Shown here one piece after another: positions 1 to 62,461 of a stretch of DNA of 62,461 nt (position 1 is its first letter; each line of letters starts with the position of its first letter). Source of the stretch: Candidatus Bathyarchaeota archaeon (GTDB taxonomy: Archaea; Thermoproteota; Bathyarchaeia; Bathyarchaeales; Bathycorpusculaceae). The notes below the pieces were generated by a model. It worked only from the letters and a program-made list of their open reading frames with translations, was not told the DNA's origin and did not search any database. A program made the translations under genes and the position numbers. The stretch spans positions 1-62,461 of the forward strand of contig PLYI01000069.1 of NCBI GenBank assembly GCA_003151735.1. The letters run 5' to 3'.

Positions 1-150
1 TTGCTAAGGTTGAAGATTTTGTCTAAGAAAGCAAAGAAAACTGAAGGGTTAGAACAACACAAGAAACTGCAACGAGAAAAAGACCAGAAACGAAAAGATA
101 GAAAACAGGTCTCGCTCCCAGCAAAACACGCAAGCAAAGGCAAAAAATAG
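1..150 (+). CDS. Small basic protein or C-terminal end of a gene cut by the window edge
   Basis: The first frame is open from the edge to TAG at 148-150 and encodes a highly charged, Lys/Arg/Gln-rich peptide ending in a KGKK tail. TTG at position 1 or at 19 could serve as start, giving about 43-49 residues, but the gene may begin outside the window. No domain is recognisable. The basic composition suggests nucleic-acid binding, which is only a guess. Confidence 0.3.
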   Translation: MLRLKILSKKAKKTEGLEQHKKLQREKDQKRKDRKQVSLPAKHASKGKK

Positions 151-259
151 CTCCGCTTACTACGTGTTTATTTTAATCCACTTTTTACATTTTACCTTAA
201 GGTGTTTTTAGTTTCGGCATAAAAAAGAGATGTCACCCATTTTAATGCAGGCGCCTCGC

Positions 260-2098
260 TCAAATTGGCGATCCACTGCGTTTTTTGAAGTAGAGAATCA
301 AACCGCTTCCTGAGACAGCGGCAAATATTATTGCTGTCCAAAGCCACCATTGCATCCAAAAAGGTTGCGTATCCGAGTCAACTATGTTGCTTATTTGCAG
401 TTGGTCTATCTGAGTTATAGAGTCATGGCCAATATAGAGTTCATTTTGCGCTGCAATTGGACCTGTTGGGTTGGCTTCTCCTGAGGATACTATGACGGCT
501 TGTTCTTGACCGTTAACGTAGATGTGCATTCCTGAAGTTAAGCTGCGAGCGAAAACAACATGGATCCATCGGTTAAGGGGAATAGGCGCTTTGGTGTCTA
601 TTTCGTTTAGGACGCCGTTTTGAGTTGTAACGTAACCGCGGATTGCTCCTAAGACAGGGGAGCTTGCATTTTGCGGTGTTTCCCCGTTAATGGCAACCCC
701 CACAGTTCTAGTCGGCAGCGGCAACGTAGTTCTTACGCATTCTACCAGAATATTGTTGTAGGCTACGTCTTTGATTTGTTGTACATTGACCCAGGCATCT
801 ATGGTTACTTCTTGAGGGGTTTGCAAGCTAGCGGAGGGCGGAACAAACGCATAGGCTGCCCCATCGAAACTTAAGGCTTGACCAAACTTGCCCGGGACCT
901 GCGCTGGAGTGAACGATTTGTTTCCCACAGTTGACGCTAAGACAGCCGGGTTGTTACCGGTTGAATCGGGTATGACGCCATCTGCTGGGACGTTATCAAA
1001 GGTCCAGAAGGCAACAACGCCGTTTGATGTTACCGATGTAGGGGATATTGCAGAAGGAGTTTCGCCTGGGTTTGAAGTGTCCACCGGCGTTATGAGCGGG
1101 TAGTAATCTGTGTTATTGGAGTTAATCATGTATGGTGTAGATTGGTAATCGCTCCAGTAGTTTCCTCCAGATGGATATCCGTTGTCCCAGTTCTCAACGA
1201 GAAAGGAAGAGTTGCCATAGGCGTTATCGAGGTTGTTAACAAAGTTATTGTGATAAATTTCGTTTGCACGTGGAGCGGCACCCTGAGTTGTAATGTAGAT
1301 TCCATATTTGTTTGCTGCAATTTCGTTGGCATTAATTATGTTTTTTGACCCTGAAAGAAATATTCCTGACTCTGTATTGGAAACTATGGTATTGTCGAAC
1401 ACAATCGAGTAAGATGCACCTAAACCTAGGCCTCTGAAGTTGTTTTGAAGATTGTTTCCGCGGACAGTATTTAAGTAGCCTCCTAAAGCGATGCCTGATA
1501 CGGCGTTTGCGACTATGCTGTTGTTGGAAATGATATTTAATGTACCAGAATAGAATCGAATGCCGTCTTTAATGCTTAAAGTGATAACGTTGTCGGTTAT
1601 GGTTGTGGATGATTGAAGGGCGCAGAAGATTCCTATATAATTATTTTTAATGACGTTGCCGGTGACTGTGCAGTTATCGCCTTGGATATTTATGCCCAAT
1701 GCATTTTGCGTGGGAATAAAGCTATTGACGCTTTGAATTGTGAACCCTGAAACTTTGATGTCTGCTGCCGCCAACGTTAAAACTGCAGGTTCATTTGAGC
1801 CTCCGTTTCCGATAATTATGGTGTTTTTGCTGTCTTCTCCCTGAAGTGATATCGATTTGTTGATTTCGATATTTTCATGGTAAACCCCTTGCTTCACCGC
1901 TATAACGTCGCCTTGGGATGCATGGTTTACCGCTGAAGTTATCGTTGGGTAATCCTGCGGCACAGTTAAAGTGTTTGAGGCGTGACTTGTTTGGATATTG
2001 AACATCCAAATTATTGAAAACAAAATTATTGTTAATGTAAGTGCCTTTAGGATCCCCCTTTTTTTCGCCGTCGGCATAACTTTGGTTTGGATATTCAT
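260..2098 (-). CDS. Exported surface protein: parallel beta-helix plus LamG-like domain, C-terminal anchor
   Basis: This 612-residue protein has an N-terminal signal segment (about residues 18-40, ending near ASNTL). Right-handed beta-helix repeats of the NosD/PbH1 type follow (about 45-320, many G-N-x-I-x-x-N turns). A glycan-binding-like concanavalin/LamG fold comes next (about 365-575, beginning VAFWTFDN), and a single membrane helix precedes a KKRSGSPI tail. The architecture matches archaeal cell-surface proteins that present carbohydrate-binding or carbohydrate-cleaving modules outside the cell. No catalytic residues can be assigned, so the role (adhesion or polysaccharide binding) is inferred. 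It is monocistronic on the minus strand. Confidence 0.85.
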   Translation of the reverse strand: MNIQTKVMPTAKKRGILKALTLTIILFSIIWMFNIQTSHASNTLTVPQDYPTITSAVNHASQGDVIAVKQGVYHENIEINKSISLQGEDSKNTIIIGNGGSNEPAVLTLAAADIKVSGFTIQSVNSFIPTQNALGINIQGDNCTVTGNVIKNNYIGIFCALQSSTTITDNVITLSIKDGIRFYSGTLNIISNNSIVANAVSGIALGGYLNTVRGNNLQNNFRGLGLGASYSIVFDNTIVSNTESGIFLSGSKNIINANEIAANKYGIYITTQGAAPRANEIYHNNFVNNLDNAYGNSSFLVENWDNGYPSGGNYWSDYQSTPYMINSNNTDYYPLITPVDTSNPGETPSAISPTSVTSNGVVAFWTFDNVPADGVIPDSTGNNPAVLASTVGNKSFTPAQVPGKFGQALSFDGAAYAFVPPSASLQTPQEVTIDAWVNVQQIKDVAYNNILVECVRTTLPLPTRTVGVAINGETPQNASSPVLGAIRGYVTTQNGVLNEIDTKAPIPLNRWIHVVFARSLTSGMHIYVNGQEQAVIVSSGEANPTGPIAAQNELYIGHDSITQIDQLQISNIVDSDTQPFWMQWWLWTAIIFAAVSGSGLILYFKKRSGSPI

Positions 2099-2805
2099 TT
2101 AAGATTCACCGCTTAGAACAATGATTGCCCTAAAATATTACTCTCCCCAAGGAACACCCTGTTCTTTTAGCGGAACACCCAAAAAAAATGCGTTATGAGG
2201 AAAGTGGGGTCTGTCAATATTTCGTTCTTCATCTTTCCCAATCAGACTGGGACGGCGACATCATCCCCCGCACATTAAGCGGTAGCACAACCAAATAAAC
2301 ATTACAAAAACAAATGGACAATCAGTCTGACAAGTCTTATTTTCTTTTTGTGTGGGTGTGGCGGTTTTATGGGTGCCACAGGTTCGTTTGCGGATTGGGT
2401 TGTTTTTTGTGTATAAGCTGTTTCTCTGTTGTCTTTTGGTTGTGGGATAACTGATTTTTTCCACACAGGATACATGGATGCATATTGAGTTTGGCTGGTT
2501 GTGGTTGTGGCGGCATGGTGGATAAACCTAAAAGTGGCATGTCCAAAATCAATGTATCAGTTAAAAAAAAGTCAACGGCAGCCAACCACCACGCCCCCTT
2601 CGCCACCCTTGGCGTAGAATTCATCTAACATCTCTATGGATAAGGAGAATAGCGCTAAATTCTCCTTTGACCCCTAAATCCCCTTTTCCGCAGTTAAAGA
2701 AAAAGAGGACTTTCGAAGAGGGACCTCCATCTTATTATGTTCACGAACCAGGCCAGAGCTCAGCAGGGCCTTTTGTATCTATACCGTCCGTCGCTACTAC
2801 AAAAA
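2099..2805. other. Long intergenic stretch without a convincing gene
   Basis: About 700 bases between the surface-protein promoter side and a tiny minus-strand ORF. Open frames here (for example 2367-2624 minus and 2667-2876 plus) have low-complexity, Pro/Gln/Lys-rich translations with no family resemblance or clear ribosome-binding site. An imperfect direct repeat of a short GGAACACCC motif lies at about 2150-2180. I see no RNA gene. Confidence 0.4.
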
Positions 2806-2958
2806 CTATAGTGAAACTACTACAATTATTAAGCCAAAAACAGCCAACCCAATGCCTTCACTTAATCCGTATGTAAAAAGTATAATACCAAGAACAAGTA
2901 AAACTGCACCAATAACTCCAATCCCTATCACTAAACAAGTTCTAATATGGGACCCCAA
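2806..2958 (-). CDS. Tiny two-helix membrane protein or remnant of one
   Basis: Reading the minus strand from a TTG at 2958 gives 50 residues with two strongly hydrophobic segments (about residues 8-27 and 33-49) separated by a short FTYGLSEG turn, ending at TAG 2806-2808. The frame is open a further 14 codons upstream without a better start. Composition is typical of a genuine membrane hairpin, whereas the surrounding sequence is not coding-like. It could be the C-terminal remnant of a larger zinc-ribbon/membrane protein. No function can be assigned. Confidence 0.35.
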   Translation of the reverse strand: MGSHIRTCLVIGIGVIGAVLLVLGIILFTYGLSEGIGLAVFGLIIVVVSL

Positions 2959-3166
2959 ATAGCTACCGTCAACAATAGTCTTTTTGCAATTTTTATGTAT
3001 TTAATATTTGATTAGAGAGAGCTAGTACACTTCCCTGAAGGCGCCCTCCTCGACCTAAGGCCGCTGTTTTTGCATAACAAGCCAGACAAAAAAGAAGCGA
3101 CTTTTCAAGATTGATTTAACTTGATCTAGTTAAAGCTTAAAAGTTGAACCGTTGATACCTTATTTG

Positions 3167-3406
3167 ATGTTTCTCAATAAAGAAGATAACTCGACCACTA
3201 AAAAAGTCCATGAAACAAATAGTGAAAAAAATAACGCACAGAGCAAGAACAAGGATATCTCGATTTGTTCGAGAGTTTCGATGAGGCTTTCATAGCGGTT
3301 GACTGGAACTTAATTAATATTTATTGGAATAGAGCTGCCGAAAGAGTTACTACCGTCAAAGCTCAAGAAGATCTCGGAAAAAAAAATAAACTATGTCTTA
3401 CCTGAA
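3167..3406 (+). pseudogene. Frameshifted N-terminal part (PAS domain) of the downstream histidine kinase
   Basis: ATG at 3167 sits downstream of an A/T-rich TATA-like stretch (about 3134-3142) and opens the same frame as the kinase. That frame fails after about 25 codons, and a PAS-like segment (FESFDEAFIAVDW... then NLINIYWNRAAERV) continues in the next frame from about 3245. The PAS frame fails again at a run of nine A at 3378-3386. Removing one A restores a continuous reading into the kinase. Two opposite one-base shifts therefore separate the PAS part from its neighbours. It is either a decaying gene or one hit by homopolymer errors. Confidence 0.6.
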
Positions 3407-4252
3407 ATGATGACTGTTGACATTACACCTTACTTGACTCAGCTTCAACGAAAACAAAGAACTCGTTTTATGATGAATGTAGTCAGTAGAGAAACTCAGA
3501 AACCATCTATATTCGAAGTTTCAATGTATCCCTCTGAACAAGTAATAATAATTGTCGTTGAAGACAAAACTGAAGAAGAGCAAACAAAACGGCTATCTGC
3601 TATTGGTGCGACCGCTGGAATGGTCGGTCATGATATACGCAATCCCCTACAAGCGATTGTTGGAGATATTTATTTGCTTAAGGAGTATCTTCCATCAATG
3701 CCCGAATCAGAAACCAAGAAAGAATTCATTGAAAGTTTGGACAACATTGAAACAAACGTCAACTACATTAGCAAAATTGTAGCTGACCTGCAAGACTATT
3801 CTCGCACTATTAACCTCGAATATTCAAGTTTTAATTTAAAAGAATGGATTACAAATGTTTTACAATCGGTAAGTCGTCAAAATAATGCAGCTATTTCTGT
3901 AAATATTGACCCTTCATTTACCATCACTTCAGACCGAGCAATAATTAGGCGAGTTTTAACTAATCTAATTATTAATGGTATTCAAACGATGCCAACTGGA
4001 GGCAAACTGACCCTAAGTGGCTACAGAAAAGACAACAATGTACTGATTATAGTAGAAGATACAGGCATTGGAATCCCAGAGGATATTAAGCCAAAGCTGT
4101 TCTCGCCTATGCTGACAACTAAGGCAAAAGGTCAAGGTCTAGGCTTAGCTGTTGTTAAGCGTCTAGTGGAAGCTTTGAAAGGAAATATAGAGTTTGAAAG
4201 CCAAGTAGGAAAAGGAACGAAATTTAGTATCACATTACCTTGCAAGAGATAA
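3407..4252 (+). CDS. Sensor histidine kinase (C-terminal PAS end, HisKA, HATPase)
   Basis: The intact downstream frame encodes 281 residues. The end of a PAS domain (to about residue 60) is followed by a dimerisation/phosphoacceptor helix with the H-box GHDIRNPLQ (His near residue 77). An HATPase domain follows, with N-box-like RRVLTNLIINGIQ, G1 box EDTGIGIPED and G2 box KGQGLGLAVVK. It would autophosphorylate on the H-box His and pass phosphate to a response regulator. None is encoded nearby. The catalytic core closely resembles the kinase end of the large CheB-CheR hybrid at 9758-12916, so the two are likely paralogues. The true start is probably 3167 (see the upstream entry). Confidence 0.85.
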   Translation: MMTVDITPYLTQLQRKQRTRFMMNVVSRETQKPSIFEVSMYPSEQVIIIVVEDKTEEEQTKRLSAIGATAGMVGHDIRNPLQAIVGDIYLLKEYLPSMPESETKKEFIESLDNIETNVNYISKIVADLQDYSRTINLEYSSFNLKEWITNVLQSVSRQNNAAISVNIDPSFTITSDRAIIRRVLTNLIINGIQTMPTGGKLTLSGYRKDNNVLIIVEDTGIGIPEDIKPKLFSPMLTTKAKGQGLGLAVVKRLVEALKGNIEFESQVGKGTKFSITLPCKR

Positions 4253-4461
4253 TTCGCTATTTTAGTAAGAACATACTAAAGCTTATAACTAGATAGCAAC
4301 AATAGAATGCAGAGTATTTAGTAAACCAACCAAATAAAAAATTACTTTTTCCTAAAGCAGGGACGGCGACGTTCTCCATAGATATTTACAAGCCAAAAAT
4401 ATAGTTTTTGCCTTGGATAGATTTGCAAATAGAATTGATACTTGGATGCCCCGATGTGACT

Positions 4462-4584
4462 TTACCCAAATATTGTAAATATTAATTGACCAAGGAAATG
4501 GCTGATGACGATTACTGGGATGGCAATGCCGAGGTGGATGAGTATTTCTTTTATGGTGCTGGTGTTGCGTTGAACACCGATGAA
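4462..4584 (-). pseudogene. C-terminal 40 residues of the VIT-like gene, behind an in-frame TAA
   Basis: Immediately after the TAA at 4585-4587 the same minus-strand frame continues for 40 codons to TAA 4462-4464. It encodes FIGVQRNTS... followed by a hydrophobic helix (about 20 residues, GIAIPVIVISHFLGQLIF). That is the closing transmembrane segment expected for this family. No start codon or ribosome-binding site suits an independent gene, so this is best read as the end of the 4585-4938 gene. Confidence 0.55.
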
Positions 4585-4938
4585 TTAACTCAGGAAAACC
4601 AGAATTCCAATCCCTATCACTACGCAGACCGTGGCAGCCCATGCTAAGGGCAAGAACGCAAACGCCGCAACAAAAGTGAATGTAATACCGAAGCGGGTTA
4701 AAAAATTGCTAATGGTGAACATTCGTGTGTTTTCTTTTTTTGTAGCTGTTGTCTCGCGGTAAATGTGTATTCCAAGGGAATCAGCTATGTTGTCTGCGAC
4801 AGCTATCACAAGCAAAGACCCAATTATGCTAGCTTGAGGGTTGCCAGATGACGCCAACCCAAAAATTATTCCCAGACTTGTAACGGTTGATGATGTAGCG
4901 CCAAAACTGAATTTGCTCGGGTCTTTAGGTAACTTCAC
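4585..4938 (-). CDS. VIT1/CCC1-like membrane protein, truncated by an in-frame stop
   Basis: From a GTG at 4938 the frame encodes 117 residues with three to four hydrophobic segments and the FGATSSTVTSLGIIFGLAS and ADNIADSLGIHIYRE stretches seen in VIT1/CCC1-superfamily membrane proteins. That superfamily moves Fe2+/Mn2+; transport here is inferred. The coding frame is also open upstream (KKIGEYSVKLP), so translation may begin a little earlier at a non-ATG codon. The protein stops at TAA 4585 after VFLS, yet the last helix continues in the same frame for 40 codons. Either the gene is inactivated, the stop is read through, or the base is a sequencing error (TAY to TAA would be enough). Confidence 0.55.
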   Translation of the reverse strand: MKLPKDPSKFSFGATSSTVTSLGIIFGLASSGNPQASIIGSLLVIAVADNIADSLGIHIYRETTATKKENTRMFTISNFLTRFGITFTFVAAFAFLPLAWAATVCVVIGIGILVFLS

Positions 4939-5026
4939 AGAATATTCGCCTATCTTTTTTGAATGTTTTTTAAGACTTGTTTCTTGATTTAAAAAAATAA
5001 AAGAATGGAATATTTGGTTTTTGCCT

Positions 5027-5680
5027 TTAGACTGCAGTTGATGGTGGAGGCGTCATGGTTGCCACAGGCTGCTCTGCTTGAGGTTTTATCTGGAAGAAAG
5101 CAATCGCTACCAATAGTATAGCTATCCACACCAGGATTAAGCCAATCAGGGGGATTATTGCGCCTATCAACATCAGTAAACCTGCAGTTGAGAATAACCC
5201 GACAGACGACTTTGCTGACACATGTTTTAGTGCGCGCCAAGTAAAGAATGACCCGACTATAATGAAGATCCAGGTGACTACAAGGGTAGCAATTATTGGA
5301 CCTATGAACGGCACTATATCAGCTGGATTTAAGTTCGAGTTGACTGTTAGGTTTGGAAGATTTGTCCAGTCACCATTAAACCCAGGATAAAGCACCGATA
5401 CCAAATCGTTCATGTAGGACGTGTAAAAAAACAGGTAAACAAAACCCGCAAACGAAACTATTCCGCCTATTATAAACGTGATGAAACCGTAGAGCCCTTT
5501 GTTGAATATGCCTTTTTCCATGTAGTTATGCGATAAACTGTGCAGACTAATCAATACGAGCAAAGCGCCAACAATGCCTAACCCCAATGTTAATAGTGGT
5601 TGAACAAAAAAAGCTAAGCCGCCGATGAAAACTAAAATAGCGCCTACGCCGCCTATGCTCTTGGCTGATTCTATATTCAT
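5027..5680 (-). CDS. DUF996 family membrane protein
   Basis: 217 residues with about six transmembrane helices packed from residue 8 to 198. The pattern of short Gly-rich helices (GGVGAILVFIGGLAFF, GLYGFITFIIGGIVSF) and a Pro/Gln-rich cytoplasmic tail (PQAEQPVATMTPPP) is typical of archaeal DUF996 proteins, whose function is unknown. ATG at 5680 is preceded by a strong GAGGAG site. The PadR regulator gene lies 83 bases upstream on the same strand, so the two probably form an operon. PadR regulators in archaea often sit beside small membrane proteins they may control. Confidence 0.8.
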   Translation of the reverse strand: MNIESAKSIGGVGAILVFIGGLAFFVQPLLTLGLGIVGALLVLISLHSLSHNYMEKGIFNKGLYGFITFIIGGIVSFAGFVYLFFYTSYMNDLVSVLYPGFNGDWTNLPNLTVNSNLNPADIVPFIGPIIATLVVTWIFIIVGSFFTWRALKHVSAKSSVGLFSTAGLLMLIGAIIPLIGLILVWIAILLVAIAFFQIKPQAEQPVATMTPPPSTAV

Positions 5681-5763
5681 TCTGACTCCTCTATGTGCTT
5701 TGTCATCTTATTTAAGATAAAAACTTTTGCATGTTATTCACAGTATCAGTGCTTAGTTTTTGT

Positions 5764-6081
5764 CTATGGGTTTTTCAGTTGGTTCTTCAGAATGCTGTAG
5801 TATGTTTGTAGGTAGATTTTCCCGTTCTCTGTTATGGTGTAAACTTTTCGTGCTCGGCCATCTTTTTGCTGTTTTTTGCTTTCCGCGAAACCTTTCTGTT
5901 CCAACTCGTTTAGCGTGGGGTAGAGTGCGCCGTGTCTTAGTTTTACGTTGAAATCGATTTCTACTTGTTTTTTTATCTTGTATCCCCATGTTGGCTGGGT
6001 TTGAATGATGCGGAGGAGTTGGATGTCGAGCAAGTTTCTGATTATGTGTTGTACAATTTGTTTTTTGTAGGTTTCGGACAT
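5764..6081 (-). CDS. PadR-family transcriptional regulator
   Basis: 105 residues forming a compact winged helix: LLDIQLLRIIQTQPTWGYKI (helices 1-2), the family signature RHGALYPTLNELEQKG (recognition helix) and a wing with RARKVYTITENGK, followed by a short C-terminal dimerisation helix. PadR proteins are small-molecule-responsive repressors. It is transcribed away from a second PadR gene (6324-6728), and the intergenic region between them holds perfect palindromes. It is likely co-transcribed with the downstream DUF996 gene. Confidence 0.88.
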   Translation of the reverse strand: MSETYKKQIVQHIIRNLLDIQLLRIIQTQPTWGYKIKKQVEIDFNVKLRHGALYPTLNELEQKGFAESKKQQKDGRARKVYTITENGKIYLQTYYSILKNQLKNP

Positions 6082-6238
6082 TGTTTTTCCTTGTTTGCGG
6101 TTGCTTGTGTATGGGTTGATGTTTGGATTTATTTAGGTTACGTTGGTTTAGGGTTGTTTTATTGCGGGGTTATGTTTTGGTATGCTTTGGGTATGTATGA
6201 GGGTTTATATCGGGGTGTAGGAATACTAAGCACTCAAG

Positions 6239-6269
6239 ATATGTCCGAATAAGGACATATTGTATACAA
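6239..6269. promoter_or_regulatory. Palindromes between two PadR genes, candidate operator
   Basis: ATATGTCC (6239-6246) and GGACATAT (6253-6260) form a perfect inverted repeat with a six-base spacer. A second perfect palindrome, TTGTATACAA, overlaps it at 6260-6269. They lie 55-85 bases before the plus-strand PadR start and upstream of the minus-strand PadR gene. PadR dimers bind such dyads, so auto- or cross-regulation is likely. Confidence 0.5.
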
Positions 6270-6323
6270 GTATAACAGAAAAACTGTTCAACAAAAATAC
6301 ACTAACACGGGGAGAAAAGAAAA

Positions 6324-6728
6324 ATGTTCAAACAAAGCTCACAAAAAGAGGTTTCAACAAAACTAATGAAAGGCCTGCTCGACCTAATAATCCTACAATT
6401 CCTAAGCACCGAACCAATGCACGGCTACCAAGTCATCACCAAAATCCGCAAAAACTTCGGCGTATACTTCGGACCAAGCACCATATATCCGCTACTGGGC
6501 ACACTAGAGAAAAAAGGCTACGTAGACAGCCACTGGAACATGAATTTTGAACGACCAAGAAAAGTCTACAGCCTAACAAACGACGGACAAAGCATGTTAA
6601 ATTTCACAGAGGACTCGTTGAATTTGATCTGCAGAAAAATAACAACCACAAACCAGGATGCGGCGCATCCAATAGTAAGCATGATAACAACCAAAAGCAG
6701 AAACAGCCTAACATTAGAAATACCCTAA
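6324..6728 (+). CDS. PadR-family transcriptional regulator
   Basis: 134 residues. The winged helix spans about residues 12-85: LLDLIILQFLSTEPMHGYQV, then the signature GPSTIYPLLGTLEKKGYV and the wing RPRKVYSLTNDGQ. The C-terminal 45 residues form a short helix plus a Ser/Thr/Asn-rich tail without the longer effector domain of some PadR members. ATG 6324 has a GGGGAG site about nine bases upstream. It is a different subtype from the PadR at 5764-6081 (low similarity outside the core), so the pair is not a recent duplication. The targets are unknown; its own palindromic upstream region is the most obvious. Confidence 0.87.
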   Translation: MFKQSSQKEVSTKLMKGLLDLIILQFLSTEPMHGYQVITKIRKNFGVYFGPSTIYPLLGTLEKKGYVDSHWNMNFERPRKVYSLTNDGQSMLNFTEDSLNLICRKITTTNQDAAHPIVSMITTKSRNSLTLEIP

Positions 6729-6781
6729 AACTGGCAAATGCGAACGGTGTTTGCCAGTAATTTTTGAATTAGCAGATTGAA

Positions 6782-8587
6782 TTGAAGCATTCAGGCATTT
6801 CCAAAGTGCGTAACCCTGTTTTAAATACATCGAATACCCAATTGCTATGTGAGAGCCCAGGTGAATATTTGAATCAGGTAAGCAACAGCGAAATCTTCGA
6901 GTTGAACAGTCAAACTCTTGAGTTCTGTAGACACATCGCTGGGTCATCAAAAATCGCGGCCATCGCGCTTGTAGATAATTATTCAATGAAAACATTAAAC
7001 GAACGCACAATCCACGAAGTAATGCTCGTTATCCACAATTTTCAGCCTAGACTAATGAGTTATGTAAAAACAGTCAATAACAAAACAATTTTTGTTTTCG
7101 CAGTTGATCAATGGATTTTTGAGCGAGACGTCGACAGAGGCTTTCTGGGGGAAGCTATTGCAAGCAAACTTATTTTTCACTACTTGACACTTGAGGGTTA
7201 TGGTTACTTACATGAAAATGAAGTTGCCCTAAAGAAGCGGTTGACTCTTGAGTTGCTTGAGAATTTGGTGGTGAATTTTCCAGAGCTTACGCATCGTATC
7301 CGGATTTTGCCACAGTACTTTATGTATGAAGTGTTTTCTAATCGACTCCGAGTTTTCCCTCTTTTAGCCTATAACCTCGTAAACTTGACGAGTTGGCTTC
7401 AAGATGAGCAGCAATCGCTCAGCAGCTACAACCAAGCCCTAAAGCAGCTTGAATCAGAAGAAAAAATAAGCATCTCAAACGGCTACGTGACAATCACAAA
7501 AAAATTCATAAAACAATGCCAAGACCCAAAAATCAAAATAATCAACTTATCAAAAAATATGCCTCGAACCCTCTTCACAGCAATTTTCGGTGTCCTCCCC
7601 CAGCTGATGAACATTGTTTCACAAAACACCGAAATCTTCCTAAAAACCCAAAAGATAATTTGGATAAGACAACCTGACCCAATCTGCAGGTTCATCGACC
7701 CACAAAAATACGTGTTCTTCCAAACTGCAGAAGGGCTGGTTTCACTATCTGACAAGATAGATATGAAAGGTTTTGCTCAAAGAGTGATTCTCAAGGGCCA
7801 AGGCGGCAATGTCGAAGTTAAACCCATCGGCGGCGTGTTAAATGACGTTTACTTGATAGATGCTTTCGGCGGAGGCGTTGAAACTAAAGTTATAGCTAAG
7901 CGGTTTAAGGATTGGTCAGGATTAAAATGGTTCCCATTAACGTTATGGTCTTTCGGAGCCAAGTCTTTTGCTGTTTCAGGTCAAGCACGACTGGCAAAGG
8001 AATGCGCAATTAGCGAATTTTTGCTTAATGAAGGGTTTAATGTTCCTAAGATTTTGCATGTTAGCAACGCCGAACGCATAGTATTCATGGAATATATCGA
8101 TGGAGTAAACCTTAGTGAAGCAATAAAGAAAGTCGCAATGTCAACAGACCCTGCAACCCTCAAAGAAGTGCTTCTCAAGATAGAAAGAGTTGGCGAGATA
8201 CTTGCACAGGTTCACTCCCATAACGTCACATTGGGCGATACTAAACCTGATAACGTCCTCATTAAGCAGGATGGCACCATTTTCCTGATTGATTTTGAGC
8301 AAGCTACCAAAGTAGGAGAAATCGACAAAGCCTGGGACATAGCTGTCTTCCTCTACTATAGTGGTCACTATCTTCAACCATTTCACAGCAGTGCAAAAGC
8401 TGAATTTGTAGCCAAAGCCTTCATAAACGGTTATTTGAAGGACGGCGGAAGCCCGGATGACATCAGAGAAGCTGGAACCCCAAAGTACACGCGGGTTTTC
8501 AGCATCTTCACGCAGCCACCTATGATGCGCGCTATTTCAGATGTCTGCAAAAAAACGGAGCTGACAGCCGGAGAAGTGCATGGTTAA
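6782..8587 (+). CDS. Large protein with C-terminal RIO/Bud32-like protein kinase domain
   Basis: 601 residues from a TTG start. The C-terminal third (about 350-560) is an atypical kinase fold. IAKRF supplies the ATP-binding Lys, FMEYIDGVNL the hinge, HSHNVTLGDTKPDNVLI the catalytic loop (Asp with Lys/Asn) and FLIDFEQA the metal-binding DFE, as in RIO/Bud32/KdoK-type kinases. Residues 1-340 are not recognised; the 50-130 stretch (AIALVDNYSMKTL, IFVFAVDQWIFERD) has a nucleotidyltransferase-like look, but no catalytic motif is certain. The 3' end overlaps the next gene by eight bases, implying translational coupling to a metallo-beta-lactamase nuclease that is itself broken. Confidence 0.75.
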   Translation: MKHSGISKVRNPVLNTSNTQLLCESPGEYLNQVSNSEIFELNSQTLEFCRHIAGSSKIAAIALVDNYSMKTLNERTIHEVMLVIHNFQPRLMSYVKTVNNKTIFVFAVDQWIFERDVDRGFLGEAIASKLIFHYLTLEGYGYLHENEVALKKRLTLELLENLVVNFPELTHRIRILPQYFMYEVFSNRLRVFPLLAYNLVNLTSWLQDEQQSLSSYNQALKQLESEEKISISNGYVTITKKFIKQCQDPKIKIINLSKNMPRTLFTAIFGVLPQLMNIVSQNTEIFLKTQKIIWIRQPDPICRFIDPQKYVFFQTAEGLVSLSDKIDMKGFAQRVILKGQGGNVEVKPIGGVLNDVYLIDAFGGGVETKVIAKRFKDWSGLKWFPLTLWSFGAKSFAVSGQARLAKECAISEFLLNEGFNVPKILHVSNAERIVFMEYIDGVNLSEAIKKVAMSTDPATLKEVLLKIERVGEILAQVHSHNVTLGDTKPDNVLIKQDGTIFLIDFEQATKVGEIDKAWDIAVFLYYSGHYLQPFHSSAKAEFVAKAFINGYLKDGGSPDDIREAGTPKYTRVFSIFTQPPMMRAISDVCKKTELTAGEVHG

Positions 8588-8801
8588 GAATCAAACCTCC
8601 TTAACGTTCTATGGCGGAGTCAACGAGATAGGCGGAAACAAAATTCTACTGGAAGACAAAAAAACCAAGATATTCTTGGATTTTGGGCAATCCTTCAGTT
8701 TCGGAGCAAAGTTTTTCACAAGTTGGCTCCAGCCCAGATCCCTTAATGGGTTGGAAGACTACTTTGTGCTTAACCTTCTGCCAAAGATAGGCGGGTTATA
8801 A
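8580..8801 (+). pseudogene. N-terminal fragment of a metallo-beta-lactamase ribonuclease (RNase J/CPSF-like)
   Basis: 73 residues beginning TSLTFYGGVNEIGGNKILL and KIFLDFGQSF, which are the opening strands of RNase J/CPSF-type metallo-beta-lactamase ribonucleases. The frame closes right after NLLPKIGGL, just where the HxHxDH metal site would follow. About 250-300 residues that family members carry here are missing. The C-terminal end of the same protein is found directly downstream in another frame (8819-9142), so an internal deletion with frame loss is the simplest reading. Confidence 0.7.
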
Positions 8802-8818
8802 ATGGTGGCAAGCTCATT

Positions 8819-9142
8819 ATGGATCTTGACTTCTTTCAGTTCTGTGAACTTATAGATATTAAGCCTGAGGAGGGCAGCCAGTTAATCCACAGCATGAGCG
8901 AACCTTTCAGCGAGGAAGACGTTGAAGACAAAGTGATGCACAATTGGCTAGACCACTTCAAGATACAGTTCCACCAAGTGCACGCTTCGTGGCACAAGAG
9001 CAAGGAACAACTTGTCGAAATGGTCAAAGAAATCAATTCTGACCGTACTTTCGCTGTATATACTGAAAACCAGCAGCTGTTCAAGAAATACTGTAGCAAC
9101 GTGCGACCCATTAAGGAAGCCAAAGAGTACTTCCTGAATTAA
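8819..9142 (+). pseudogene. C-terminal fragment of the same metallo-beta-lactamase ribonuclease
   Basis: The frame is open from about 8792 and reads VINGGKLIMDLDFF, then IHSMSEPFSEED, HASWHKSKEQL and TENQQLFKKY. These match the beta-CASP and closing metallo-beta-lactamase motifs, where functional enzymes normally have HASGH and HTEN. Here Gly is replaced by Trp and the metal-ligand His by Tyr (VYTEN), which suggests loss of constraint after the deletion. ATG 8819 is an internal Met, not a real start. Confidence 0.7.
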
Positions 9143-9481
9143 AGCCAAACTCAACAAACGCGCATCACAAGTTATCGGCATCAACGTTGCGGAGTCGACT
9201 AATTGGGCATTGACCGTTTCACCACATTCTGTTTGGGTTCCAGCGTTCGAGGACGATGGATATTGATTTTTCGAAGGTCGAAGAAGCGCTATGACAAGTG
9301 GAAAAACAAGCTAATTGAAGGGTTTGATGGGACAGCAAGATTTTTAAAGTGTTCGAAGTCTCGAAGGAGACAATGCAACATGGTTGTCAAGGGAAGCTTG
9401 TGGAGAAAAACAAAGAGTACCAGTTGTAGAGTCGAGTAAGAGTTATTTACTTTAAAATCAAACTAGTTATTGCGGATTTTC
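9143..9481. other. Probable gene remnants, no intact frame
   Basis: Short coding-looking pieces occur in different plus frames: NVAESTNWALTVSPHSVWV... near 9185-9255, and DSKIFKVFEVSKETMQ... near 9330-9430 ending at a TAG. None has a start, and none is long enough to identify. They look like a second decayed gene following the deleted nuclease. The 9203-9439 open frame is basic and unconvincing. Confidence 0.3.
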
Positions 9482-9745
9482 ATGAGCGAAATTTACTACT
9501 ACAAAGGCTTACACAAAGTCAAAGTCGTAACAGAAACCGAAGGCTACTGGATTGTAGAAGCCTTAGAAGATTTTGAGGATTTCGCAGATGGCGAAAGAGC
9601 CACCGTTAAAGCAGGTGAACGACGCATCGTTCAAACAACCGAACTGCAAAAGAAAAAAAATCCTGCCCCCACAAGATTCCAGCGCACGGGTATGAGCGGC
9701 AACTTGAAAAAAGTAAAAAATGGTGCGGAAAACGAAAAAGTTTAG
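9482..9745 (+). CDS. Small conserved-looking hypothetical protein
   Basis: 87 residues from ATG 9482 (an in-frame upstream start at 9470 has no better site). The N-terminal 55 residues look like a compact beta-rich fold (YYYKGLHKVKVV, EGYWIVEALEDFEDF). A basic, disordered tail (KKKNPAPTRFQRTGMSG and KKVKNG) follows. I do not recognise the family. It converges with the CheB-CheR kinase gene, whose stop is 13 bases away. Confidence 0.55.
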   Translation: MSEIYYYKGLHKVKVVTETEGYWIVEALEDFEDFADGERATVKAGERRIVQTTELQKKKNPAPTRFQRTGMSGNLKKVKNGAENEKV

Positions 9746-9757
9746 ATTCGACTGCTA

Positions 9758-12700
9758 TTAAGCAGTGATGGGGAACTTGAGGATGAACTTTACGCCTTTT
9801 CCTTTCTCATTTTCAAAAGCTACGGTTCCACTCATGGCTTCAGTTAATTTCTTAACAACAGGTAAACCGAAGCCTTGACCTTTAGCCTTAGTAGTGAACA
9901 AGGGCGTGAAAACTTTAGCTTTAACTTCGTCAGGCATACCTTCCCCAGTATCCTCAACGCTGATTAACGCTTTATTGTCTTGGCATATGGCAGAAACAGT
10001 TAATTTGCCTCCCTTCGGCATAGCTTGAACTGCATTTGAAATCAGGTTAGTTAATATTCGTTTTAAGTATACGGCATCCAGGATAAGAATAGGAAAATCC
10101 TTCTCAATGTAAAAAGAAGATGCAATATTCTCAATGAGAGGAATAGATCCCAATACTTCTTTAACTATTTTTTCTACGTTAGTTTCTGACATTTGCGGAG
10201 TTGGTGCTCTTGCGACGTCTTGAAGGTCCGCCACTATCTTATTCATGTAAAATACCTGCTCCTCAATGAATGCAATGCTTTCCTGGAGGCTTTTCTTAGC
10301 GCTATCATCAGACAACTCGTCCACTTCCGACTTTGCCAAGTAAAGTTCACCAACAATTGATTGAAGCGGATTTCTAATGTCGTGGCCAACCATACCTGCA
10401 GTTTTCCCGATCATAACTAAACGTTCAGATTGGACTATCTTTTGTGCTTGCTCTTTAACTATCGTTTCCAAATCCTCAGTATGAAGCCTCCGATCAAATT
10501 CCCATTTCTTCATTTCAGTGATATTTGAAAAAGATAAGACAGCTCCAAAGATCTTTTTATCTCCAGTTACGTAGGGTCGAATACGCATTTGATACCAGCT
10601 ATTTTTGTTTTCAATTTCTTTTCTAACCGTATCTATATTGGTAATTGCCGTTTGGATTTGCTCTTCTAAATCGTCAACTTGAATTCTCAAGTGAAAATTA
10701 GTAATAGGGTGTTCAACATCGCTTGGTACAAGTCCAAGAAGTTCTTGTGCTGAAGCGGTAAACCGTTTTATTTTAAGGTCAGTGTCTACAATGATTACAG
10801 CCGTGTCAATGTTGTCCATGAGGTTAGCGAGGTCATCATTTAAATGAGAGAGAGTTTGATTTCTGTCTTTAAGTTCTTCATTTAACGTTGTTAATTCTTC
10901 ATTAGCTGACTGAAGCTCCTCTTTGGATGTTTCTAACTCTTCGTTTGTGCTCATTAACTCTTCATTGCTTGATTGGACTTCTTCGTTTGCAGAACTTAAT
11001 TCTTCAGTTGTCGCTTCCTGCTGTTCAATGACAGTTTGTAATGTTTGTTTTGTTGAGTCTAAATCTTTGATAAGCTCTCTTATCTGTTGGTCCCTAGTCA
11101 TATCTGATTCTTGGCGTGCATGTTTTGACGTTGTCTTTTGATCTTTCACTGTGCCCTTTTCGTTAAACAAAACGAGAAAGAAGAGCTCGTTATTTTTTGT
11201 GATATTAAACGGTTTAATGAGAACAGTAACTGTTTTTATCAGTCCACCCAGTTCGAAGCGCACTGTTTCATTGATTTCTTTTTTGGATTTTTTTGCTCTG
11301 TAGAGTGCGGTTTGAACAGTAGGTCTAAGTTCTTTTCGAACTAGTTTGATCACGTTGAAACTGGCCGTTCCAGGCTCAATTGAGACATATGGATTAACTT
11401 GCCCGCGGAAAGCAAGGATGTCTGAATTGCCGTTAATAAGTAGTGTTGCAGGAACATACTCGGCCATTAAGAGCTGGTCAACTGCCTCGTTTAATGAAGT
11501 TATGGCATCATTCTTTTGGGGAAAACTAAGAGGAGTTTTTGCCTTGGAAGATTCAATAGGAACCTGCAAAGTTAATTCTGCTGGCGGTTGACCACTTTTT
11601 TTCTTCAATATTGTTCCTCTTTTTGTTATTGAATCAAACAAGGTTGCAAATTTACCCACCGTTTCTGATCCGCCTAAAACCAAGTACCCGTTGGGTTTTA
11701 ATCCATAATTGAATGTGGATATTATTCTTTCTTGAAGCTTAGGTTCCATGTATATTAACAAATTGCGGCAGACAATCAAATCGATGTTCGAGAATGGAGG
11801 ATCCTCCGTGATGTCATGTTTTGTAAATACACACATATCTCGAATCTGCTTGATCACTTGGCAGTTCCCATTAAAGTTGGTGAAGAATCGTTTTATTCTG
11901 TTCTCGGAAACATTATTTTCTATGATATTAAGGTAGATTCCTTTCCGAGCTTTATCGATGTTCTTCTCGTTGACGTCGGAGCCAAAAATTTGGACAGGAA
12001 TATTAAATAGGTTTTTTTCTTCAAGAAATTCGGTAAGTGCAATAGCCATTGAGTAAACTTCTTCGCCTGTTGAGCAGCCTGGAATCCACAATCTTATGGA
12101 TTGGCCAGATTGTCTGTTTTTAACAAGTTCTGGAAAAACTTTTTCTTTTAGAACCAAAAATGTGCTAGGTTCTCTAAAGAAGGCTGTTACATTTATTAGT
12201 AAATCGTCAAACAATGCTTGTTGCTCTTCAGGGTGCATTCGTAAATACGCAAGGTATTGTTTCATATTTTCAATCTTGTTTAAGACAATGCGTCGACTAA
12301 TGCGCCGGTCGATTGTAGTTTTTTTGTAATTGGAAAAGTTAACGCCAAACGCAGCTTTAAGGATAGTAAATATTGTCTGTGGATCTTTTTCGTCTTCAAG
12401 TTGAGGTTTTGGTTCTTCCATTCTTTGGCGAGTAATCTCTGGGTGCTTGGCAATTCTGGATAGTTCTTCCGCTATCTGTTGTGGAGCGAGAACAAAATAC
12501 ACGGTTTCTGAGACTATAGCGCTTTTGGGCATGTCAGGGTACTGGGCTGATTTTGGGTCCTGAGCGAAAGTGATTCCGCCTTCGGCTTTTATGGCTTTTA
12601 ACCCTTCAGTTCCATCACTTCCTGTCCCTGAAAGGATAATGCCGATTGCCCGCGTTTTTCGTTCAACTGCTAAGGAATTTAGAAATTCATCGATTGGTTT

Positions 12701-12916
12701 GAAAGAACTCGTTTTAGGGCGAAGCTTGAGGCAGCCGTCCTCAATTGTCATCGCGGCGCCTGAAGGAATCACATAAACATTGTTTGGTTCAACTTGCATG
12801 CCATCTTCAACCTTGTTAACGGGCATTGTGGTTGAACGTGCAAGAATTTCAGGCAGCATACTTTCTTGATTTGGGGCAAGGTGCTGAACAATCACGAAAG
12901 CTAAGCCGGTGTCCAC
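9758..12916 (-). CDS. CheB-CheR-coiled coil-PAS-histidine kinase hybrid
   Basis: 1052 residues from the first conventional start (GTG 12916). It holds most of a CheB methylesterase (catalytic His in VQHLAP, Asp in LSGTGSDGTEG) and a CheR N-terminal domain and SAM-binding methyltransferase (WIPGCSTGEEVYSMAI). A long Glu/Leu coiled coil follows (about 620-690), then a PAS domain (about 700-800) and a histidine kinase (H-box GHDIRNPLQ near 845, HATPase EDTGEGMPDE, KGQGFGLPVV). Such hybrids act in chemotaxis-like or other signalling, combining receptor glutamate methylation/demethylation with phosphorelay. The CheB start (GIGASAGG, with the catalytic Ser) is encoded upstream in the same frame (see next entry). 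No other chemotaxis gene is nearby. Confidence 0.9.
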   Translation of the reverse strand: MDTGLAFVIVQHLAPNQESMLPEILARSTTMPVNKVEDGMQVEPNNVYVIPSGAAMTIEDGCLKLRPKTSSFKPIDEFLNSLAVERKTRAIGIILSGTGSDGTEGLKAIKAEGGITFAQDPKSAQYPDMPKSAIVSETVYFVLAPQQIAEELSRIAKHPEITRQRMEEPKPQLEDEKDPQTIFTILKAAFGVNFSNYKKTTIDRRISRRIVLNKIENMKQYLAYLRMHPEEQQALFDDLLINVTAFFREPSTFLVLKEKVFPELVKNRQSGQSIRLWIPGCSTGEEVYSMAIALTEFLEEKNLFNIPVQIFGSDVNEKNIDKARKGIYLNIIENNVSENRIKRFFTNFNGNCQVIKQIRDMCVFTKHDITEDPPFSNIDLIVCRNLLIYMEPKLQERIISTFNYGLKPNGYLVLGGSETVGKFATLFDSITKRGTILKKKSGQPPAELTLQVPIESSKAKTPLSFPQKNDAITSLNEAVDQLLMAEYVPATLLINGNSDILAFRGQVNPYVSIEPGTASFNVIKLVRKELRPTVQTALYRAKKSKKEINETVRFELGGLIKTVTVLIKPFNITKNNELFFLVLFNEKGTVKDQKTTSKHARQESDMTRDQQIRELIKDLDSTKQTLQTVIEQQEATTEELSSANEEVQSSNEELMSTNEELETSKEELQSANEELTTLNEELKDRNQTLSHLNDDLANLMDNIDTAVIIVDTDLKIKRFTASAQELLGLVPSDVEHPITNFHLRIQVDDLEEQIQTAITNIDTVRKEIENKNSWYQMRIRPYVTGDKKIFGAVLSFSNITEMKKWEFDRRLHTEDLETIVKEQAQKIVQSERLVMIGKTAGMVGHDIRNPLQSIVGELYLAKSEVDELSDDSAKKSLQESIAFIEEQVFYMNKIVADLQDVARAPTPQMSETNVEKIVKEVLGSIPLIENIASSFYIEKDFPILILDAVYLKRILTNLISNAVQAMPKGGKLTVSAICQDNKALISVEDTGEGMPDEVKAKVFTPLFTTKAKGQGFGLPVVKKLTEAMSGTVAFENEKGKGVKFILKFPITA

Positions 12917-13131
12917 TGGTAAATTTTGGAGCAGAATTTTGATGGCGTCAAGGCCACCAGCAGAAGCCCCGATACCAACAATAGGAAATGATGGGTTAAT
13001 CTTATTTTCCGAATTTTTTTTGGTTCTTTTGGGATTAACTTCGCTAAAAAAATGTCACCTTTCGAATATCTTACGTTCACTAAGTTTATAAATTTTTTCG
13101 CACCAAGTAGGGTGCCTTGGATTTTAAACAA
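12917..13131 (-). other. True N-terminus of the CheB-CheR kinase, start unclear
   Basis: The gene's frame stays open from 12917 to 13054 and encodes PIVGIGASAGGLDAIK, the missing first strand and nucleophile loop of CheB. No ATG, GTG or TTG occurs in it before a TGA at 13057-13055. A second frame (ATG 13131) enters through NVRYSKGDIF and would join the CheB frame if one base were added in the T run at about 13046-13053. A TATA-like TTTATAAA (near 13085) and an AAAGGTGA site (near 13060) lie just upstream. Either translation starts at a rare codon such as ATT, or the T run has lost a base. Confidence 0.6.
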
Positions 13132-13272
13132 AATTTTTTGGGAAAAAATAACAACAATTGTTAAAGTACCATACTATGAGGCCCCCCTTTAAACCATTGT
13201 TAATTTACTCGCGCATCTTCTTGCTGGCTTCATGGAAACTCAAGCAAGCTATCCTCTAAACTGAAAAAGAGG

Positions 13273-13304
13273 CATATTTGGAGCCTAATAGCCAATCTAT
13301 GCAA
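13273..13304 (+). repeat. Dispersed intergenic repeat, copy A
   Basis: Begins CATATTTGGAGCCTAATAG and is followed by an A/G-rich AGGAGAGGGAGG tract. It matches copies at 23808 and, inverted, at 28790-28883 and 17131. It lies between the CheB-CheR kinase and dnaJ promoters. Confidence 0.5.
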
Positions 13305-13379
13305 AAACAATAGGAGAGGGAGGCCCTATTGCCATTTTTCCAAGTCAAAAGCATGTTGGAAGTTTGGGGTTTGCTGGTT

Positions 13380-13456
13380 TGTTGGGAAATGGTATAAATT
13401 GCAGTCTTATGATTGTATCAAAGTTCAAAAAAACATTCCTTTAACGGTAAGGCGGC
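13380..13456 (+). promoter_or_regulatory. dnaJ upstream region with TATA-like box
   Basis: GGTATAAATTG at about 13390-13400 is a good archaeal TATA box. It would place the transcript start near 13420, about 35 bases ahead of the dnaJ ATG, leaving a short leader with GGTAAGGCGGC before the start. Confidence 0.4.
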
Positions 13457-14575
13457 ATGGCTGAAAAAAGAGATTACTACGAAGTTCTAGGGGTACAAAA
13501 GGGCGCATCTAAAGACGAAATTAAGGATGCTTACAGAAAACTCGCTATGCAGTTCCATCCTGACCGCAACAAGGACGTTGGCGCAGAAGAACGATTCAAA
13601 GAAATTTCTGAGGCATATGCAGTTCTGTCTGATGACCAGAAACGCCAAACATACGATAATCTTGGCCACCAGGGCTTTGATCAACGTTACACTTCTGAGG
13701 ACATTTTCCGGGGAGCAGACTTCGACTCAGTTTTCCGCGACATGGGCTTCGGAGACATTTTCCGCAGCATTTTTGGGGGCGGCGGAGGATTCGGCGGATT
13801 CGCAGAGGAACGCAACCGGGGACAAGACCTCGCCTACAATCTTGAAATAACTCTTGAAGAAGCCGCAAAGGGCACCGAGAAAGAAATCGAGATCCCAAGA
13901 ACCGAAAGATGCGAAGTCTGTGGCGGATCAGGTGCAAACCCAGGTACATCCGCCAAGATCTGTCCCAGATGCGGCGGCGCAGGCAAAATCCAGAATATGC
14001 GCAAAGCAGGCTTCGCAACGTATGTGCAAGTAAGTGTTTGTCCAACATGCAGGGGAAAAGGCAAGCTGATTGACTCGCCATGCAGCAACTGCCACGGTTC
14101 AGGGCTAGTTAGGAAGCGACGCAAAATCATGGTAAAAGTGCCCATGGGCATAGATGAAGGTATCCAGCTTCGTCTTCGGGGCGAAGGTGAAACGGTAGCT
14201 GACGGGGAACCAGGAGACCTATACGTCGTCGTTCATGTCAGGCAGAACCTGCAGTTCATGAGGGAGGGAGATGACCTCTGGCACGTAGCCATCATCACTT
14301 ATCCCCAAGCGGCACTGGGCGCAGAAATTGTTGTGCCAACTATTGATGGACCTACAACCATTAAAATCCATCCGGGAACCCAAGTGGGTGAAACCATAAC
14401 GTTGCGGGGCAAAGGTATGCCGAGGTTCCGCGGCTACGGCAGGGGCGATTTGCATGTTCGTATCGGCGTATCAGTCCCAGAAAAGCTTACTTCTGGGCAG
14501 AAGGCGCTTTTGGAGCAGCTGGCAAAAGAGTTCGGTACGGATGTGCAGTCGAAGAACCGCAAATTCCGCCTGTAA
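13457..14575 (+). CDS. dnaJ: Type I DnaJ (Hsp40) chaperone
   Basis: 372 residues with the full class I layout. The J domain (1-70) carries HPD in [10 protein letters not shown] Gly/Phe-rich linker (about 95-125) follows. Four CxxCxGxG zinc-finger repeats come next ([32 protein letters not shown]; about 150-215), then the C-terminal substrate-binding domains. DnaJ delivers unfolded clients to DnaK and stimulates its ATPase. In archaea the DnaK system is acquired from bacteria and is usually clustered as grpE-dnaK-dnaJ. Here dnaJ stands alone on the plus strand with its own TATA box, so its partners must lie elsewhere. Confidence 0.97.
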
Positions 14576-14665
14576 AACGGGGACCCCACCGAGTTAGTGG
14601 TAACAAGAAATTTTTTAAGGCATAACGAAGATACTGAGTAACCAAAGTTTTAAGGAAGAAAAAAA

Positions 14666-15085
14666 ATGACATTTGACTTAGCAACAATACTGGTGCAGCT
14701 CATCGTAAACATCTTGGTTAACCTGATTTTTGTTGCGCCCTTCCTCTGGATTGCTGGCAGACTCTTAGCGGGCAAACAAAACGCCAAATTCACCGATGCC
14801 CTTTGGATAGTCATCATCGGCACAATATTCTTTTATTTCTTCAACCTGTTCTTCTCAGAATTCATCTCAGGATTCGCCGTCATCTTAGCCTACATCGCGA
14901 TGTTGATAATTTGGTTGGCGCTGGTAAAACATTTCTTTGATTGCGGATGGCTCAAAGCACTCGCAATAAGCATAATAGCCGTAATCATCGCTGTCGTCAT
15001 CCTATTCATAATATTCTTCATCTTGACATTGATAGGCAATGGAACAGGCTGGCTACCCATCAGCAACCCACTAAACAGCTTCTAA
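14666..15085 (+). CDS. Small integral membrane protein, four helices
   Basis: 139 residues, nearly all hydrophobic, with helices at about 8-32, 45-65, 70-90 and 95-125 and a short polar end (GTGWLPISNPLNSF). GGAAG precedes ATG 14666 at normal spacing. It follows dnaJ by 90 bases but has an A/T-rich upstream segment that may be its own promoter. I do not recognise a family. Confidence 0.65.
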   Translation: MTFDLATILVQLIVNILVNLIFVAPFLWIAGRLLAGKQNAKFTDALWIVIIGTIFFYFFNLFFSEFISGFAVILAYIAMLIIWLALVKHFFDCGWLKALAISIIAVIIAVVILFIIFFILTLIGNGTGWLPISNPLNSF

Positions 15086-15177
15086 ACCCCCCATTTTTTG
15101 TTTTTAATTTCAGCTGTTCTATTGGAAATGGAATTTAGCTTTTTTTCTACTTTTTTAGCCCTTTCTATGATAATGTG

Positions 15178-16107
15178 CTAGTTTTTCTCCATCGTTGAAA
15201 AAGGTTCAGGTTTTGCGGCGACTCTACGCCACAACACAACCAAGCCAACCGCCAAACAAGCAACAACCACAACCAACACCACCACAGCGGTCGGCTCCCA
15301 ATCTAAACCAAACAAAAAACCAGCCTGCGGCTGGGCGGGGGTAGCGGTTGGGCTATGCGAGGGCGAAGCGGACTCTGTCGGGGTTAGTGCGCCTGCATTT
15401 TCGCCAATGGTTACGGTTTGGGTGCTGCTCCAACCACTATCTACGTCATAAGCAACAGCTGGCTCAAAGAATCCTCCATAGGTAGGAGTAAAAGGATGCT
15501 GTATATACCAATCCTGCGAATTATGTCCCACAACTGCATCAACTTGAAAATCAAGTTCCCCACCACCAGGAATAGCCATTAAAAACGCAGAATAGTCTCC
15601 TGCTTGACCTTTTCCTCCTGAGTAGTACCTCTGAATATCATAGCCTGACGCCTGGTAAAGATCCGTTGCCACAACAGGAAAAGCAATGGTGGTGGTGTTG
15701 GAGTTTGATTGTGCTGGAGAATCAGGAGAAAGGTACTCTGCAAAAGAAAAAGTACCATCGCCGTTATAGGAGCTGGTTCTGTTTTGTAATGGATAAATTT
15801 CAGTCCAGTTTTCTGCGAAGTGGGGTTTGGTTCGAATGTTATAGTAAAGTTGGTTGTTTGAGTAGTCAAAGGGCTGGTTACTGATTGTTACTTCAATTGA
15901 GTTGTTGCTAACCTGCTGGGTTTCATTTAATCCAGTGTAAGAATTTGTGGTAATCACATTGTATGATGCATTCACAAACTTCACAGTGAATTCTGGCACC
16001 GACGGCTTAGGCACCGCAGCAAAAGCAGGGCCCGCCAACACAACGAGACCTGAAACCGCCAGCACCGCAATAACGATTAACGATGCAACCTTACCCAAGT
16101 TAGCCAT
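15178..16107 (-). CDS. Exported protein with C-terminal membrane anchor
   Basis: 309 residues: signal peptide (about 1-31, AGPAFAAV), an extracellular beta-rich region starting PSVPEFTVKFVNASY with many N-glycosylation-type Asn sites, a Ser/Thr/Pro linker (about 245-265, SPSHSPTATPAQP), a transmembrane helix (about 277-297) and a short cytoplasmic tail beginning RRVAAKPEP. It is a cell-surface protein of unknown binding role. The next minus-strand gene, 25 bases upstream (16132-16800), has the same layout, so the two may be co-transcribed. Confidence 0.8.
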   Translation of the reverse strand: MANLGKVASLIVIAVLAVSGLVVLAGPAFAAVPKPSVPEFTVKFVNASYNVITTNSYTGLNETQQVSNNSIEVTISNQPFDYSNNQLYYNIRTKPHFAENWTEIYPLQNRTSSYNGDGTFSFAEYLSPDSPAQSNSNTTTIAFPVVATDLYQASGYDIQRYYSGGKGQAGDYSAFLMAIPGGGELDFQVDAVVGHNSQDWYIQHPFTPTYGGFFEPAVAYDVDSGWSSTQTVTIGENAGALTPTESASPSHSPTATPAQPQAGFLFGLDWEPTAVVVLVVVVACLAVGLVVLWRRVAAKPEPFSTMEKN

Positions 16108-16131
16108 ACCTACACTTGAGCCAATTCACAA

Positions 16132-16800
16132 TTAAAGCCTTCTCGTAAAGGTTCCTTGACTAAACACAGTCAAAAAACCTTGACTACTCAAAGTCTTCAA
16201 CGCTTTTCTCTTTATCACCAACGCAATAACAAGCAGCAAAGCAACAACAACAAGTAAGGCGTAAAGACCCCAAGTTTCCACTTGGTTTAGCCCATTCATA
16301 GTTAGCTCTGCACCTGATTGGCTAGAGGTTGCTGTTAGGATGGGTGAGGGGGAAGTGGAAGACTCTGGAACTGTAGGCGATGGATTAGGGGACTGGGTAT
16401 CCGTGGGTGCATCATCATAGTTGCCAACTGTAAAATCAACAGTTTCATAAGCATACACTTCAAACCTTTCCAAACTGGGATTTGCTGGAACCCCCAAATA
16501 CTGCCACCCATAACAAACCGTGACATTATGAACCCCATCAGGCAACGCTGGCAAAACAACATTGGCTGAAGCAGTTGTCTTCCACCAGTACCAATCTGGT
16601 CCCCCTGTCTTATCCACTTCCATCGCAAAGCTGCGTACACTAGTTATGATTCCACCATCTAAACTATACCCAACATTGCCAAACTGCCCAAACATACCAA
16701 CCGCCACAGTTGTAAAAATCAAATGAATTTCACCTGAGTAATTACTCTGGTTTACAGGAGAAACAATTTCGATGTTATTCCCACTACACCTGCTGAGCAA
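16132..16800 (-). CDS. Surface protein with C-terminal anchor (signal peptide in another frame)
   Basis: About 215 residues of a secreted Ig-like domain start NNIEIVSPVNQSNYSG, a common opening of archaeal surface proteins. A Ser/Pro/Thr linker (about 140-165) and a membrane helix (YALLVVVALLLVIALVIKRK) follow. The apparent N-terminus MLSRC is not a signal. A real one is encoded just upstream in a different frame (next entry). The last 17 residues (SQGFLTVFSQGTFTRR) are encoded by GTCAAGG-containing repeats also seen in nearby intergenic DNA, so the end of the gene may have been altered. Confidence 0.65.
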   Translation of the reverse strand: MLSRCSGNNIEIVSPVNQSNYSGEIHLIFTTVAVGMFGQFGNVGYSLDGGIITSVRSFAMEVDKTGGPDWYWWKTTASANVVLPALPDGVHNVTVCYGWQYLGVPANPSLERFEVYAYETVDFTVGNYDDAPTDTQSPNPSPTVPESSTSPSPILTATSSQSGAELTMNGLNQVETWGLYALLVVVALLLVIALVIKRKALKTLSSQGFLTVFSQGTFTRRL

Positions 16801-16913
16801 ATTATGACAGGCCCTAAAGTGGGCACATTTGGCGGAGTTGGAGCCTGAGCTTCTGCAAACGATAAAGATAACAAAATGGATAGCATGATCGCAACTGTTA
16901 GTGTTTTCTTCAT
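16801..16913 (-). pseudogene. Signal peptide of the downstream surface protein, out of frame
   Basis: ATG 16913 begins MKKTLTVAIMLSILLSL followed by SFAEAQAP, a textbook signal peptide with a cleavage site, then TPPNVPTLGPV. Its frame does not join the Ig-like domain at 16800 and ends soon after. A one-base shift near 16790-16830 would fuse them into a protein of about 260 residues. Confidence 0.5.
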
Positions 16914-16998
16914 TTTAGCATCAAATAGTATAGCCTTTATCTCTTGTTAAAAGGAGTTTTTGTATAGGTTTCTGAACTAAACCCAATTTTTTTAGTCA

Positions 16999-17145
16999 AG
17001 GTTTCTGGACTAAGCCACTTGCACACCCACAATTAGCCTAGATACCAACATACTAATGACTCCAAAAAACGCCAATACAGCCTCCTTACCCCCTCTAAAG
17101 AAACAGCAAACACCCCCTTACAGGCTACAAATATGCGCCTATAAG
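16999..17145 (-). repeat. Dispersed intergenic repeat, copy D (both modules)
   Basis: On the minus strand this reads GCGCATATTTGTAGCCTG, then AGAGGGGGTAAGGAGG, then a TCATTAGTATGTTGG module, ending in CTAAGTCCAGAAACCTTGAC-like sequence. Module one resembles copies A-C and module two resembles B and E. It fills most of the 400-base gap between the surface proteins and the zinc-finger ORF. Nothing else is visible in the gap. Confidence 0.45.
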
Positions 17146-17323
17146 CCATACTCTTTAACTTAAGAAATTAAGAGAAAAGCGATTCAAAATATATAATTTT
17201 GCATTTAACAAGAAATGCTCAACCCGATTAGTTTTTGCCCTATCTCTTTCACTAAACTCCCTGCTGGTGAGGAATGTCTTTTTAACACTTGCTTTATATA
17301 ACGTTTAGTCCACAAAAACGGTT

Positions 17324-17506
17324 ATGATAGACTTAACACGTTCTTGTGATGCTTGCGGAGTGATGGTTGGCGGCGGCGTCAAGTATTGCCCAAAATGCAA
17401 AATCTACTTCTGCAGCCTATGCGCATACTAACTAATGCTTATCCAACGCAAAAGTCCAGTGGAATGCCCGATGTGTGGTGGCGAACTGATAATTCCAGAT
17501 TATTGA
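17324..17506 (+). pseudogene. Small double zinc-finger protein interrupted by in-frame TAA
   Basis: ATG 17324 follows GCTTTATATAACG (about 17291-17303), a TATA box at the distance expected of a leaderless gene. The frame encodes SCDACG, YCPKCKIYFCSLCAY, then TAA at 17429-17431, and continues without shift as LMLIQRKSPVECPMCGGELI to TGA 17504. Together the two halves make a sensible 60-residue protein with CxxC pairs for two to three zinc sites. Split, each half is incomplete. The stop could be a mutation (for example GAA to TAA), read-through, or an error. Alternatively two tiny proteins are made. Confidence 0.55.
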
Positions 17507-17561
17507 GGCTAAAAAAGTTGTTCAAACAAAAAAATGAAAAAAGAAAAAAAGAAAAGATTGT

Positions 17562-19541
17562 TTATTGGGTTTTTTTTGCTGCTACTGCCGCGAGCTGATA
17601 TTGCAGTTCTGCGTATGCTGCTTTGATGTCGTCGATTGAGCCTTCGTCTTCGATGGTTGATGTGTCGCCGAGTGGTGCTCCGGTTAGGACTGCTTTGAGG
17701 AGTCTGCGCATGATTTTGCCGCTTCGTGTTTTTGGCAGCTTGTTAACTATGATGACTGCGTCTGGAGTTGCGATTGGTCCAATGGTGGTTCGGACGTGTT
17801 TTATGAGTTCAGCTCTAAGTTCATCTGAGGCTGTGAATCCACTGCGTAATACTACGAATGCTACTGGAACTTCGCCTTTAACTACGTCTTCTTTGCCCAT
17901 GACTGCTGCTTCCGAGACTGCTGGATGAGATACAAGTGCGCTTTCGAGTTCTACTGTGCCGATGCGGTGACCTGCTACTTTGAGGACTTCGTCTGCTCTT
18001 CCAAGGAGCCAGAAGTATCCATCTTGGTCGCGGATCGCATAGTCGCCTGTAACATAGATTCCTGGCCATCTGCCAAAGTATGTTAGCTTGAAGCGTTCAG
18101 GGTCTTTCCAGACTGTCTGCAGCATTCCTGGCCATGGTGACTTGATTACGAGGTAGCCTTTGTTTTGTGCTGGAACGGGTTTTCCTGTTTCGTCAAAGAT
18201 GTCAATGTTTACGCCTGGCAGTGGTAAGGTTGCGCTGCCTGGTTTAAGCGGTGTTAATTCTATGCCTGGTGCTGGGGAAATCATGAATCCGCCTGTTTCT
18301 GTTTGCCACCAGGTATCGATTATCGGTAGTCTTTCTTTGCCGATTACGCGGTAATACCATTTCCATGCTTCGGGGTTGATTGCTTCGCCGACTGAGCCTA
18401 AGATGCGTAGTGTGCTGAGGTCGTGTTTTAGTGGGAGTGCTTCGCCGAATTTCATGAACATTCGAACAGCGGTTGGTGTGCCATAGAGTATGCTGATGCC
18501 GTGGTTTTCAATCATTTGCCACCAGCGGTCTTGTCCTGGATAATCAGGTGTGCCTTCGAAGAGGAAAGCGGTTATTCCTAAGCTTAGAGGTGCATAAACA
18601 TTGTATGTGTGTCCAGTAATCCAGCCGATGTCTGCAACACACCAGTAAATGTCTTCGTCTGTTGGGTCAAACGCCCATTTAAGTGTCCAGTAAGCCCAAA
18701 CTAAGTATCCGCCTATGCCATGTTGGACACCTTTTGGTTTGCCTGTGGTTCCTGAAGTGTAAAGTATGAACAGTGGGTCAGTGGATTTCATGCTTTCTGG
18801 TTCAACGTATGCGTTTGCGCCTGCTGCTGTCAATGCGTCATGGTACCAGATGTCTCTGCCTTCTTTCATTTGGACTGGTTGACCTGTGCGTTTGACTACA
18901 AGGACTTTCTCAATGTTTGTCATGAGTGAGGATGCACGGTCTGCATTGTCTTTGATTCCAACTGCTTTACCTCTACGGAACGAGCCGTCTGCTGTCACTA
19001 GCACTTTTGCTCCACAGTCGTTTACTCTGTCAGCTAATGCTTCAGCGCTGAATCCTGAAAAGACCACTGTGTGGACTCCTCCGATTCTTGTTGTTGCAAG
19101 CAAAGTGATTGGCAACTCTGGAATGACGGGTAGGAAGACTGCGACGCGGTCGCCTCTTTTGACGCCCAGGTCCTTTAGTGCTTTGGCGAGTTTGTTTACT
19201 TCGCGGTATAGTTGGTAGTAAGTGTAGGTTTTTACTTCTCCCATTTCGCCTTCCCAAATGTAGGCGAGTTTATTTTTGCGTGCGGTTTTTACGTGTCTGT
19301 CTAATGCGTTGTAACAAATGTTTAGTTCTCCATCGGGGAACCACTTGAAGAACGGCGGGTTCGAGTCATCCAACACTTTGGTTGGAGCTTTGAACCAGTC
19401 GATAGCTTTTGCTTTTTCTGCCCAGAATTCTTGTGGGTTTTTAATGGATTCCTCCCAGATTTGTTTGCGTTTTTCTCCAGAAGAAACTTTTGCAATGCTT
19501 GGACTATATTTTTCGTTGAATGGTAAACTAGCTTCTGACAT
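17562..19541 (-). CDS. acs: Acetyl-CoA synthetase (AMP-forming acetate-CoA ligase)
   Basis: About 659 residues from ATG 19541, which has GGAG eight bases upstream; the ATG at 19556 overlaps that site. It activates acetate with ATP and CoA to acetyl-CoA. Key motifs are LFILYTSGTTGKPKG (phosphate loop), the WWQTETGG adenylate motif, TGDYAIRDQDGYFW and the C-terminal TRSGKIMRR, whose Lys is the classic acetylation/adenylation site. Length and order match bacterial/archaeal Acs. It lies 180 bases downstream of a SatP-type acetate transporter on the same strand, so uptake and activation of acetate are probably coupled. Confidence 0.96.
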   Translation of the reverse strand: MSEASLPFNEKYSPSIAKVSSGEKRKQIWEESIKNPQEFWAEKAKAIDWFKAPTKVLDDSNPPFFKWFPDGELNICYNALDRHVKTARKNKLAYIWEGEMGEVKTYTYYQLYREVNKLAKALKDLGVKRGDRVAVFLPVIPELPITLLATTRIGGVHTVVFSGFSAEALADRVNDCGAKVLVTADGSFRRGKAVGIKDNADRASSLMTNIEKVLVVKRTGQPVQMKEGRDIWYHDALTAAGANAYVEPESMKSTDPLFILYTSGTTGKPKGVQHGIGGYLVWAYWTLKWAFDPTDEDIYWCVADIGWITGHTYNVYAPLSLGITAFLFEGTPDYPGQDRWWQMIENHGISILYGTPTAVRMFMKFGEALPLKHDLSTLRILGSVGEAINPEAWKWYYRVIGKERLPIIDTWWQTETGGFMISPAPGIELTPLKPGSATLPLPGVNIDIFDETGKPVPAQNKGYLVIKSPWPGMLQTVWKDPERFKLTYFGRWPGIYVTGDYAIRDQDGYFWLLGRADEVLKVAGHRIGTVELESALVSHPAVSEAAVMGKEDVVKGEVPVAFVVLRSGFTASDELRAELIKHVRTTIGPIATPDAVIIVNKLPKTRSGKIMRRLLKAVLTGAPLGDTSTIEDEGSIDDIKAAYAELQYQLAAVAAKKTQ

Positions 19542-19721
19542 TACTCTTATCTCCATTAGAGTGCTGAAAATGTAAGTCCTATAGATAAGTTTTTTCGGTT
19601 GGTTGAGATGAATTTAAAATGAATACCTTTTTTTCATATTCTTATGAGAAAATACTTAGTTGGGGGTTGATACCCCCGAAACCCCTATGAAAAAAAAAGA
19701 AAAAAGATAAGTTGAATTTAG

Positions 19722-20318
19722 CTACTGTTTAACTGGGTAGATAGGTAGCACTGTTTTTCCGTTAGCTTCATTCAGAACTTCAGCGAGCCCAAGATACACT
19801 GCACTTGCTCCACAGATGACGCCTTCGATACCTACGAATGTGTTGAATGTTATAGATCCAGATATAACCGGGTTGTTAGTCAATTCTCTTATCGCCAGCA
19901 TAAAGAACAGGACAAATAAGCTTCCGAACACGAATTGCAACGCGCGATTAGCTTTCAGTGTGCCAAAGAACATGCCCAAAGTAAAGATTCCCCACATTAT
20001 GAAGTACGCCGCCAACGAAGATGTAGATGGACCTGTGAATCCAGTTAGTTTTGGTAACAGCAGAAGCATGACAAGACTCCACCAGAATAAGCCGTAGGAT
20101 AAGAATGCGACTGTGCCAAATGTGTTGCCTTTTTTGAACTCCATCACGCCAACAATAATCTGTGCTATACCACCGTAAGCTATGCCCATCGCCAAAATCA
20201 CTGTATCCAAAGGAAAAGCGCCAGCGTTAACTAAGTTCAGCAGTACTGTTGTAATTCCAAAGCCTAGTAGTCCAAGAGGTGCGGGATTCGCTAGTTTTGT
20301 TATCAGTTTATCGCTCAT
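19722..20318 (-). CDS. GPR1/FUN34/YaaH (SatP) acetate transporter
   Basis: 198 residues from the ATG at 20318, chosen over 20354 because GGAGAAAAG sits directly upstream. Six transmembrane helices follow the family signature [21 protein letters not shown] (N-P-[AG]-P-[LF]-G-L). These proteins carry acetate/succinate with protons. The gene precedes acetyl-CoA synthetase on the same strand, supporting acetate as substrate. Confidence 0.93.
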
Positions 20319-20390
20319 TTTTTCTTTTCTCCTAAATTGATAGTCTTCACTCAATCCGCATGTTTTATTATAAAGCTTTTCGGACGCTTG

Positions 20391-23141
20391 CTAGCTTCTT
20401 CTATGTGTTGCTACGTATTTGCCAACTTCTAACGCGGTGAACACTGCACCTGCAAACAACCCAGCTATTGCCCAATCGATAAGTTCGGGCGAGTGGACAT
20501 CGAAGAGGGTTTGGAGGCCTGGCGTGTATAGGACAAGCAGCTGCAGGGCGAATGATGAGAGGACGGCAATCCAGAGGAGCCTGTTCTTGAATGGCCCAAC
20601 TTTGAACACTGGGTATTTTAGTGATCGACATGAGATGGCTACAGCTAATTCCATAACTATCATGGCGGTGAGCAACTGGGTTCTTGCCTCCAAAAGTTGG
20701 AAGTTGCTTTGCCAAGGCAAGTGTGAGAAAAACGCTATCAACAGCAGAACCGCCATGAATATAGGCACCGTGCTCAGGTATACTTTGACATCTTTGCTGA
20801 ATACGCTCTCGCTGGGTTTTCGGGGTTTTCGCTGCATCAAATCTGGGTCTCCCGGGTCAACGCCTAAAGCGATGGCGGGTAAACCGTCAGTGACGAGGTT
20901 AATCCATAGAATCTGCACAGCCGTCAAAGCGATAGCCGCACTATTTACAAGGCTAGCGTCTGACCCTGGAGACAAAATGCGGGCAAGGTAGGGCACGCTT
21001 ACCACAGCGAAGAACATAACTAGGATTTCCATGATGTTGCATTGCAGCAGGTAAGTTAGGTATTTTTTGATGTTGTCAAAGATTTCTCTGCCTTCTTTGA
21101 CAGCTTTAACGATGCTGGCAAAGTTATCGTCTGCCAAAACCATGTCGGCAGCTTCTTTTGTGACCTCGGTGCCGGAGATGCCCATGGCGATGCCTATGTC
21201 ACTCATCTTGAGTGCAGGCGCATCGTTGACTCCGTCTCCCGTCATGGCGACGACTTCGTCTTTTTGTTTCCAAGCCTTAACAATCCGCGTTTTGTGCTCA
21301 GGCGCCACACGGGCATAAACCACCACTTTCTCAACCACTTCGGATAGCTGTTCATCAGTCATCGCCTCAAGCTCCTGACCAGTCAAAACTTGACCAACCT
21401 GTCCCCCTTCGCCTATCAGGTTAAGTTCCCTGGCGATGGCTGTGGCGGTCAATTTGTGGTCTCCTGTAATCATGACGACGCGTATTCCAGCGTTTTTGCA
21501 GATGACGATGGCGTCTTTGACTTCGGGGCGCGGCGGATCAATCATGCCGGCGATGCCGACAAAAACAAAGTCCTCTTCCATTTGCTCAACGAATTCTTCT
21601 GTGTCGGCTGCAAGTTCTTTGTAGGCGAATCCAAGGTTCCTGAGGGCTTGCAGAGCCATTTCTTCGGTTATTTTGTGGTGTTTGTCTCGGATTTCTTTAG
21701 TTAAGCGCTTCACTTTTCCATCCAGAAAGATTTTGCTACACCGCTCCAAAACGACTTCGGGGGCGCCCTTCATGTAAGCGGTTCTTTTGCCCTGGTAAGC
21801 GTGTATGGTGGTCATGCGTTTTCGCTCAGAGGAGAACGGCAATTCCGCAACGCGGGGCTCTTGCGTTTCAAGTTCTTCTTTGCTGATGCCTGCTTTTTCT
21901 GCTGCAACAACCAGCGCGCCTTCTGTGGGGTCGCCTTTCACAGTCCACTTGCCAGTCTGTACTTCTAGTTCGAGGTTTGAGTCGTTGCATAAAACTGCGA
22001 CTTTGAGCAGAGTCTTCAAGTTCTCGTCGGGCGCTATTGTTTTATCTTCAAACTGAAATTCGCCCTGCGGCGCATAACCTATTCCTGTAACTTTGATGGT
22101 GCGGTCGTTAACGTAGAGGCGTTGGACAGTCATTTCACCCTTCGTCATGGTTCCCGTTTTGTCACTGCAGATAACACTGGTGCTTCCAAGCGTCTCCACA
22201 GCGGGCAACCGTTTAACGATGGTGTTGACTTTAGCCATGCGGTACATGCCGATGGCAAGAGCTCCGGTTATAATCGCGGGTAATGCTTCAGGAACAGCGG
22301 CGACGGCAAGGCTGATGGCCCACAAAACCATGTCAAGGATGGACCGATGCTCAACTACAATGCCGACAACTCCAACACTTAAGGCAACAATTACGCATAG
22401 AATACCAATCCATTTGCCGACGCTGCCCATTCGTTTTTCCAGAGGCGTTTGCTCTTGTGGTGCAGCTTGAACCATCTTGGCGATTTTGCCGAATTCCGTA
22501 TTCATGCCCGTGCAGGTTACTACCGCTTTGCCTCTTCCGTAAACGACTACTGTTCCAGTGAAAACCAAATTGCGCCTGTCGTTTAACGGTGTCTGCTCAG
22601 GCAGAGGCAAAGTGGATTTGTCAACAGATGCAGATTCCCCTGTTAATGACGCTTCATCGGTTTTCATCATGAAAGCTTCCAGAAGCCGACCGTCTGCAGG
22701 AACCTTATCGCCTGTGTAAAGGAAAATTATGTCTCCGGGGACAAGCTGGTTCGCGGGAATCTTTATTTCTTTGCCATCGCGGAGAACGCTGGCGGTTGGC
22801 GCCGTCATCTTTTTTAAAGCTTCAACTGCTTTTTCGCTGCGGTATTCTTGGGAGAACCCTAAAGCCGCACTCGCTATGACAATGACTAGAATGATGGCGG
22901 CGTCAGTTGCTTCTCCAACAGCAAAGGAAAGCCCAGTGGCTATAAGCAGGATAATCATAAGTACGTTGGTGAATTGCCCCAGTAGAAGCTTGAGGGGGGA
23001 CTTGCGTTTTTCTTTCTTGATTTCGTTGGGTCCATTTATTTTTAGGCGTTCTTGGGCTTCCTGCGTGGTTAATCCTTTGGGGATAACCTTTAATTCTTCC
23101 AATGCTTCTTGGGCGGTTTTGCTATGCCAATGATTTACCAT
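20391..23141 (-). CDS. P-type Ca2+-transporting ATPase (P2A-like)
   Basis: 916 residues with the complete P-type plan: N-terminal cation-ATPase helix (HSKTAQEALEEL), actuator loop (TDEASLTGES), phosphorylation motif CSDKTGTMTKGEM, nucleotide-binding KGAPEV, hinge MTGDGVNDAPALK, and about ten transmembrane helices with VAAVPEALPA in M4 and the LVTDGLPAIALGVD end typical of SERCA/PMR1-type pumps. It expels Ca2+ (or Mn2+) from the cytoplasm at the cost of ATP. The start overlaps the upstream membrane-protein gene by 20 bases, so the two are translated together. Confidence 0.95.
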   Translation of the reverse strand: MVNHWHSKTAQEALEELKVIPKGLTTQEAQERLKINGPNEIKKEKRKSPLKLLLGQFTNVLMIILLIATGLSFAVGEATDAAIILVIVIASAALGFSQEYRSEKAVEALKKMTAPTASVLRDGKEIKIPANQLVPGDIIFLYTGDKVPADGRLLEAFMMKTDEASLTGESASVDKSTLPLPEQTPLNDRRNLVFTGTVVVYGRGKAVVTCTGMNTEFGKIAKMVQAAPQEQTPLEKRMGSVGKWIGILCVIVALSVGVVGIVVEHRSILDMVLWAISLAVAAVPEALPAIITGALAIGMYRMAKVNTIVKRLPAVETLGSTSVICSDKTGTMTKGEMTVQRLYVNDRTIKVTGIGYAPQGEFQFEDKTIAPDENLKTLLKVAVLCNDSNLELEVQTGKWTVKGDPTEGALVVAAEKAGISKEELETQEPRVAELPFSSERKRMTTIHAYQGKRTAYMKGAPEVVLERCSKIFLDGKVKRLTKEIRDKHHKITEEMALQALRNLGFAYKELAADTEEFVEQMEEDFVFVGIAGMIDPPRPEVKDAIVICKNAGIRVVMITGDHKLTATAIARELNLIGEGGQVGQVLTGQELEAMTDEQLSEVVEKVVVYARVAPEHKTRIVKAWKQKDEVVAMTGDGVNDAPALKMSDIGIAMGISGTEVTKEAADMVLADDNFASIVKAVKEGREIFDNIKKYLTYLLQCNIMEILVMFFAVVSVPYLARILSPGSDASLVNSAAIALTAVQILWINLVTDGLPAIALGVDPGDPDLMQRKPRKPSESVFSKDVKVYLSTVPIFMAVLLLIAFFSHLPWQSNFQLLEARTQLLTAMIVMELAVAISCRSLKYPVFKVGPFKNRLLWIAVLSSFALQLLVLYTPGLQTLFDVHSPELIDWAIAGLFAGAVFTALEVGKYVATHRRS

Positions 23142-23694
23142 TTGCCTCTTCCTCGCTTGGGTGTTTTTGATGATAAATCCGACTGTACTTATACAGTGAG
23201 ATAACGCCGACCAACAAAACTCCCAAACTCAGTATGTACAGTGTCCAAGCAAAAATCGGTCCATTGCGCACGATTTGTTTTTGCCATTGCCACGGAAAAT
23301 CATTCAGGTTTCCAAGTGGCCATGCACCGATTACCTGGTACGTAAAGCCAAAAGCAATTAACAAGAGGGCGACGTACTGTTTATCTGGGGCAGCTTGGGG
23401 GCTTATTCCGCGTACACTGTATAGGCTTAACATAAAAGAGCCTATGATTAAAGTTGGAAAGCTAGTGACAAAAAATATTGGATCGATAAAACTGCGCGGC
23501 AGCAACGTGGGGATATAGGATGGTGGATAAACGGTGACGTCTTTTCCCAAATCCGCCACGGTCCAGCCGCTAAGCAGAACCGACGTCAGATATAATACTC
23601 CGTAAGCCGCCAACAATAAGCCAAGCGACACTTTCTGGCTTGTTACATAATTTGAAACCCTGTAAACGTAGGTTTTCTTATGGTCACTACTCAT
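23122..23694 (-). CDS. Four-helix membrane protein co-transcribed with the Ca2+-ATPase
   Basis: 190 residues with helices at about 22-42, 75-95, 107-127 and 142-165, a hydrophilic extracytoplasmic loop after helix 1 (TVYPPSYIPTLLP) and a charged C-terminus (HPSEEEANGK). The family is not recognised. The 20-base overlap with the ATPase start suggests an accessory or regulatory subunit, but that is inference from position only. Confidence 0.7.
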   Translation of the reverse strand: MSSDHKKTYVYRVSNYVTSQKVSLGLLLAAYGVLYLTSVLLSGWTVADLGKDVTVYPPSYIPTLLPRSFIDPIFFVTSFPTLIIGSFMLSLYSVRGISPQAAPDKQYVALLLIAFGFTYQVIGAWPLGNLNDFPWQWQKQIVRNGPIFAWTLYILSLGVLLVGVISLYKYSRIYHQKHPSEEEANGKSLA

Positions 23695-23807
23695 TAGTAA
23701 GTCGTAGCTCTTATGCTGTTTTTATTGTCCTTAGAATATATTAGTTTTTAAAATGAAGGTGCAAAGTCCTATATTGGTTTCAGACAAGTGTTTGCATCAA
23801 GAAATTA

Positions 23808-23935
23808 CATATTTGGATCCTATTAGGATATCATTGCAGAAATCCATAGGGGGTAGGTTAAAGCCCTAAGAGGGATAGGTCTGTATTGTGGGTTTTGCGC
23901 TCATTAGTATGTTGGTTTTCTGTGCTTTAAATAAG
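23808..23935 (+). repeat. Dispersed intergenic repeat, copy B (both modules)
   Basis: Module one is CATATTTGGATCCTATTAGG followed by ATATCATTGCAG (23808-23839); within it ATCCTA-T-TAGGAT is a perfect palindrome. It is followed by ATAGGGGGTAGG, AGAGGGATAGG and module two, TTTTGCGCTCATTAGTATG (near 23892-23912). It sits between the membrane-protein promoter and the rubrerythrin 3' end. Confidence 0.5.
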
Positions 23936-23987
23936 GGGGTAGGTTGCAAGAGCAAGCAGAACTTTTCAAAATGGAGAGAAGGGGTGG

Positions 23988-24560
23988 TTAGTAGTTTTCT
24001 GTCCAGACTTCAAAGTACGCTTTGGGATGATTGCATGTTGGGCAAATATCAGGCGCGTTGGGTCCCTCGACTACTAAGCCGCAGTTTCTACATTTCCATT
24101 TGATAGTTTGGTCTTTCTTGAATATTTTGCCCTGCTGCAGACTTTCAAGCAACTTATTGTATCTTCGTTCATGGGAGACTTCAACCTTTGCAACATTGCG
24201 GAATGTTCTTGCAACCTCAGGGAAACCTTCCTGTTCAGCTACGTCGCCAAAGCCGGGGTAAAGAATTGTCCACTCAAACTTTTCACCTTCAGCAGCAGCT
24301 TTGAGGTGGTCAGCTGTTGAGGCGATTACTCCTGCTGGGTAAGCCGCTGTGAATTCAACCATTCCGCCTTTAAGATGCTTAAAGTATAATTCGGCATGTT
24401 CCTTCTCGTTGCCAGCGGTCTCCTCAAAAATCGCTGCAATTTGCTCGTAACCTTGTTTTCGGGCTACACTAGCAAAAAATGTGTACCTGTTGCGCGCTTG
24501 GGATTCTCCTGCAAACGCCGCTAAAAGATTTTTTTCTGTTTTGCTTCCAACAAAATCCAT
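23988..24560 (-). CDS. rbr: Rubrerythrin
   Basis: 190 residues from ATG 24560, favoured over the TTG at 24575 because GGAG is nine bases upstream. The N-terminal ferritin-like domain supplies the di-iron ligands ([46 protein letters not shown]). The C-terminal rubredoxin domain has CRNCG and [12 protein letters not shown]. Rubrerythrin reduces hydrogen peroxide with electrons from rubredoxin or NADH in anaerobes. Together with the superoxide dismutase at the end of the window it indicates an anaerobe coping with oxygen exposure. Confidence 0.95.
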
Positions 24561-24764
24561 ATTGTTCAACTCCAACCCAGAATTATCTGTGACCCAAAAT
24601 AAAAGTGTTCCCTGAAAACCAGCTTAAAGCCAATCCCTTTATCTCTCAGCAACGCTTATTGTTTTCTGCCGAATGATGAGAAGGCATTAGCTTGACATTA
24701 ATTTGGATGAAAGTTCAGAGTTACTCAGACGGCACCTAAAAACTGAAATCAAATTTTAAACCGA

Positions 24765-25565
24765 TTAACTAAAACAGCAGATTACCGCACTGGCCCACAT
24801 CACGTCAAAGTAATTCTGTGAGAGTTCAATGAGGTTTATGTTGTTAGACACTAACATTGCTGTATCGGCAGGTGTTTTGTCTGACGAGAGTAAAATATTT
24901 ACTTCTTCTTTATCAAAAACTGCCACCATAGATGAAGGAAGAGAAGAAATATAACGAACTTCGAAGTGAGGATAATTCAGAAGCTTCTGGAGTTTTTTTG
25001 GAAACACATCAGTGTTCCTTGGAGCCTGCGTTATAATATGTACATGGACGCCTCTTTTTAGCGCTTCATTTAATTCGTCGATGGCTTCAGGCGTATAAGT
25101 TAAAAAGAAGGACCATTTTGTTACGATATTTATGATTTTTTTGGTGATTGCAACTTGCTTTCTAGTTTTCGACAAACGGGCTTGCAAGTCATTAATAATT
25201 ATAAACTGTGATTCTTCATCTTTTAGTCCATCGCTCTCTTTTGAAGTGAAATAGGACAGTAGTTGTTTTGATTCTTGCTCTATTTGGGCGGTCTGTTTTC
25301 TTCTGCGTTCAATTAGTATTTCGATGGCTTCTTTGATTGGGATTGCTCTAAACTTGGTGGGTGTATCTATAAGCTTCTCAATTAATCCTAGGTTAAGTAG
25401 CTGTGGCGCTATCCGATAGAGGTCCTGTCGAGCGATATTTGATTTTTTGGCAATGTCTTTGACGGTTGCTTTTCCTCCTTTAGCTAACTCCAAATAGACT
25501 TTAGACTGTAGAATAGTTAGCCCTAAACCAGTCAACGTTTCAACGGCTTTATCCTGAACAGTCAA
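24765..25565 (-). CDS. TrmB-family transcriptional regulator
   Basis: 266 residues. The N-terminal winged helix (LGLTILQSKVYLELAKGGKATVKDI, then SNIARQDLYRIAPQLLNLGLI) is the TrmB type. A coiled coil (IERRRKQTAQIEQESKQLL) and a C-terminal PLD-like sensing domain (about 140-266) follow. TrmB regulators sense sugars or other metabolites and repress or activate nearby genes. It is divergent from the radical-SAM gene, 580 bases away, which is the most likely target. Confidence 0.85.
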   Translation of the reverse strand: MTVQDKAVETLTGLGLTILQSKVYLELAKGGKATVKDIAKKSNIARQDLYRIAPQLLNLGLIEKLIDTPTKFRAIPIKEAIEILIERRRKQTAQIEQESKQLLSYFTSKESDGLKDEESQFIIINDLQARLSKTRKQVAITKKIINIVTKWSFFLTYTPEAIDELNEALKRGVHVHIITQAPRNTDVFPKKLQKLLNYPHFEVRYISSLPSSMVAVFDKEEVNILLSSDKTPADTAMLVSNNINLIELSQNYFDVMWASAVICCFS

Positions 25566-26145
25566 AGATTTTTTCCTCTGTTAAATTGCCCGATAACATC
25601 GTTATAATCCAACATAGTGACATCATAGCATAATAAACTTTTCGAGGTTGACAGTAATAGCACTTCTGACCATCATTTAAATAGATAATTATCATAATAA
25701 TCTCTAAGGAACACAACCAAAAAAGTTGGGTTCCATTAAGAAAAAAGCAAAGGAGAACAGATAGGGGCTGAAAAGGCGCTGGTTCAAGTTCACGATACTG
25801 CCCATAATAGTCGTGAGAGAGTATTTGCATTTACTCTTTTCTCCTAAAAAAGTTCCAGAGCCTCAGCAAACCAACTCTAATCTGTTCTCTTTTTTTTGAC
25901 ATTTAAATTTTGTTTCGAATTGGATTTTTAATTTTTGTGAGAGATTAGCAAGAAGGCAGTTTCACGTGATGTCTGACAGACCCATTACACCTTGATTCTG
26001 TGTTATTAAAAAAAAGTTAAACATGAAGTTACTCAGCGATACCTAAAATTCTCTCCAAACCCCTTAGACCCAACATGCAAGCGATAGTAATTCTTAAAAG
26101 CAGTATGGACTAATCATTTAGTCTATTCAAGAGGCAGACAAAGGT
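25566..26145. other. 580-base divergent intergenic region with a hairpin
   Basis: Contains a hairpin at 25708-25734 (GGAAC-a-CAAC, loop, GTTG-g-GTTCC) and a minus-strand ATG at 25830 behind a good GGAGAAAAG site. The ORF it opens (93 codons, overlapping the TrmB start) has an unnatural Cys/Tyr/Ile-rich composition, so I do not call it. The site may drive a short leader peptide or an unannotated RNA. No repeat copy is present. Confidence 0.35.
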
Positions 26146-27768
26146 TTGGCAACAGCTTTGGGCAAAAAAATCGTTCTCACCGCATCCGCCACAGAAATGA
26201 GCGATTTTCATAATAATCCATTCATCGCATTCGTAGGAGGCTTTGGAAAAGGCCCCATTCCACTAACCTACGCTAGAAAAACACTTTATCCATCAACTGA
26301 ACGCAAAGCTAACGGACAAGCAAAGTTTGCTCCCTACGGCTTAAGAAAAGTAGAATCCATACTTTTGCAAGGCGGTTTTTCCCATAAGGACATCGCAGTT
26401 GCCTACCCTGATGAACTACAAAACTTCATCGGCCCAGAAACCAAAGTTGTAGGCATATCCTCAATGGATCCAACAGGCATGGGATACGTCAGCAAGACAT
26501 ATTCATCAATTGTGGGCGGCGGAGAACCCATGAATGCAATAGAATTCCGCAAACTCGTCATGCACCCAAGCATCAAAAAGTATAAGCCAAAAATTATTGT
26601 CGGCGGCTTCGGTTCATGGCAGCTGGAACGCCAACACGTCTCCGAAAGCTACGGCGTTGACTGCGTTATGATCGGCGGCAGACCAGGACCAATCGTGGAG
26701 CTTTTCAAGAAAGCAGTAAACGGAGAATCTATCCCGCGTATTGCAAAGGCTGATGAATCACTAAATAACTGGAACTACAACCAGGAAATGCCCCTGACCC
26801 AAAACGTTGCTATCCATGGCGCCGTCGAAATCAGCAAGGGCTGTGGCAGAAACTGCCAATTCTGCACTCCAACAATGCAGAATAAGGTTGATGTGCCGTT
26901 GGATAAAATCATGCAGGAAGTTGCACTTAGCACCGCACAAGGCAGCGACCATATAACCCTAATCACTGAAGACCTGTTTATTTACGGTGCCTCGGACAAA
27001 AAGTTTATCCCTAACCGCGAAGCAGTTGTGAAACTGGTTAAGAGCGTTGCAGACTACCCTGGCGTGAAGAGCATTCAGGCTTCACATATGTCGTTAGCTC
27101 CAGTTTGGCATGACCCACTAATGATTAAGCAGCTTGCTGAAATTCTCATTGAGAAAAGCTGGTATTCATTCGGCAAAAAACCAATTATCACCGCTGAAAC
27201 TGGTGTTGAAACTGGTAGCCCCCGCCTCATGAAAAAGTATATGTCGGGTAAAATGTTGCCATTTAAGTCTGAGCAATGGCAGGACGTAGTAACCAATGCT
27301 TTCGGCGTCCTAAACGATAATGACTGGTACCCGCTGGCAACGCTAATCATAGGGTTGCCTGACGAGAAAGAAGAAGATATGCTCCAGACGTTAGAGTTGA
27401 TGGATAAACTCAAAGACTTCAACGCCTTCTACGTGCCGCTTTTCTTTGTTCCACTGGAAAACTGTGTCCTCATGAACAAGAAAGGCGCTGAAATGGATTC
27501 ACTTTCAAAGGCACGCTGGGACTTTTTCATCAAATGCTGGGAATACAACATCAAAATCTGGAAACCAACCTTCCTAGAAAACCGAATACGCAACCAATTG
27601 CTCTACAAAACCTTCGACAATTTCATAATTCCCTACTTCGGCAAAATCCTAGGCACATACTACGGCTTAACACGCGGCGAAAAAAGCGAACAACTAAAGC
27701 AAGCTGTTTGGCAATTAAGCATGCCCATACCTGAGTCGACAAAACGCAAAATGAAAGATAAGGTTTAA
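26146..27768 (+). CDS. B12-binding-type radical SAM protein
   Basis: 540 residues from a TTG start. The N-terminal part (about 20-200) resembles a cobalamin-binding-like Rossmann domain (KVVGISSMDPTGMGY, KPKIIVGGFGSW, DCVMIGGRPG). The radical SAM core follows with the cluster motif CGRNCQFC (CxxxCxxC) in EISKGCGRNCQFCTP and the later TAETGVETGSPRLM and LATLIIGLPDEKEEDM motifs. Such proteins catalyse methylations, rearrangements or methylthiolations. The substrate cannot be told from the sequence. It converges with trmI (four-base overlap of stops). Confidence 0.88.
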   Translation: MATALGKKIVLTASATEMSDFHNNPFIAFVGGFGKGPIPLTYARKTLYPSTERKANGQAKFAPYGLRKVESILLQGGFSHKDIAVAYPDELQNFIGPETKVVGISSMDPTGMGYVSKTYSSIVGGGEPMNAIEFRKLVMHPSIKKYKPKIIVGGFGSWQLERQHVSESYGVDCVMIGGRPGPIVELFKKAVNGESIPRIAKADESLNNWNYNQEMPLTQNVAIHGAVEISKGCGRNCQFCTPTMQNKVDVPLDKIMQEVALSTAQGSDHITLITEDLFIYGASDKKFIPNREAVVKLVKSVADYPGVKSIQASHMSLAPVWHDPLMIKQLAEILIEKSWYSFGKKPIITAETGVETGSPRLMKKYMSGKMLPFKSEQWQDVVTNAFGVLNDNDWYPLATLIIGLPDEKEEDMLQTLELMDKLKDFNAFYVPLFFVPLENCVLMNKKGAEMDSLSKARWDFFIKCWEYNIKIWKPTFLENRIRNQLLYKTFDNFIIPYFGKILGTYYGLTRGEKSEQLKQAVWQLSMPIPESTKRKMKDKV

Positions 27769-28652
27769 GCAGTTTCTTCTTCTGCCATTTCCTCACTATT
27801 TTCTTCTTGCTCCAAAGGTTCTTCCTGCGCAACTGTATTTTCTTGGGGCGACACCTGTGGGGTTTCTTGGACTGGCGGTTTAAGAATTTTTCTTGCATGT
27901 GTAATGTAGCCAGTGTGACCAGTCATCATTGTGTTAGGTCTGGTTTTTCCCCGTTCTACCTGCATGGTACGCATCAAGCACTCGATGGTTTCAATGAAGA
28001 CGAATCCGTTTTCCCGGAGTGCTTCGGTGGTTTTTACCACTTGGTCGATGGTTGGGCTGAACGAAACGAGTATGCCTGAAGGTTTGAGCGCTTCGTATGC
28101 GTGTGGAACAACAAGCCACGGAACAGCAAGGTCCAAAATCACTGCATCCACATCGCGCTCTTCAATACCCAAAGTTACGTCGCCGCTCTTCATCTCGACA
28201 TGATCGATAAGTTTTGACCGCTGCAGGTTTTTGGCGGCGTTCTTTTGGAATTCAGGGCGCAGTTCATAAGTGTAAACTTTACCTTTTGGCCCAACGTAGT
28301 ATGCCAGCGCTGTGGTTAGTGAGGCTGTTCCAGTGCCAGACTCCACCACGCGGCTTCCCGGCCCGATGCCGCTAAACATAACAATTAAAGCGGCGTCTTT
28401 GGGGTAAATGATTTGTGTGTTGCGACTGGATTTCATAATGTAATCCGTTAAAGCGGGTTTTAGGGTGGCGAAGTAGATGCCGAGGCTGCTTTTGATTGGT
28501 TCGCCGTATTCTTTGCCGATGAGTTCGTCAAGTTTTAGGTAGCCTTTGTGTGTGTGGAAGGTTTGTCCTGCTTGCATCTTTATCATGTAAGTTCGGCGTG
28601 CATCCAAGTAAATTAAGACGTAATCGCCATCACATATTTTTTCATTAGCCAA
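27765..28652 (-). CDS. trmI: tRNA (adenine-N1)-methyltransferase TrmI
   Basis: 295 residues from TTG 28652 (GAGG upstream). An N-terminal beta domain (YVLIYLDARRTYMIK, HKGYLKLDELIGKEYG) is followed by a Rossmann methyltransferase with SAM loop VVESGTGTASLT, acidic YELRPEFQK and catalytic VILDLAVPW. It makes m1A at positions 57/58 of tRNA, as shown for archaeal TrmI enzymes. The last 45 residues are a Glu/Gln-rich disordered tail not needed for the fold. Confidence 0.93.
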   Translation of the reverse strand: MANEKICDGDYVLIYLDARRTYMIKMQAGQTFHTHKGYLKLDELIGKEYGEPIKSSLGIYFATLKPALTDYIMKSSRNTQIIYPKDAALIVMFSGIGPGSRVVESGTGTASLTTALAYYVGPKGKVYTYELRPEFQKNAAKNLQRSKLIDHVEMKSGDVTLGIEERDVDAVILDLAVPWLVVPHAYEALKPSGILVSFSPTIDQVVKTTEALRENGFVFIETIECLMRTMQVERGKTRPNTMMTGHTGYITHARKILKPPVQETPQVSPQENTVAQEEPLEQEENSEEMAEEETA

Positions 28653-28789
28653 CTGACTTTGCCTCTTTTGGAAGTGAAACAGCTTTGTTCCATTTAAGCT
28701 TTGAACCTTACAGCTTAAAAAAGAAATTTACTGCATTGTCATGCTAATATTTGGGGAAAACACGAATAGCGACTTATCCCCATGGGTTT

Positions 28790-28883
28790 CTTCAATGATA
28801 CCCTAATAGGATCCAAATAGATTTGTGCACACCCACCCCCTCTATAGTGCAGTGCAATGATTGGATATTAGGATCCAAATATG
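28790..28883 (-). repeat. Dispersed intergenic repeat, copy C (two module-one units)
   Basis: Two inverted copies of module one lie at 28790-28820 and 28852-28883, separated by a GAGGGGGTGGGTGTGCAC tract (minus strand), and flanked by GTCAAGG/CCTTGA motifs near 28898-28911. It occupies most of the 330-base gap between trmI and the coiled-coil protein. No other gene is visible. Confidence 0.5.
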
Positions 28884-28983
28884 CCCGTTTGCTCTTGTCA
28901 AGGAACCTTGATTAAAAAAATGCGTCTTAGTATAGAAACATTGTCAAAAACCCTTTTATTACAAATCTCTTCCACGAGTAATC

Positions 28984-29583
28984 ATGGTTAAAATAAATAA
29001 AGCTGTAGCAGCTTTGATTGTAACTATACTTCTTGTAAGTTCAGTTATTGGAACGATAATTTACTATAACAGCATAATGAATGACGAAAATTCAAAAAAT
29101 GCTTCACTGCAACATCAAATTTCTGATAAAAATAATGACACATCAACTTTAGCCAACCAAATTTTAAACCTTAAAAATCAATTAACTAACCTTACTCGTA
29201 TTGTAACAAAATTGACGTCTGCAAACCTTGTAACTTCACTAGCCATAAAAGAGTATCCGGCAACTATTCAATACAATATTTCATATGAAAATGCCCTTTT
29301 CATCGTAGGTTCCGTCACTAATATGGGGGAAGGTGTAGCATATAACGCAGGGTTACATATCGTCGCTTATACCGTCGATAACGCGTTAAAAATTGATATG
29401 ACTGTTATTTTATCCGGCGTTGGAGCCGGCTATGATTCATCTACTTACTCAGATAGCCATCCGCAGCTCTCAACTTTATTCAGCGAATACAATACGAATT
29501 CAGCGTCAATCGCTGTAGCAATTCAGTCTCAAAACCTTGTTTCTAATTGGACAGTAACGCCAGTATGGACAAATGCCCCTTGA
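28984..29583 (+). CDS. Membrane-anchored extracellular protein with coiled coil
   Basis: 199 residues: an N-terminal signal-anchor helix (about 7-28), a Leu/Asn-rich coiled coil (about 40-75, ILNLKNQLTNLTRIVTKL), then a beta-sandwich-like domain (about 85-199) with NISYENALFIVGSVTNMGEG, which resembles FxLYD-type extracellular domains. ATG 28984 is close to an A/T-rich box at 28950-28960 (TTTTATTACA). The function is unknown. Confidence 0.65.
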   Translation: MVKINKAVAALIVTILLVSSVIGTIIYYNSIMNDENSKNASLQHQISDKNNDTSTLANQILNLKNQLTNLTRIVTKLTSANLVTSLAIKEYPATIQYNISYENALFIVGSVTNMGEGVAYNAGLHIVAYTVDNALKIDMTVILSGVGAGYDSSTYSDSHPQLSTLFSEYNTNSASIAVAIQSQNLVSNWTVTPVWTNAP

Positions 29584-29857
29584 TTCCAAAAAAATTCTAG
29601 GCTCTAAACATGTGCGTCTTGCAGAAGGATGAGAAGTTTTTGTTAGTGTGGTTTGGAGGGCTGGTTATGTGTGTTGGCTGTCCAATAGCCATCCGTATCG
29701 AGGAGAAAGGAGAAGGCTTCGAAAACGGAAATTATTTTCTGGCTTACTGGTGTAGCCTTCAACCGTTAACCAAATCCTCCAATCACTAACAAGACTCAAG
29801 ATACTATAAAATTTATTTAAGCCTTATGAATCAAAAATAAAAAGTGGAAATATAGAT

Positions 29858-30418
29858 TTAGCTTACAGCTAAAACTCCTTCCAAAATGCTCCGTTCAGGA
29901 ACATCCAGTTGCTTAGACAACCACATCTTCAGAATAGAAGAAAACTTTGGAAGCGCACCGCTGTAGGTGATAATCTGGTTCCCCTTAAGGACATCAGCTT
30001 GGAAAACTTTCTCTTCCTCTTTAAAGTTAAAGGACAACGTTTGCGCCTTGAAGGCTAAAGTCTGAAAATCTTCCCACTGCTTACAACGCAAAACAACGGA
30101 CGGCGAACTCGCAACTACATCAGCTGCCGCAGGCGCCACTTCACTCAGCTGTTCTTTAGCAACCGCTGCTGGCAAGGCTTCTCTTGGAGCGCTGGACAAG
30201 TGATCAATCAAGTTGGTGACTTCTTTTTGGAGTGTGTCTATCTTTTCCTCTACTTTTTCGACTTTGCCGTTTAATTCGCTGGTGTCGCCCATTTGTTCGG
30301 TAACTGTTGCCAACTCATTGATGAGTTTGTCTAAGTCTTTTTCGTGTTCTTTTAGGACGTTTACTATGAAGTCTAAAGCTTCTAAAGCATCGTCTTTTGA
30401 TTGTGGATTCTTTGCCAA
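29858..30418 (-). CDS. Coiled-coil cytoplasmic protein, function unknown
   Basis: 186 residues. A long N-terminal coiled coil (about 10-70, LKEHEKDLDKLINELATV, VEKVEEKIDTLQKEV), an Ala/Pro/Ser linker (about 75-105) and a C-terminal globular region (about 108-186: CKQWEDFQTLAFKAQ, LPKFSSILKMWLSKQLDVPE). No signal peptide is present. The pattern suggests an oligomeric adaptor, but the family is not recognised. Confidence 0.65.
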   Translation of the reverse strand: MAKNPQSKDDALEALDFIVNVLKEHEKDLDKLINELATVTEQMGDTSELNGKVEKVEEKIDTLQKEVTNLIDHLSSAPREALPAAVAKEQLSEVAPAAADVVASSPSVVLRCKQWEDFQTLAFKAQTLSFNFKEEEKVFQADVLKGNQIITYSGALPKFSSILKMWLSKQLDVPERSILEGVLAVS

Positions 30419-30619
30419 TTATTCTGCCCCCACTGTCTTAGAACTCAATATACGGTTACAATAAATAAAGCTAGCGAATTGTCAAGTAATATCGATGTGA
30501 CAGCGTGTATATATTGATTAGCAATACTCAATACTGAGTTAGCATGGAGAAAAAAGAATCAATTAACCAAACTTCTCCAATCAAACAATTAAACTCTCAA
30601 AGCAGCTTCAATCGAATCC

Positions 30620-30862
30620 TTAGATAGATCGTGACTCCTCAACAACGCTTTCATAAGCAACTTCAACGCCAAGTTTATCCATTTTAATCCTGAGTTCCCC
30701 AAAGTTAACATTAACATTTGATTCATTAGCCAAGCCAAGCAAGACACCTTCAAACGCTAAACTCTCCTTCTGGCTGTCCTTTTCACCAATTACCTTTCCA
30801 AAACAAAGATCATTCAACGTGTAGTATGCTAAAATCACTGCCTTTGCATTCTGAGCGTTCAA
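30620..30862 (-). CDS. C-terminal part of the next upstream gene, separated by a frameshift
   Basis: The 80-residue frame starting MNAQNAKAVILAYYTLNDL has no ribosome-binding site. Its frame is open further upstream (KPEGVLKESALNAQNAK) and joins the preceding gene's KSIYGYLGF if one A is removed from TTTAAAGCCC at about 30889-30896. The segment is a normal mixed alpha/beta fold with no recognised family. I read 30620-31607 as one gene. Confidence 0.55.
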   Translation of the reverse strand: MNAQNAKAVILAYYTLNDLCFGKVIGEKDSQKESLAFEGVLLGLANESNVNVNFGELRIKMDKLGVEVAYESVVEESRSI

Positions 30863-31607
30863 GGCGGATTCTTTTAGGACTCCTTCGGGCTTTAAATCCT
30901 AAGTACCCATAAATCGACTTCAAGACGACGAAGATTTCTTTAGATGTTTCTTTGGGAACCTGCCTTTTGACGGCTGCAGAAATCTTTGAAAAATCCAAGT
31001 TCAGCGGCGCCAGTGTTTGCCCAATGAAATCCCAGCCGCCTCCTACCTTATCCACGCAAGCTTCCAGACGCGCCCAATTAACCCTCTTCGCATGCAAACC
31101 CATCAAAATATCAAACGACAAATCAACAATACCTATAGAACCGTTAATTAATCCTGCGAAGTCACTTTTTGTTAAACCTGTTTTGTCGCTACTTTCAACA
31201 ACTTTCTGTTGCTCCTCAAGCAGACCCTTGATTTGGTCGCACAACGTACTGAACGACTCAGTTTTTTTCTTGAAAACAAACTGGCAAACGGCGCCGTTCC
31301 ATGTTATTCTCAGTTCATTTCCAAAACTCTCAACGCTGGTTATTTCGCCGAGAGGTATTTCTCTTACAAGTATCCACCGTTTTTTGGGAAAACCTTTTGC
31401 ATCAAAAAACTTTACAAAATTATCGGAAATCTCATATTTTGCAACCGCGGACGCTTTGGGTTTGAGAGGTTTTTCTTGGAGTAACTCAGTTGTGGTTTGC
31501 AGGTTTTTTCTTTTCCCGAACAGCAAAGGCATGGCTACGGTTGTGATTGCTGGAATGTAATCAGGGGTTTTATGTTGAATGTCTGGCTCGTTGGATCTGT
31601 TTTTCAT
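30810..31607 (-). CDS. Hypothetical protein with PH-like N-terminal domain, frameshifted near its end
   Basis: From ATG 31607 (GAGGGT upstream) about 265 residues. A disordered start precedes a beta-rich segment (AKYEISDNFVKFFDAKGFPKKRW, ITSVESFGNELRITWNGA) reminiscent of PH-like domains. A helical C-terminal region follows (about 150-240, FDILMGLHAKRVNWARLEA). The last 27 residues (ARRSPKRIRLERSECKGS...) are basic nonsense produced by a one-base shift at about 30891; in the other frame the sequence continues sensibly for another 90 residues. The function is unknown. Confidence 0.6.
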   Translation of the reverse strand: MKNRSNEPDIQHKTPDYIPAITTVAMPLLFGKRKNLQTTTELLQEKPLKPKASAVAKYEISDNFVKFFDAKGFPKKRWILVREIPLGEITSVESFGNELRITWNGAVCQFVFKKKTESFSTLCDQIKGLLEEQQKVVESSDKTGLTKSDFAGLINGSIGIVDLSFDILMGLHAKRVNWARLEACVDKVGGGWDFIGQTLAPLNLDFSKISAAVKRQVPKETSKEIFVVLKSIYGYLGFKARRSPKRIRLERSECKGSDFSILHVE

Positions 31608-31673
31608 GCGACCCTCTCTATCTTTTATCTTGTTTTTTTGATTTATAAATTGATGCATAATTAAGTCAAGGCT

Positions 31674-31970
31674 TCAACGTGGGTTCCAAATGCATTTGAT
31701 TGCTTTTGAGTTACATGCCAGAACGCATGGTGCCTTGTTGCTTTCAGGGTTGCAGGAGCCACAGGTATACTTTATTTTTTTTCGGTGCTCCTCAGATACT
31801 GCCGCCACAGTTTTGTCTTCCAAGTCAATGAGTTCGGTTTCCAGTTTGAGTGCAGTTTGAGGGCATTCTTCAACGCATTTGCCGCAGCCACTGCATTTGT
31901 CTGAATCAATTACGATATAATATTCGCCTGAGCCGTCGCAGTAGCCGTAATGCGTAATCACAACAGTCAC
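31674..31970 (-). CDS. Ferredoxin-type iron-sulfur protein of the dehydratase/reductase operon
   Basis: 98 residues with a bacterial-type 4Fe-4S motif CSGCGKCVEECP (plus the later VIDSDK context) and a second cysteine set CGSC...APCVLAC near the C-terminus that could hold another cluster. The start overlaps the upstream activase stop by four bases, so it is the last gene of the five-gene operon 31674-36061. Role by position: electron donor to the activases. Confidence 0.85.
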   Translation of the reverse strand: MTVVITHYGYCDGSGEYYIVIDSDKCSGCGKCVEECPQTALKLETELIDLEDKTVAAVSEEHRKKIKYTCGSCNPESNKAPCVLACNSKAIKCIWNPR

Positions 31971-32881
31971 TGTCCTTTCTGCGCTTTCTCATAGAGCGAC
32001 TTAGCAAGTGATGCAGCACCCAATGCGCCTGCAATCATGGGGTCTAAGCCGTCTTCTCGCCACCTTGGCATAGGAAGGCATTTTGCGCCGAGAATAACTT
32101 CGATTCTGCTTACGATACCGATATTTTTGGATTGACCGCCCGTAACCACCAGTTCCTTCTCCAAGCCAACCCTGTTAATTAGGTTAGCCATTCGGACAGC
32201 CATCGCCAGTGTGTACGCAGCTAAAACCTTCTCTTTAGACCAGCCTTTACGCAACAGACCCATGGCTTCGGTTTTTGCGAAAGCAACACAGGTGCAGCTT
32301 ACTGGTTCGGGTTCTTTTTCTACTTTTAATGAGATGTCGCCGATTTCTTCTATGGGAATCTGCAGCAAATCAGCGAATACTTCCATGCCTCTGCCTGTTC
32401 CAGCGGCGCATTTATCGTTCATGAGGAAGCTGACGACTCTGCCTGTTTCGTCTATGCGGATGGCCTTGATGTCTTGCCCGCCGACGTCAAGGACAGTTCG
32501 GACGCTGGGTCCCCAAATGTAGTTGGCGCCTTTTGCGTGGCAAGCGATTTCAGTTATGGCTTTGTTTGCCATGGGCACGTTGACGCGTCCGTAACCGGTG
32601 CCAACGATGTACTTGAGGTCGCTTACCTTAAGCCCTGTTCCTTCCAATGCGTAGTGGAGGGCTTTTGTGGCGCTTTCAGGGCTGTTGGAGCCTGTGCGGG
32701 TGATTCCCCAGCTGTAGGCTTGACCGTTTACCATGATGGCTGCTTTAGAGCCTACTGAGCCAACATCCACGCCGGCGGTGATTAAGTCTTTGTTTGTCCA
32801 TTTTATGTTGGGCATTACCCGGTGATATTCTTTCCATCGCCAGTATTCGAGGCTTTTAACTTGGCTGGGTTCCTTCAGCAT
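31967..32881 (-). CDS. ASKHA-type activase (BadF/BcrA/HgdC family), larger copy
   Basis: 304 residues. It carries an N-terminal ATPase phosphate loop AGVDVGSVGSKAAI, the second motif VLDVGGQDIKAIRID, the cluster-binding MNDKCAAGTGRG and CVAFAKTEA, and an adenosine motif LVVTGGQSKNIG. Homodimers of such proteins carry one 4Fe-4S cluster and use ATP to push low-potential electrons onto a 2-hydroxyacyl-CoA dehydratase or benzoyl-CoA reductase. The start overlaps the second activase by seven bases, so the two probably form a heterodimer like BcrA/BcrD. Confidence 0.92.
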   Translation of the reverse strand: MLKEPSQVKSLEYWRWKEYHRVMPNIKWTNKDLITAGVDVGSVGSKAAIMVNGQAYSWGITRTGSNSPESATKALHYALEGTGLKVSDLKYIVGTGYGRVNVPMANKAITEIACHAKGANYIWGPSVRTVLDVGGQDIKAIRIDETGRVVSFLMNDKCAAGTGRGMEVFADLLQIPIEEIGDISLKVEKEPEPVSCTCVAFAKTEAMGLLRKGWSKEKVLAAYTLAMAVRMANLINRVGLEKELVVTGGQSKNIGIVSRIEVILGAKCLPMPRWREDGLDPMIAGALGAASLAKSLYEKAQKGQ

Positions 32882-33663
32882 TTCTTTGTCTCCTTGGCAC
32901 GTGTGGTCGCTGTAAGTGCAGCGCCCAAGGCACCTGCGTAATCAGGGTGCTCAGGTATCAAAACGTTAATGCCTAACTTGCGGTTCAGCGATGCAACAAA
33001 CCCTACGTCTTTAGCTACGCCGCCAATCAACACGACGTCGGGGTTGATTCCTAACCTGTGAACCATGGATGAGATTCGGTCAGCCATCGCGTCAAAAACC
33101 GCGCGTGCAATTTCAGGTTTAGATTCTTGGCGGTGGATAAGGGAAACTACGTCGGATTCGCCGAATATGACGCAGGAAGCATTTATGGGGCTTGCTCGCT
33201 CAGCTTTTAGCGCCAGCGGACCCATATCCTCCAATTTAACCTCCAATGCCCTTGCCATAGCTTCGATGAATGCGCCGGCGCCTGCCGCGCAACGTTCGTT
33301 AACAACAAAGTTAACCATAAGTCCTCTCTCGTCGCATTTTACGGCTCTTGCCTCTTCAGCACCGACATCGATGATTGTTTGGGCTTTTGGGAAAAGGTAG
33401 ACGCCTGCTTTTGCATCTGCACCCATCATGCTTACAGTGCTTTTAGCGTACGGCGCCATATCCATGGCTGAACCAGTCGCTACAAAACAAGCCACATCAG
33501 ACAGCTTCAAGTTCGCTTTTTTTAAGGCTTCGTCAACTGCTTGCTCGGCAGCTTTAGTTGGGTCAAATCCTGAGAACGCATGAGCCCTTGATACAACCAC
33601 GTTGTCTTTTAGGACTACGACTTGTGCTCTTTTTGTGCCAAGATCCATTCCGACAGTTATCAT
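32875..33663 (-). CDS. ASKHA-type activase (BcrD/HgdC family), smaller copy
   Basis: 262 residues with GMDLGTKRAQVVVLKD, IIDVGAEEARAVKCD, VNERCAAGAGAF (cluster Cys), CVIFGESDV and VVLIGGVAKDVG. All ATP and cluster motifs are present, so it is not a degenerate copy, but it is clearly distinct from the neighbouring 304-residue activase. It is nine bases downstream of the catalytic-subunit gene. Confidence 0.92.
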   Translation of the reverse strand: MITVGMDLGTKRAQVVVLKDNVVVSRAHAFSGFDPTKAAEQAVDEALKKANLKLSDVACFVATGSAMDMAPYAKSTVSMMGADAKAGVYLFPKAQTIIDVGAEEARAVKCDERGLMVNFVVNERCAAGAGAFIEAMARALEVKLEDMGPLALKAERASPINASCVIFGESDVVSLIHRQESKPEIARAVFDAMADRISSMVHRLGINPDVVLIGGVAKDVGFVASLNRKLGINVLIPEHPDYAGALGAALTATTRAKETKKC

Positions 33664-33672
33664 TTTTTCACC

Positions 33673-35004
33673 TTAGAAATCCACTCTTGCAGTTAACATT
33701 TCAAGGAAGGCTTCCACACGGGTTTTCAGTTGTCCAACATCTTCTCTTGTGTATTCGGTATCAAGGTAATACACGGGGATATTTACTTTGTCCAGTGCCT
33801 TCTTGACGCGGGTGTATTCCATCGCGTAAAGCATGCAGCCGCGAACTACATAGTAGATTACGCCTTGAACGTTCCAGCCTTTAACTTTGTTTAGTAGCCA
33901 GTTTACTCGGTCTTGGTTGCCATCTTTGCTTGTGAAGCAGGGGCACGTGGATGCCATCAAATATCGCTCGCCAATAGCGTTTAACATATCATTCATCGAC
34001 CACTCGTCAACGCTGACTGGGTCATTAAGAATTCTCTCGCCTGAACATTGCTCATCTGCAACAATAATGCCTTGAGGATTACTTTCTTCAACAAGGGTAG
34101 GAAGCTTCCAGTTGTCAGGCCAAAACATCGGCGTACCAGTAATCATAACTCGCGGCGTGTCAGGGGAACAAACCCAATCTTTCCGCTGCGCCCTCGCCTC
34201 AAGCTCATCACACAAAGCCTCAGTTTTCTCAGTCCACCGCTTCTTGTCATCCCACAAATACGTTTGATTAACAAGCATCGCGTCTCTACCCATAATCACC
34301 GGTGAACCCTTGCGCAGTTCCTGCAGGCGGCGGAACGCTTTGGTTGCTCTGTGGCTCATTTCGATGGCTTCTTTTAGGTTTTTGTTGGTGATCTTGTTGC
34401 CTGTGAACTGTTCGATCTGCTTTTTCATCTGTTTTATCTCGTCTTTCCAGAAGCGCAAAGACTGCGAGGAATCTTTTATTCTGGGTACATTCATTCCCCA
34501 AATTGTTTTGTAATCGCTCAGTATTTCGCTAAGTTTAGTCATGCCATCACATGTTAGGACACTGATGAGTGCGTCGCTTTGTTCAAGGAAAGGTGAGAGC
34601 TCAATCATTTTTGCACCGATGGTTGATCGAAGAACTGGGCAAACCTCAACTGGCACCACTCTGTCGCCTAATTTGGAAGTGTCGTACCATCCTGAATTTA
34701 CGCGGACAGGAATGGCGTCGGCGGCTAAAATCAGCTCTGTGGGCGCAAATAGGCACATGTAACCGATGACTTTTTTGCCTTTTTCTTTTTCTGCCGCAAT
34801 TTCCTCTTGTCGTTTGCCGAAGAGGTTTGAGATTTCGTCGAAATACTTCATGGCTGGTGGTCGTTTGGGGTCGGCTTTCTTCATGCGTTCAATGTTGTCA
34901 GCTATTACTTTTTCTGAAGCAGCCTTCATAGTGCTTTTGAGTTCGTCGATTTCTCTTCTGGACACTTCAGGCATGTATCTTTTTCCAACGGTTTCACTTG
35001 TCAT
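33673..35004 (-). CDS. 2-hydroxyacyl-CoA dehydratase / benzoyl-CoA reductase-type catalytic subunit
   Basis: 443 residues of the HgdB/BcrB/BcrC superfamily: KVIGYMCLFAPTELILAADAIP (cluster-side Cys in the YxCxxxPxELI signature), VEVCPVLRSTIGAK, LISVLTCDGMTKLSE and, near the C-terminus, VVRGCMLYAMEYTRVKKAL. It also carries CSGERI and a CPC pair (STCPCFTSKD). Classical enzymes need two different subunits; only one is encoded here. That resembles the single-subunit double-cubane-cluster relatives, which reduce small molecules at very low potential. The substrate cannot be named. Confidence 0.88.
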   Translation of the reverse strand: MTSETVGKRYMPEVSRREIDELKSTMKAASEKVIADNIERMKKADPKRPPAMKYFDEISNLFGKRQEEIAAEKEKGKKVIGYMCLFAPTELILAADAIPVRVNSGWYDTSKLGDRVVPVEVCPVLRSTIGAKMIELSPFLEQSDALISVLTCDGMTKLSEILSDYKTIWGMNVPRIKDSSQSLRFWKDEIKQMKKQIEQFTGNKITNKNLKEAIEMSHRATKAFRRLQELRKGSPVIMGRDAMLVNQTYLWDDKKRWTEKTEALCDELEARAQRKDWVCSPDTPRVMITGTPMFWPDNWKLPTLVEESNPQGIIVADEQCSGERILNDPVSVDEWSMNDMLNAIGERYLMASTCPCFTSKDGNQDRVNWLLNKVKGWNVQGVIYYVVRGCMLYAMEYTRVKKALDKVNIPVYYLDTEYTREDVGQLKTRVEAFLEMLTARVDF

Positions 35005-35017
35005 TTTTCTCTCTTCC

Positions 35018-36061
35018 TCAATCGCTCTTTGCTTGCTCCAACCAGTTCCTAGAATTAAACAATGTCTTACTGCCTAACTTCACTTTTAATGTGCCTTCAT
35101 ACGGACACATTTCTGCGCACCTCGCACAAACCGTGCATTGGGAAGTCTTTATTTTACCGCCCTTCTGCTCATACACTTCGTTAACTTGCACCGGACAAAC
35201 TCTTTTGCATACGCCGCATTTAGTGCATTTTTTCTCGTCTTTATCGATATGAAGCAAAGGTGCCCATTTTAAACCGTTAAACCTGTTCACTACCGCAAGC
35301 GAGGCGCCCGTTGGGCAGAAACGGCACCAAATCCGCCTCACATAAAATGAACCTATTAACGTTAAACCAACAAAAACAATCGCAAATCCTTGCCATATGT
35401 TTTGACCGATGAAAACAAGGAATTCTGATACGTATGGATAAGTCAAATTAACTGTGAAAACAGAGATTGTCCCGCTGGTCCAAGGAACAATAAACGGCAT
35501 CATTGGAGCTATGAGAATCCCGTATGGCAGAAATGGACCGGCTAAAAGTTGCGCCATCATTTCGGCAAATTTAGGACCTGGAGGTGGGTTATTTAACCAT
35601 AATGCAATGGGAAGAAGCAAGAACGCCAGAAGTATGATGTATCTTGATTGATGCAGTATCTTGTTAAGCTTGTCAGGGAGGATGCGATAGCGAATTTTGA
35701 GCACTTTTCTAACCATAACTTCTAGGTCCATGATAAAGCCAAAGGGGCAAAGCCAGCTGCAGTAAAATCTGCCTATGAAAAGTGAAACTGCAAAAATAGC
35801 TATCATCAAGTAGAGAAAAGCAAAGTTAAAGGTAAATAAGTAAAAGAAAGAAGCAAAAGAAATCAGTTGAACAATTATCCTTACGTAGGTTACTCTTGTT
35901 GTCATGTTTTTCTTCCATATCAAAACGGTAAGGATGCCAGCTATTCCAAGCCCTGCAAGCGCTGTTATTCTTAAAATATTAGAGATAAGATCTCCGTTTG
36001 AAGCAGATAATGGTGAATACACAATAATATTTAGTAAATTGTGGATTATTCCCCAATTCAT
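35018..36061 (-). CDS. NapH-like membrane ferredoxin
   Basis: 347 residues with about six transmembrane helices, two membrane-embedded cysteine sets (FYCSWLCPFGF and RIWCRFCPTGAS, the NapH/CcoG signature), and a cytoplasmic tail with two 4Fe-4S motifs (CTKCGVCKRVCPVQ and CTVCARCAEMCPYEG). It would pass electrons from a quinol or membrane carrier to soluble ferredoxin. It lies 14 bases ahead of the catalytic subunit and is the first gene of the operon, so it plausibly feeds the reductase. Confidence 0.9.
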   Translation of the reverse strand: MNWGIIHNLLNIIVYSPLSASNGDLISNILRITALAGLGIAGILTVLIWKKNMTTRVTYVRIIVQLISFASFFYLFTFNFAFLYLMIAIFAVSLFIGRFYCSWLCPFGFIMDLEVMVRKVLKIRYRILPDKLNKILHQSRYIILLAFLLLPIALWLNNPPPGPKFAEMMAQLLAGPFLPYGILIAPMMPFIVPWTSGTISVFTVNLTYPYVSEFLVFIGQNIWQGFAIVFVGLTLIGSFYVRRIWCRFCPTGASLAVVNRFNGLKWAPLLHIDKDEKKCTKCGVCKRVCPVQVNEVYEQKGGKIKTSQCTVCARCAEMCPYEGTLKVKLGSKTLFNSRNWLEQAKSD

Positions 36062-36273
36062 CGTCTTTCACCCAAAAATAATGTTGCTAATTTGCCAGCC
36101 AAGCAGCATTAGAGCACGTTCGTAACCAGTAAACATCTGAAGGCTCTTAGGGATTTGAGGTATGAATGACATGCAAAGTTTCACATTGAACTGTTAAAAG
36201 AACATAGAATCAATTTAAAGCTTACATTATTCTAGCCTGCAAGCTATTCTCACGTTTTCGAGCAGAATTAAAC

Positions 36274-38502
36274 TCAGAAAGCAGGAATAACTCTAGTATT
36301 GTACTCGTTTAGGTATGCTAAATGAGCTACATCATATGGATAGCTTTCACTTGCAGGATAGGGATATCCGCTCATAGCCATGAACGGCATTGGGTCAACA
36401 GTAAAGTTGAATCCGTATCCCCATACTCCAGGCGGGTCTTTAAACCAGCAAGCTACAACAAAGAAGTAATCTCTCACCATTCCAGGCGCAGGCGCAGCAA
36501 GGTTAGCGGTTGAGAATTGCATGTTAACTTGGTCGCCTTGTCTTCCAATCACATACATGTCATCAGCGTTTTGCAACAGCTGTGTTACATCGCCGAATCT
36601 TGTGAAAGCTCCTGAAGCGTTAGATTGTGTGCCCCAGAATTGGCTGAGGACTGCTGATGAGGGGTTAATTGTCTGAATTGTTACGTTTTGTTGCGGAGTT
36701 GTGTCTATTCCGATGTAATCGTAGGTTACGTTCCAGAAGTTGGTTAGTCTAATCTGGTAATCACTTATGCCTGCTGGGAACAAACCTGTTAAGTCTACGG
36801 CGAAAGTTCGGGCATTGTAGTCTGAGGGTATAGGTATCTGTTTATCCTGTGAAACACGCACCCAATTGCCGTTTGCATCCTTAACTTCCATGTAAGAGTT
36901 AGGCGTAATGGCAGTGCCATTTTGCATAAGTCCCTGTGCAGCAGCATCCTTGAAACTGTTTATCCAAGCGTAATAAGTGTCAGCTGACCCCCAATCAACC
37001 ATGCCATTCATTACTAGCTTTATTGCTGGTGCACCAGACAAATTACCCAAATCCAGAGTTAACTGGTTCATAGTTATATTATCCCATGAGGAACCAGCAT
37101 TTCCATTAACGCCTGGCGTAAATACGCCATCTTTCTGCAAGAGTTGGGGCAGAACGTTCTCGCCTTTTTCGTTTATGGCGCCGACTGGCGGCAAGAGGCT
37201 GCCGTTGGTTACGGTGTAGATTTGGCCCGTTGATCCTTTGTTAAGATAGTTAGTCATAGAAGTGTAGGCGTCTGTTCCAATTGGGTGGTCAACAACCATC
37301 ATGTACGCCGAGTCTAAATAGAAAAGTTCGTCCCATTGCTGGGTAAGAGTCATGTCAAAGTAGCCGTTGTTAGTTGCCAACAGGTTTTTGTCAAGTTTTA
37401 CATAGTCCCATGGGTTTCCTCCGCTAAACGTGATGTCGCCGTTTTGGTTTATGGAGCCTATGTATCCGAGCCAGCCGGGGTTTGAAACATCAGTAATGTA
37501 GGAGTAACCTGTGCCATTCCACATGTACAATGAAGGACATGAGGCATATCCGCTGACTAAAGTATAAGTTACAACTAATATCATGCGGTCCTTTAACGTG
37601 AAAGTTCTTGTCGGATTTGTGTTGCCGTCGCTCCAATACGCGAATGCTAACACTCCTGTTCCAACGCTGAACGGATTAGGTACAGTTATGCTGTATTCCC
37701 CTACTGGCATTAGCGCTTGGTAAGCGGTCTGGTGTGATTCCCCGTTTAATGTAAAGGGCAACGGTGTGGAGCCCCCTCCTGAGCGGTTAATGATGAGCGT
37801 ATGGTAACCTGTCTTAACCACGAAAAATGAACCCGAAAGCGTGTTCAATTTAGCTATATGTTTTCCTTCTGCTGTGTTGGATGCGTTAACTGTAAATGCT
37901 ACATTTTGACTTACTCCAGCGTCAACAGAGATAACTTGAGTGCTAACCATTACATCATCAATCATTACTTTCACCGTTAACTTATCTGGCTGATCTGATG
38001 GATTCCTTGCGATAGCAGTAAAAGTGATGTTGTCGTTAGCCCAAATTTCATAGGGGTTACTCAGAAAGTTAGATAATATGATTTTGCTGGACTCTGGCGG
38101 GGCAGGTTTAATATCGAATGCTCCAGTTAAACTTCCAATTTTCACGCTGTAGTTTCCTTCAGCCATTTCGATGTCGGTAAACTCTACGGTTTGCGTTGAA
38201 TTACCTGAAACCGTTACATTCATGGTGTTTTTGACTGTGTTGTTGATTTGAAGGTTTAATGTTTGGTTTCCTTCTAAATCTCCGATGTTTGTTAAGTTAA
38301 CTGAAATTTCAATAGCTTGGCCGACATAAACTTCAAGCGGATTGATAACCAGGTTTGTCAGGGTAAACGTAGCTGGTTTAGCTCCGCTTGTAAGGGCTCC
38401 TTGTCCTTGGAGATAAAAATAGACTCCTGCAGCAGCACCTACAATCATTAAATCAATTATTAGAATTGCCTTGAGTTTAACTACCGCTGAACGAGATAAC
38501 AT
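36274..38502 (-). CDS. Signal-anchored cell-surface protein with two CARDB-like domains
   Basis: 742 residues. An N-terminal signal-anchor (about 12-32, LIIDLMIVGAAAGVYFYL) is followed by two CARDB-like Ig folds (about 45-135 and 140-230, each with LxNLxxNPxEVxxxxxxxI-type openings). A region with YWSDGNTNPTRTF (about 290) and a long C-terminal domain (about 320-740) follow, rich in aromatic residues and glycosylation-type Asn. There is no C-terminal membrane helix, so it is tethered at the N-terminus. The C-terminal domain is not recognised. It is separate from the reductase operon (212-base gap). Confidence 0.75.
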   Translation of the reverse strand: MLSRSAVVKLKAILIIDLMIVGAAAGVYFYLQGQGALTSGAKPATFTLTNLVINPLEVYVGQAIEISVNLTNIGDLEGNQTLNLQINNTVKNTMNVTVSGNSTQTVEFTDIEMAEGNYSVKIGSLTGAFDIKPAPPESSKIILSNFLSNPYEIWANDNITFTAIARNPSDQPDKLTVKVMIDDVMVSTQVISVDAGVSQNVAFTVNASNTAEGKHIAKLNTLSGSFFVVKTGYHTLIINRSGGGSTPLPFTLNGESHQTAYQALMPVGEYSITVPNPFSVGTGVLAFAYWSDGNTNPTRTFTLKDRMILVVTYTLVSGYASCPSLYMWNGTGYSYITDVSNPGWLGYIGSINQNGDITFSGGNPWDYVKLDKNLLATNNGYFDMTLTQQWDELFYLDSAYMMVVDHPIGTDAYTSMTNYLNKGSTGQIYTVTNGSLLPPVGAINEKGENVLPQLLQKDGVFTPGVNGNAGSSWDNITMNQLTLDLGNLSGAPAIKLVMNGMVDWGSADTYYAWINSFKDAAAQGLMQNGTAITPNSYMEVKDANGNWVRVSQDKQIPIPSDYNARTFAVDLTGLFPAGISDYQIRLTNFWNVTYDYIGIDTTPQQNVTIQTINPSSAVLSQFWGTQSNASGAFTRFGDVTQLLQNADDMYVIGRQGDQVNMQFSTANLAAPAPGMVRDYFFVVACWFKDPPGVWGYGFNFTVDPMPFMAMSGYPYPASESYPYDVAHLAYLNEYNTRVIPAF

Positions 38503-38750
38503 CTACCCTCGCCACCTGAATTTACATTAAATATAAGGGCAATCCATACCAATTAAAGGTTTATGCGAAAAAGTTTCCAAAGAAAAACTGTTAAACAGAG
38601 CAGCTTGCGGCTTAAAGAGCAATAATTAACTTTCTCTGTAAACAATTAAGCGTTCACATGTTGTTGTATCTGTACAGTCACAAAGTTAAATATAACAATA
38701 TTTGATTAACTTGAAACAAGCAAGCATGCTATATTTTGGAGAAATAATAA

Positions 38751-39497
38751 ATGATAAAATCAAGAAAAATATTTGCTTTGACATTGCTGACCTCACTAAT
38801 AGTATTCGCTGCTTTAAATGCAAGCGTAATCAGCGCACAAACACAAGCTACTGTCAACGTTTTAACCTCAATCGGCGGAACAACTGACCCTTCAGGAACC
38901 AACACTTATGCTGACGGCACATCCGTAACATTCACTGCCACCGCAGACGCAGCATATCAATTTGTAAATTGGATATTTTCTACTGATGTAGGAGCAAACC
39001 TCACCACAACTAACCCAATGACTCTTTCAGTTACTGGAGGAACCACTTACAATGTGCAAGCAGTTTTCGCACCAGTACTACCTCCCCCAGGTATAGGCGG
39101 TCTACCAGTTAACTTGGGCGCGGCAGCTTATGTCGTGGTCTTACCTGCAGCAGGAGGAACAACTACTCCAGCACCAGGCACTTACGCTTTAGAAAATGCC
39201 ACCTCACTATTGCTAAAAGCAACCCCAGACAGCGGATGGACATTTTCACACTGGGTCATTGGAGGACCAAACCTAAGTCACGGGGGATACCCATTCACAG
39301 CTACCCCCACAGATAACCCATACAACGTCAACCACGGTTATGGAAACATGTTTAGCTACCAGCCAGTATTCACTCCAACAGGCACTACTACTCCAACGCC
39401 GACAGTACCCGAATTTTCAGGTGTAGCCACAATCGTCGCAGCTTTGGCATTAGTTGCTATTGCATTAGGAACATACGCATACCGACGCAAAAAATAA
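38751..39497 (+). CDS. Secreted InlB-repeat protein with PEF-type C-terminal sorting signal
   Basis: 248 residues: signal peptide (1-28), a Thr/Gly-rich domain with YADGTSVTFTATADAAYQFVNW-like turns (InlB/Flg_new B-repeat, about 35-100) and a second similar unit (about 125-200, LLKATPDSGWTFSHW). It ends TPTPTVPEFSG plus one helix and RRKK. The last element is the PEF-CTERM pattern recognised by archaeosortases. The start is ATG 38751, preceded by GGAG. Confidence 0.8.
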   Translation: MIKSRKIFALTLLTSLIVFAALNASVISAQTQATVNVLTSIGGTTDPSGTNTYADGTSVTFTATADAAYQFVNWIFSTDVGANLTTTNPMTLSVTGGTTYNVQAVFAPVLPPPGIGGLPVNLGAAAYVVVLPAAGGTTTPAPGTYALENATSLLLKATPDSGWTFSHWVIGGPNLSHGGYPFTATPTDNPYNVNHGYGNMFSYQPVFTPTGTTTPTPTVPEFSGVATIVAALALVAIALGTYAYRRKK

Positions 39498-39819
39498 ACT
39501 AAACACTCCCTTTTTATTTTTTTTTAACTCTAATCGATTATTCAGTATACAGTATGAAAGAGTTTTTCCAAGAATGTTTTCTTCAGGCAACCTTCCTTCC
39601 CCCGTTTAACCAAGATTCCAAACATTAAATTTTTACATAACTTACGCTTTAAAACCTCAAATTGAGAAACGACATCTTCAGAACAAGTATTAACTCACTC
39701 CCAGTCGTTCACTTAAAAAAAGTCCATATTTTTTATCCGTGAAAAGGACTTCTTAATGATTGTTCATTGATCTTTTTTTGAACCAAAAAAAAGAAGATGA
39801 TTTTTGTTGTTTGGTTTAT
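39498..39819. terminator. Convergent intergenic region with a hairpin
   Basis: A 320-base gap between convergent genes. T-rich stretches follow both stops (39505-39530; rev. 39760-39800). AAGTCC (39720-39725) and GGACTT (39746-39751) form a loose hairpin. The T runs probably end both transcripts. No ORF or repeat copy is seen. Confidence 0.35.
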
Positions 39820-42504
39820 TTACGGTCGTTTTCTTAGCACTAGTATTGTTATAGCAAAGCCGATGGCTATTGCAACAATTATTGCGGCTGTGGCTGCGGC
39901 AATGTACATATCTGTAGGTGGCAAATTAGCCACTGGATATGGAGATGCTGTTGGGGCCGCTGAGGAAACCACGAAGCTATTTTCTGCGGATGATGGCCAG
40001 TATGATTCAGAGCCTGCAAACGAAGCAATAACTGTGTACTTACCTTCAATGTCAGGAGTCCAAGGATAGCTAAACGTGCCGCTTGAATCACTAGTTGTAC
40101 TGCCGATATTTCGATGATTGCCATTTGCGTCGACTACGTCTATCGATACTGGAACACCGGTCACGTCAGTTGGTTTTGGCTTTTGCATATAGACGTATTC
40201 CATCCATTGGGTCATGCTTTCGTCAGAAACTGCTGGAACACCATTGGGGAAGCGTGCTGCTTGTTCTGACTGCTTTGTGCCGGCTGCGATATCAATTACT
40301 GTACCTTTTAAAAGTACAGGTAATCCTAATGGTGAAGATATTTCCGGTCCTGTAATAGTTAATGCACTGGGTCCTTTGCCAATACCGTATATTTGGCAAT
40401 CGTAGGTGTTGAGGACTGTTATGTAGCCGTCAGCGACTGGGGCTTGACCTCCATACATTTGGTTGCCGTCAGAAGATATAGCCCATAGTGCTTTTCCGTC
40501 TGTGGCGTTAATGCAGTAAAACTTTTCGCCTTTGTAGATTGGAGAGTTGGGTGAGTGCTCTGTACCGGTTAAGTAGATTTTTCCGTCTGCTATAGTGCTG
40601 ATAAAGATGGGGAAACGACCGTAGGGTGTTGTGAATCCGCTGTAGGTGCTGTTGTTGGCTTCTGCGCCGTTGCCGTAGACCCATAATAACTTTCCAGTTG
40701 TGTCATCGAAGGCGTAGAGTAATCCGCTGTAGCTACCGGTCCAGTAAAGTGTGCCATTAAGGGCGATGGATTGTGCTAGAGCCATATAGTTCCAGCTAGA
40801 GCTATCACCGGTTGAAAGGGTTGTTGGACCCCACAGATAACTTCCATCAGTTAGGCTATAACCATAGTGGTCCATAGTCTCCTTGTCATCGAATATGAAT
40901 ACTCCATTGGCGGGGTCCCACGTTGAAAGATAGCGGGTAACGTTGCCTGGTGCTTGCGCATAGGTTTTTGTCCACAACACGTTTCCTAATGTGTCTGGCT
41001 TTAGGCTTATGGCAGTAATGTTCGCTGGATTTGTGGTTACAGTTGCTCCGAAATCACCCTCATGTCCTCCGAAAGTTCCCTGAATCAAAAGCACCATGTT
41101 TCCCAAGTCGATTAAAGGAAAATTTGATATCCCTGGCGCGGTTGTTCCAATACTCCATGTTCCTGGCGGCAGATTATTTAGTGTTACGTTCCAATCGTAA
41201 GCAGTTGGCAAGCTTGCATTTGACGTCCCCGTGTACCAAGTGCCGACAACTGTACCTGCTCCGTTACCGAATACGTCGGACGAGTTCCATTGCATTAGGT
41301 TATACTTTGGATTTGATGGGGTTCCGTAGTTGGTGAGAATGTATTTTAGATATTCTCCTGATGGTCCCGCTACAGCTGTGCCGCCTGGAACGTTGGTAAC
41401 GTTCATGTTTGTAAGGTGTCCCGTTCTTGGGTCGTATCCTCTCCAAACTGTTCCTTGACCCGAAACTGTGGTAGTTGCAATCAACATGCCATTCGGTAGG
41501 ATTCCGTGTTGGTTTACGCTTTCGAAAGAGTAAAGGTAGCCAAATGATGGCACAAGAGAGTTGCCTGTTGCTGTTGCGTTAATGCGCCAGAGTTCTTGCC
41601 CAGTTCGCAAGTCTACTGCAACGTAATCTCCGCCGGTACCTGGTTCACCATATGGTTCTTGATAGAATATTGTTCCTTGCATTATTATTGGATTGTTGTA
41701 TCTGACGTTGTATGAGCCGCCTTGATAGTATAATTCGCCTTGAACCGCAAAGCCATTTCCTCCTACGAGACCTCCGTACTGAATAGGCTTAGTCCACATC
41801 ACGTGTGCACTGTTGGGAGCGATGCCATCTGGTTGGATAGCGCCCGGAATACCGAAGCTTGAAGCAGCCCCAAGTATGTAAGGTGTACCGAGCCAGTTTG
41901 ATGCTTGTGTATACCAGTAGGTGTTCTCTCCCTCTATGGGGCGTGTCCAGTACTCTGTTGGAAGCGGATAGCTATCTAATGGTGTAGGAATCAGTTCTTG
42001 CTGAACAGTTATTGATGTTGTTGAGCTGGAAGCTGTAAAAGTGTCATTTGTATACGCTGCGGCGCCTGTTATGTCTGTTGCGAGTGAGGGAGTAGTCGCT
42101 GTAGTATAAGTGAAATTTTCTCCCGGATAGTCAAATTTGAATGTGTAGTTGCCGACTTCAAGAGGGGTATATCGATAGAATTGGAAGCCTGTTGCGTCAA
42201 GTACTGTATCCCAATGCTGACTATCAGTTGTCCCATCCGGTTTGGTAATAGTCAATGAGTAGTTATGTCGTCTAATGTTATTGTCTACAAGTGTTCCCGG
42301 CTGTGGAGTATCAACCCAAATAACAACATCCACTGTCTGTCCAGCACCCACAGGGTTAGGTGCAACGCTGATGTATGCATAGGAAATAATAGTCCAAGGA
42401 GGCGTATGCGCATTGGCAGCGGGTAAAGCCAGAAGCGGAATAGAAACAGTTAACAGCAGAATCAAAACAATCGAAGTTAATTTGTTCTTATTTATATTTT
42501 CCAT
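39820..42504 (-). CDS. Large surface protein with PQQ-type beta-propeller and Ig-like domains
   Basis: 894 residues. A signal peptide (to about 33, PAANAHTPP) and an Ig-like domain (to about 160) are followed by an eight-bladed propeller built from PQQ-like repeats (DLRTGQELWRIN, DDTTGKLLWVYG, NATDGKALWAIS). A second Ig-like domain (about 740-850, YTVIASFAGSESYWPSS) and a C-terminal membrane helix before RKRP follow. None of the metal-dependent dehydrogenase residues can be assigned, so this is more likely a binding or scaffold protein than a quinoprotein enzyme. Confidence 0.85.
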   Translation of the reverse strand: MENINKNKLTSIVLILLLTVSIPLLALPAANAHTPPWTIISYAYISVAPNPVGAGQTVDVVIWVDTPQPGTLVDNNIRRHNYSLTITKPDGTTDSQHWDTVLDATGFQFYRYTPLEVGNYTFKFDYPGENFTYTTATTPSLATDITGAAAYTNDTFTASSSTTSITVQQELIPTPLDSYPLPTEYWTRPIEGENTYWYTQASNWLGTPYILGAASSFGIPGAIQPDGIAPNSAHVMWTKPIQYGGLVGGNGFAVQGELYYQGGSYNVRYNNPIIMQGTIFYQEPYGEPGTGGDYVAVDLRTGQELWRINATATGNSLVPSFGYLYSFESVNQHGILPNGMLIATTTVSGQGTVWRGYDPRTGHLTNMNVTNVPGGTAVAGPSGEYLKYILTNYGTPSNPKYNLMQWNSSDVFGNGAGTVVGTWYTGTSNASLPTAYDWNVTLNNLPPGTWSIGTTAPGISNFPLIDLGNMVLLIQGTFGGHEGDFGATVTTNPANITAISLKPDTLGNVLWTKTYAQAPGNVTRYLSTWDPANGVFIFDDKETMDHYGYSLTDGSYLWGPTTLSTGDSSSWNYMALAQSIALNGTLYWTGSYSGLLYAFDDTTGKLLWVYGNGAEANNSTYSGFTTPYGRFPIFISTIADGKIYLTGTEHSPNSPIYKGEKFYCINATDGKALWAISSDGNQMYGGQAPVADGYITVLNTYDCQIYGIGKGPSALTITGPEISSPLGLPVLLKGTVIDIAAGTKQSEQAARFPNGVPAVSDESMTQWMEYVYMQKPKPTDVTGVPVSIDVVDANGNHRNIGSTTSDSSGTFSYPWTPDIEGKYTVIASFAGSESYWPSSAENSFVVSSAAPTASPYPVANLPPTDMYIAAATAAIIVAIAIGFAITILVLRKRP

Positions 42505-42545
42505 ATGTTTTTTCTCCTATTTTTCTTGATTTTTTTAATTTTAAT

Positions 42546-42562
42546 CCGAAAAAATCGGATAG
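42546..42562. promoter_or_regulatory. Palindrome upstream of the propeller gene
   Basis: ATCCGA (42546-42551), five-base spacer, TCGGAT (42557-42562). It lies about 45 bases before the ATG at 42504, just downstream of a TATA-like ATTTTAAATATAA stretch (42582-42597, minus strand), a normal operator position. Confidence 0.4.
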
Positions 42563-42749
42563 AGCGGTATCTGCAACTAAGTTATATTTAAAATTTGGTA
42601 GCTTCCAAGAATAACATGAAATTAAGATTCAACGTTTACAATTTTTTATTTATTTTGTTATGTAAATTTTGATAGCGTTTGCAGGGAAGACCTCACAAAG
42701 GCAACGGTAGCAATGCGAAAAACTAAAAATGCCGTAAAAATTAATCGTG

Positions 42750-42783
42750 CAAAAAGGCCATACGGACTTTCCCCTATTAGGGG
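42750..42783 (-). terminator. Terminator-like hairpin after the CDF gene
   Basis: CCCCTA-T-TAGGGG (42771-42783) is a perfect inverted repeat 19 bases past the stop at 42802. On the minus strand a CTTTTT run follows (about 42750-42757). Confidence 0.4.
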
Positions 42784-42801
42784 TCCTAGAAATCGTGAAT
42801 T

Positions 42802-44172
42802 TTAGGGGCACTCTGGTTCTATATGCACGGTAACCACAGCGTTCGCAAAATGCTCTTTAGTTTCTTTCTCAACCTGTGACGCTATTTTGTGAGCTTCCTT
42901 TATCTGAATCTGCCTTGTGAAGCAGCAGTCAATGTTAATGTAACGTTTGCCCCCTGCGGCGTAAGTTAGCACTCGCTTAATCCGCAGGTTTCCCTCAATA
43001 CTTTTAGCCACGTCATTCACCACCTTTCTTAGCTGCCCCTCACTAACTTCTGCAGCTGGAATAGCAACCCCCGCGGGTTCAATGTGCACGGTAACATTTT
43101 CAAGCGACTTAATTTCCGCCTGCATTCTGCCCTCAATTGTCTCAGCGATTTTATGTGCTTCCTCCACGGAAAGTTCAGGGTTAACGTAAGCATGTAGTGT
43201 AATGTAGAGTTTGCCGCCGACGTAAATGGTGGAGATTTCATGTACCTCTTTCACGCCGTCAACTGTTGCCAGTTTCTCCACTAACTGATCCATTTTTCTC
43301 TCCTTATCAGAAGGTTCAATATGGATGGTGGCGTCTACGTTGCCAAAGGCGTCTTTTAAACATCCCTCAATCTTTGATGCTAACGAATGTGCTTCTTCTA
43401 AACTCATTAAGTTTGGAACTTGAACTGATGCATCAACAAAAACTTTGGAGCCAACCTTGCGAATCTTGAGGTTTTCAGTTTTAATTACCCCTTCGCATGA
43501 AAGAATAACTTTTCTTGTTTTTTCCACTAAGTCTTTTGAAGCGGTGTCGCTGAGTTCCATCACGCTGAACTTTACAAGTTTAAGACTCAAGTAAGTCAAC
43601 ATGGCTCCAAGGAAGATAGAGGCAAAAGCATCCCCTCCCGTAAAGCCCAATATAGCCAAACCAAAACCTAGAAGTGCTAGCAGCGTGGAGCTTAAATCCG
43701 AAACAGCGTCATAAAAACCCGCCTTCATTGATGTGCTTTGAACGTGCTGGAACTTTTTAAAAACGGTAACTCTTAATGAAGCAATGAAAAGCGCGTAGCC
43801 TATTGCAATGAAACCTGCGAACTCTACGCTTTTATTAAGTAAAGGGGGATTTACAAGGCGCATCGCGGCTTCGTAGAAAATTAGTAATGCCACCGAAATT
43901 AAGACTATACCACCGATTAATCCACCTATAGTCTCAAACTTCTCGTGTCCATAGGTGTGTTCTTCATCAGCAGGCTTCATTGCAGCACGAACCGCAAAAA
44001 ACAACATTACACTTGTAACAGCATCCAACAACGCATGCAAGCCGTCACTCATTATCGCTAAACTGTTAACCAGAAAACCGACCATAACCTCAACTATAAC
44101 CACGCTAAAGATTGCAATAGCAGAAATCTTTAGTGCTTTAAGCTTGTGTTTTCCGTCGAAGTGGTTTTGCAT
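42802..44172 (-). CDS. Cation diffusion facilitator transporter with three C-terminal dimerisation modules
   Basis: 456 residues. The N-terminal six-helix CDF domain (about 12-205) has metal sites DGLHALLDAVTS and the DAVSDLSSTLLA repeat (HxxxD/DxxxD pairs). CDF proteins normally end in one short ZT-dimer domain. Here three are seen, each ending in IHIEP or VHIEP (about 225-290, 300-365 and 385-456). The family exports Zn2+, Fe2+ or Mn2+ with protons. The extra modules may sense metal or hold the dimer more tightly. Confidence 0.9.
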   Translation of the reverse strand: MQNHFDGKHKLKALKISAIAIFSVVIVEVMVGFLVNSLAIMSDGLHALLDAVTSVMLFFAVRAAMKPADEEHTYGHEKFETIGGLIGGIVLISVALLIFYEAAMRLVNPPLLNKSVEFAGFIAIGYALFIASLRVTVFKKFQHVQSTSMKAGFYDAVSDLSSTLLALLGFGLAILGFTGGDAFASIFLGAMLTYLSLKLVKFSVMELSDTASKDLVEKTRKVILSCEGVIKTENLKIRKVGSKVFVDASVQVPNLMSLEEAHSLASKIEGCLKDAFGNVDATIHIEPSDKERKMDQLVEKLATVDGVKEVHEISTIYVGGKLYITLHAYVNPELSVEEAHKIAETIEGRMQAEIKSLENVTVHIEPAGVAIPAAEVSEGQLRKVVNDVAKSIEGNLRIKRVLTYAAGGKRYINIDCCFTRQIQIKEAHKIASQVEKETKEHFANAVVTVHIEPECP

Positions 44173-44552
44173 GTTTTATTGATCTAAATATGCTCATTGC
44201 AAGGGCGATTTAAGAATTGCGGGTTGTGACACACCAATTTTGATTTCCAAAAGATAGGTTTCGATTTCGCTTATAATTTAAATAATTCTGAACATGATTT
44301 TATGCGTAATGAAATTATCAGTGCTTTTCCGTGGAGATTCAGCCGTTTTAAAGGGCAACTTCCTACTCATAACTGTAAGCTGGATTATACTGTTCGCTGC
44401 GCAACCCATTCCCGATACTTATGCAAGTCTATTTTATCATCTCTATTTTTGTTTTCTGGAAAGTTTACGAGCCCAGCATTAAAGAAGCATAATTAAGATT
44501 CTTCGCCAGCCCACACTAAAAGTTAAAATCCATAATCGATAGGCATTTAGGT
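44173..44552. other. Divergent intergenic region, no gene seen
   Basis: A 380-base gap with A/T-rich segments on both sides (promoters for the CDF gene and asnS; TTATAATTTAAATAAT at about 44270-44285 is TATA-like). The two short open frames at about 44294-44496 have no family resemblance. Confidence 0.35.
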
Positions 44553-44582
44553 TTGAAAACAAGTAATACAGGAAAACGGTCG

Positions 44583-45869
44583 ATGAAGGCTTTGGTTAAA
44601 ATAAACGAAATATTAGAAGGCTGCTGCACAGACAAGGAAGTGACTGTCCGCGGCTGGGTTTACCGCAAACGCGAAGGAAAAGAACTCATCTTCCTATTAA
44701 TCCGTGATTCAACAGGCGTAATCCAATGCACCGTAAAGAAAACCAGTCCAGACTGGAGTGAAGCACAAAAAATGACAATTGAATCCTCACTCTCGCTTGA
44801 AGGCACTGCAAAAGAAGATAAACGTGCGCCAGGCGGCTTTGAAATCGGCGCAGAAAAAGTCAACATTATCGGTTTAGCAGAAACATTCCCAATCTCCAAA
44901 GATAAAAGTGAAGAGTTCATCCGTGACATGCGCCACCTCTGGCTAAGAAGCAAAAAAATGAATTTGATAATGAAGGTTCGCGCTGACGTTTTGGAAGCGG
45001 CACGCCAATACTTCAAAAGCCAAGACTACACCGAAGTTTCGCCACCCATGTTCATTTCTGCAGCAGTCGAAGGCGGCTCAACACTTTTCGGACTAAAATA
45101 TTTTGACCAAGACCTATACTTGACGCAGAGCAGCCAACTTTACCTTGAAATATTAATTTACTCGTTGGAAAACGTCTACTGCATTGCACCATCATTCCGG
45201 GCAGAAAAGAGCAGAACTATTCGTCATTTAACTGAGTATTGGCACATTGAGGGCGAATGGCCTTTTGCAGATATGAATGATTTGATGAAGTTTGAGGAAG
45301 GCTTGATGGCCAGTGTTTGCAATACAATCGGTGGATCCTGCCAAAAGGAATTCAAGGAATTGGGCGCTGACATTGAAAAACTAAAAGCAGTCAAAACGCC
45401 GTTTCCAAGAATAACCTACAAAGAAGCCATTGACAGGCTAAAGCCTAAAAACCCAGCGTTAGCATGGGGCGCCGACCTAGGCTACGAGGATGAGAAGGTT
45501 TTAGCTGAAGACTTCGGAAAACCCTTCTTCGTCTATGATTACCCAACCGAAATCAAAGCGTTCTACTGCAAAACCTACGCAGACCACCCCGAAGTAGCCA
45601 TGTCAGTGGATATGATGGTTCCAAGAATTGGCGAAATCAGCACAGGCGGGGCAAGAGAAGAAAACAAAGACATACTAATCCAACGTATGAAAGCGCAGGG
45701 TCTAAAGCCTGAAGACTACGAATGGTACATTGACCTACGACGCTACGGCACCGTACCACATGTCGGATTCGGCATGGGATTAGAGAGGCTGCTGGTTTGG
45801 ATGCTTGACTTAGACAACATCATCGACGCAATCCCGTTTCCAAGAACAACCCGACGCTTTTACCCCTAA
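44583..45869 (+). CDS. asnS: Asparaginyl-tRNA synthetase (class II)
   Basis: 428 residues from ATG 44583 (GGAAAACGG upstream; the TTG at 44553 is less likely). It has an OB-fold anticodon-binding domain (about 10-100, VTVRGWVYRKREGKELIFLLI). The class II core follows: motif 2 FRAEKSRTIRHLTEYWHIE, then GEISTGGAREENKD and motif 3 GFGMGLERLLVWM with GRTR-like PFPRTTRRFYP end. This subtype, with a short insertion and the THIG-like ATP site, is the archaeal AsnRS/AspRS group. Asn specificity is my inference from the EYWHIEGE context. Confidence 0.85.
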   Translation: MKALVKINEILEGCCTDKEVTVRGWVYRKREGKELIFLLIRDSTGVIQCTVKKTSPDWSEAQKMTIESSLSLEGTAKEDKRAPGGFEIGAEKVNIIGLAETFPISKDKSEEFIRDMRHLWLRSKKMNLIMKVRADVLEAARQYFKSQDYTEVSPPMFISAAVEGGSTLFGLKYFDQDLYLTQSSQLYLEILIYSLENVYCIAPSFRAEKSRTIRHLTEYWHIEGEWPFADMNDLMKFEEGLMASVCNTIGGSCQKEFKELGADIEKLKAVKTPFPRITYKEAIDRLKPKNPALAWGADLGYEDEKVLAEDFGKPFFVYDYPTEIKAFYCKTYADHPEVAMSVDMMVPRIGEISTGGAREENKDILIQRMKAQGLKPEDYEWYIDLRRYGTVPHVGFGMGLERLLVWMLDLDNIIDAIPFPRTTRRFYP

Positions 45870-45885
45870 ACCCATTTTTCCTTTA

Positions 45886-46593
45886 TCAGTAGCCTGAAAA
45901 AAGCTCCCGCTTCAACTTTTCTTTAGGCAACCCCAAGCTTACCACAAGTTTTTCCATTGCTTCAACCATCGGCGGCGGTCCACAAGTATAAAACATGTTC
46001 TCTTGGTAATCGGGCAGCAATTGCTTTATCAGTTCAGCGTTAATGATTCCTGTTGCTCCCTTCCATTGTTCGTTAGGCTGCGTGACGATGTAAATTAACT
46101 TCAAGTTCTTATTTTTCTGCGCTAACTCCTCAAGCTCTTCTCTGAAAGCCATGTCGTTTTCTGTGCGGCAACCATAGAAAAGAGTTATTTTGCTGCTCAG
46201 TGCTTTGTCCGCGGCGTTTTTGCAGATGCTCATGAAGGGAGTTATTCCTATGCCTCCACCAAGCAAAGCTATTTTTGGGTATTCGCCTTCAAAAGTGAAT
46301 TGGCCGTATGGCGCATCCACTCTTGCCCAGTCACCAACTTTTGCAGCTTTTAGAGCTAAAGAATATTCGTGGTCGGTGAATTTTTTTGTGAATTCGATGT
46401 GGTCTTTTTCTGTTGGACTGCTGCTGAAACTGAAGTGTTTGCTTAATTCTTTGTCGCCTTGTTTTAGGGTTACAAAGAAGAATTGTCCTGGCTTGTAATC
46501 TAACTCGGCAGGTCGTGGAAACCTGAAGCTTGTTACGTCATGAGTGCGCGGGATAATCTTTTGAAACTTGGTTTCAAACTTCATAAAAAACAC
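45886..46593 (-). CDS. Ferredoxin-NAD(P)+ reductase-like FAD/NAD oxidoreductase
   Basis: 235 residues. The FAD-binding domain has RPAELDYKPGQFFFVTL and HFSFSSSP (R-x-Y/F-S/T-x-x-S variant). The NAD domain has LLGGGIGITPFMSI and TCGPPPMVEAM. It is a single-polypeptide flavoprotein without an attached iron-sulfur domain, moving electrons between NAD(P)H and ferredoxin or a flavodoxin-like partner. The second Met (46584) is as likely a start as the first. Confidence 0.88.
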   Translation of the reverse strand: MFFMKFETKFQKIIPRTHDVTSFRFPRPAELDYKPGQFFFVTLKQGDKELSKHFSFSSSPTEKDHIEFTKKFTDHEYSLALKAAKVGDWARVDAPYGQFTFEGEYPKIALLGGGIGITPFMSICKNAADKALSSKITLFYGCRTENDMAFREELEELAQKNKNLKLIYIVTQPNEQWKGATGIINAELIKQLLPDYQENMFYTCGPPPMVEAMEKLVVSLGLPKEKLKRELFSGY

Positions 46594-46663
46594 ACATTTC
46601 TACTAGTACGGTTTAATCCTTTAGAACTTTTTGGCTTCAGAAGGCTAGTTTCTTGCTTTCAAT

Positions 46664-46740
46664 CCTAACATGCTAATGACTGCAGAAAACGCCATGCCGA
46701 CCTACCTCTTAGCTATTGACCCCATCCCCTTGTTTAGTTT
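46664..46740 (-). repeat. Dispersed intergenic repeat, copy E (module two)
   Basis: On the minus strand: GGGGATGGGGTC, TAAGAGGTAGG, then GCGTTTTCTGCAGTCATTAG followed by CATGTTAGG, similar to module two of copies B and D. Module one is not seen here. Confidence 0.4.
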
Positions 46741-46770
46741 ATTTGTGTTTTCTCATTGTTACCACTGGCG

Positions 46771-47502
46771 CTATTCTACTGGTCGAGTTTCTGAGAATTT
46801 ATCATTATCCAGAAAACCATTCTGTGCAAGAAAACCCCTGAAATCTTTTTTAGCCTCAGAGAATTTTTGCCTACTTGGCAAATACAAAAGGACGTAAGCT
46901 CCGCCTAGAAGGAACTTCGTTATTGAGTTAATCGGAAACGCCAAGGCATGTGCATTATCAATGGCTATTCGTGGCAAAGCAAAATCATAAAGCTTTTGCG
47001 GAAACTCTAACTGCGGGAAGCCTATCATTATCCAGAAAATCCACAGAGCCGCCATGGTGAGGAGAACAATCCATAGCCATCTGTTAGCTCTCATATACTT
47101 GTAGCCAGCTAGGCCGCTTAGCGAGACTAATCCATAACTTAGATACAAAGTATTCTCGTTTAGCAAGAAATATGGGGGCTTTGAGTAATTCCAATAATTC
47201 CAAAATGAGAAGTGGTATAGAATTTCATATAGCCAGATCATTGAGATCATGCTAGTTAAAGCGATTACGAAACTTTCCGTGACAGGCACATTCTTTATTC
47301 GAAGAAAAACGGCGACCCCTAAATATACAAAAGCAAACGTCATCCAAGAACTCCAAAAAACTCCTCCTAAACCCCAGACATCTGAAGTGTACAACCATTC
47401 AAAAAGAGAATAAGAAAATAGAAAAGCCATTGAAATTATAGCTATGTAATGCAAAATTCTAATAGCGTTACTCAAAGTTAGCTTTTTTGAACTGCTTAGC
47501 AA
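46771..47502 (-). CDS. Membrane protein with about six helices, function unknown
   Basis: 243 residues, six hydrophobic helices (about 15-37, 47-67, 74-96, 105-125, 139-160 and 190-208), aromatic-rich loops (FWNYWNYSKPPYFLL) and a charged cytoplasmic tail (RQKFSEAKKDFRGF). I do not recognise the family. It is divergent from the polymerase gene with a 150-base gap holding two promoters. Confidence 0.65.
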   Translation of the reverse strand: MLSSSKKLTLSNAIRILHYIAIISMAFLFSYSLFEWLYTSDVWGLGGVFWSSWMTFAFVYLGVAVFLRIKNVPVTESFVIALTSMISMIWLYEILYHFSFWNYWNYSKPPYFLLNENTLYLSYGLVSLSGLAGYKYMRANRWLWIVLLTMAALWIFWIMIGFPQLEFPQKLYDFALPRIAIDNAHALAFPINSITKFLLGGAYVLLYLPSRQKFSEAKKDFRGFLAQNGFLDNDKFSETRPVE

Positions 47503-47649
47503 AACCTCTCATCCATTTGTAATAAGCGCCAAGTTATTCTTAATTTTTTTGTTTTGAAAGAAAAATTGAAATTTTGATCGTGGCAACAGTGATAGATTGC
47601 TCTTTAAGAAAACGGTTTAAAGGGGCTTTGCTCTATGGTTTAGTGGCGG

Positions 47650-50037
47650 TTGCTTGTGAAAATCTCTTTTTGGCTACTGGACATTAACCCTAAAATTGAC
47701 AAAGACAAGGGCACGATTGAGTTGTGGCTGTGGGGAATTGATGCAGCCGGCAATCGAGTGCTCATTGTTGACCGCAAATTTATTGCTTACTTTTATGCTG
47801 TGGTGGCTGAGGGTTCTGATCCATCGAAGGTTGCTGAGGCAATCATGAAGGTTTATGCCCAATCAATTGTGAAGGTTGAAGTCACCCAGAAAAGGTTCTT
47901 TGGCAAACCTGTGGCGGCAATAAAAGTCTGTTGCAGGGTTGCAACCGAAACTGTAAAGCTTGTCAAGCAACTTCGAAGCGTCGAAGGGGTAAAAGATTGC
48001 CTCGAAGACGATATTCGTGCCTCCATGCGGTACCTAATCGATAACAATGTGATTCCCTGCGGATGGCATGAAGTGGATGCGGTGGAAGAAGAGAACGCGG
48101 AGGGTGTAAGAGTAGCCAAGGTTTATGCCGCGAACTCTCCACCTACTCAACTGGATAGCGTGACTGTGCCGTCTTTGCGGGTTTTGGGGTTCTCCATGAT
48201 TTGCTACAGCCGCGAAGGCTCACCTAAACCCGACCGAAACCCCGTGCTAATCATTTCAACCGCAGCTAGCAACGGCGAAACAAAACAGTTCATCGCAAAC
48301 GAAGAAAAAAAAGACAAAACCGTTATAGAAGAATTCATCGCTTACATCAGCCAGTATGACCCAGACCTCATCGCAAGCTACGGCGCCAACACAGTAGACT
48401 GGACCTACCTCAAAGGCAGAAGCCACAAGTTAAAGTTGAAACTGGAATTTGACAGAGCCAAACAGGAACCCCACACCAGCATTTACGGGCATGTTTCCAC
48501 AACCGGCGTTGTGAACATTGACTTAGCCGATTTTATGGACGTGTTTCCCGAAGTTAAGGTTAAAACGCTTTGGAACTTCGCTGAACATTTAGGCGTAATG
48601 AAGGATAAGGAAAGCATCGTTGAGGATGTTTTGTTCGCGGATTACTGGGATGACCAGCAAAAACGCGAAGAGTTAAAGTGTTTTGGGCTAGATAGCGCCT
48701 GCAAAGTCCAGGGCACCTCGGCGTTGCTTTTGGATTTTGCCATGCAACTTGCCAGCTTAACAAGCCTGCCCCTAGACCAGGTGATGACGGCGGCTGTGGG
48801 CTTCCGTGTGGAGTGGTTCCTGATTAAACAGGCGCAGAAAATCGGTGAACTCATACCCAAACGAATCGAGCAGCCTTACCGACCCTACGCTGGGGGACTG
48901 GTGCTTTCTCCAAAGTCGGGTTTGCACGAGAACATTGCAGTTTTAGATTTCAAATCCATGTATCCAAACATCATGATAACCTACAACATTTCACCTGATA
49001 CCTACGTTGCACCAGATGAGCCTGAACCGCTAAACGGCGTCTACGAAGCACCAGAGGTAAAACACAAATTCCGCAAAGCACCGCCCGGATTCTACAAAGA
49101 AGCCCTAACATACCTGATCAATGTCCGAGGCGCAATCCGCCAAAAAACGAAAACCCTAAACCCAAAAACCGTCGAGTACCGCGTTTTAGATGCACGCCAA
49201 AAAGCCGTTAAAATCATAACCAACGCGGCTTACGGCTATGCAGGATGGATTGGCGCTAAATGGTACATTAAACCCGTCGCTGAAGCCGCATCAGCCTGGG
49301 GCAGACACACTATTTTGACTGCGTCTCAGATGGCTGAAAAGGCAGGGATAACCGTGATTTACGGGGACACAGACAGCTTGTTCCTGAATTACGATGAAAC
49401 CAAAATTGGGAAGCTGAGGGAAGAAATTAAACGTGAATTAAAATTAGATGTTGATGTCGACGAAGTTTACAAGCGCATTTTCTTCACAGAAGCAAAAAAA
49501 CGTTATGCAGGATTACGGCAGGATGGAAGCCTCGACATTGTAGGTTTGGAGGTTATCCGTGGCGACTGGGCTGAAGTTGCAAAAAAAGTGCAGGAACATG
49601 TTCTCGAAATAATTCTTACCGAGCCTTCTGCTAAAAAAGCCATTGACTACGTTCGTTCAGTAATCGCTGACTTAAGACACAGAAAAGTTCCCCTGCATGA
49701 CCTCATAATTTGGAAAACCCTCACGAAAGCCCCTGACGAATACGCTATCAAAGCTCCTCATGTGGAAGCAGCAAAAATGCTTAAGGAGAAAGGTTGGCGC
49801 TTAACTGGCGGCGACAAAGTGGGCTACGTGATTCTTGAGGGAAAAGGGCGCTTATACAACCGAGTGAAACCCTACGTTTTCGCCAAGATGGATGAAGTTG
49901 ACGTCGACTACTATGTGACTAATCAGATATTACCTGCAGCCGCAAGAATACTCGTTTTCTTTAACGTAACTGAGGCTGAACTGCTGAAAGAAACAAAAGA
50001 AACACAAGAAATTAGAAGCCTAATGGATTACGTTTAG
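47650..50037 (+). CDS. Family-B DNA polymerase with inactivated 3'-5' exonuclease site
   Basis: 795 residues from TTG 47650 (GTG 47656 also possible). The polymerase domain is intact: motif A DFKSMYPNIM (about 433), motif B KIITNAAYG (about 525) and motif C YGDTDS (about 571). The exonuclease domain keeps its fold but not its catalytic residues. The Exo I D-I-E is S-M-I (LRVLGFSMICYS), Exo II has YGANTVDW in place of YNxxxFD, and Exo III reads CFGLDS where YxxxD is expected. This should be a polymerase that copies DNA without proofreading. It converges with dnaG (four-base overlap). Confidence 0.92.
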   Translation: MLVKISFWLLDINPKIDKDKGTIELWLWGIDAAGNRVLIVDRKFIAYFYAVVAEGSDPSKVAEAIMKVYAQSIVKVEVTQKRFFGKPVAAIKVCCRVATETVKLVKQLRSVEGVKDCLEDDIRASMRYLIDNNVIPCGWHEVDAVEEENAEGVRVAKVYAANSPPTQLDSVTVPSLRVLGFSMICYSREGSPKPDRNPVLIISTAASNGETKQFIANEEKKDKTVIEEFIAYISQYDPDLIASYGANTVDWTYLKGRSHKLKLKLEFDRAKQEPHTSIYGHVSTTGVVNIDLADFMDVFPEVKVKTLWNFAEHLGVMKDKESIVEDVLFADYWDDQQKREELKCFGLDSACKVQGTSALLLDFAMQLASLTSLPLDQVMTAAVGFRVEWFLIKQAQKIGELIPKRIEQPYRPYAGGLVLSPKSGLHENIAVLDFKSMYPNIMITYNISPDTYVAPDEPEPLNGVYEAPEVKHKFRKAPPGFYKEALTYLINVRGAIRQKTKTLNPKTVEYRVLDARQKAVKIITNAAYGYAGWIGAKWYIKPVAEAASAWGRHTILTASQMAEKAGITVIYGDTDSLFLNYDETKIGKLREEIKRELKLDVDVDEVYKRIFFTEAKKRYAGLRQDGSLDIVGLEVIRGDWAEVAKKVQEHVLEIILTEPSAKKAIDYVRSVIADLRHRKVPLHDLIIWKTLTKAPDEYAIKAPHVEAAKMLKEKGWRLTGGDKVGYVILEGKGRLYNRVKPYVFAKMDEVDVDYYVTNQILPAAARILVFFNVTEAELLKETKETQEIRSLMDYV

Positions 50038-51188
50038 GCTAGTGGGATTACGTCTTGGAAAGTCATCAATTCTACGTTTAACGCTGGCTTAACTGCTTCG
50101 GAGATGCGTGATGCAACGATGCGTTTGATGTTTTTGTCAGCTGCAATGTCTACGATTCTCTGGGTGATGATGCCGTCAAAAACTACAGTGTCAACGCCTT
50201 TCATTTGTGAGAGTTTCTCTGCAAGCTGGCTTACTGGTAGACGCTCGATTAATTCGAGTTTTTCATTTAATAGGACTGCTTCAAGTGTGTCAACTAATGC
50301 TTTTGCCGCTTGAATTATAGTGTCTGGGACTTCAACTTTGACGCGTTCTGGAACAACTATCTTTTTGGGTGCTGGGGCTGGTTTGCTTATGCCTGCGGCT
50401 TCTGCTATGGGGAGCTTGTTTTCTAGGGCTTCAGCGATTTCTTTGCAGTTGCATTCCTCAATTTCTTTGCCTCTTGGAGCGCGACCTACAAACTTTACGT
50501 TTGTTACCTGCATGAGTTCTTTTAAGATTAAGTCGCCTCCTCGGTCACCGTCAAGCAACGCTGTGGACGGTCTTTCTTTTGTTATCTTCTTTATTGAGTC
50601 AGGTACTTTTGCGCCTTCAAGGGCAACGGTGTTAAAGATTCCGCATCGCATCAAATTAATAACGTCAGCGCGGCCTTCAACAACGATGATTTCCTTAGCT
50701 TCCATCAAGCCAGGTCCAGCGGGCAAGTCTTCAGGTCCGTACTTTTCTACTTTGCCCACTTTCATAGTGTCAGAGATTTCTTTGTAAACTTCATCTACGC
50801 TGGGCATTGATTCGATGTTCCATTTGTGCAGGATTTCTTTGGCTCGGTCGATGATTATTTTTCTTCGTGCTTCGCGGATATCCTCGATTTTTTCAAGTGT
50901 TACTTTGGCTGAGCATGGTCCAACGCGGTTTATGCTCTCTACGCTTGCAGCTATGAGGGCTGTAGAAACGCGGTCGAGGCTGGTTGGGATGGTTATGGAG
51001 CCTGTAGTTCGATCATTTTTTGAATGTAGGTCGATTTCAATTCTGCCGATACGGCCGGTTTTTTGGAGTTCCCTTAGGTCAAGTTCTGGGCCGAAAAGTC
51101 CTTCTGTTTGACCGAAAACTGCGCCGATCACATCGGGTTTTTCAACTACACCTTCAATTTCAAATCTAGCGTGTACAACGTACTTTAT
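50034..51188 (-). CDS. dnaG: Archaeal DnaG-type primase (Toprim)
   Basis: About 384 residues. The Toprim domain carries EIIVVEGRADVINLM (catalytic Glu) and ALLDGDRGGDLI (DxD). The N-terminal domain opens KYVVHARFEIEGVVEKPDVIGAVFG. The first conventional start is GTG 51131, inside that conserved opening. The true N-terminus extends at least to ATA at 51188, with no ATG/GTG/TTG between it and the TATA-like AAATAAATATAATT (about 51229-51245). Archaeal DnaG is linked to the exosome and RNA processing and has limited primer synthesis. Confidence 0.93.
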   Translation of the reverse strand: MKYVVHARFEIEGVVEKPDVIGAVFGQTEGLFGPELDLRELQKTGRIGRIEIDLHSKNDRTTGSITIPTSLDRVSTALIAASVESINRVGPCSAKVTLEKIEDIREARRKIIIDRAKEILHKWNIESMPSVDEVYKEISDTMKVGKVEKYGPEDLPAGPGLMEAKEIIVVEGRADVINLMRCGIFNTVALEGAKVPDSIKKITKERPSTALLDGDRGGDLILKELMQVTNVKFVGRAPRGKEIEECNCKEIAEALENKLPIAEAAGISKPAPAPKKIVVPERVKVEVPDTIIQAAKALVDTLEAVLLNEKLELIERLPVSQLAEKLSQMKGVDTVVFDGIITQRIVDIAADKNIKRIVASRISEAVKPALNVELMTFQDVIPLA

Positions 51189-51402
51189 CGTAAATGTTTG
51201 GGATGTTCCCGTAAATATGCACTTCCTATTGTAAATTATATTTATTTGATACTGGTTAATCGCATAATGCGAGTTCTTCTCGCAGTGATGAGATTTTAAC
51301 TGTTACTAATTGAGAATTTAGCTGCATTCTATTTAATATAACTTATGTTTTGTGGATATGTATCCCGCGTATCTTCCCTTTTTTCTTTTAGGAGTGTAAG
51401 AC

Positions 51403-51636
51403 TTGACAAAGAAAAAGAAGAGTGTTGGAGTTAGCTTAGTTTTTGCGGCTTTAATCCAGATGGTTTTAGGCTTGTTCATTGTTTACGGTAGCATAACGCT
51501 TTATTCGTTTAATTTAGTGTTTTTTACACTTGCCTTCTCAGCTAATTCGATAGAGCAAACGTTAGCGATTGTGCTTGGAACGTTGGTTTTAACCTCTGGT
51601 TTAATGATGGCTGGCTTATCTAAAAGATTCTTCTAA
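51403..51636 (+). CDS. Small two-helix membrane protein, copy 1
   Basis: 77 residues from TTG: a basic start TKKKKSVGVSL, helix 1 (about 10-30), a short polar hinge (ANSIEQ) and helix 2 (about 50-70), ending LSKRFF. A near-identical copy lies at 52347-52580. The leader ends CCTTTTTTCTTTTAGGAGTG before the start, a pyrimidine tract plus ribosome-binding site shared with other genes of this zone. The function is unknown. Confidence 0.7.
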   Translation: MTKKKKSVGVSLVFAALIQMVLGLFIVYGSITLYSFNLVFFTLAFSANSIEQTLAIVLGTLVLTSGLMMAGLSKRFF

Positions 51637-51862
51637 CTATTTTTCTATTGAACCTAAAGTTAAGTCGATAAGAAAACCATTGGATAGCGTGATCTGCCAG
51701 TTCTGCAAGAGCGCTATTCTTTCCCAATAACTCTAACTTGAGCGCAATTTTTGCGCTGTTTTTGAAGGCTTAATTAAATAACATTTTCTTATGCAAAAAC
51801 AAAGACATCACCGACAGAAAGCCAAGTCGGGGAACATGCCCTTCAGCAAGGCTTTGTTCCCC

Positions 51863-52201
51863 TCATTTTTCTTCTTTTGGCTTGCAAATCTGAGCGTTCG
51901 AAGTTTTGGTAATAGAGTTAGTAGTTACTTCAAGGTCTTTTGGCATAACACATGACCCCGTATAAGTTGAAATAGTACCTGATAGATAAGTCAAATCTTG
52001 GTCTGAAAGTTTCTCAGGAGACATAATGTTATACTTGCTTCCCCAATTAAGCTTGAATCCACCTATTTCTATTTTCCTAATTTTTTCAGATTGATAAACA
52101 AAGGCTTCTTTACCATTCCCAAAATTAACATAATCAAACTTAGTTCCTTTGTCTTCAACTGTCTTAACTGTTGGTTCTTTCCTTTTCTCCTTTTCTGCCA
52201 T
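51863..52201 (-). CDS. Hypothetical cytoplasmic protein between the two membrane copies
   Basis: 112 residues, hydrophilic, a basic N-terminus (AEKEKRKEPTVK) followed by a likely small beta domain (FDYVNFGNGKEAFVYQSEK, KLNWGSKYNIMSPE). No domain is recognised. It is minus strand, alone between the duplicated genes, in A/T-rich DNA. Confidence 0.55.
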   Translation of the reverse strand: MAEKEKRKEPTVKTVEDKGTKFDYVNFGNGKEAFVYQSEKIRKIEIGGFKLNWGSKYNIMSPEKLSDQDLTYLSGTISTYTGSCVMPKDLEVTTNSITKTSNAQICKPKEEK

Positions 52202-52346
52202 AATTAATCGAAGGATTGTTTACATATATAAAATCAACTTGACTATCATTGGAATCGGGAATTGCAAGATATTATTGTAGAGAGCGAATAAAAGAGCCTT
52301 GCTTTCTGGGAGTACCCTTTTTCTTTTTTCTATTGAGTAATGCACT

Positions 52347-52580
52347 TTGACTAAGAAAAAAAGAAGTGTTGGAGTTAGCTTAGTTTTTGCGGCTTTAATC
52401 CAGATGGTTTTAGGCGTGTTCATTGTTTACGGCAGCATAACGCTTTATTCCTTCAATTTAGTGTTTTTTACACTTGTTTTTCCAGCTAATTCTATAGAGC
52501 AAACGTTAGCGGTTGTTCTTGGAGCATTATTTTTCAGCTCTGGTTTAATGATGGTTGGCTTATCTAAAAGATTCCTTTAA
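52347..52580 (+). CDS. Small two-helix membrane protein, copy 2
   Basis: 77 residues, identical to the 51403 copy at most positions (differences such as VF/LF and the last helix) and close at the DNA level too, which implies a recent duplication about 0.94 kb apart. Its stop directly abuts the stop of the convergent Lrp-like gene. The leader again carries CTTTTTTCTATTGAG. Confidence 0.7.
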   Translation: MTKKKRSVGVSLVFAALIQMVLGVFIVYGSITLYSFNLVFFTLVFPANSIEQTLAVVLGALFFSSGLMMVGLSKRFL

Positions 52581-52811
52581 CTATTTAGTCAGCAAGAGCG
52601 TTACTAAGCTGGTTACGCCAGCTGTCTGTCTAATGCCTAATTTAATTATGTCTTTTAGCTTGTCTATGGACATTGCTTTAACTTTTATCACAAGATCGTA
52701 GACACCATATAGGGAATATGCCTCTTCAACTCCTTCTACGCCTTTTAGGTTTTCTAGCACTTTATCTTCGACGCCTAAAGCGGTATTTACTAAGACTAAC
52801 GCAGATATCAT
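52581..52811 (-). CDS. Stand-alone Lrp/AsnC ligand-binding (RAM) domain protein
   Basis: 76 residues that form one RAM domain: ISALVLVNTALGVED, VEEAYSLYGVYDLVIKVKA and the GIRQTAGVTSLVTLLL effector-side strand. It has no helix-turn-helix. Such proteins act as amino-acid sensors that pair with full-length Lrp regulators, or as small octamers. Confidence 0.85.
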   Translation of the reverse strand: MISALVLVNTALGVEDKVLENLKGVEGVEEAYSLYGVYDLVIKVKAMSIDKLKDIIKLGIRQTAGVTSLVTLLLTK

Positions 52812-52967
52812 GTATCAATCCTTCCTGTTCATCTCTCTACCTTCCAACATTATAGTTAAGACTGTGTTGTCGCATAGGTGAACCTACAACTGCTTGCTTC
52901 AAACCAGAAAAATACTCGCTTTTTCTGAACCAATACGATAAAAAAAGAAAAGAGAAAGATTGTTTGT

Positions 52968-53231
52968 TTAAGCTCTTTCTTTGAGCCATTCAAGCTGTTT
53001 GTTCAATGGCATTTTGCTGAAGGTTTCGAGCGCTAGGCAAACAAAGCAATGTTCTGATATGTTAAATTGTTTGACTCCCTCGTCGAGGGCTTTTTCTGAG
53101 AGTGTAGTCAACTTTATTCTTTTCATTTCGACATAGGGTTTTGAGGCTTTTGAGTTGTTTTTGCAATGTTTACAGTTTGCTGACTCATGGAGTTTTTCGA
53201 TAGAGGTTTTAAAATCGTTTTGTTTAGACAT
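52968..53231 (-). CDS. Small cysteine-containing hypothetical protein
   Basis: 87 residues with CKHC near the N-terminus and CFVC later (one possible zinc site), otherwise charged and helical (EKALDEGVKQFNI, KMPLNKQLEWLKERA). Divergent from the ribbon-helix-helix gene, with repeated AGTTGCAT elements between them. Confidence 0.55.
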   Translation of the reverse strand: MSKQNDFKTSIEKLHESANCKHCKNNSKASKPYVEMKRIKLTTLSEKALDEGVKQFNISEHCFVCLALETFSKMPLNKQLEWLKERA

Positions 53232-53252
53232 TCTTGTTTTCTCCTTCTTAAT

Positions 53253-53320
53253 AGTTGCATGTAGTTGTATAATAGTGTGATTTAACTAATATAGTTTACT
53301 AAAGTATTATAAAGTTGCAT
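53253..53320. promoter_or_regulatory. Repeated elements between divergent genes, candidate operator
   Basis: AGTTGCAT (53253-53260), AGTTGTAT (53263-53270) and AGTTGCAT (53313-53320), with the dyad AACTA-ATA-TAGTT (53284-53296) between. A TATA-like AAGTATTATAAAG lies at about 53302-53314. Ribbon-helix-helix dimers bind short repeats of this kind, so the adjacent gene product may act here. Confidence 0.4.
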
Positions 53321-53352
53321 AACTGTTAAATGAGTAATAGAGTGTGTTAAGA

Positions 53353-53505
53353 ATGGCTGAAGTAATTATGAAGAGAGTTAGGGTTTTCGCTACAATCAGA
53401 GAAGACGTTGAAGATTGGGTACAGAAACAGGTAGAAAGTGGAAGGTTCCGAAATCGTAGCCATGCAATCGAATACGCCTTACTTGAACTTATGAAAAAGG
53501 AATAG
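53353..53505 (+). CDS. Ribbon-helix-helix (CopG/MetJ-type) DNA-binding protein
   Basis: 50 residues: a beta strand MKRVRVFATI, helix 1 REDVEDWVQKQVESG, the turn RFRNRSH and helix 2 AIEYALLELMKK. This is the standard RHH layout with the NRS-type turn. Too short for the usual ORF cutoff. Its stop is 11 bases before the RLGQ-motif gene, so the two may be co-transcribed. Confidence 0.85.
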   Translation: MAEVIMKRVRVFATIREDVEDWVQKQVESGRFRNRSHAIEYALLELMKKE

Positions 53506-53516
53506 GTGAGATAGTA

Positions 53517-53834
53517 TTGACCGCTAAGAAGCAACCAAAAAAACAGAAAGGTGCCAAGCTACCAGAGTCAACTATGAAGATGATAAAAGAAATGGCAGCC
53601 GACTACAAACCCCGAGACGCAGCCCGAATACCGAAAATACTTGATGTCTTGAAGGAGCTCTGGGAACTTGAACCTGACACTAGATTGGGGCAGTTTTTAC
53701 TAAACTTTGTTTTTCGTGGTGGAGATGCCAAAGAAAAAACTAATTATTTGATGTACGAGCAAGAGGATGATTTGACTTTCAGCAATATTGCAGAGAAGTT
53801 GAAGAGTGAAAAGTCGAATCGTAAATCAGCATAA
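53517..53834 (+). CDS. RLGQ-motif small protein, intact copy
   Basis: 105 residues from TTG: a basic start (AKKQPKKQKGAK), then RIPKILDVLKELWELEPDT, RLGQFLLNFVF and YLMYEQEDD. The R-x-P..LW-x(3)-PD-x-RLGQ-[LF]..N...YxxEDD pattern occurs in short uncharacterised bacterial and archaeal proteins (DUF1040/YihD-like in my view, unverified). A truncated second copy is at 60237-60459. The C-terminal 20 residues are basic. Confidence 0.6.
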   Translation: MTAKKQPKKQKGAKLPESTMKMIKEMAADYKPRDAARIPKILDVLKELWELEPDTRLGQFLLNFVFRGGDAKEKTNYLMYEQEDDLTFSNIAEKLKSEKSNRKSA

Positions 53835-53853
53835 TTTTGTCTTTTTTCTTTTG

Positions 53854-53882
53854 TAGGAGCGATAGAACGCTTTTTTCCTACG
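53854..53882 (+). terminator. Hairpin after the RLGQ gene
   Basis: GTAGG/CCTAC and AGCG/CGCT stack into one hairpin (53854-53882) in a T-rich context 20 bases past the stop. It overlaps the stop codon of the minus-strand fragment ending at 53879. The preceding CTTTTTTCTTTTGTA matches the start of the leaders at 57098 and 60480. Confidence 0.45.
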
Positions 53883-54085
53883 TTATTCTGTTTTTCATGT
53901 ATATTTTTCTTGACGCAAACGCAATTGTGATAGCCACGATAGTTATTGCGGCTATTCCAGTTATTGCATAGAGCATTGTTGACAGGTTGCTTTCTTGTTC
54001 GAATGATGTGACTGTCGGGGTTGGCGTCGTTGTTATCAAGGGAGTCGGTGTTGGTATGGGAGTTTTGATAACGCTTGATGAACCA
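53879..54085 (-). pseudogene. C-terminal remnant of an anchored surface protein
   Basis: The minus strand encodes a Thr/Pro linker (PIPTPTPLITTTPTPTV), then SFEQESNLS, one membrane helix (YAITGIAAITIVAIT) and a basic tail RKIYMKNRIT. An upstream TGA and no start show that the bulk of the gene is gone. It meets the methylase-tail remnant (54060-54223, plus strand) head to head. Confidence 0.5.
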
Positions 54086-54223
54086 ACTCAACCCATGAAA
54101 ATTGCAGCGATGAAAGCAGGATATTACGAGTCTCCAACGTGGGGTCACAAGTATCCTAAAACCCAAATATCAACAATAGCGGAACTGTTGCAGAAAAAGA
54201 AACCCCTGATTCCAACCCATTAA
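54060..54223 (+). pseudogene. C-terminal remnant resembling a DNA-methylase tail
   Basis: Reads ITLDEPTQPMKIAAMKAG, YYESPTWG and KYPKTQISTIAELLQKKKP. This order (EPT-x-PM...AG-[FY]-Y-x-SP...YP-x-[IL]-QI-x-TI-xELL-x-GKKP) is the characteristic closing segment of DUF1156-type DNA methylases and related enzymes. It is too short and lacks every catalytic motif, so it is a scar. Confidence 0.45.
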
Positions 54224-54369
54224 GATTTGATAACTTATTCGACGAAATTTCCCATGAATCCCGAATCCGTTAAAGACTTCACAGAACCGCTGATTTTAAA
54301 TACTCAAACAAGAAAGCAAAGTTTATCCTCTTCAAGTGAAAAATAAGAGAGAGAAAAAGATACAGATAG

Positions 54370-54516
54370 ATGGAGATGGAATTAATATCTAAAGAATTTG
54401 GAAAAGATTGTCCTTACTGTGGAAGCAGTAATATTCAAAACACAGAAAAAGAAATAAAATGTCTTGATTGTACAATGGGTAAGTATAAAGAAGATAAAGA
54501 TGGCAAACGTAAATAA
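54370..54516 (+). CDS. Small zinc-ribbon protein
   Basis: 48 residues from ATG 54370 with a CPYC and CLDC pair (KDCPYCGSSN ... KCLDCTMG) forming one treble-clef/zinc-ribbon site, then a basic Lys-rich tail. It is too short for the usual ORF cutoff. The partner (nucleic acid or polymerase) is unknown. Confidence 0.65.
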   Translation: MEMELISKEFGKDCPYCGSSNIQNTEKEIKCLDCTMGKYKEDKDGKRK

Positions 54517-54622
54517 ATATCCATTTTTTTTAACATGATAAATAATTTAATGGTATCCAGACCCAAGAATCCGATGAGTTAACACTCAAATCCTTCCAGA
54601 CGAAAAGTTAACAGAACCCTTG

Positions 54623-55057
54623 TTAGCTCCTTCTTTGATAACCTCGATAAATTCTTCTAAAACCATCAAATATAAAGACAATGCCTACTGAGAAAAATCC
54701 GATTTCTATAACATTCCAATAAGTGATTAGTAACGTTCCTCGATAATAGACAGGTATCCACCAAGTAATTCCGGTTGCAAACCACACCAGAGAGTTTAAG
54801 AACCCAAGAAAAACGGTACTCCAAGGTATGCCTTCTTTATTTGGAGACACAATTGGTGTTTTAACTGATATTTTGGCAGGTTTTGAATTTAGATGATAAT
54901 TATAGATAATGCAGATTGCTATAACACTAATTATACTTGCGAAAGCAAAGATAAACCGATAAAACAATTGCAAATCTGGGATTGTGAGAGCACCTAACAA
55001 AAACACCGAACACAAGGTAAATATTTCCATAAAGCCAATTTTCTTGTTGTTAGGCAT
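54623..55057 (-). CDS. Small membrane protein, four helices
   Basis: 144 residues from ATG 55057, which has GAGGGAATAAA just upstream; the ATG at 55126 is probably too early. Helices at about 11-30, 38-58, 80-105 and 112-130. No signal or domain is recognised. It is an isolated minus-strand gene in the accessory zone. Confidence 0.6.
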   Translation of the reverse strand: MPNNKKIGFMEIFTLCSVFLLGALTIPDLQLFYRFIFAFASIISVIAICIIYNYHLNSKPAKISVKTPIVSPNKEGIPWSTVFLGFLNSLVWFATGITWWIPVYYRGTLLITYWNVIEIGFFSVGIVFIFDGFRRIYRGYQRRS

Positions 55058-55142
55058 TTTATTCCCTCTTAAATTGATAATTAGAAGTAGAGCAAATATA
55101 AGATTAATGAAAAAAAGTGAAGGCAATTTGGATTGCCTACTT

Positions 55143-55325
55143 TTACTTCTTTTTGTTTGTGTCTACGTTTGGCAAATCAAAACGGTTAGGCGCGCTTAAC
55201 CATTGGTCAACATCTTTGGCTTTTGGCGCTTTCAATTTTGAATCTATGTGTTTAGCCCAATCACTTCTCTTAGCTTGAACCCGTTTTGCCTTTCGAATGT
55301 TTCCACCATAACCATGTCTTTGCCG
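55143..55325 (-). pseudogene. Truncated HGYG-family protein
   Basis: The minus strand encodes RQRHGYGGNIRKAKRVQAKR, then SDWAKHIDSKL, DVDQWLSAPNRFDLPN and a KKK end. The HGYG core and basic context match the N-terminal tag of the genes at 57198, 60566 and 61073, but a TGA lies directly upstream and the Met-Gly start is missing. I read it as a decayed fourth member. Confidence 0.5.
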
Positions 55326-55407
55326 ATGTTCTCAATAACTCAAACCTAACCAACCTCAAAAGAAAAATAATAGTTGCAGAAAAGAGTTACCATGAAGCGA
55401 AACTACT

Positions 55408-56019
55408 ATGTCACCTGACCACTCCAACCTATTCAAGTTGTTTGACAAATACAAAAGTGAAACTTTGTATTTGCCAATATTAAACCATGTGACCACGAGA
55501 TATGGAGAAATTGAAAGCAATTTACAGGGTACATTTCAGATGGTGACACCAGATACCTCAAACAGATATACTCATTCTCCTGTGTTCTCAAGAATAATCA
55601 AAGATGTAGCCAGCACATTCGGCTCGGCTCTTAAGGAATTTGTCCAAAGTTCGGGTGAATCCTATAGCGATGATATATGCGGGTATTTGAAATTAATTAG
55701 AGAATATGTTCCAGATATTGAAAATCGTTCAGCTCTCTTTCGCTTTAATGGAAAAACGCTATTACCTTTTAAAAGGTCGAATAAAGATGATCCAATTCCA
55801 GCTTGGTGGAATGCAAGCAATAAACTGAAGCATGAGGAAATTACCTACTATCGAGAAGGTAGCTTGGAAAATGCACTAAACGGTGTCGCGGCACTAGCGA
55901 TTCTAGGGAAAATAATTTCACATTCTGCTTTTGTTTCTACAAACTTGTTCGCAAATTTGGGAATTGCATATGCTATGGATGCCATCGATGTTTCCAAAGA
56001 CAGACTATTATTTCCTTGA
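55408..56019 (+). CDS. HEPN-like protein (possible RNase/antiphage)
   Basis: 203 residues from ATG 55408. The C-terminal half has WWNASNKLKHEEITYY followed by LENALNGVAALAILGK, close to the (K/N)xxKHxx...ALNALAAL pattern of HEPN-type helical domains that are often RNases in toxin or abortive-infection systems. A full Rx4-6H catalytic motif cannot be assigned with confidence. No antitoxin is adjacent. Confidence 0.5.
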   Translation: MSPDHSNLFKLFDKYKSETLYLPILNHVTTRYGEIESNLQGTFQMVTPDTSNRYTHSPVFSRIIKDVASTFGSALKEFVQSSGESYSDDICGYLKLIREYVPDIENRSALFRFNGKTLLPFKRSNKDDPIPAWWNASNKLKHEEITYYREGSLENALNGVAALAILGKIISHSAFVSTNLFANLGIAYAMDAIDVSKDRLLFP

Positions 56020-56388
56020 GTGTACAACTTAACCTGTATGACGACAGTTAACACAGAAACCTCTCTGACGCAAAGTTAACAGAACCCGCTATAGCGAGAG
56101 AACTTAGGATAATTGAACAGCTCAGAAGTAGCGCAATTCCTGTTTTGGCTTTCATAAAATTAGCCTCTGAAAAAGGGAAATACTACTAATAACAGTTTGT
56201 TGGTCTATGGATTTAAGATTTTTCATTTTTCTGTTGTACGGCTGAAGTGTTAACCCCCCATAACTTAGCTTGTATCCTAATGCCAAACCTGAAAACCAAA
56301 TACAAAATTCGATATTTATTTGCAGTATTACTCAGAAAATTAGGTATCGTGTGATTAGTTCTCTTTAATCACTTCTCTTTTTTCTTTT

Positions 56389-56502
56389 AAGGCGCCGGAA
56401 GCAATAACCCAAACCACATAGGCCTTAGATCATTTTCCAATTTGGCTGCCTCTTCGCTTCCGTTTGTTCGCCCTTTTTTATTTTTCTATAGAGGCTAAAG
56501 AC
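56389..56502 (+). promoter_or_regulatory. Hairpin leader before the small surface protein
   Basis: CGGAAGC (56396-56402) pairs with GCTTCCG (56456-56462), and AAGGCG with CGCC(C)TT just outside. A T-rich tract (TTATTTTTCTATAGAGG) leads into TTG 56503. The layout matches the leaders at 57098 and 60480 though the sequence differs. The rest of 56020-56388 holds no gene, but 56229-56250 repeats a single-arm version of the stem (TGTACGGCTGAAGTG). Confidence 0.45.
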
Positions 56503-57054
56503 TTGAAAGGGAAAAAGCTGAGTGCCAAGATTCTTATTACTATAGGATTAATTTCGTTATTTTTAGGTTTAGGTCTTATTGGCATGACTGTTTATGCTAA
56601 TATTCAACCTTTTGGCGTACCACTCGGCGTATTTAGTAGTCAAGATGGCCGCTATACTGTTATTTTTACCCCGACACAAGCGACTCTCGCAATCAACCAA
56701 TCGGTAACGTTTACAACCTCTTTTGGATCAGCGATTGACACAACCGCTCACGAAATAACTTATTCTTGGTTTGTTGACCAAAATCAAATACCAGTGACAA
56801 GTTCTTCCTGTTTCCTGTTTTTTGAGAATCCTGGCATTCATCAAGTCAAGGTTGAAATAACGATTGATGGAATCCAAATTAACTGTGTTTCATCTTTAAC
56901 GGTGACAAATCTCGATGGGTCCTTACCATCGGTTTCAAACCCAACTCCAACACCCGTAGCAACAACAGCATTGAACCCAACATACTCTCTTGAGGCAGGT
57001 TCAGTTCTTAGTATTTTTGGCGTCGTATCCATTTTGGTATCAAGAAAAGTCTAA
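56503..57054 (+). CDS. Small exported protein with PKD/Ig-like domain and C-terminal helix
   Basis: 183 residues from TTG 56503: signal-anchor (about 8-32), a single PKD/Ig-like domain (about 45-145, TYSWFVDQNQIP, GIHQVKVEIT), a Pro/Thr linker (NPTPTPVATT) and a short final hydrophobic segment ending in SRKV. It has the same domain style as larger surface proteins of the window but is minimal. Confidence 0.65.
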   Translation: MKGKKLSAKILITIGLISLFLGLGLIGMTVYANIQPFGVPLGVFSSQDGRYTVIFTPTQATLAINQSVTFTTSFGSAIDTTAHEITYSWFVDQNQIPVTSSSCFLFFENPGIHQVKVEITIDGIQINCVSSLTVTNLDGSLPSVSNPTPTPVATTALNPTYSLEAGSVLSIFGVVSILVSRKV

Positions 57055-57097
57055 CCTTTTTCTTAGATAAGGTTAGAAAGTTTTATTTTTCTTATGT

Positions 57098-57197
57098 ACG
57101 GTTGGAACCCCCTATCAGCCAAATAGGTTATCTTCAATTTCAATTTTGTTCCTCTTCCAACCGTTCATCTATTTTTCTATTAGGTGATTGAGAAGAC
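57098..57197 (+). ncRNA. Structured leader of the HGYG gene (stem-loop, T tract, ribosome site)
   Basis: ACGGTTGGAA (57098-57107) pairs perfectly with TTCCAACCGT (57145-57154). The 37-base loop contains CAGCCAAAT and TATCTTCAATTTCA, also present in the 60480 leader. The tail is ATTTTTCTATTAGGTG just before ATG 57198. The stem differs from the 60480 leader by two compensatory pairs (see Findings), so the structure rather than the sequence is conserved. Confidence 0.65.
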
Positions 57198-57422
57198 ATG
57201 GGTTACAATCCTAGAGGCGGTCATGGTTACGGCGATTCAAGGCATGGTTCTAGTAAATCTCGGTTTTTATGGCGTAAACCCAAAAAACAAAAAGAAGTTA
57301 TTTACGTTAAAGACGATCCTGAGCCTAAAATAGCTCCAGAGAAACGATTACTCTACAACAGTTGCAGCAAACATCTAAAACCAAATTCCCATATTTTCTT
57401 TTTTCAATTTAGTAAACATTAA
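57198..57422 (+). CDS. HGYG-tag protein, short copy
   Basis: 74 residues: tag MGYNPRGGHGYGDSRHGSS, then SRFLWRKPKK, a DDPEPK linker and a basic end that may be truncated (the 60566 relative continues). No structure is known. DNA similarity to the 60566 gene is high in the first 120 bases. Confidence 0.65.
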   Translation: MGYNPRGGHGYGDSRHGSSKSRFLWRKPKKQKEVIYVKDDPEPKIAPEKRLLYNSCSKHLKPNSHIFFFQFSKH

Positions 57423-57479
57423 TTTTAACGGTTAAAGTTATTACGGTATTGCACATTATGAAAATTGACGGCTGAAACA

Positions 57480-57650
57480 ATGGCGGAAGCAAAGAAAACC
57501 GTTGAAGCAACGGAACCGATAAAAGAAGATGAAGTTCAGCGTTAACACTGGTTCAAAGACGTATTCAACTTTATGACTTCTAGATGCTCTGCAACAGGCT
57601 CATATACGATTACTTTGCTGCGCCGAGATCTTCATCCAAAAAATCTTTAG
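57480..57650 (+). other. Short ORF broken by in-frame TAA
   Basis: ATG 57480 encodes an acidic 21-residue start (AEAKKTVEATEPIKEDEVQR), then TAA at 57543-57545, and the same frame continues HWFKDVFNFMTSR... to TAG 57648. Not recognised. Included because two other in-frame TAA interruptions occur in the window. Confidence 0.25.
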
Positions 57651-57760
57651 TTCGGATCCGAATCAATGTCGTAGGCCTTAACCTGATGCAAAATGCTTAT
57701 CGTTTCAACCAAAGCTTGCCCACTGGGGTCAAACCAATAACGCCAAATTTCACATTTGTT

Positions 57761-59029
57761 TTATATCCTTTCTTTCTCTGAAGGCACCCGATGATCCTGA
57801 ACCCATTCATATACCTCAAGTGTCAATTTGGTAATCTTCTCCCACGAATAGTTCAATAGAGTCTTCTTCCTGCCGTTCTGCCCCATTTCAAGCGCAACTT
57901 GATCATTCTCCAAGAGAAAAAGTATTTTCTTCGCCAATTCGCCTGCGTCGAGATCATCGAAAAGCAAGCCGTCTCGTCCTTCATCAATTACGTATTCACT
58001 CACAGGTGTCTTAGCTCCAATGACAGGTTTTCCTGCAGCCCAGGCCTCAAGAAAGACGCCTCCAAAGGACTCGAATTGGGATGGGTTAACAAGCACAGTC
58101 GCGGCGAAGAGTGCTTCTTTCTTGAGTTCATCCGAGGCGTCTGGCAACACCACAATTCTCGTTTCTTTCTGTGCAATTTGCTTGATTTCTTGAGTATATG
58201 GTGTGGATTTGCCAACCAGCACAAGGGTTGAATTGGGTTTTCTCTTCCACAACTCTTTCATGCTTTCGATTAAAAGATCTGCACCTTTGTATTTCTCCAT
58301 CCTTGCAATGTGTAAGATTATGCTGTGATCGCCGGGGATTCCGTGGTCGACTCGAAACAGAACAGATGCTGGTGGCTCAAACGCTTCAGGCCTCACACCT
58401 ATCCCTGTTATGAAGATTTTGCTCGGATCAATTCCTTTTCCCGCGTAGTACTCTTTTTCGTACTTGGTGAAAACTATCATAGCGTCTGCGGAACTCGCTA
58501 TTCTCAGGCTAAAAGGCATTACCTTTTGGGTGTACGGGTCAAGAGTATGAGTTCGGGGTGTAAACACGAAAGGCACATGACTTTTCTTACAGGCTTTTTC
58601 AAGAAAGAAAAGCTCTCCATGTCCAATCTGCGTACCATTGACAACGTTGAAACTGCCTGAACGCACCTTGTCCAGGTAGTGTTTGGTAGCTAGGACGGAG
58701 TATTGAAGGGCATCGAGAAAAAGAAGCGAGTCTGAACTTACTAAGCATATTCTTCTTGCTTTCTCAAGCAACAAGTGAAGAAATTGTGTGAAAGTTCTCG
58801 AGGCGGAAAAATTGTTCACGTGAAAACGGAGAACCTTCACACCCACATCCTCAGGAGGGATCTTTTCTAGGTATTTATTTCTTTTAAGGTCTCCAATTTC
58901 TGCTAAATCCGTCGTGATAATCGTTACGTTATGGCCCATTCTCACAAGCTCTATCGACAACTCGCGTGTATCGCGTTCGCAACCGCCTATAACGGGGTAG
59001 TACAGACGGGCAAAATGCAATATGCGCAT
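57761..59029 (-). CDS. Family 4 glycosyltransferase
   Basis: 422 residues from ATG 59029. GT-B fold: an N-terminal RLYYPVIGGCERDTREL loop binding the acceptor, C-terminal nucleotide-sugar site with HIARMEKYKGADLLIESM, LVNPSQFESFGGVFLEAWAAG (EX7E motif) and GAKTPVSEYV. It transfers a sugar from a nucleotide donor. It overlaps the intergenic side of a beta-helix acyltransferase-like gene on the same strand, so both likely modify one glycan. Confidence 0.93.
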   Translation of the reverse strand: MRILHFARLYYPVIGGCERDTRELSIELVRMGHNVTIITTDLAEIGDLKRNKYLEKIPPEDVGVKVLRFHVNNFSASRTFTQFLHLLLEKARRICLVSSDSLLFLDALQYSVLATKHYLDKVRSGSFNVVNGTQIGHGELFFLEKACKKSHVPFVFTPRTHTLDPYTQKVMPFSLRIASSADAMIVFTKYEKEYYAGKGIDPSKIFITGIGVRPEAFEPPASVLFRVDHGIPGDHSIILHIARMEKYKGADLLIESMKELWKRKPNSTLVLVGKSTPYTQEIKQIAQKETRIVVLPDASDELKKEALFAATVLVNPSQFESFGGVFLEAWAAGKPVIGAKTPVSEYVIDEGRDGLLFDDLDAGELAKKILFLLENDQVALEMGQNGRKKTLLNYSWEKITKLTLEVYEWVQDHRVPSEKERI

Positions 59030-59072
59030 GGGTGATTCGCGCAGACTCTTAGAACTTGCCATGGTTATTCGT

Positions 59073-60005
59073 CTAATCGCAATTTGCTTTTATAATCTGA
59101 AGAAGGGTTCCTTTCATCTGTACCTCTTCTTGCCCATTTTTATTTTTCTTAATCACCAAAAATAATGAGCAAGTCTGATCGGGCTGAATATATCCAGTTA
59201 TAGGAATGGTGCTTAGTATTCTTGCTCCAGCACCCACTATTGTCCCCGGATAAATAATTGTGCCCGATGAACATGAAACGCCTGTTCCGCTTATGATTCC
59301 GAAATGAATCGCCTCAATTGGGAGGACCTTGTAAGTAGACTGGTCTAAAATCTTGATCTTGTTTCCATTTGAGTAGTTGGCAATAACTATCCTTTGCCCT
59401 ATCATGGCGTGATCTTTATTGAGCGGATCATAGTTTTTGCTCTCTCTGGAAATCGGAATAGTGTGAGTTGCCCCGAAGTTTGAACACGGACCTATAATGC
59501 TGTCATTTATGTTGCATGTGTGTATATTCGATGAGTCACCTACTATGGATCGGTTTATATCTGAATAGCCCCAAATATTGCATTTTTTTCCGATGTATAG
59601 ACCACCATCTTGGTTTCCTCTCAAATTAGAGTCAAAAATTTTGCTTTTTTCTGATATGAATGCTGGTCCAGTTATTATTGAACGACCAATTGTTACATCT
59701 TTTTCAAAGCTTACTGGTCCATTGATAGTAATACCAAACCCTTGAAACGAACTACCCAATGTAAACGATTTCTTGATGATGATCTTTCCAGGCTCTTCAG
59801 AAATAAAATGCTCACGAACAAGTTGGTCGACCTCAATATTTTTGAGGCACTGACTGCAGGAATCAATTTTATTTTTCACAAAGGTATCCTTATTTTTAAG
59901 TAACCTGGGAAAATCATCGGCTTTTTCTACCCCAACAAATAGCCTTTCTAGTTCCAATGGGAACCTCAGGTCTCGTATTAGATTGAGAATAAAATCTTTC
60001 TGCAA
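59073..60005 (-). CDS. Left-handed beta-helix protein without nucleotidyltransferase domain
   Basis: 310 residues. The bulk (about 75-290) is hexapeptide/left-handed beta-helix repeats (IGRSIITGPAFISE, IGKKCNIWGYSDINRS, IGPCSNFGATH, PGTIVGAGARIL). Such domains occur in acyltransferases and in the C-terminus of GlmU/RmlA-like enzymes. Here a pyrophosphorylase domain is absent. The N-terminal 75 residues contain CSQC. It is the partner of the adjacent GT4 gene. Confidence 0.78.
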   Translation of the reverse strand: MQKDFILNLIRDLRFPLELERLFVGVEKADDFPRLLKNKDTFVKNKIDSCSQCLKNIEVDQLVREHFISEEPGKIIIKKSFTLGSSFQGFGITINGPVSFEKDVTIGRSIITGPAFISEKSKIFDSNLRGNQDGGLYIGKKCNIWGYSDINRSIVGDSSNIHTCNINDSIIGPCSNFGATHTIPISRESKNYDPLNKDHAMIGQRIVIANYSNGNKIKILDQSTYKVLPIEAIHFGIISGTGVSCSSGTIIYPGTIVGAGARILSTIPITGYIQPDQTCSLFLVIKKNKNGQEEVQMKGTLLQIIKANCD

Positions 60006-60236
60006 CTGGACTTTTTTGCGACTCGGTGTTAGACTCTTTCTTATTTCTATTTCTATATGACACCAAACCCCGAGTTCTACAGCTGAACTCTGGATCGTAT
60101 ATTTAAGACTATGTGATTGCGTGAATGCGCTTACAAAACGCTAACTTAAAAATAGAGCCAGAACATGCCGGGCTTTTACACGTTGGGTTTCAGAAATAAT
60201 ATCATAGATTCATAGACCTCATTAACAATTTAAGAA

Positions 60237-60459
60237 GAGAGTTCCAGCAAGAATCCCTAAAATCTTTGATGCCTTGAAGGAACTTTGGGAACTTGAACCT
60301 GACACTAGATTAGGGCAGTTTTTACTAAACTTTGTTTTTCGTGGTGGAGATGCCAAAGAAAAAACTAATTATCTTATGTACGAGCAAGAAGACAATTTAA
60401 CACTGAACCATTTCTTGAAAACGCTAAAGCGTGAAAAGGCTTCTAGAGGTTATTCGTAG
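60237..60459 (+). pseudogene. RLGQ-motif protein, N-terminally truncated copy
   Basis: Reads RVPARIPKIFDALKELWELEPDT, RLGQFLLNFVF, YLMYEQED, with no start codon except an internal TTG (60274). From 60286 to 60372 the DNA matches 53661-53747 over 87 bases with one difference I could see. This is close enough to indicate a recent duplication or gene conversion 6.6 kb apart. Confidence 0.6.
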
Positions 60460-60479
60460 TTTTCTTTCTTTTTTCTTTT

Positions 60480-60565
60480 GTATGGCTGGAGTGTCAATAG
60501 CCAAATCTATCTTCAATTTCATTCCCTTCCAGCCATACGCTCTATTTTTCTATTGAGGATTTAAC
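60480..60565 (+). ncRNA. Structured leader of the second HGYG gene
   Basis: GTATGGCTGGA (60480-60490) pairs perfectly with TCCAGCCATAC (60528-60538). The loop carries ATAGCCAAATCTATCTTCAA and the tail is CTATTTTTCTATTGAGG before ATG 60566. It begins directly downstream of the truncated RLGQ gene and a TTTTTTCTTTTG tract. Same plan as the 57098 leader with a changed but complementary stem. Confidence 0.65.
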
Positions 60566-61039
60566 ATGGGTTGTAATGCTCGTAGCGGTCATGGGTACGG
60601 TAATCAAAAGCACGGTTCAGGTGGTTCTCGTTTTTCTTGGCGAAAACCCAAAAAGCCTAAAGAGGATGTTTACGTTAAAGACGATCCTGAGCCTAAAGTA
60701 CCTGAAGAAACTATCGTTTGGACTCCTCGACCTTTGGCGCCTGGTGTGCAGGTCTTTTTGGATACGCCGACAACCTGGACGTCTAACGCTTCTAAAGCGT
60801 TGCTTTCAAACGATTTAACAAAGCAAACCGAGTTGGGTTATCAAATAAGCCTTTTAGCGGAATCTCAGAAACTCGGAGTTGAGGTATTGTCCACTGAAGG
60901 TCAAACTTTAAAGTATAAAATTATCAAGATTGTTGACCAAAAGCCTGAAGATAAAGCGGTTTCTTTTGCTGATATGGCGTATATTGGCAATCTGAAAAGC
61001 GCTCTAAAGCCGAACGGTTACGCCTTGATAGTCAAATAA
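60566..61039 (+). CDS. HGYG-tag protein with a C-terminal L15-like-sized domain
   Basis: 157 residues. The tag MGCNARSGHGYGNQKHGSGG is followed by a basic linker (SWRKPKKPKED), DDPEPKVPEET and a compact domain (about 60-157: TWTSNASKALLSNDL, KLGVEVLSTEGQTLKYKI, VSFADMAYIGNL). It resembles a small ribosomal- or nucleoid-type fold, but I cannot place it. The stop is followed after 33 bases by the next HGYG gene. Confidence 0.75.
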   Translation: MGCNARSGHGYGNQKHGSGGSRFSWRKPKKPKEDVYVKDDPEPKVPEETIVWTPRPLAPGVQVFLDTPTTWTSNASKALLSNDLTKQTELGYQISLLAESQKLGVEVLSTEGQTLKYKIIKIVDQKPEDKAVSFADMAYIGNLKSALKPNGYALIVK

Positions 61040-61072
61040 TTATTTCTATTTTTCTTTTGATGTGATTGAAAC

Positions 61073-61534
61073 ATGGGTTATAATGCTCGTTCTGGACATG
61101 GTTATGGAAATCAAAAGCATAGCCGTTCTAGTTGGAAAGGTTCTGGAAAAGCTAAACGTGACGCAAAGCTAGCTATGGATAATTTTAAAGACAGGTCAAA
61201 GCGTAGTCAATCGCAAGATTTGCGCATGAGTGCTCCTATTGCGAAAAACATAAGTGTTTATTTGAAATCGCCAGGTGAGCTCGATTGGTTAGGCGTGGAC
61301 AATCCTAGTACGTTATCGAAGTTAGCGAAGAAAGATTCTCAGATTGAAATTTTGGATTCTGAAACCAAAAAGAAGCATCGCTTCAAAGTTGTCAAAAAGA
61401 CTGAAGCTAAGAAAGAACCTGAGAAACAAGAACTAAAAGCAGAAAGCTACAATCCAATAAAAGAAGAATCTAACCATAAGTTACCGAGCGCAAAAGAAAT
61501 TCTGGAAAAAGCCCAACAGATGTATATTGGCTGA
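61073..61534 (+). CDS. HGYG-tag protein, second full copy
   Basis: 153 residues: tag MGYNARSGHGYGNQKHSR, basic linker, then ISVYLKSPGELDWLG, DNPSTLSKLAKKDSQ and VVKKTEAKKEPEKQ, and an acidic/basic tail. The middle (about 55-105) aligns loosely with the domain of the 60566 protein. It overlaps the next ORF by eight bases. Confidence 0.72.
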   Translation: MGYNARSGHGYGNQKHSRSSWKGSGKAKRDAKLAMDNFKDRSKRSQSQDLRMSAPIAKNISVYLKSPGELDWLGVDNPSTLSKLAKKDSQIEILDSETKKKHRFKVVKKTEAKKEPEKQELKAESYNPIKEESNHKLPSAKEILEKAQQMYIG

Positions 61535-61775
61535 TAATTTCCAACCGAGACATAATGATTCGGCTCCTGAGACTTTGCCAACTAAAGGAGAACTTGCTGA
61601 AGAGGGCTATTTGCAAAAGGCCAAGTTAGATTTGATGACAAGTGAGGACACGCAAGCATCCAGAGCGACTTTCGATTACATTGACAACCTTCACGGTCAC
61701 TCCGCCACCATAAGCACGCCAATTTTTAAGGCGCTATTAATTTTTTTTGAAAAAAACAAAAAAATAGGGATGTAA
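61527..61775 (+). CDS. Small hypothetical protein coupled to the HGYG gene
   Basis: 82 residues from TTG 61527, hydrophilic (ADNFQPRHNDSAPETL, YLQKAKLDLMTSEDTQ), C-terminus IFFEKNKKIGM. Overlap with the HGYG gene suggests co-translation. Not recognised. Confidence 0.5.
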   Translation: MADNFQPRHNDSAPETLPTKGELAEEGYLQKAKLDLMTSEDTQASRATFDYIDNLHGHSATISTPIFKALLIFFEKNKKIGM

Positions 61776-61784
61776 GCGTAGAGC

Positions 61785-62399
61785 TTACTTTACGAGGCTA
61801 AGGTTCTTGTTGACTTTGTCCCAGTTGACTAGGTTCCAGAATGCTTCAACGAATTTGGCTCGGTCGTTCTTGTAGTCGAGGTAGTAGGCGTGTTCCCAAA
61901 CATCCAGCGCCATCAAGATTTGGAAGTTAGGAAATACATTCACGTTATGTTTTTCAATCTGCATTATGAGAGGTCTTCCTATGCAAGTGTGAGCAGCCAA
62001 AGCTGCCCAGCCTGAACCCTCCGTGCTTGTGGCAGCCAAAGTGAATTGCTTTTTAAACTGTTCAAAGCTTCCAAAGCCCATGTTAATCATGTCGGCAACT
62101 GCTCCTCCAGGTTGTCCTCCGCCGCTTTTGCCTGCTGGAGCCATATTCTCCCAGAAAGTCGTGTGCAACAGGTGACCGCCGATGTGGAAGGATAACTCCT
62201 TTGCAACTGCTTTGATGTCTAGGGCGGCGTTCTCCTGGTGTGCTTTATCTATTTTTTCAAAGATAGCGTTGGCGCCGTTGACGTAGGCTTGGTGGTGTTT
62301 GTCATGGTGGAGTTTTAGCTGTTCCTCCGAGATGTATGGTGCTAGCGCATTGTAATCATAAGGTAGTTTAGGTAGAGTAAATGTTTTTATTTTTTCCAT
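61785..62399 (-). CDS. Fe/Mn superoxide dismutase
   Basis: 204 residues with all four metal ligands: His in [10 protein letters not shown], His in [12 protein letters not shown], Asp and His in [14 protein letters not shown]. The N-terminal helical hairpin and alpha/beta C-terminal domain are complete. It converts superoxide to oxygen and peroxide. The ATG has GGTGA six bases upstream (see promoter). With rubrerythrin it gives the cell a two-step oxygen defence. Confidence 0.96.
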
Positions 62400-62461
62400 A
62401 AAATTTCACCAAAAACTAAAGGATTTCAAAGCAGAAAACAACTAATATACTTTACTTAAAG
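62400..62461 (-). promoter_or_regulatory. Superoxide dismutase promoter and ribosome-binding site
   Basis: On the minus strand GTAAAGTATATTAG (about 62440-62455) is TATA-like, and GGTGAAATTTT sits just before the ATG at 62399. The distance suits a short leader. Confidence 0.45.

Follow-up and report, generated by a model that had tools for sequence, protein, structure and literature searches.

A leader hairpin with compensatory base changes in gene modules of a Candidatus Bathyarchaeota archaeon

Leaders and genes at the locus

The window analyzed here is the whole stretch of 62,461 nucleotides of contig PLYI01000069.1 (assembly GCA_003151735.1, Candidatus Bathyarchaeota archaeon). Its gene modules appear to be what is left of integrated mobile elements, a label that we infer from their gene content. 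Leader A and its neighborhood have the following features.

56464 to 57054, forward strand: gene upstream of leader A, "PKD-like" (Pfam match below the cut-off)
57085 to 57092, forward strand: T-rich box ATTTTTCT, upstream of hairpin A
57095 to 57107, forward strand: stem, 5' arm (13 columns; mismatched U-U at 57097/57165)
57131 to 57140, forward strand: loop word TCTTCAATTT, invariant
57155 to 57167, forward strand: 3' arm of the stem
57172 to 57184, forward strand: T-rich box and Shine-Dalgarno-like AGG, preceding the truncated HGYG gene
57198 to 57422, forward strand: truncated HGYG gene, 74-aa ORF

Leader B lies downstream, in these surroundings.

60274 to 60459, forward strand: short KELWE gene copy, directly upstream of leader B
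60469 to 60478, forward strand: T-rich box TTTTTTCTTT, upstream of hairpin B
60479 to 60491, forward strand: 5' arm of the stem
60510 to 60519, forward strand: loop word TCTTCAATTT, invariant
60527 to 60539, forward strand: 3' arm of the stem
60545 to 60558, forward strand: T-rich box and GAGG, preceding the full HGYG gene
60566 to 61039, forward strand: full-length HGYG gene, 157 aa
61049 to 61060, forward strand: T-rich box preceding the second HGYG-type gene, no significant hairpin
61073 to 61534, forward strand: second HGYG-type gene

The original prediction had proposed a stem in each leader, and both are present with the arms that it gave. The core arms of leader A, ACGGTTGGAA (57098-57107) and TTCCAACCGT (57155-57164), can be extended to 13 columns, and in leader B all 13 columns are paired, two of them as G-U. 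The two matched arm changes between A and B (C-G to T-A and T-A to C-G) proved real in the column-wise comparison, the loop segments said to be common, AGCCAAAT and TATCTTCAATTTCA (family D9), were found in both, and TTTTTCTATT-AGG/GAGG does terminate both leaders, starting at 57172 and 60545. The HGYG genes expected after both leaders need a correction, since the one at 60566 is full-length and the one at 57198 is a truncated copy, with a protein match to residues 1 to 64-66 of 157 and a DNA homology to the full copy that runs without gaps as far as 57340. The full-length protein is without match in Pfam or PHROGs. The gene at 61073 has the box and the N-terminal part in common with that at 60566 and differs in the C-terminal part. 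A bacterial-type intrinsic terminator or attenuator has a U-run directly behind its stem; here a U5 run follows, but the T-rich box starts 2-5 nt 3' of the stem. In leader B the upstream U-tract is TTTTTTCTTTT, shortly past the preceding stop codon, and the downstream tract is UAUUUUUCUAUU.

Copies of the hairpin and covariation of the stem

The assembly holds four copies of the leader in three independent forms (A, B and C), the two that were added by our search being A', a near-duplicate of A, and the independent leader C. The latter is located on contig C117 before another gene family, the homologue of the PKD-like gene at 56464-57054, is itself preceded by a KELWE homologue, and holds a third compensatory pair. 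Covariation is thus seen across three independent copies, as the original prediction had asked of a functional RNA, in a small sample whose members all come from one assembly with 5.36% contamination.

In the stem alignment of the four copies, changes on both sides were found at 3 of the 13 pairs, and 50 of the 52 cells were paired (96.2%, vs 22.9-42.3% with the partners slid). When substitutions were placed at random, at least three double changes arose with P 0.003-0.011 and full pairing with P 1e-5 to 2e-5. One of the five stem-alignment measures, the count of pair types, was not above shuffles (121/500). The loop between the arms is 35-47 nt long and contains an invariant UCUUCAAUUU, the word TCTTCAATTT being unchanged in all four copies. 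Between C and the other leaders the stem, the loop word and the boxes are kept, and most of the loop is unalignable. The synonymous divergence between the carrier genes is considerable, with dS of 1.59 for the HGYG genes of B and C117 and 1.05 for the PKD-like genes of C38 and C117, although only 0.47-0.68 for the HGYG comparisons A2 vs B, A vs B and A2 vs C117 (47-85 codons).

The stem windows folded with z values of -3.62 (A), -3.33 (B) and -6.10 (C), and dinucleotide shuffles folded as well in 0/200 cases for A and 1/200 for B. The inverted-repeat scores of A and B also beat the best of 30 composition shuffles. A sense-strand RNA is favored only weakly. The sense strand folds better against shuffles than the opposite one (-1.98 vs -0.89 in A, -2.96 vs -2.75 in B, -3.14 vs -1.43 in C), and the one-sided departures, U-G and G-U, both in B, pair on the sense RNA and would be A-C on the opposite strand.

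We scanned 24 hand-picked positions (23 boxes or box variants plus the non-box window 53900) with 30 composition shuffles for each position. All four known hairpins scored above the best shuffle, A' narrowly (13.0 vs 12.2), and L010:9484 (10.5 vs 10.3) and L137:1210 (10.1 vs 10.0) did so marginally. Candidate hairpins between boxes at 56388-56476, 53848-53900 and C117 1213-1258 were dropped (z -0.12, -1.53 and -1.12). An inner helix of A and B was rejected as a conserved feature, being absent from C, and so was a pseudoknot between the loop word and the ribosome site, which was above shuffles only in B and whose pairing is not conserved (fraction of 1000 shuffles matching the complementarity with the ribosome-binding region: B 0.034, A 0.488, A' 0.548, C 0.453).

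Searches for relatives

Rfam 15 at gathering thresholds gave no match in the window, and at E up to 5 the sole match in 57050-60620 was to a lncRNA model (E 1.5, 57765-57887), outside the leaders. A covariance model built from the four copies scored them at 92.9-97.7 bits, and the next score was 22.6 bits, in the same genome. It had no match in 31 other genomes of the genus (E up to 0.01, at most 135 candidates scored per genome) and found no copy in 255 other genomes of the class with tighter filtering (16 candidates per genome scored among the genomes listed). Searches of viral and genome contigs by stem pattern and covariance model gave no convincing copy of the leader. The stem pattern matched 85 genome and 14 viral stretches, and the 5' pattern 4 more viral ones; the model was applied to 28 of the 103 loci, 18 of them viral and 10 from genomes, and the best score was 22.6 bits (E 0.033) at three viral loci, where most of the stem is missing. 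The 3' pattern matched 120 times, in 24 cases with a partner of 9-10 bases; 21 of these are overlapping loci of the same genome, and the other three are bacterial (L073, L085, L102) and lack the loop word. A DNA query against 60 relatives (E up to 0.001) found nothing.

The HGYG protein was likewise not confirmed in any of 43 pattern stretches of genome contigs or 13 of viral contigs, and had no match in phages and plasmids (E up to 0.01) or in the 255 other class genomes (E up to 0.001). In viral contigs, 147 KELWE and 122 PKD-like stretches came up, of which not one was confirmed; the PKD-like profile had a single weak match in the 31 other genomes of the genus (G029, E 1.9e-4), and the 96-aa neighbor protein was absent from the 255 class genomes.

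Comparison with phage start-associated repeats

The nearest known layout is that of the SAS/ESAS repeats of the cluster K mycobacteriophages (PMC3203893). In both cases a short asymmetric repeat stands just 5' of the start codons of unrelated genes, and in a subset of genes an inverted repeat with a variable spacer is found immediately upstream, in variants that differ at few arm positions. The differences are several. SAS/ESAS belong to phages and the leaders to an archaeal element; the start box here is the T-rich TTTTTCTATT..AGG, whereas SAS is a 13-bp GGGATAGGAGCCC repeat at translation starts, sequences that are unlike by reading. The spacer is 35-47 nt here, with an invariant word, and 4-13 bp in the vast majority of ESAS, and about half of the SAS have an ESAS, while a clear hairpin was found here at 4 of the 24 hand-picked positions. 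The arms here also support RNA pairing, with 96.2% of cells paired and three double changes, which departures in ESAS generally fail to do.

The ESAS inverted repeats were judged likelier to be DNA-binding sites, with a consensus that varies by phage subcluster (PMC3203893), and a similar operator is an alternative for the leaders, with the two arms serving a DNA-binding protein of the element as inverted half-sites, and with A, B and C as specificity variants, in which case the half-sites would change together without RNA pairing. The arm centers are spaced by 48, 50 and 60 bp, within about 0.2 helical turn of one another (hand-worked as 13 plus loop length, at 10.5 bp per turn), which speaks for such sites. 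All three stem variants are, however, present in one genome assembly, the loop word is invariant too, and the pairing is near-complete, with both one-sided departures being sense-strand wobbles, whereas the ESAS departures mostly do not pair (PMC3203893). We consider an operator unlikely.

Replication template switching, which copies one arm onto the other and keeps a palindrome paired with no structural selection, has been reported for RNA stems, where it can also yield compensatory changes of several bases (PMC8794818). Between A and B the two pair changes fall within four positions, and the U-U column of A is paired in B. The quality criteria of that study, however, keep source and target within 8 bp, and the arms here are 35-47 nt apart. 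Such a relic would also leave unexplained the invariant loop word and the fixed position before the T-box and start codon, and we regard it as quite improbable.

Boxes and reshuffling of leaders and gene bodies

The T-rich box stands before many module genes and the hairpin only before some of them. The alignment of C2 with C38 begins at 56476, beside the box at 56481, and 40-nt bins show 92-100% identity from 56481 to 57200, with a drop on either side. Near-identity thus runs from a box to a start codon, which indicates that leaders and gene bodies have been reshuffled. The hairpin itself precedes HGYG on C2 and C38 and the PKD-like gene on C117. This edge, this change of neighbor and the tyrosine recombinase encoded on C22 could also point to the box-bounded hairpin segments as a movable cassette or a site of recombination between modules, but no significant hairpin is found at the left edge, 56481 (score 9.5 vs a shuffle maximum of 11.7; z -0.12), so that exchange does not need the hairpin and homologous recombination between repeated boxes suffices, and terminal repeats read by a transposase are expected to keep their sequence and not to covary, which makes this reading very improbable.

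A proposed structured leader RNA

Cis-regulatory leader RNAs (riboswitches, ribosomal-protein leaders, attenuators) are structured, lie between an upstream gene and a start codon, and have a covarying stem and conserved loop nucleotides, a likeness that extends to the leaders described here. Unlike the Rfam cis-regulatory leaders, these consist of one simple stem, match no Rfam family and were found in one genome of those searched. Of the original reading as a functional RNA, the covariation across three independent forms stands, and "riboswitch-like" is unsupported because C does not conserve the inner helix and Rfam gave no match. We lean, somewhat beyond even chances, to a functional RNA hairpin of some kind. 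It may act as a small regulatory RNA element of its module genes; from the sequences, we infer that the leader would be transcribed, fold as RNA and control expression of the gene behind it. With A and A' that gene is truncated, so that the intact stem need not function there at present.

Leaders A and B would then be copies of one element of structured RNA, a loop of 35-47 nt closed by a stem of 13 bp, placed between U-rich tracts and just 5' of the ribosome-binding site of some module genes. In the most likely mechanism that we can propose, itself rather doubtful, the stem and loop word would bind a host or element factor, which would set how often transcription stops or the 3' end is processed at the flanking U-tracts, and with it the output of the downstream gene. 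U-tracts are archaeal termination signals bound by aCPSF1, a point in favor; most archaeal terminators lack a strict requirement for a hairpin, a point against (PMC8716108). Like the terminators described there, the tracts are runs of at least four U, sometimes doubled, several of them shortly after a stop codon; unlike them, a tract is also found just 5' of the ribosome-binding site of the next gene, and two tracts flank a covarying hairpin.

More generally, although we hold it only as a tentative possibility, a family of archaeal mobile elements may mark the starts of exchangeable genes with a T-rich box and give some of these genes an added RNA hairpin in compensated variants, as an RNA counterpart of SAS/ESAS by which expression control is kept as genes move between modules. 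To our knowledge, within a narrow search of the literature, few structured leader RNAs have been described from archaeal mobile elements. The leaders provide a case in which RNA pairing can be separated from a DNA-operator reading, an issue raised for the phage ESAS repeats. If the proposal is true, the box common to unrelated genes, the exchange edge and the subset of genes with a hairpin would show how elements pass on expression control together with exchangeable genes.

Covariation in the leader hairpin

The original prediction, that the leaders of two HGYG genes (a repeated small gene family) have paired stems, was borne out on re-inspection of leader A, before the truncated copy at 57198, and leader B, before the full gene at 60566. 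As to further copies, we have found two more in the same assembly (124 contigs, 3.5 Mb, completeness 97.76, contamination 5.36), whose genes, with matches to DnaG and to a family-B polymerase among them, point to an archaeon. One of them, A', is nearly identical to A and was located on contig C38 by nucleotide search. The other, leader C, is a third independent form on C117, a contig reached by protein search, and its downstream gene is PKD-like (named after a sub-cut-off Pfam match), not HGYG.

57095-57167, leader A: stem of 13 columns that includes a 10-bp core and a single U-U mismatch; loop of 47 nt
60479-60539, leader B: 13 of 13 pairs; loop of 35 nt
L137 (contig C117) 1200-1138, minus strand, leader C: arms TGTACTGTTGGAA/TTCCAACAGTACA

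The stem windows gave folding z values of -3.62 in A (none of 200 dinucleotide shuffles equally good) and -3.33 in B (1 of 200). Over longer windows the values were -1.98 (A) and -2.96 (B) on the sense strand, and -0.89 and -2.75 on the opposite one. The T-rich box, the stem and the loop word TCTTCAATTT are common to A, B and C, while the loop of C is mostly unalignable with the others.

Covariation was scored over the 13-pair stem of alignment A3, a statistic that rests on three independent sequences. Seven pairs were invariant, three had changed on both sides, two showed one-sided changes giving G-U or U-G, and one was U-U in A and A'. Paired cells amounted to 96.2% (50/52), and to 22.9-42.3% once partners were slid by 1-3 columns. 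Out of 500 shuffles of the 3' letters, 11 did as well as the real stem on four measures and 121 on the number of pair types, figures that are counts and not probabilities. Compared with A, the two arms have 3 and 4 substitutions in B, and 1 and 2 in C. When these were placed at random in the arms, at least three double changes had a P of 0.003-0.011, and B and C came out fully paired with a P of 1e-5 to 2e-5. Covariation in at least three independent copies had been set beforehand as the test, and A, B and C, three sequences only, give three double-changed pairs.

The carrier genes have diverged: dS is 1.59 between B and C117 in the HGYG genes, and 1.05 between C38 and C117 in the PKD-like ones. 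Shorter comparisons among HGYG genes gave 0.47 (A2 and B, 85 codons), 0.67 (A and B, 47 codons) and 0.68 (A2 and C117, 85 codons).

Reshuffling of leaders and gene bodies

We have compared identity in 40-nt bins. From the box at 56481 as far as 57200, next to the HGYG start codon at 57198, the identity of the window (contig C2) with C38 is 92-100%; it is 45% in the bin before 56481 and 55-80% beyond 57200, up to 57360. The BLAST match starts at 56476. The HGYG body of C38 resembles instead the gene of leader B (93-100% over 60653-60772, 80-90% over 60563-60652), with leaders that are unlike (43-67% over 60460-60562). Besides, the PKD-HGYG junction carries hairpin A in C2 and C38 and is without hairpin in C117. 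These near-identity edges, the mismatch of body and leader in C38 and the differing junction indicate that leaders and genes have separate histories, with junctions at a box or start codon where comparable.

Two adjacent proteins at 60566-61534 have the box in common, and their coding sequences also agree over roughly the first 50 nt (MG.NARSGHGYGNQKH, 84% DNA identity). Their C-terminal parts differ, as if one start had been fused onto different bodies.

Gene surroundings and T-rich boxes

Repeated small genes lie in the interval between a DnaG-like and a superoxide dismutase gene, and appear also on C38, C117 and C22.

50034-51131, DnaG-like gene (NCBIfam DNA primase DnaG)
51378-51642 and 52323-52586, two copies of the 77-aa MTKKK gene, 88% alike; also on C38, C117 and C22
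61785-62399, superoxide dismutase gene

The KELWE gene is found twice in C2 and on C117, and the PKD-like gene in C2, C38 and C117. The repeat holding the 77-aa gene begins at a T-rich box, and its product is hydrophobic by eye. Contig C22 also codes for a tyrosine recombinase (E 9.1e-20 to Pfam PF00589) and for a HEPN protein of the AbiV type (L139:2322-2984, E 2.2e-16), possibly a defence gene of the element. We infer that these genes are what is left of mobile elements that had integrated.

The window has 27 instances of the box core T5CT[AT]T over its two strands, 14 of them within this region (17% of the window). In 3 of 12 region ORFs versus 0 of 58 outside, a candidate start has the core no more than 35 nt before it, counting ORFs of at least 100 aa, overlapping and spurious ones included. 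Several boxes follow shortly after a stop codon and lead to a Shine-Dalgarno-like AGG. A clear hairpin was seen at 4 of 24 hand-picked positions (one position not a box).

Between the hairpin modules, in opposite orientation (57761-60005, minus strand), lie a glycosyltransferase and a gene with sub-cut-off Pfam beta-helix matches, beside a 187-bp stretch (59988-60173) 97% identical to C38. The left end of L137 (C117), reverse-complemented, and the start of L139 (C22) have 25 bases in common around a T-rich box; the two contigs are possibly neighbours, and assemblies may break at the box.

Distribution of the element

In its own genome, the four-copy model scored its training sequences at 92.9-97.7 bits, a match by construction, and the next best at 22.6 bits; no fifth close copy was found among the 150 of 2203 first-look candidates scored. 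The model had no match in 31 other genomes of the genus, nor in 255 others of the class, where the filters were stricter and each genome had only few candidates scored. Among 256 genomes, the HGYG protein was found in its own only. The exact box TTTTTCTWTTGAGG is present in 14 of 31 genomes searched, and 8 of its 28 places precede an open frame of at least 45 aa at a start-like distance; the model found no hairpin in the stretches around these places (best new match 18.8 bits, E 0.34).

A related 67-aa family (LSYTERRRHGYGGTIRRAKRVQ...), with the HGYG-like N-terminus in common with the window proteins and the same T-rich box upstream, extends to other genomes of the genus (weakly in G143).

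C22 (L139) 2093-2296, minus strand
Window 55146-55367, minus strand
Own genome (G000), contigs C6 and C32
Genomes G018, G003 and G143

Stops interrupt several copies, and the box with a broken start is also found at C70 of the own genome and in G005.

Nature of the leader element

The covarying stem, in three independent forms, partly supports the functional RNA of the original prediction; there was no Rfam family match for the leaders, and a simple translational switch is disfavoured, the pairing of loop word and ribosome-binding region beating shuffles only in B. On balance we lean slightly towards a functional RNA hairpin of some kind.

A DNA operator, with half-sites that would co-vary with protein specificity, is a possible alternative: such half-sites are considered for ESAS in PMC3203893, and the arm spacings of 48, 50 and 60 bp are roughly in helical phase. 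Template switching can repair arms, as PMC8794818 describes, but criteria stated there limit the distance of source and target to 8 bp and the arms here are 35-47 nt apart. The layout is like that of SAS/ESAS, the start-site repeat and adjoining inverted repeat of cluster K mycobacteriophages; however, the element is not a member, because its box sequence differs and its arms support pairing.

In the favoured reading, the leader RNA would act on the next gene, possibly via its flanking U-tracts; in archaea, according to PMC8716108, U-tracts are termination signals bound by aCPSF1. This small covarying leader element is real, known from one genome so far, and its function is putative.
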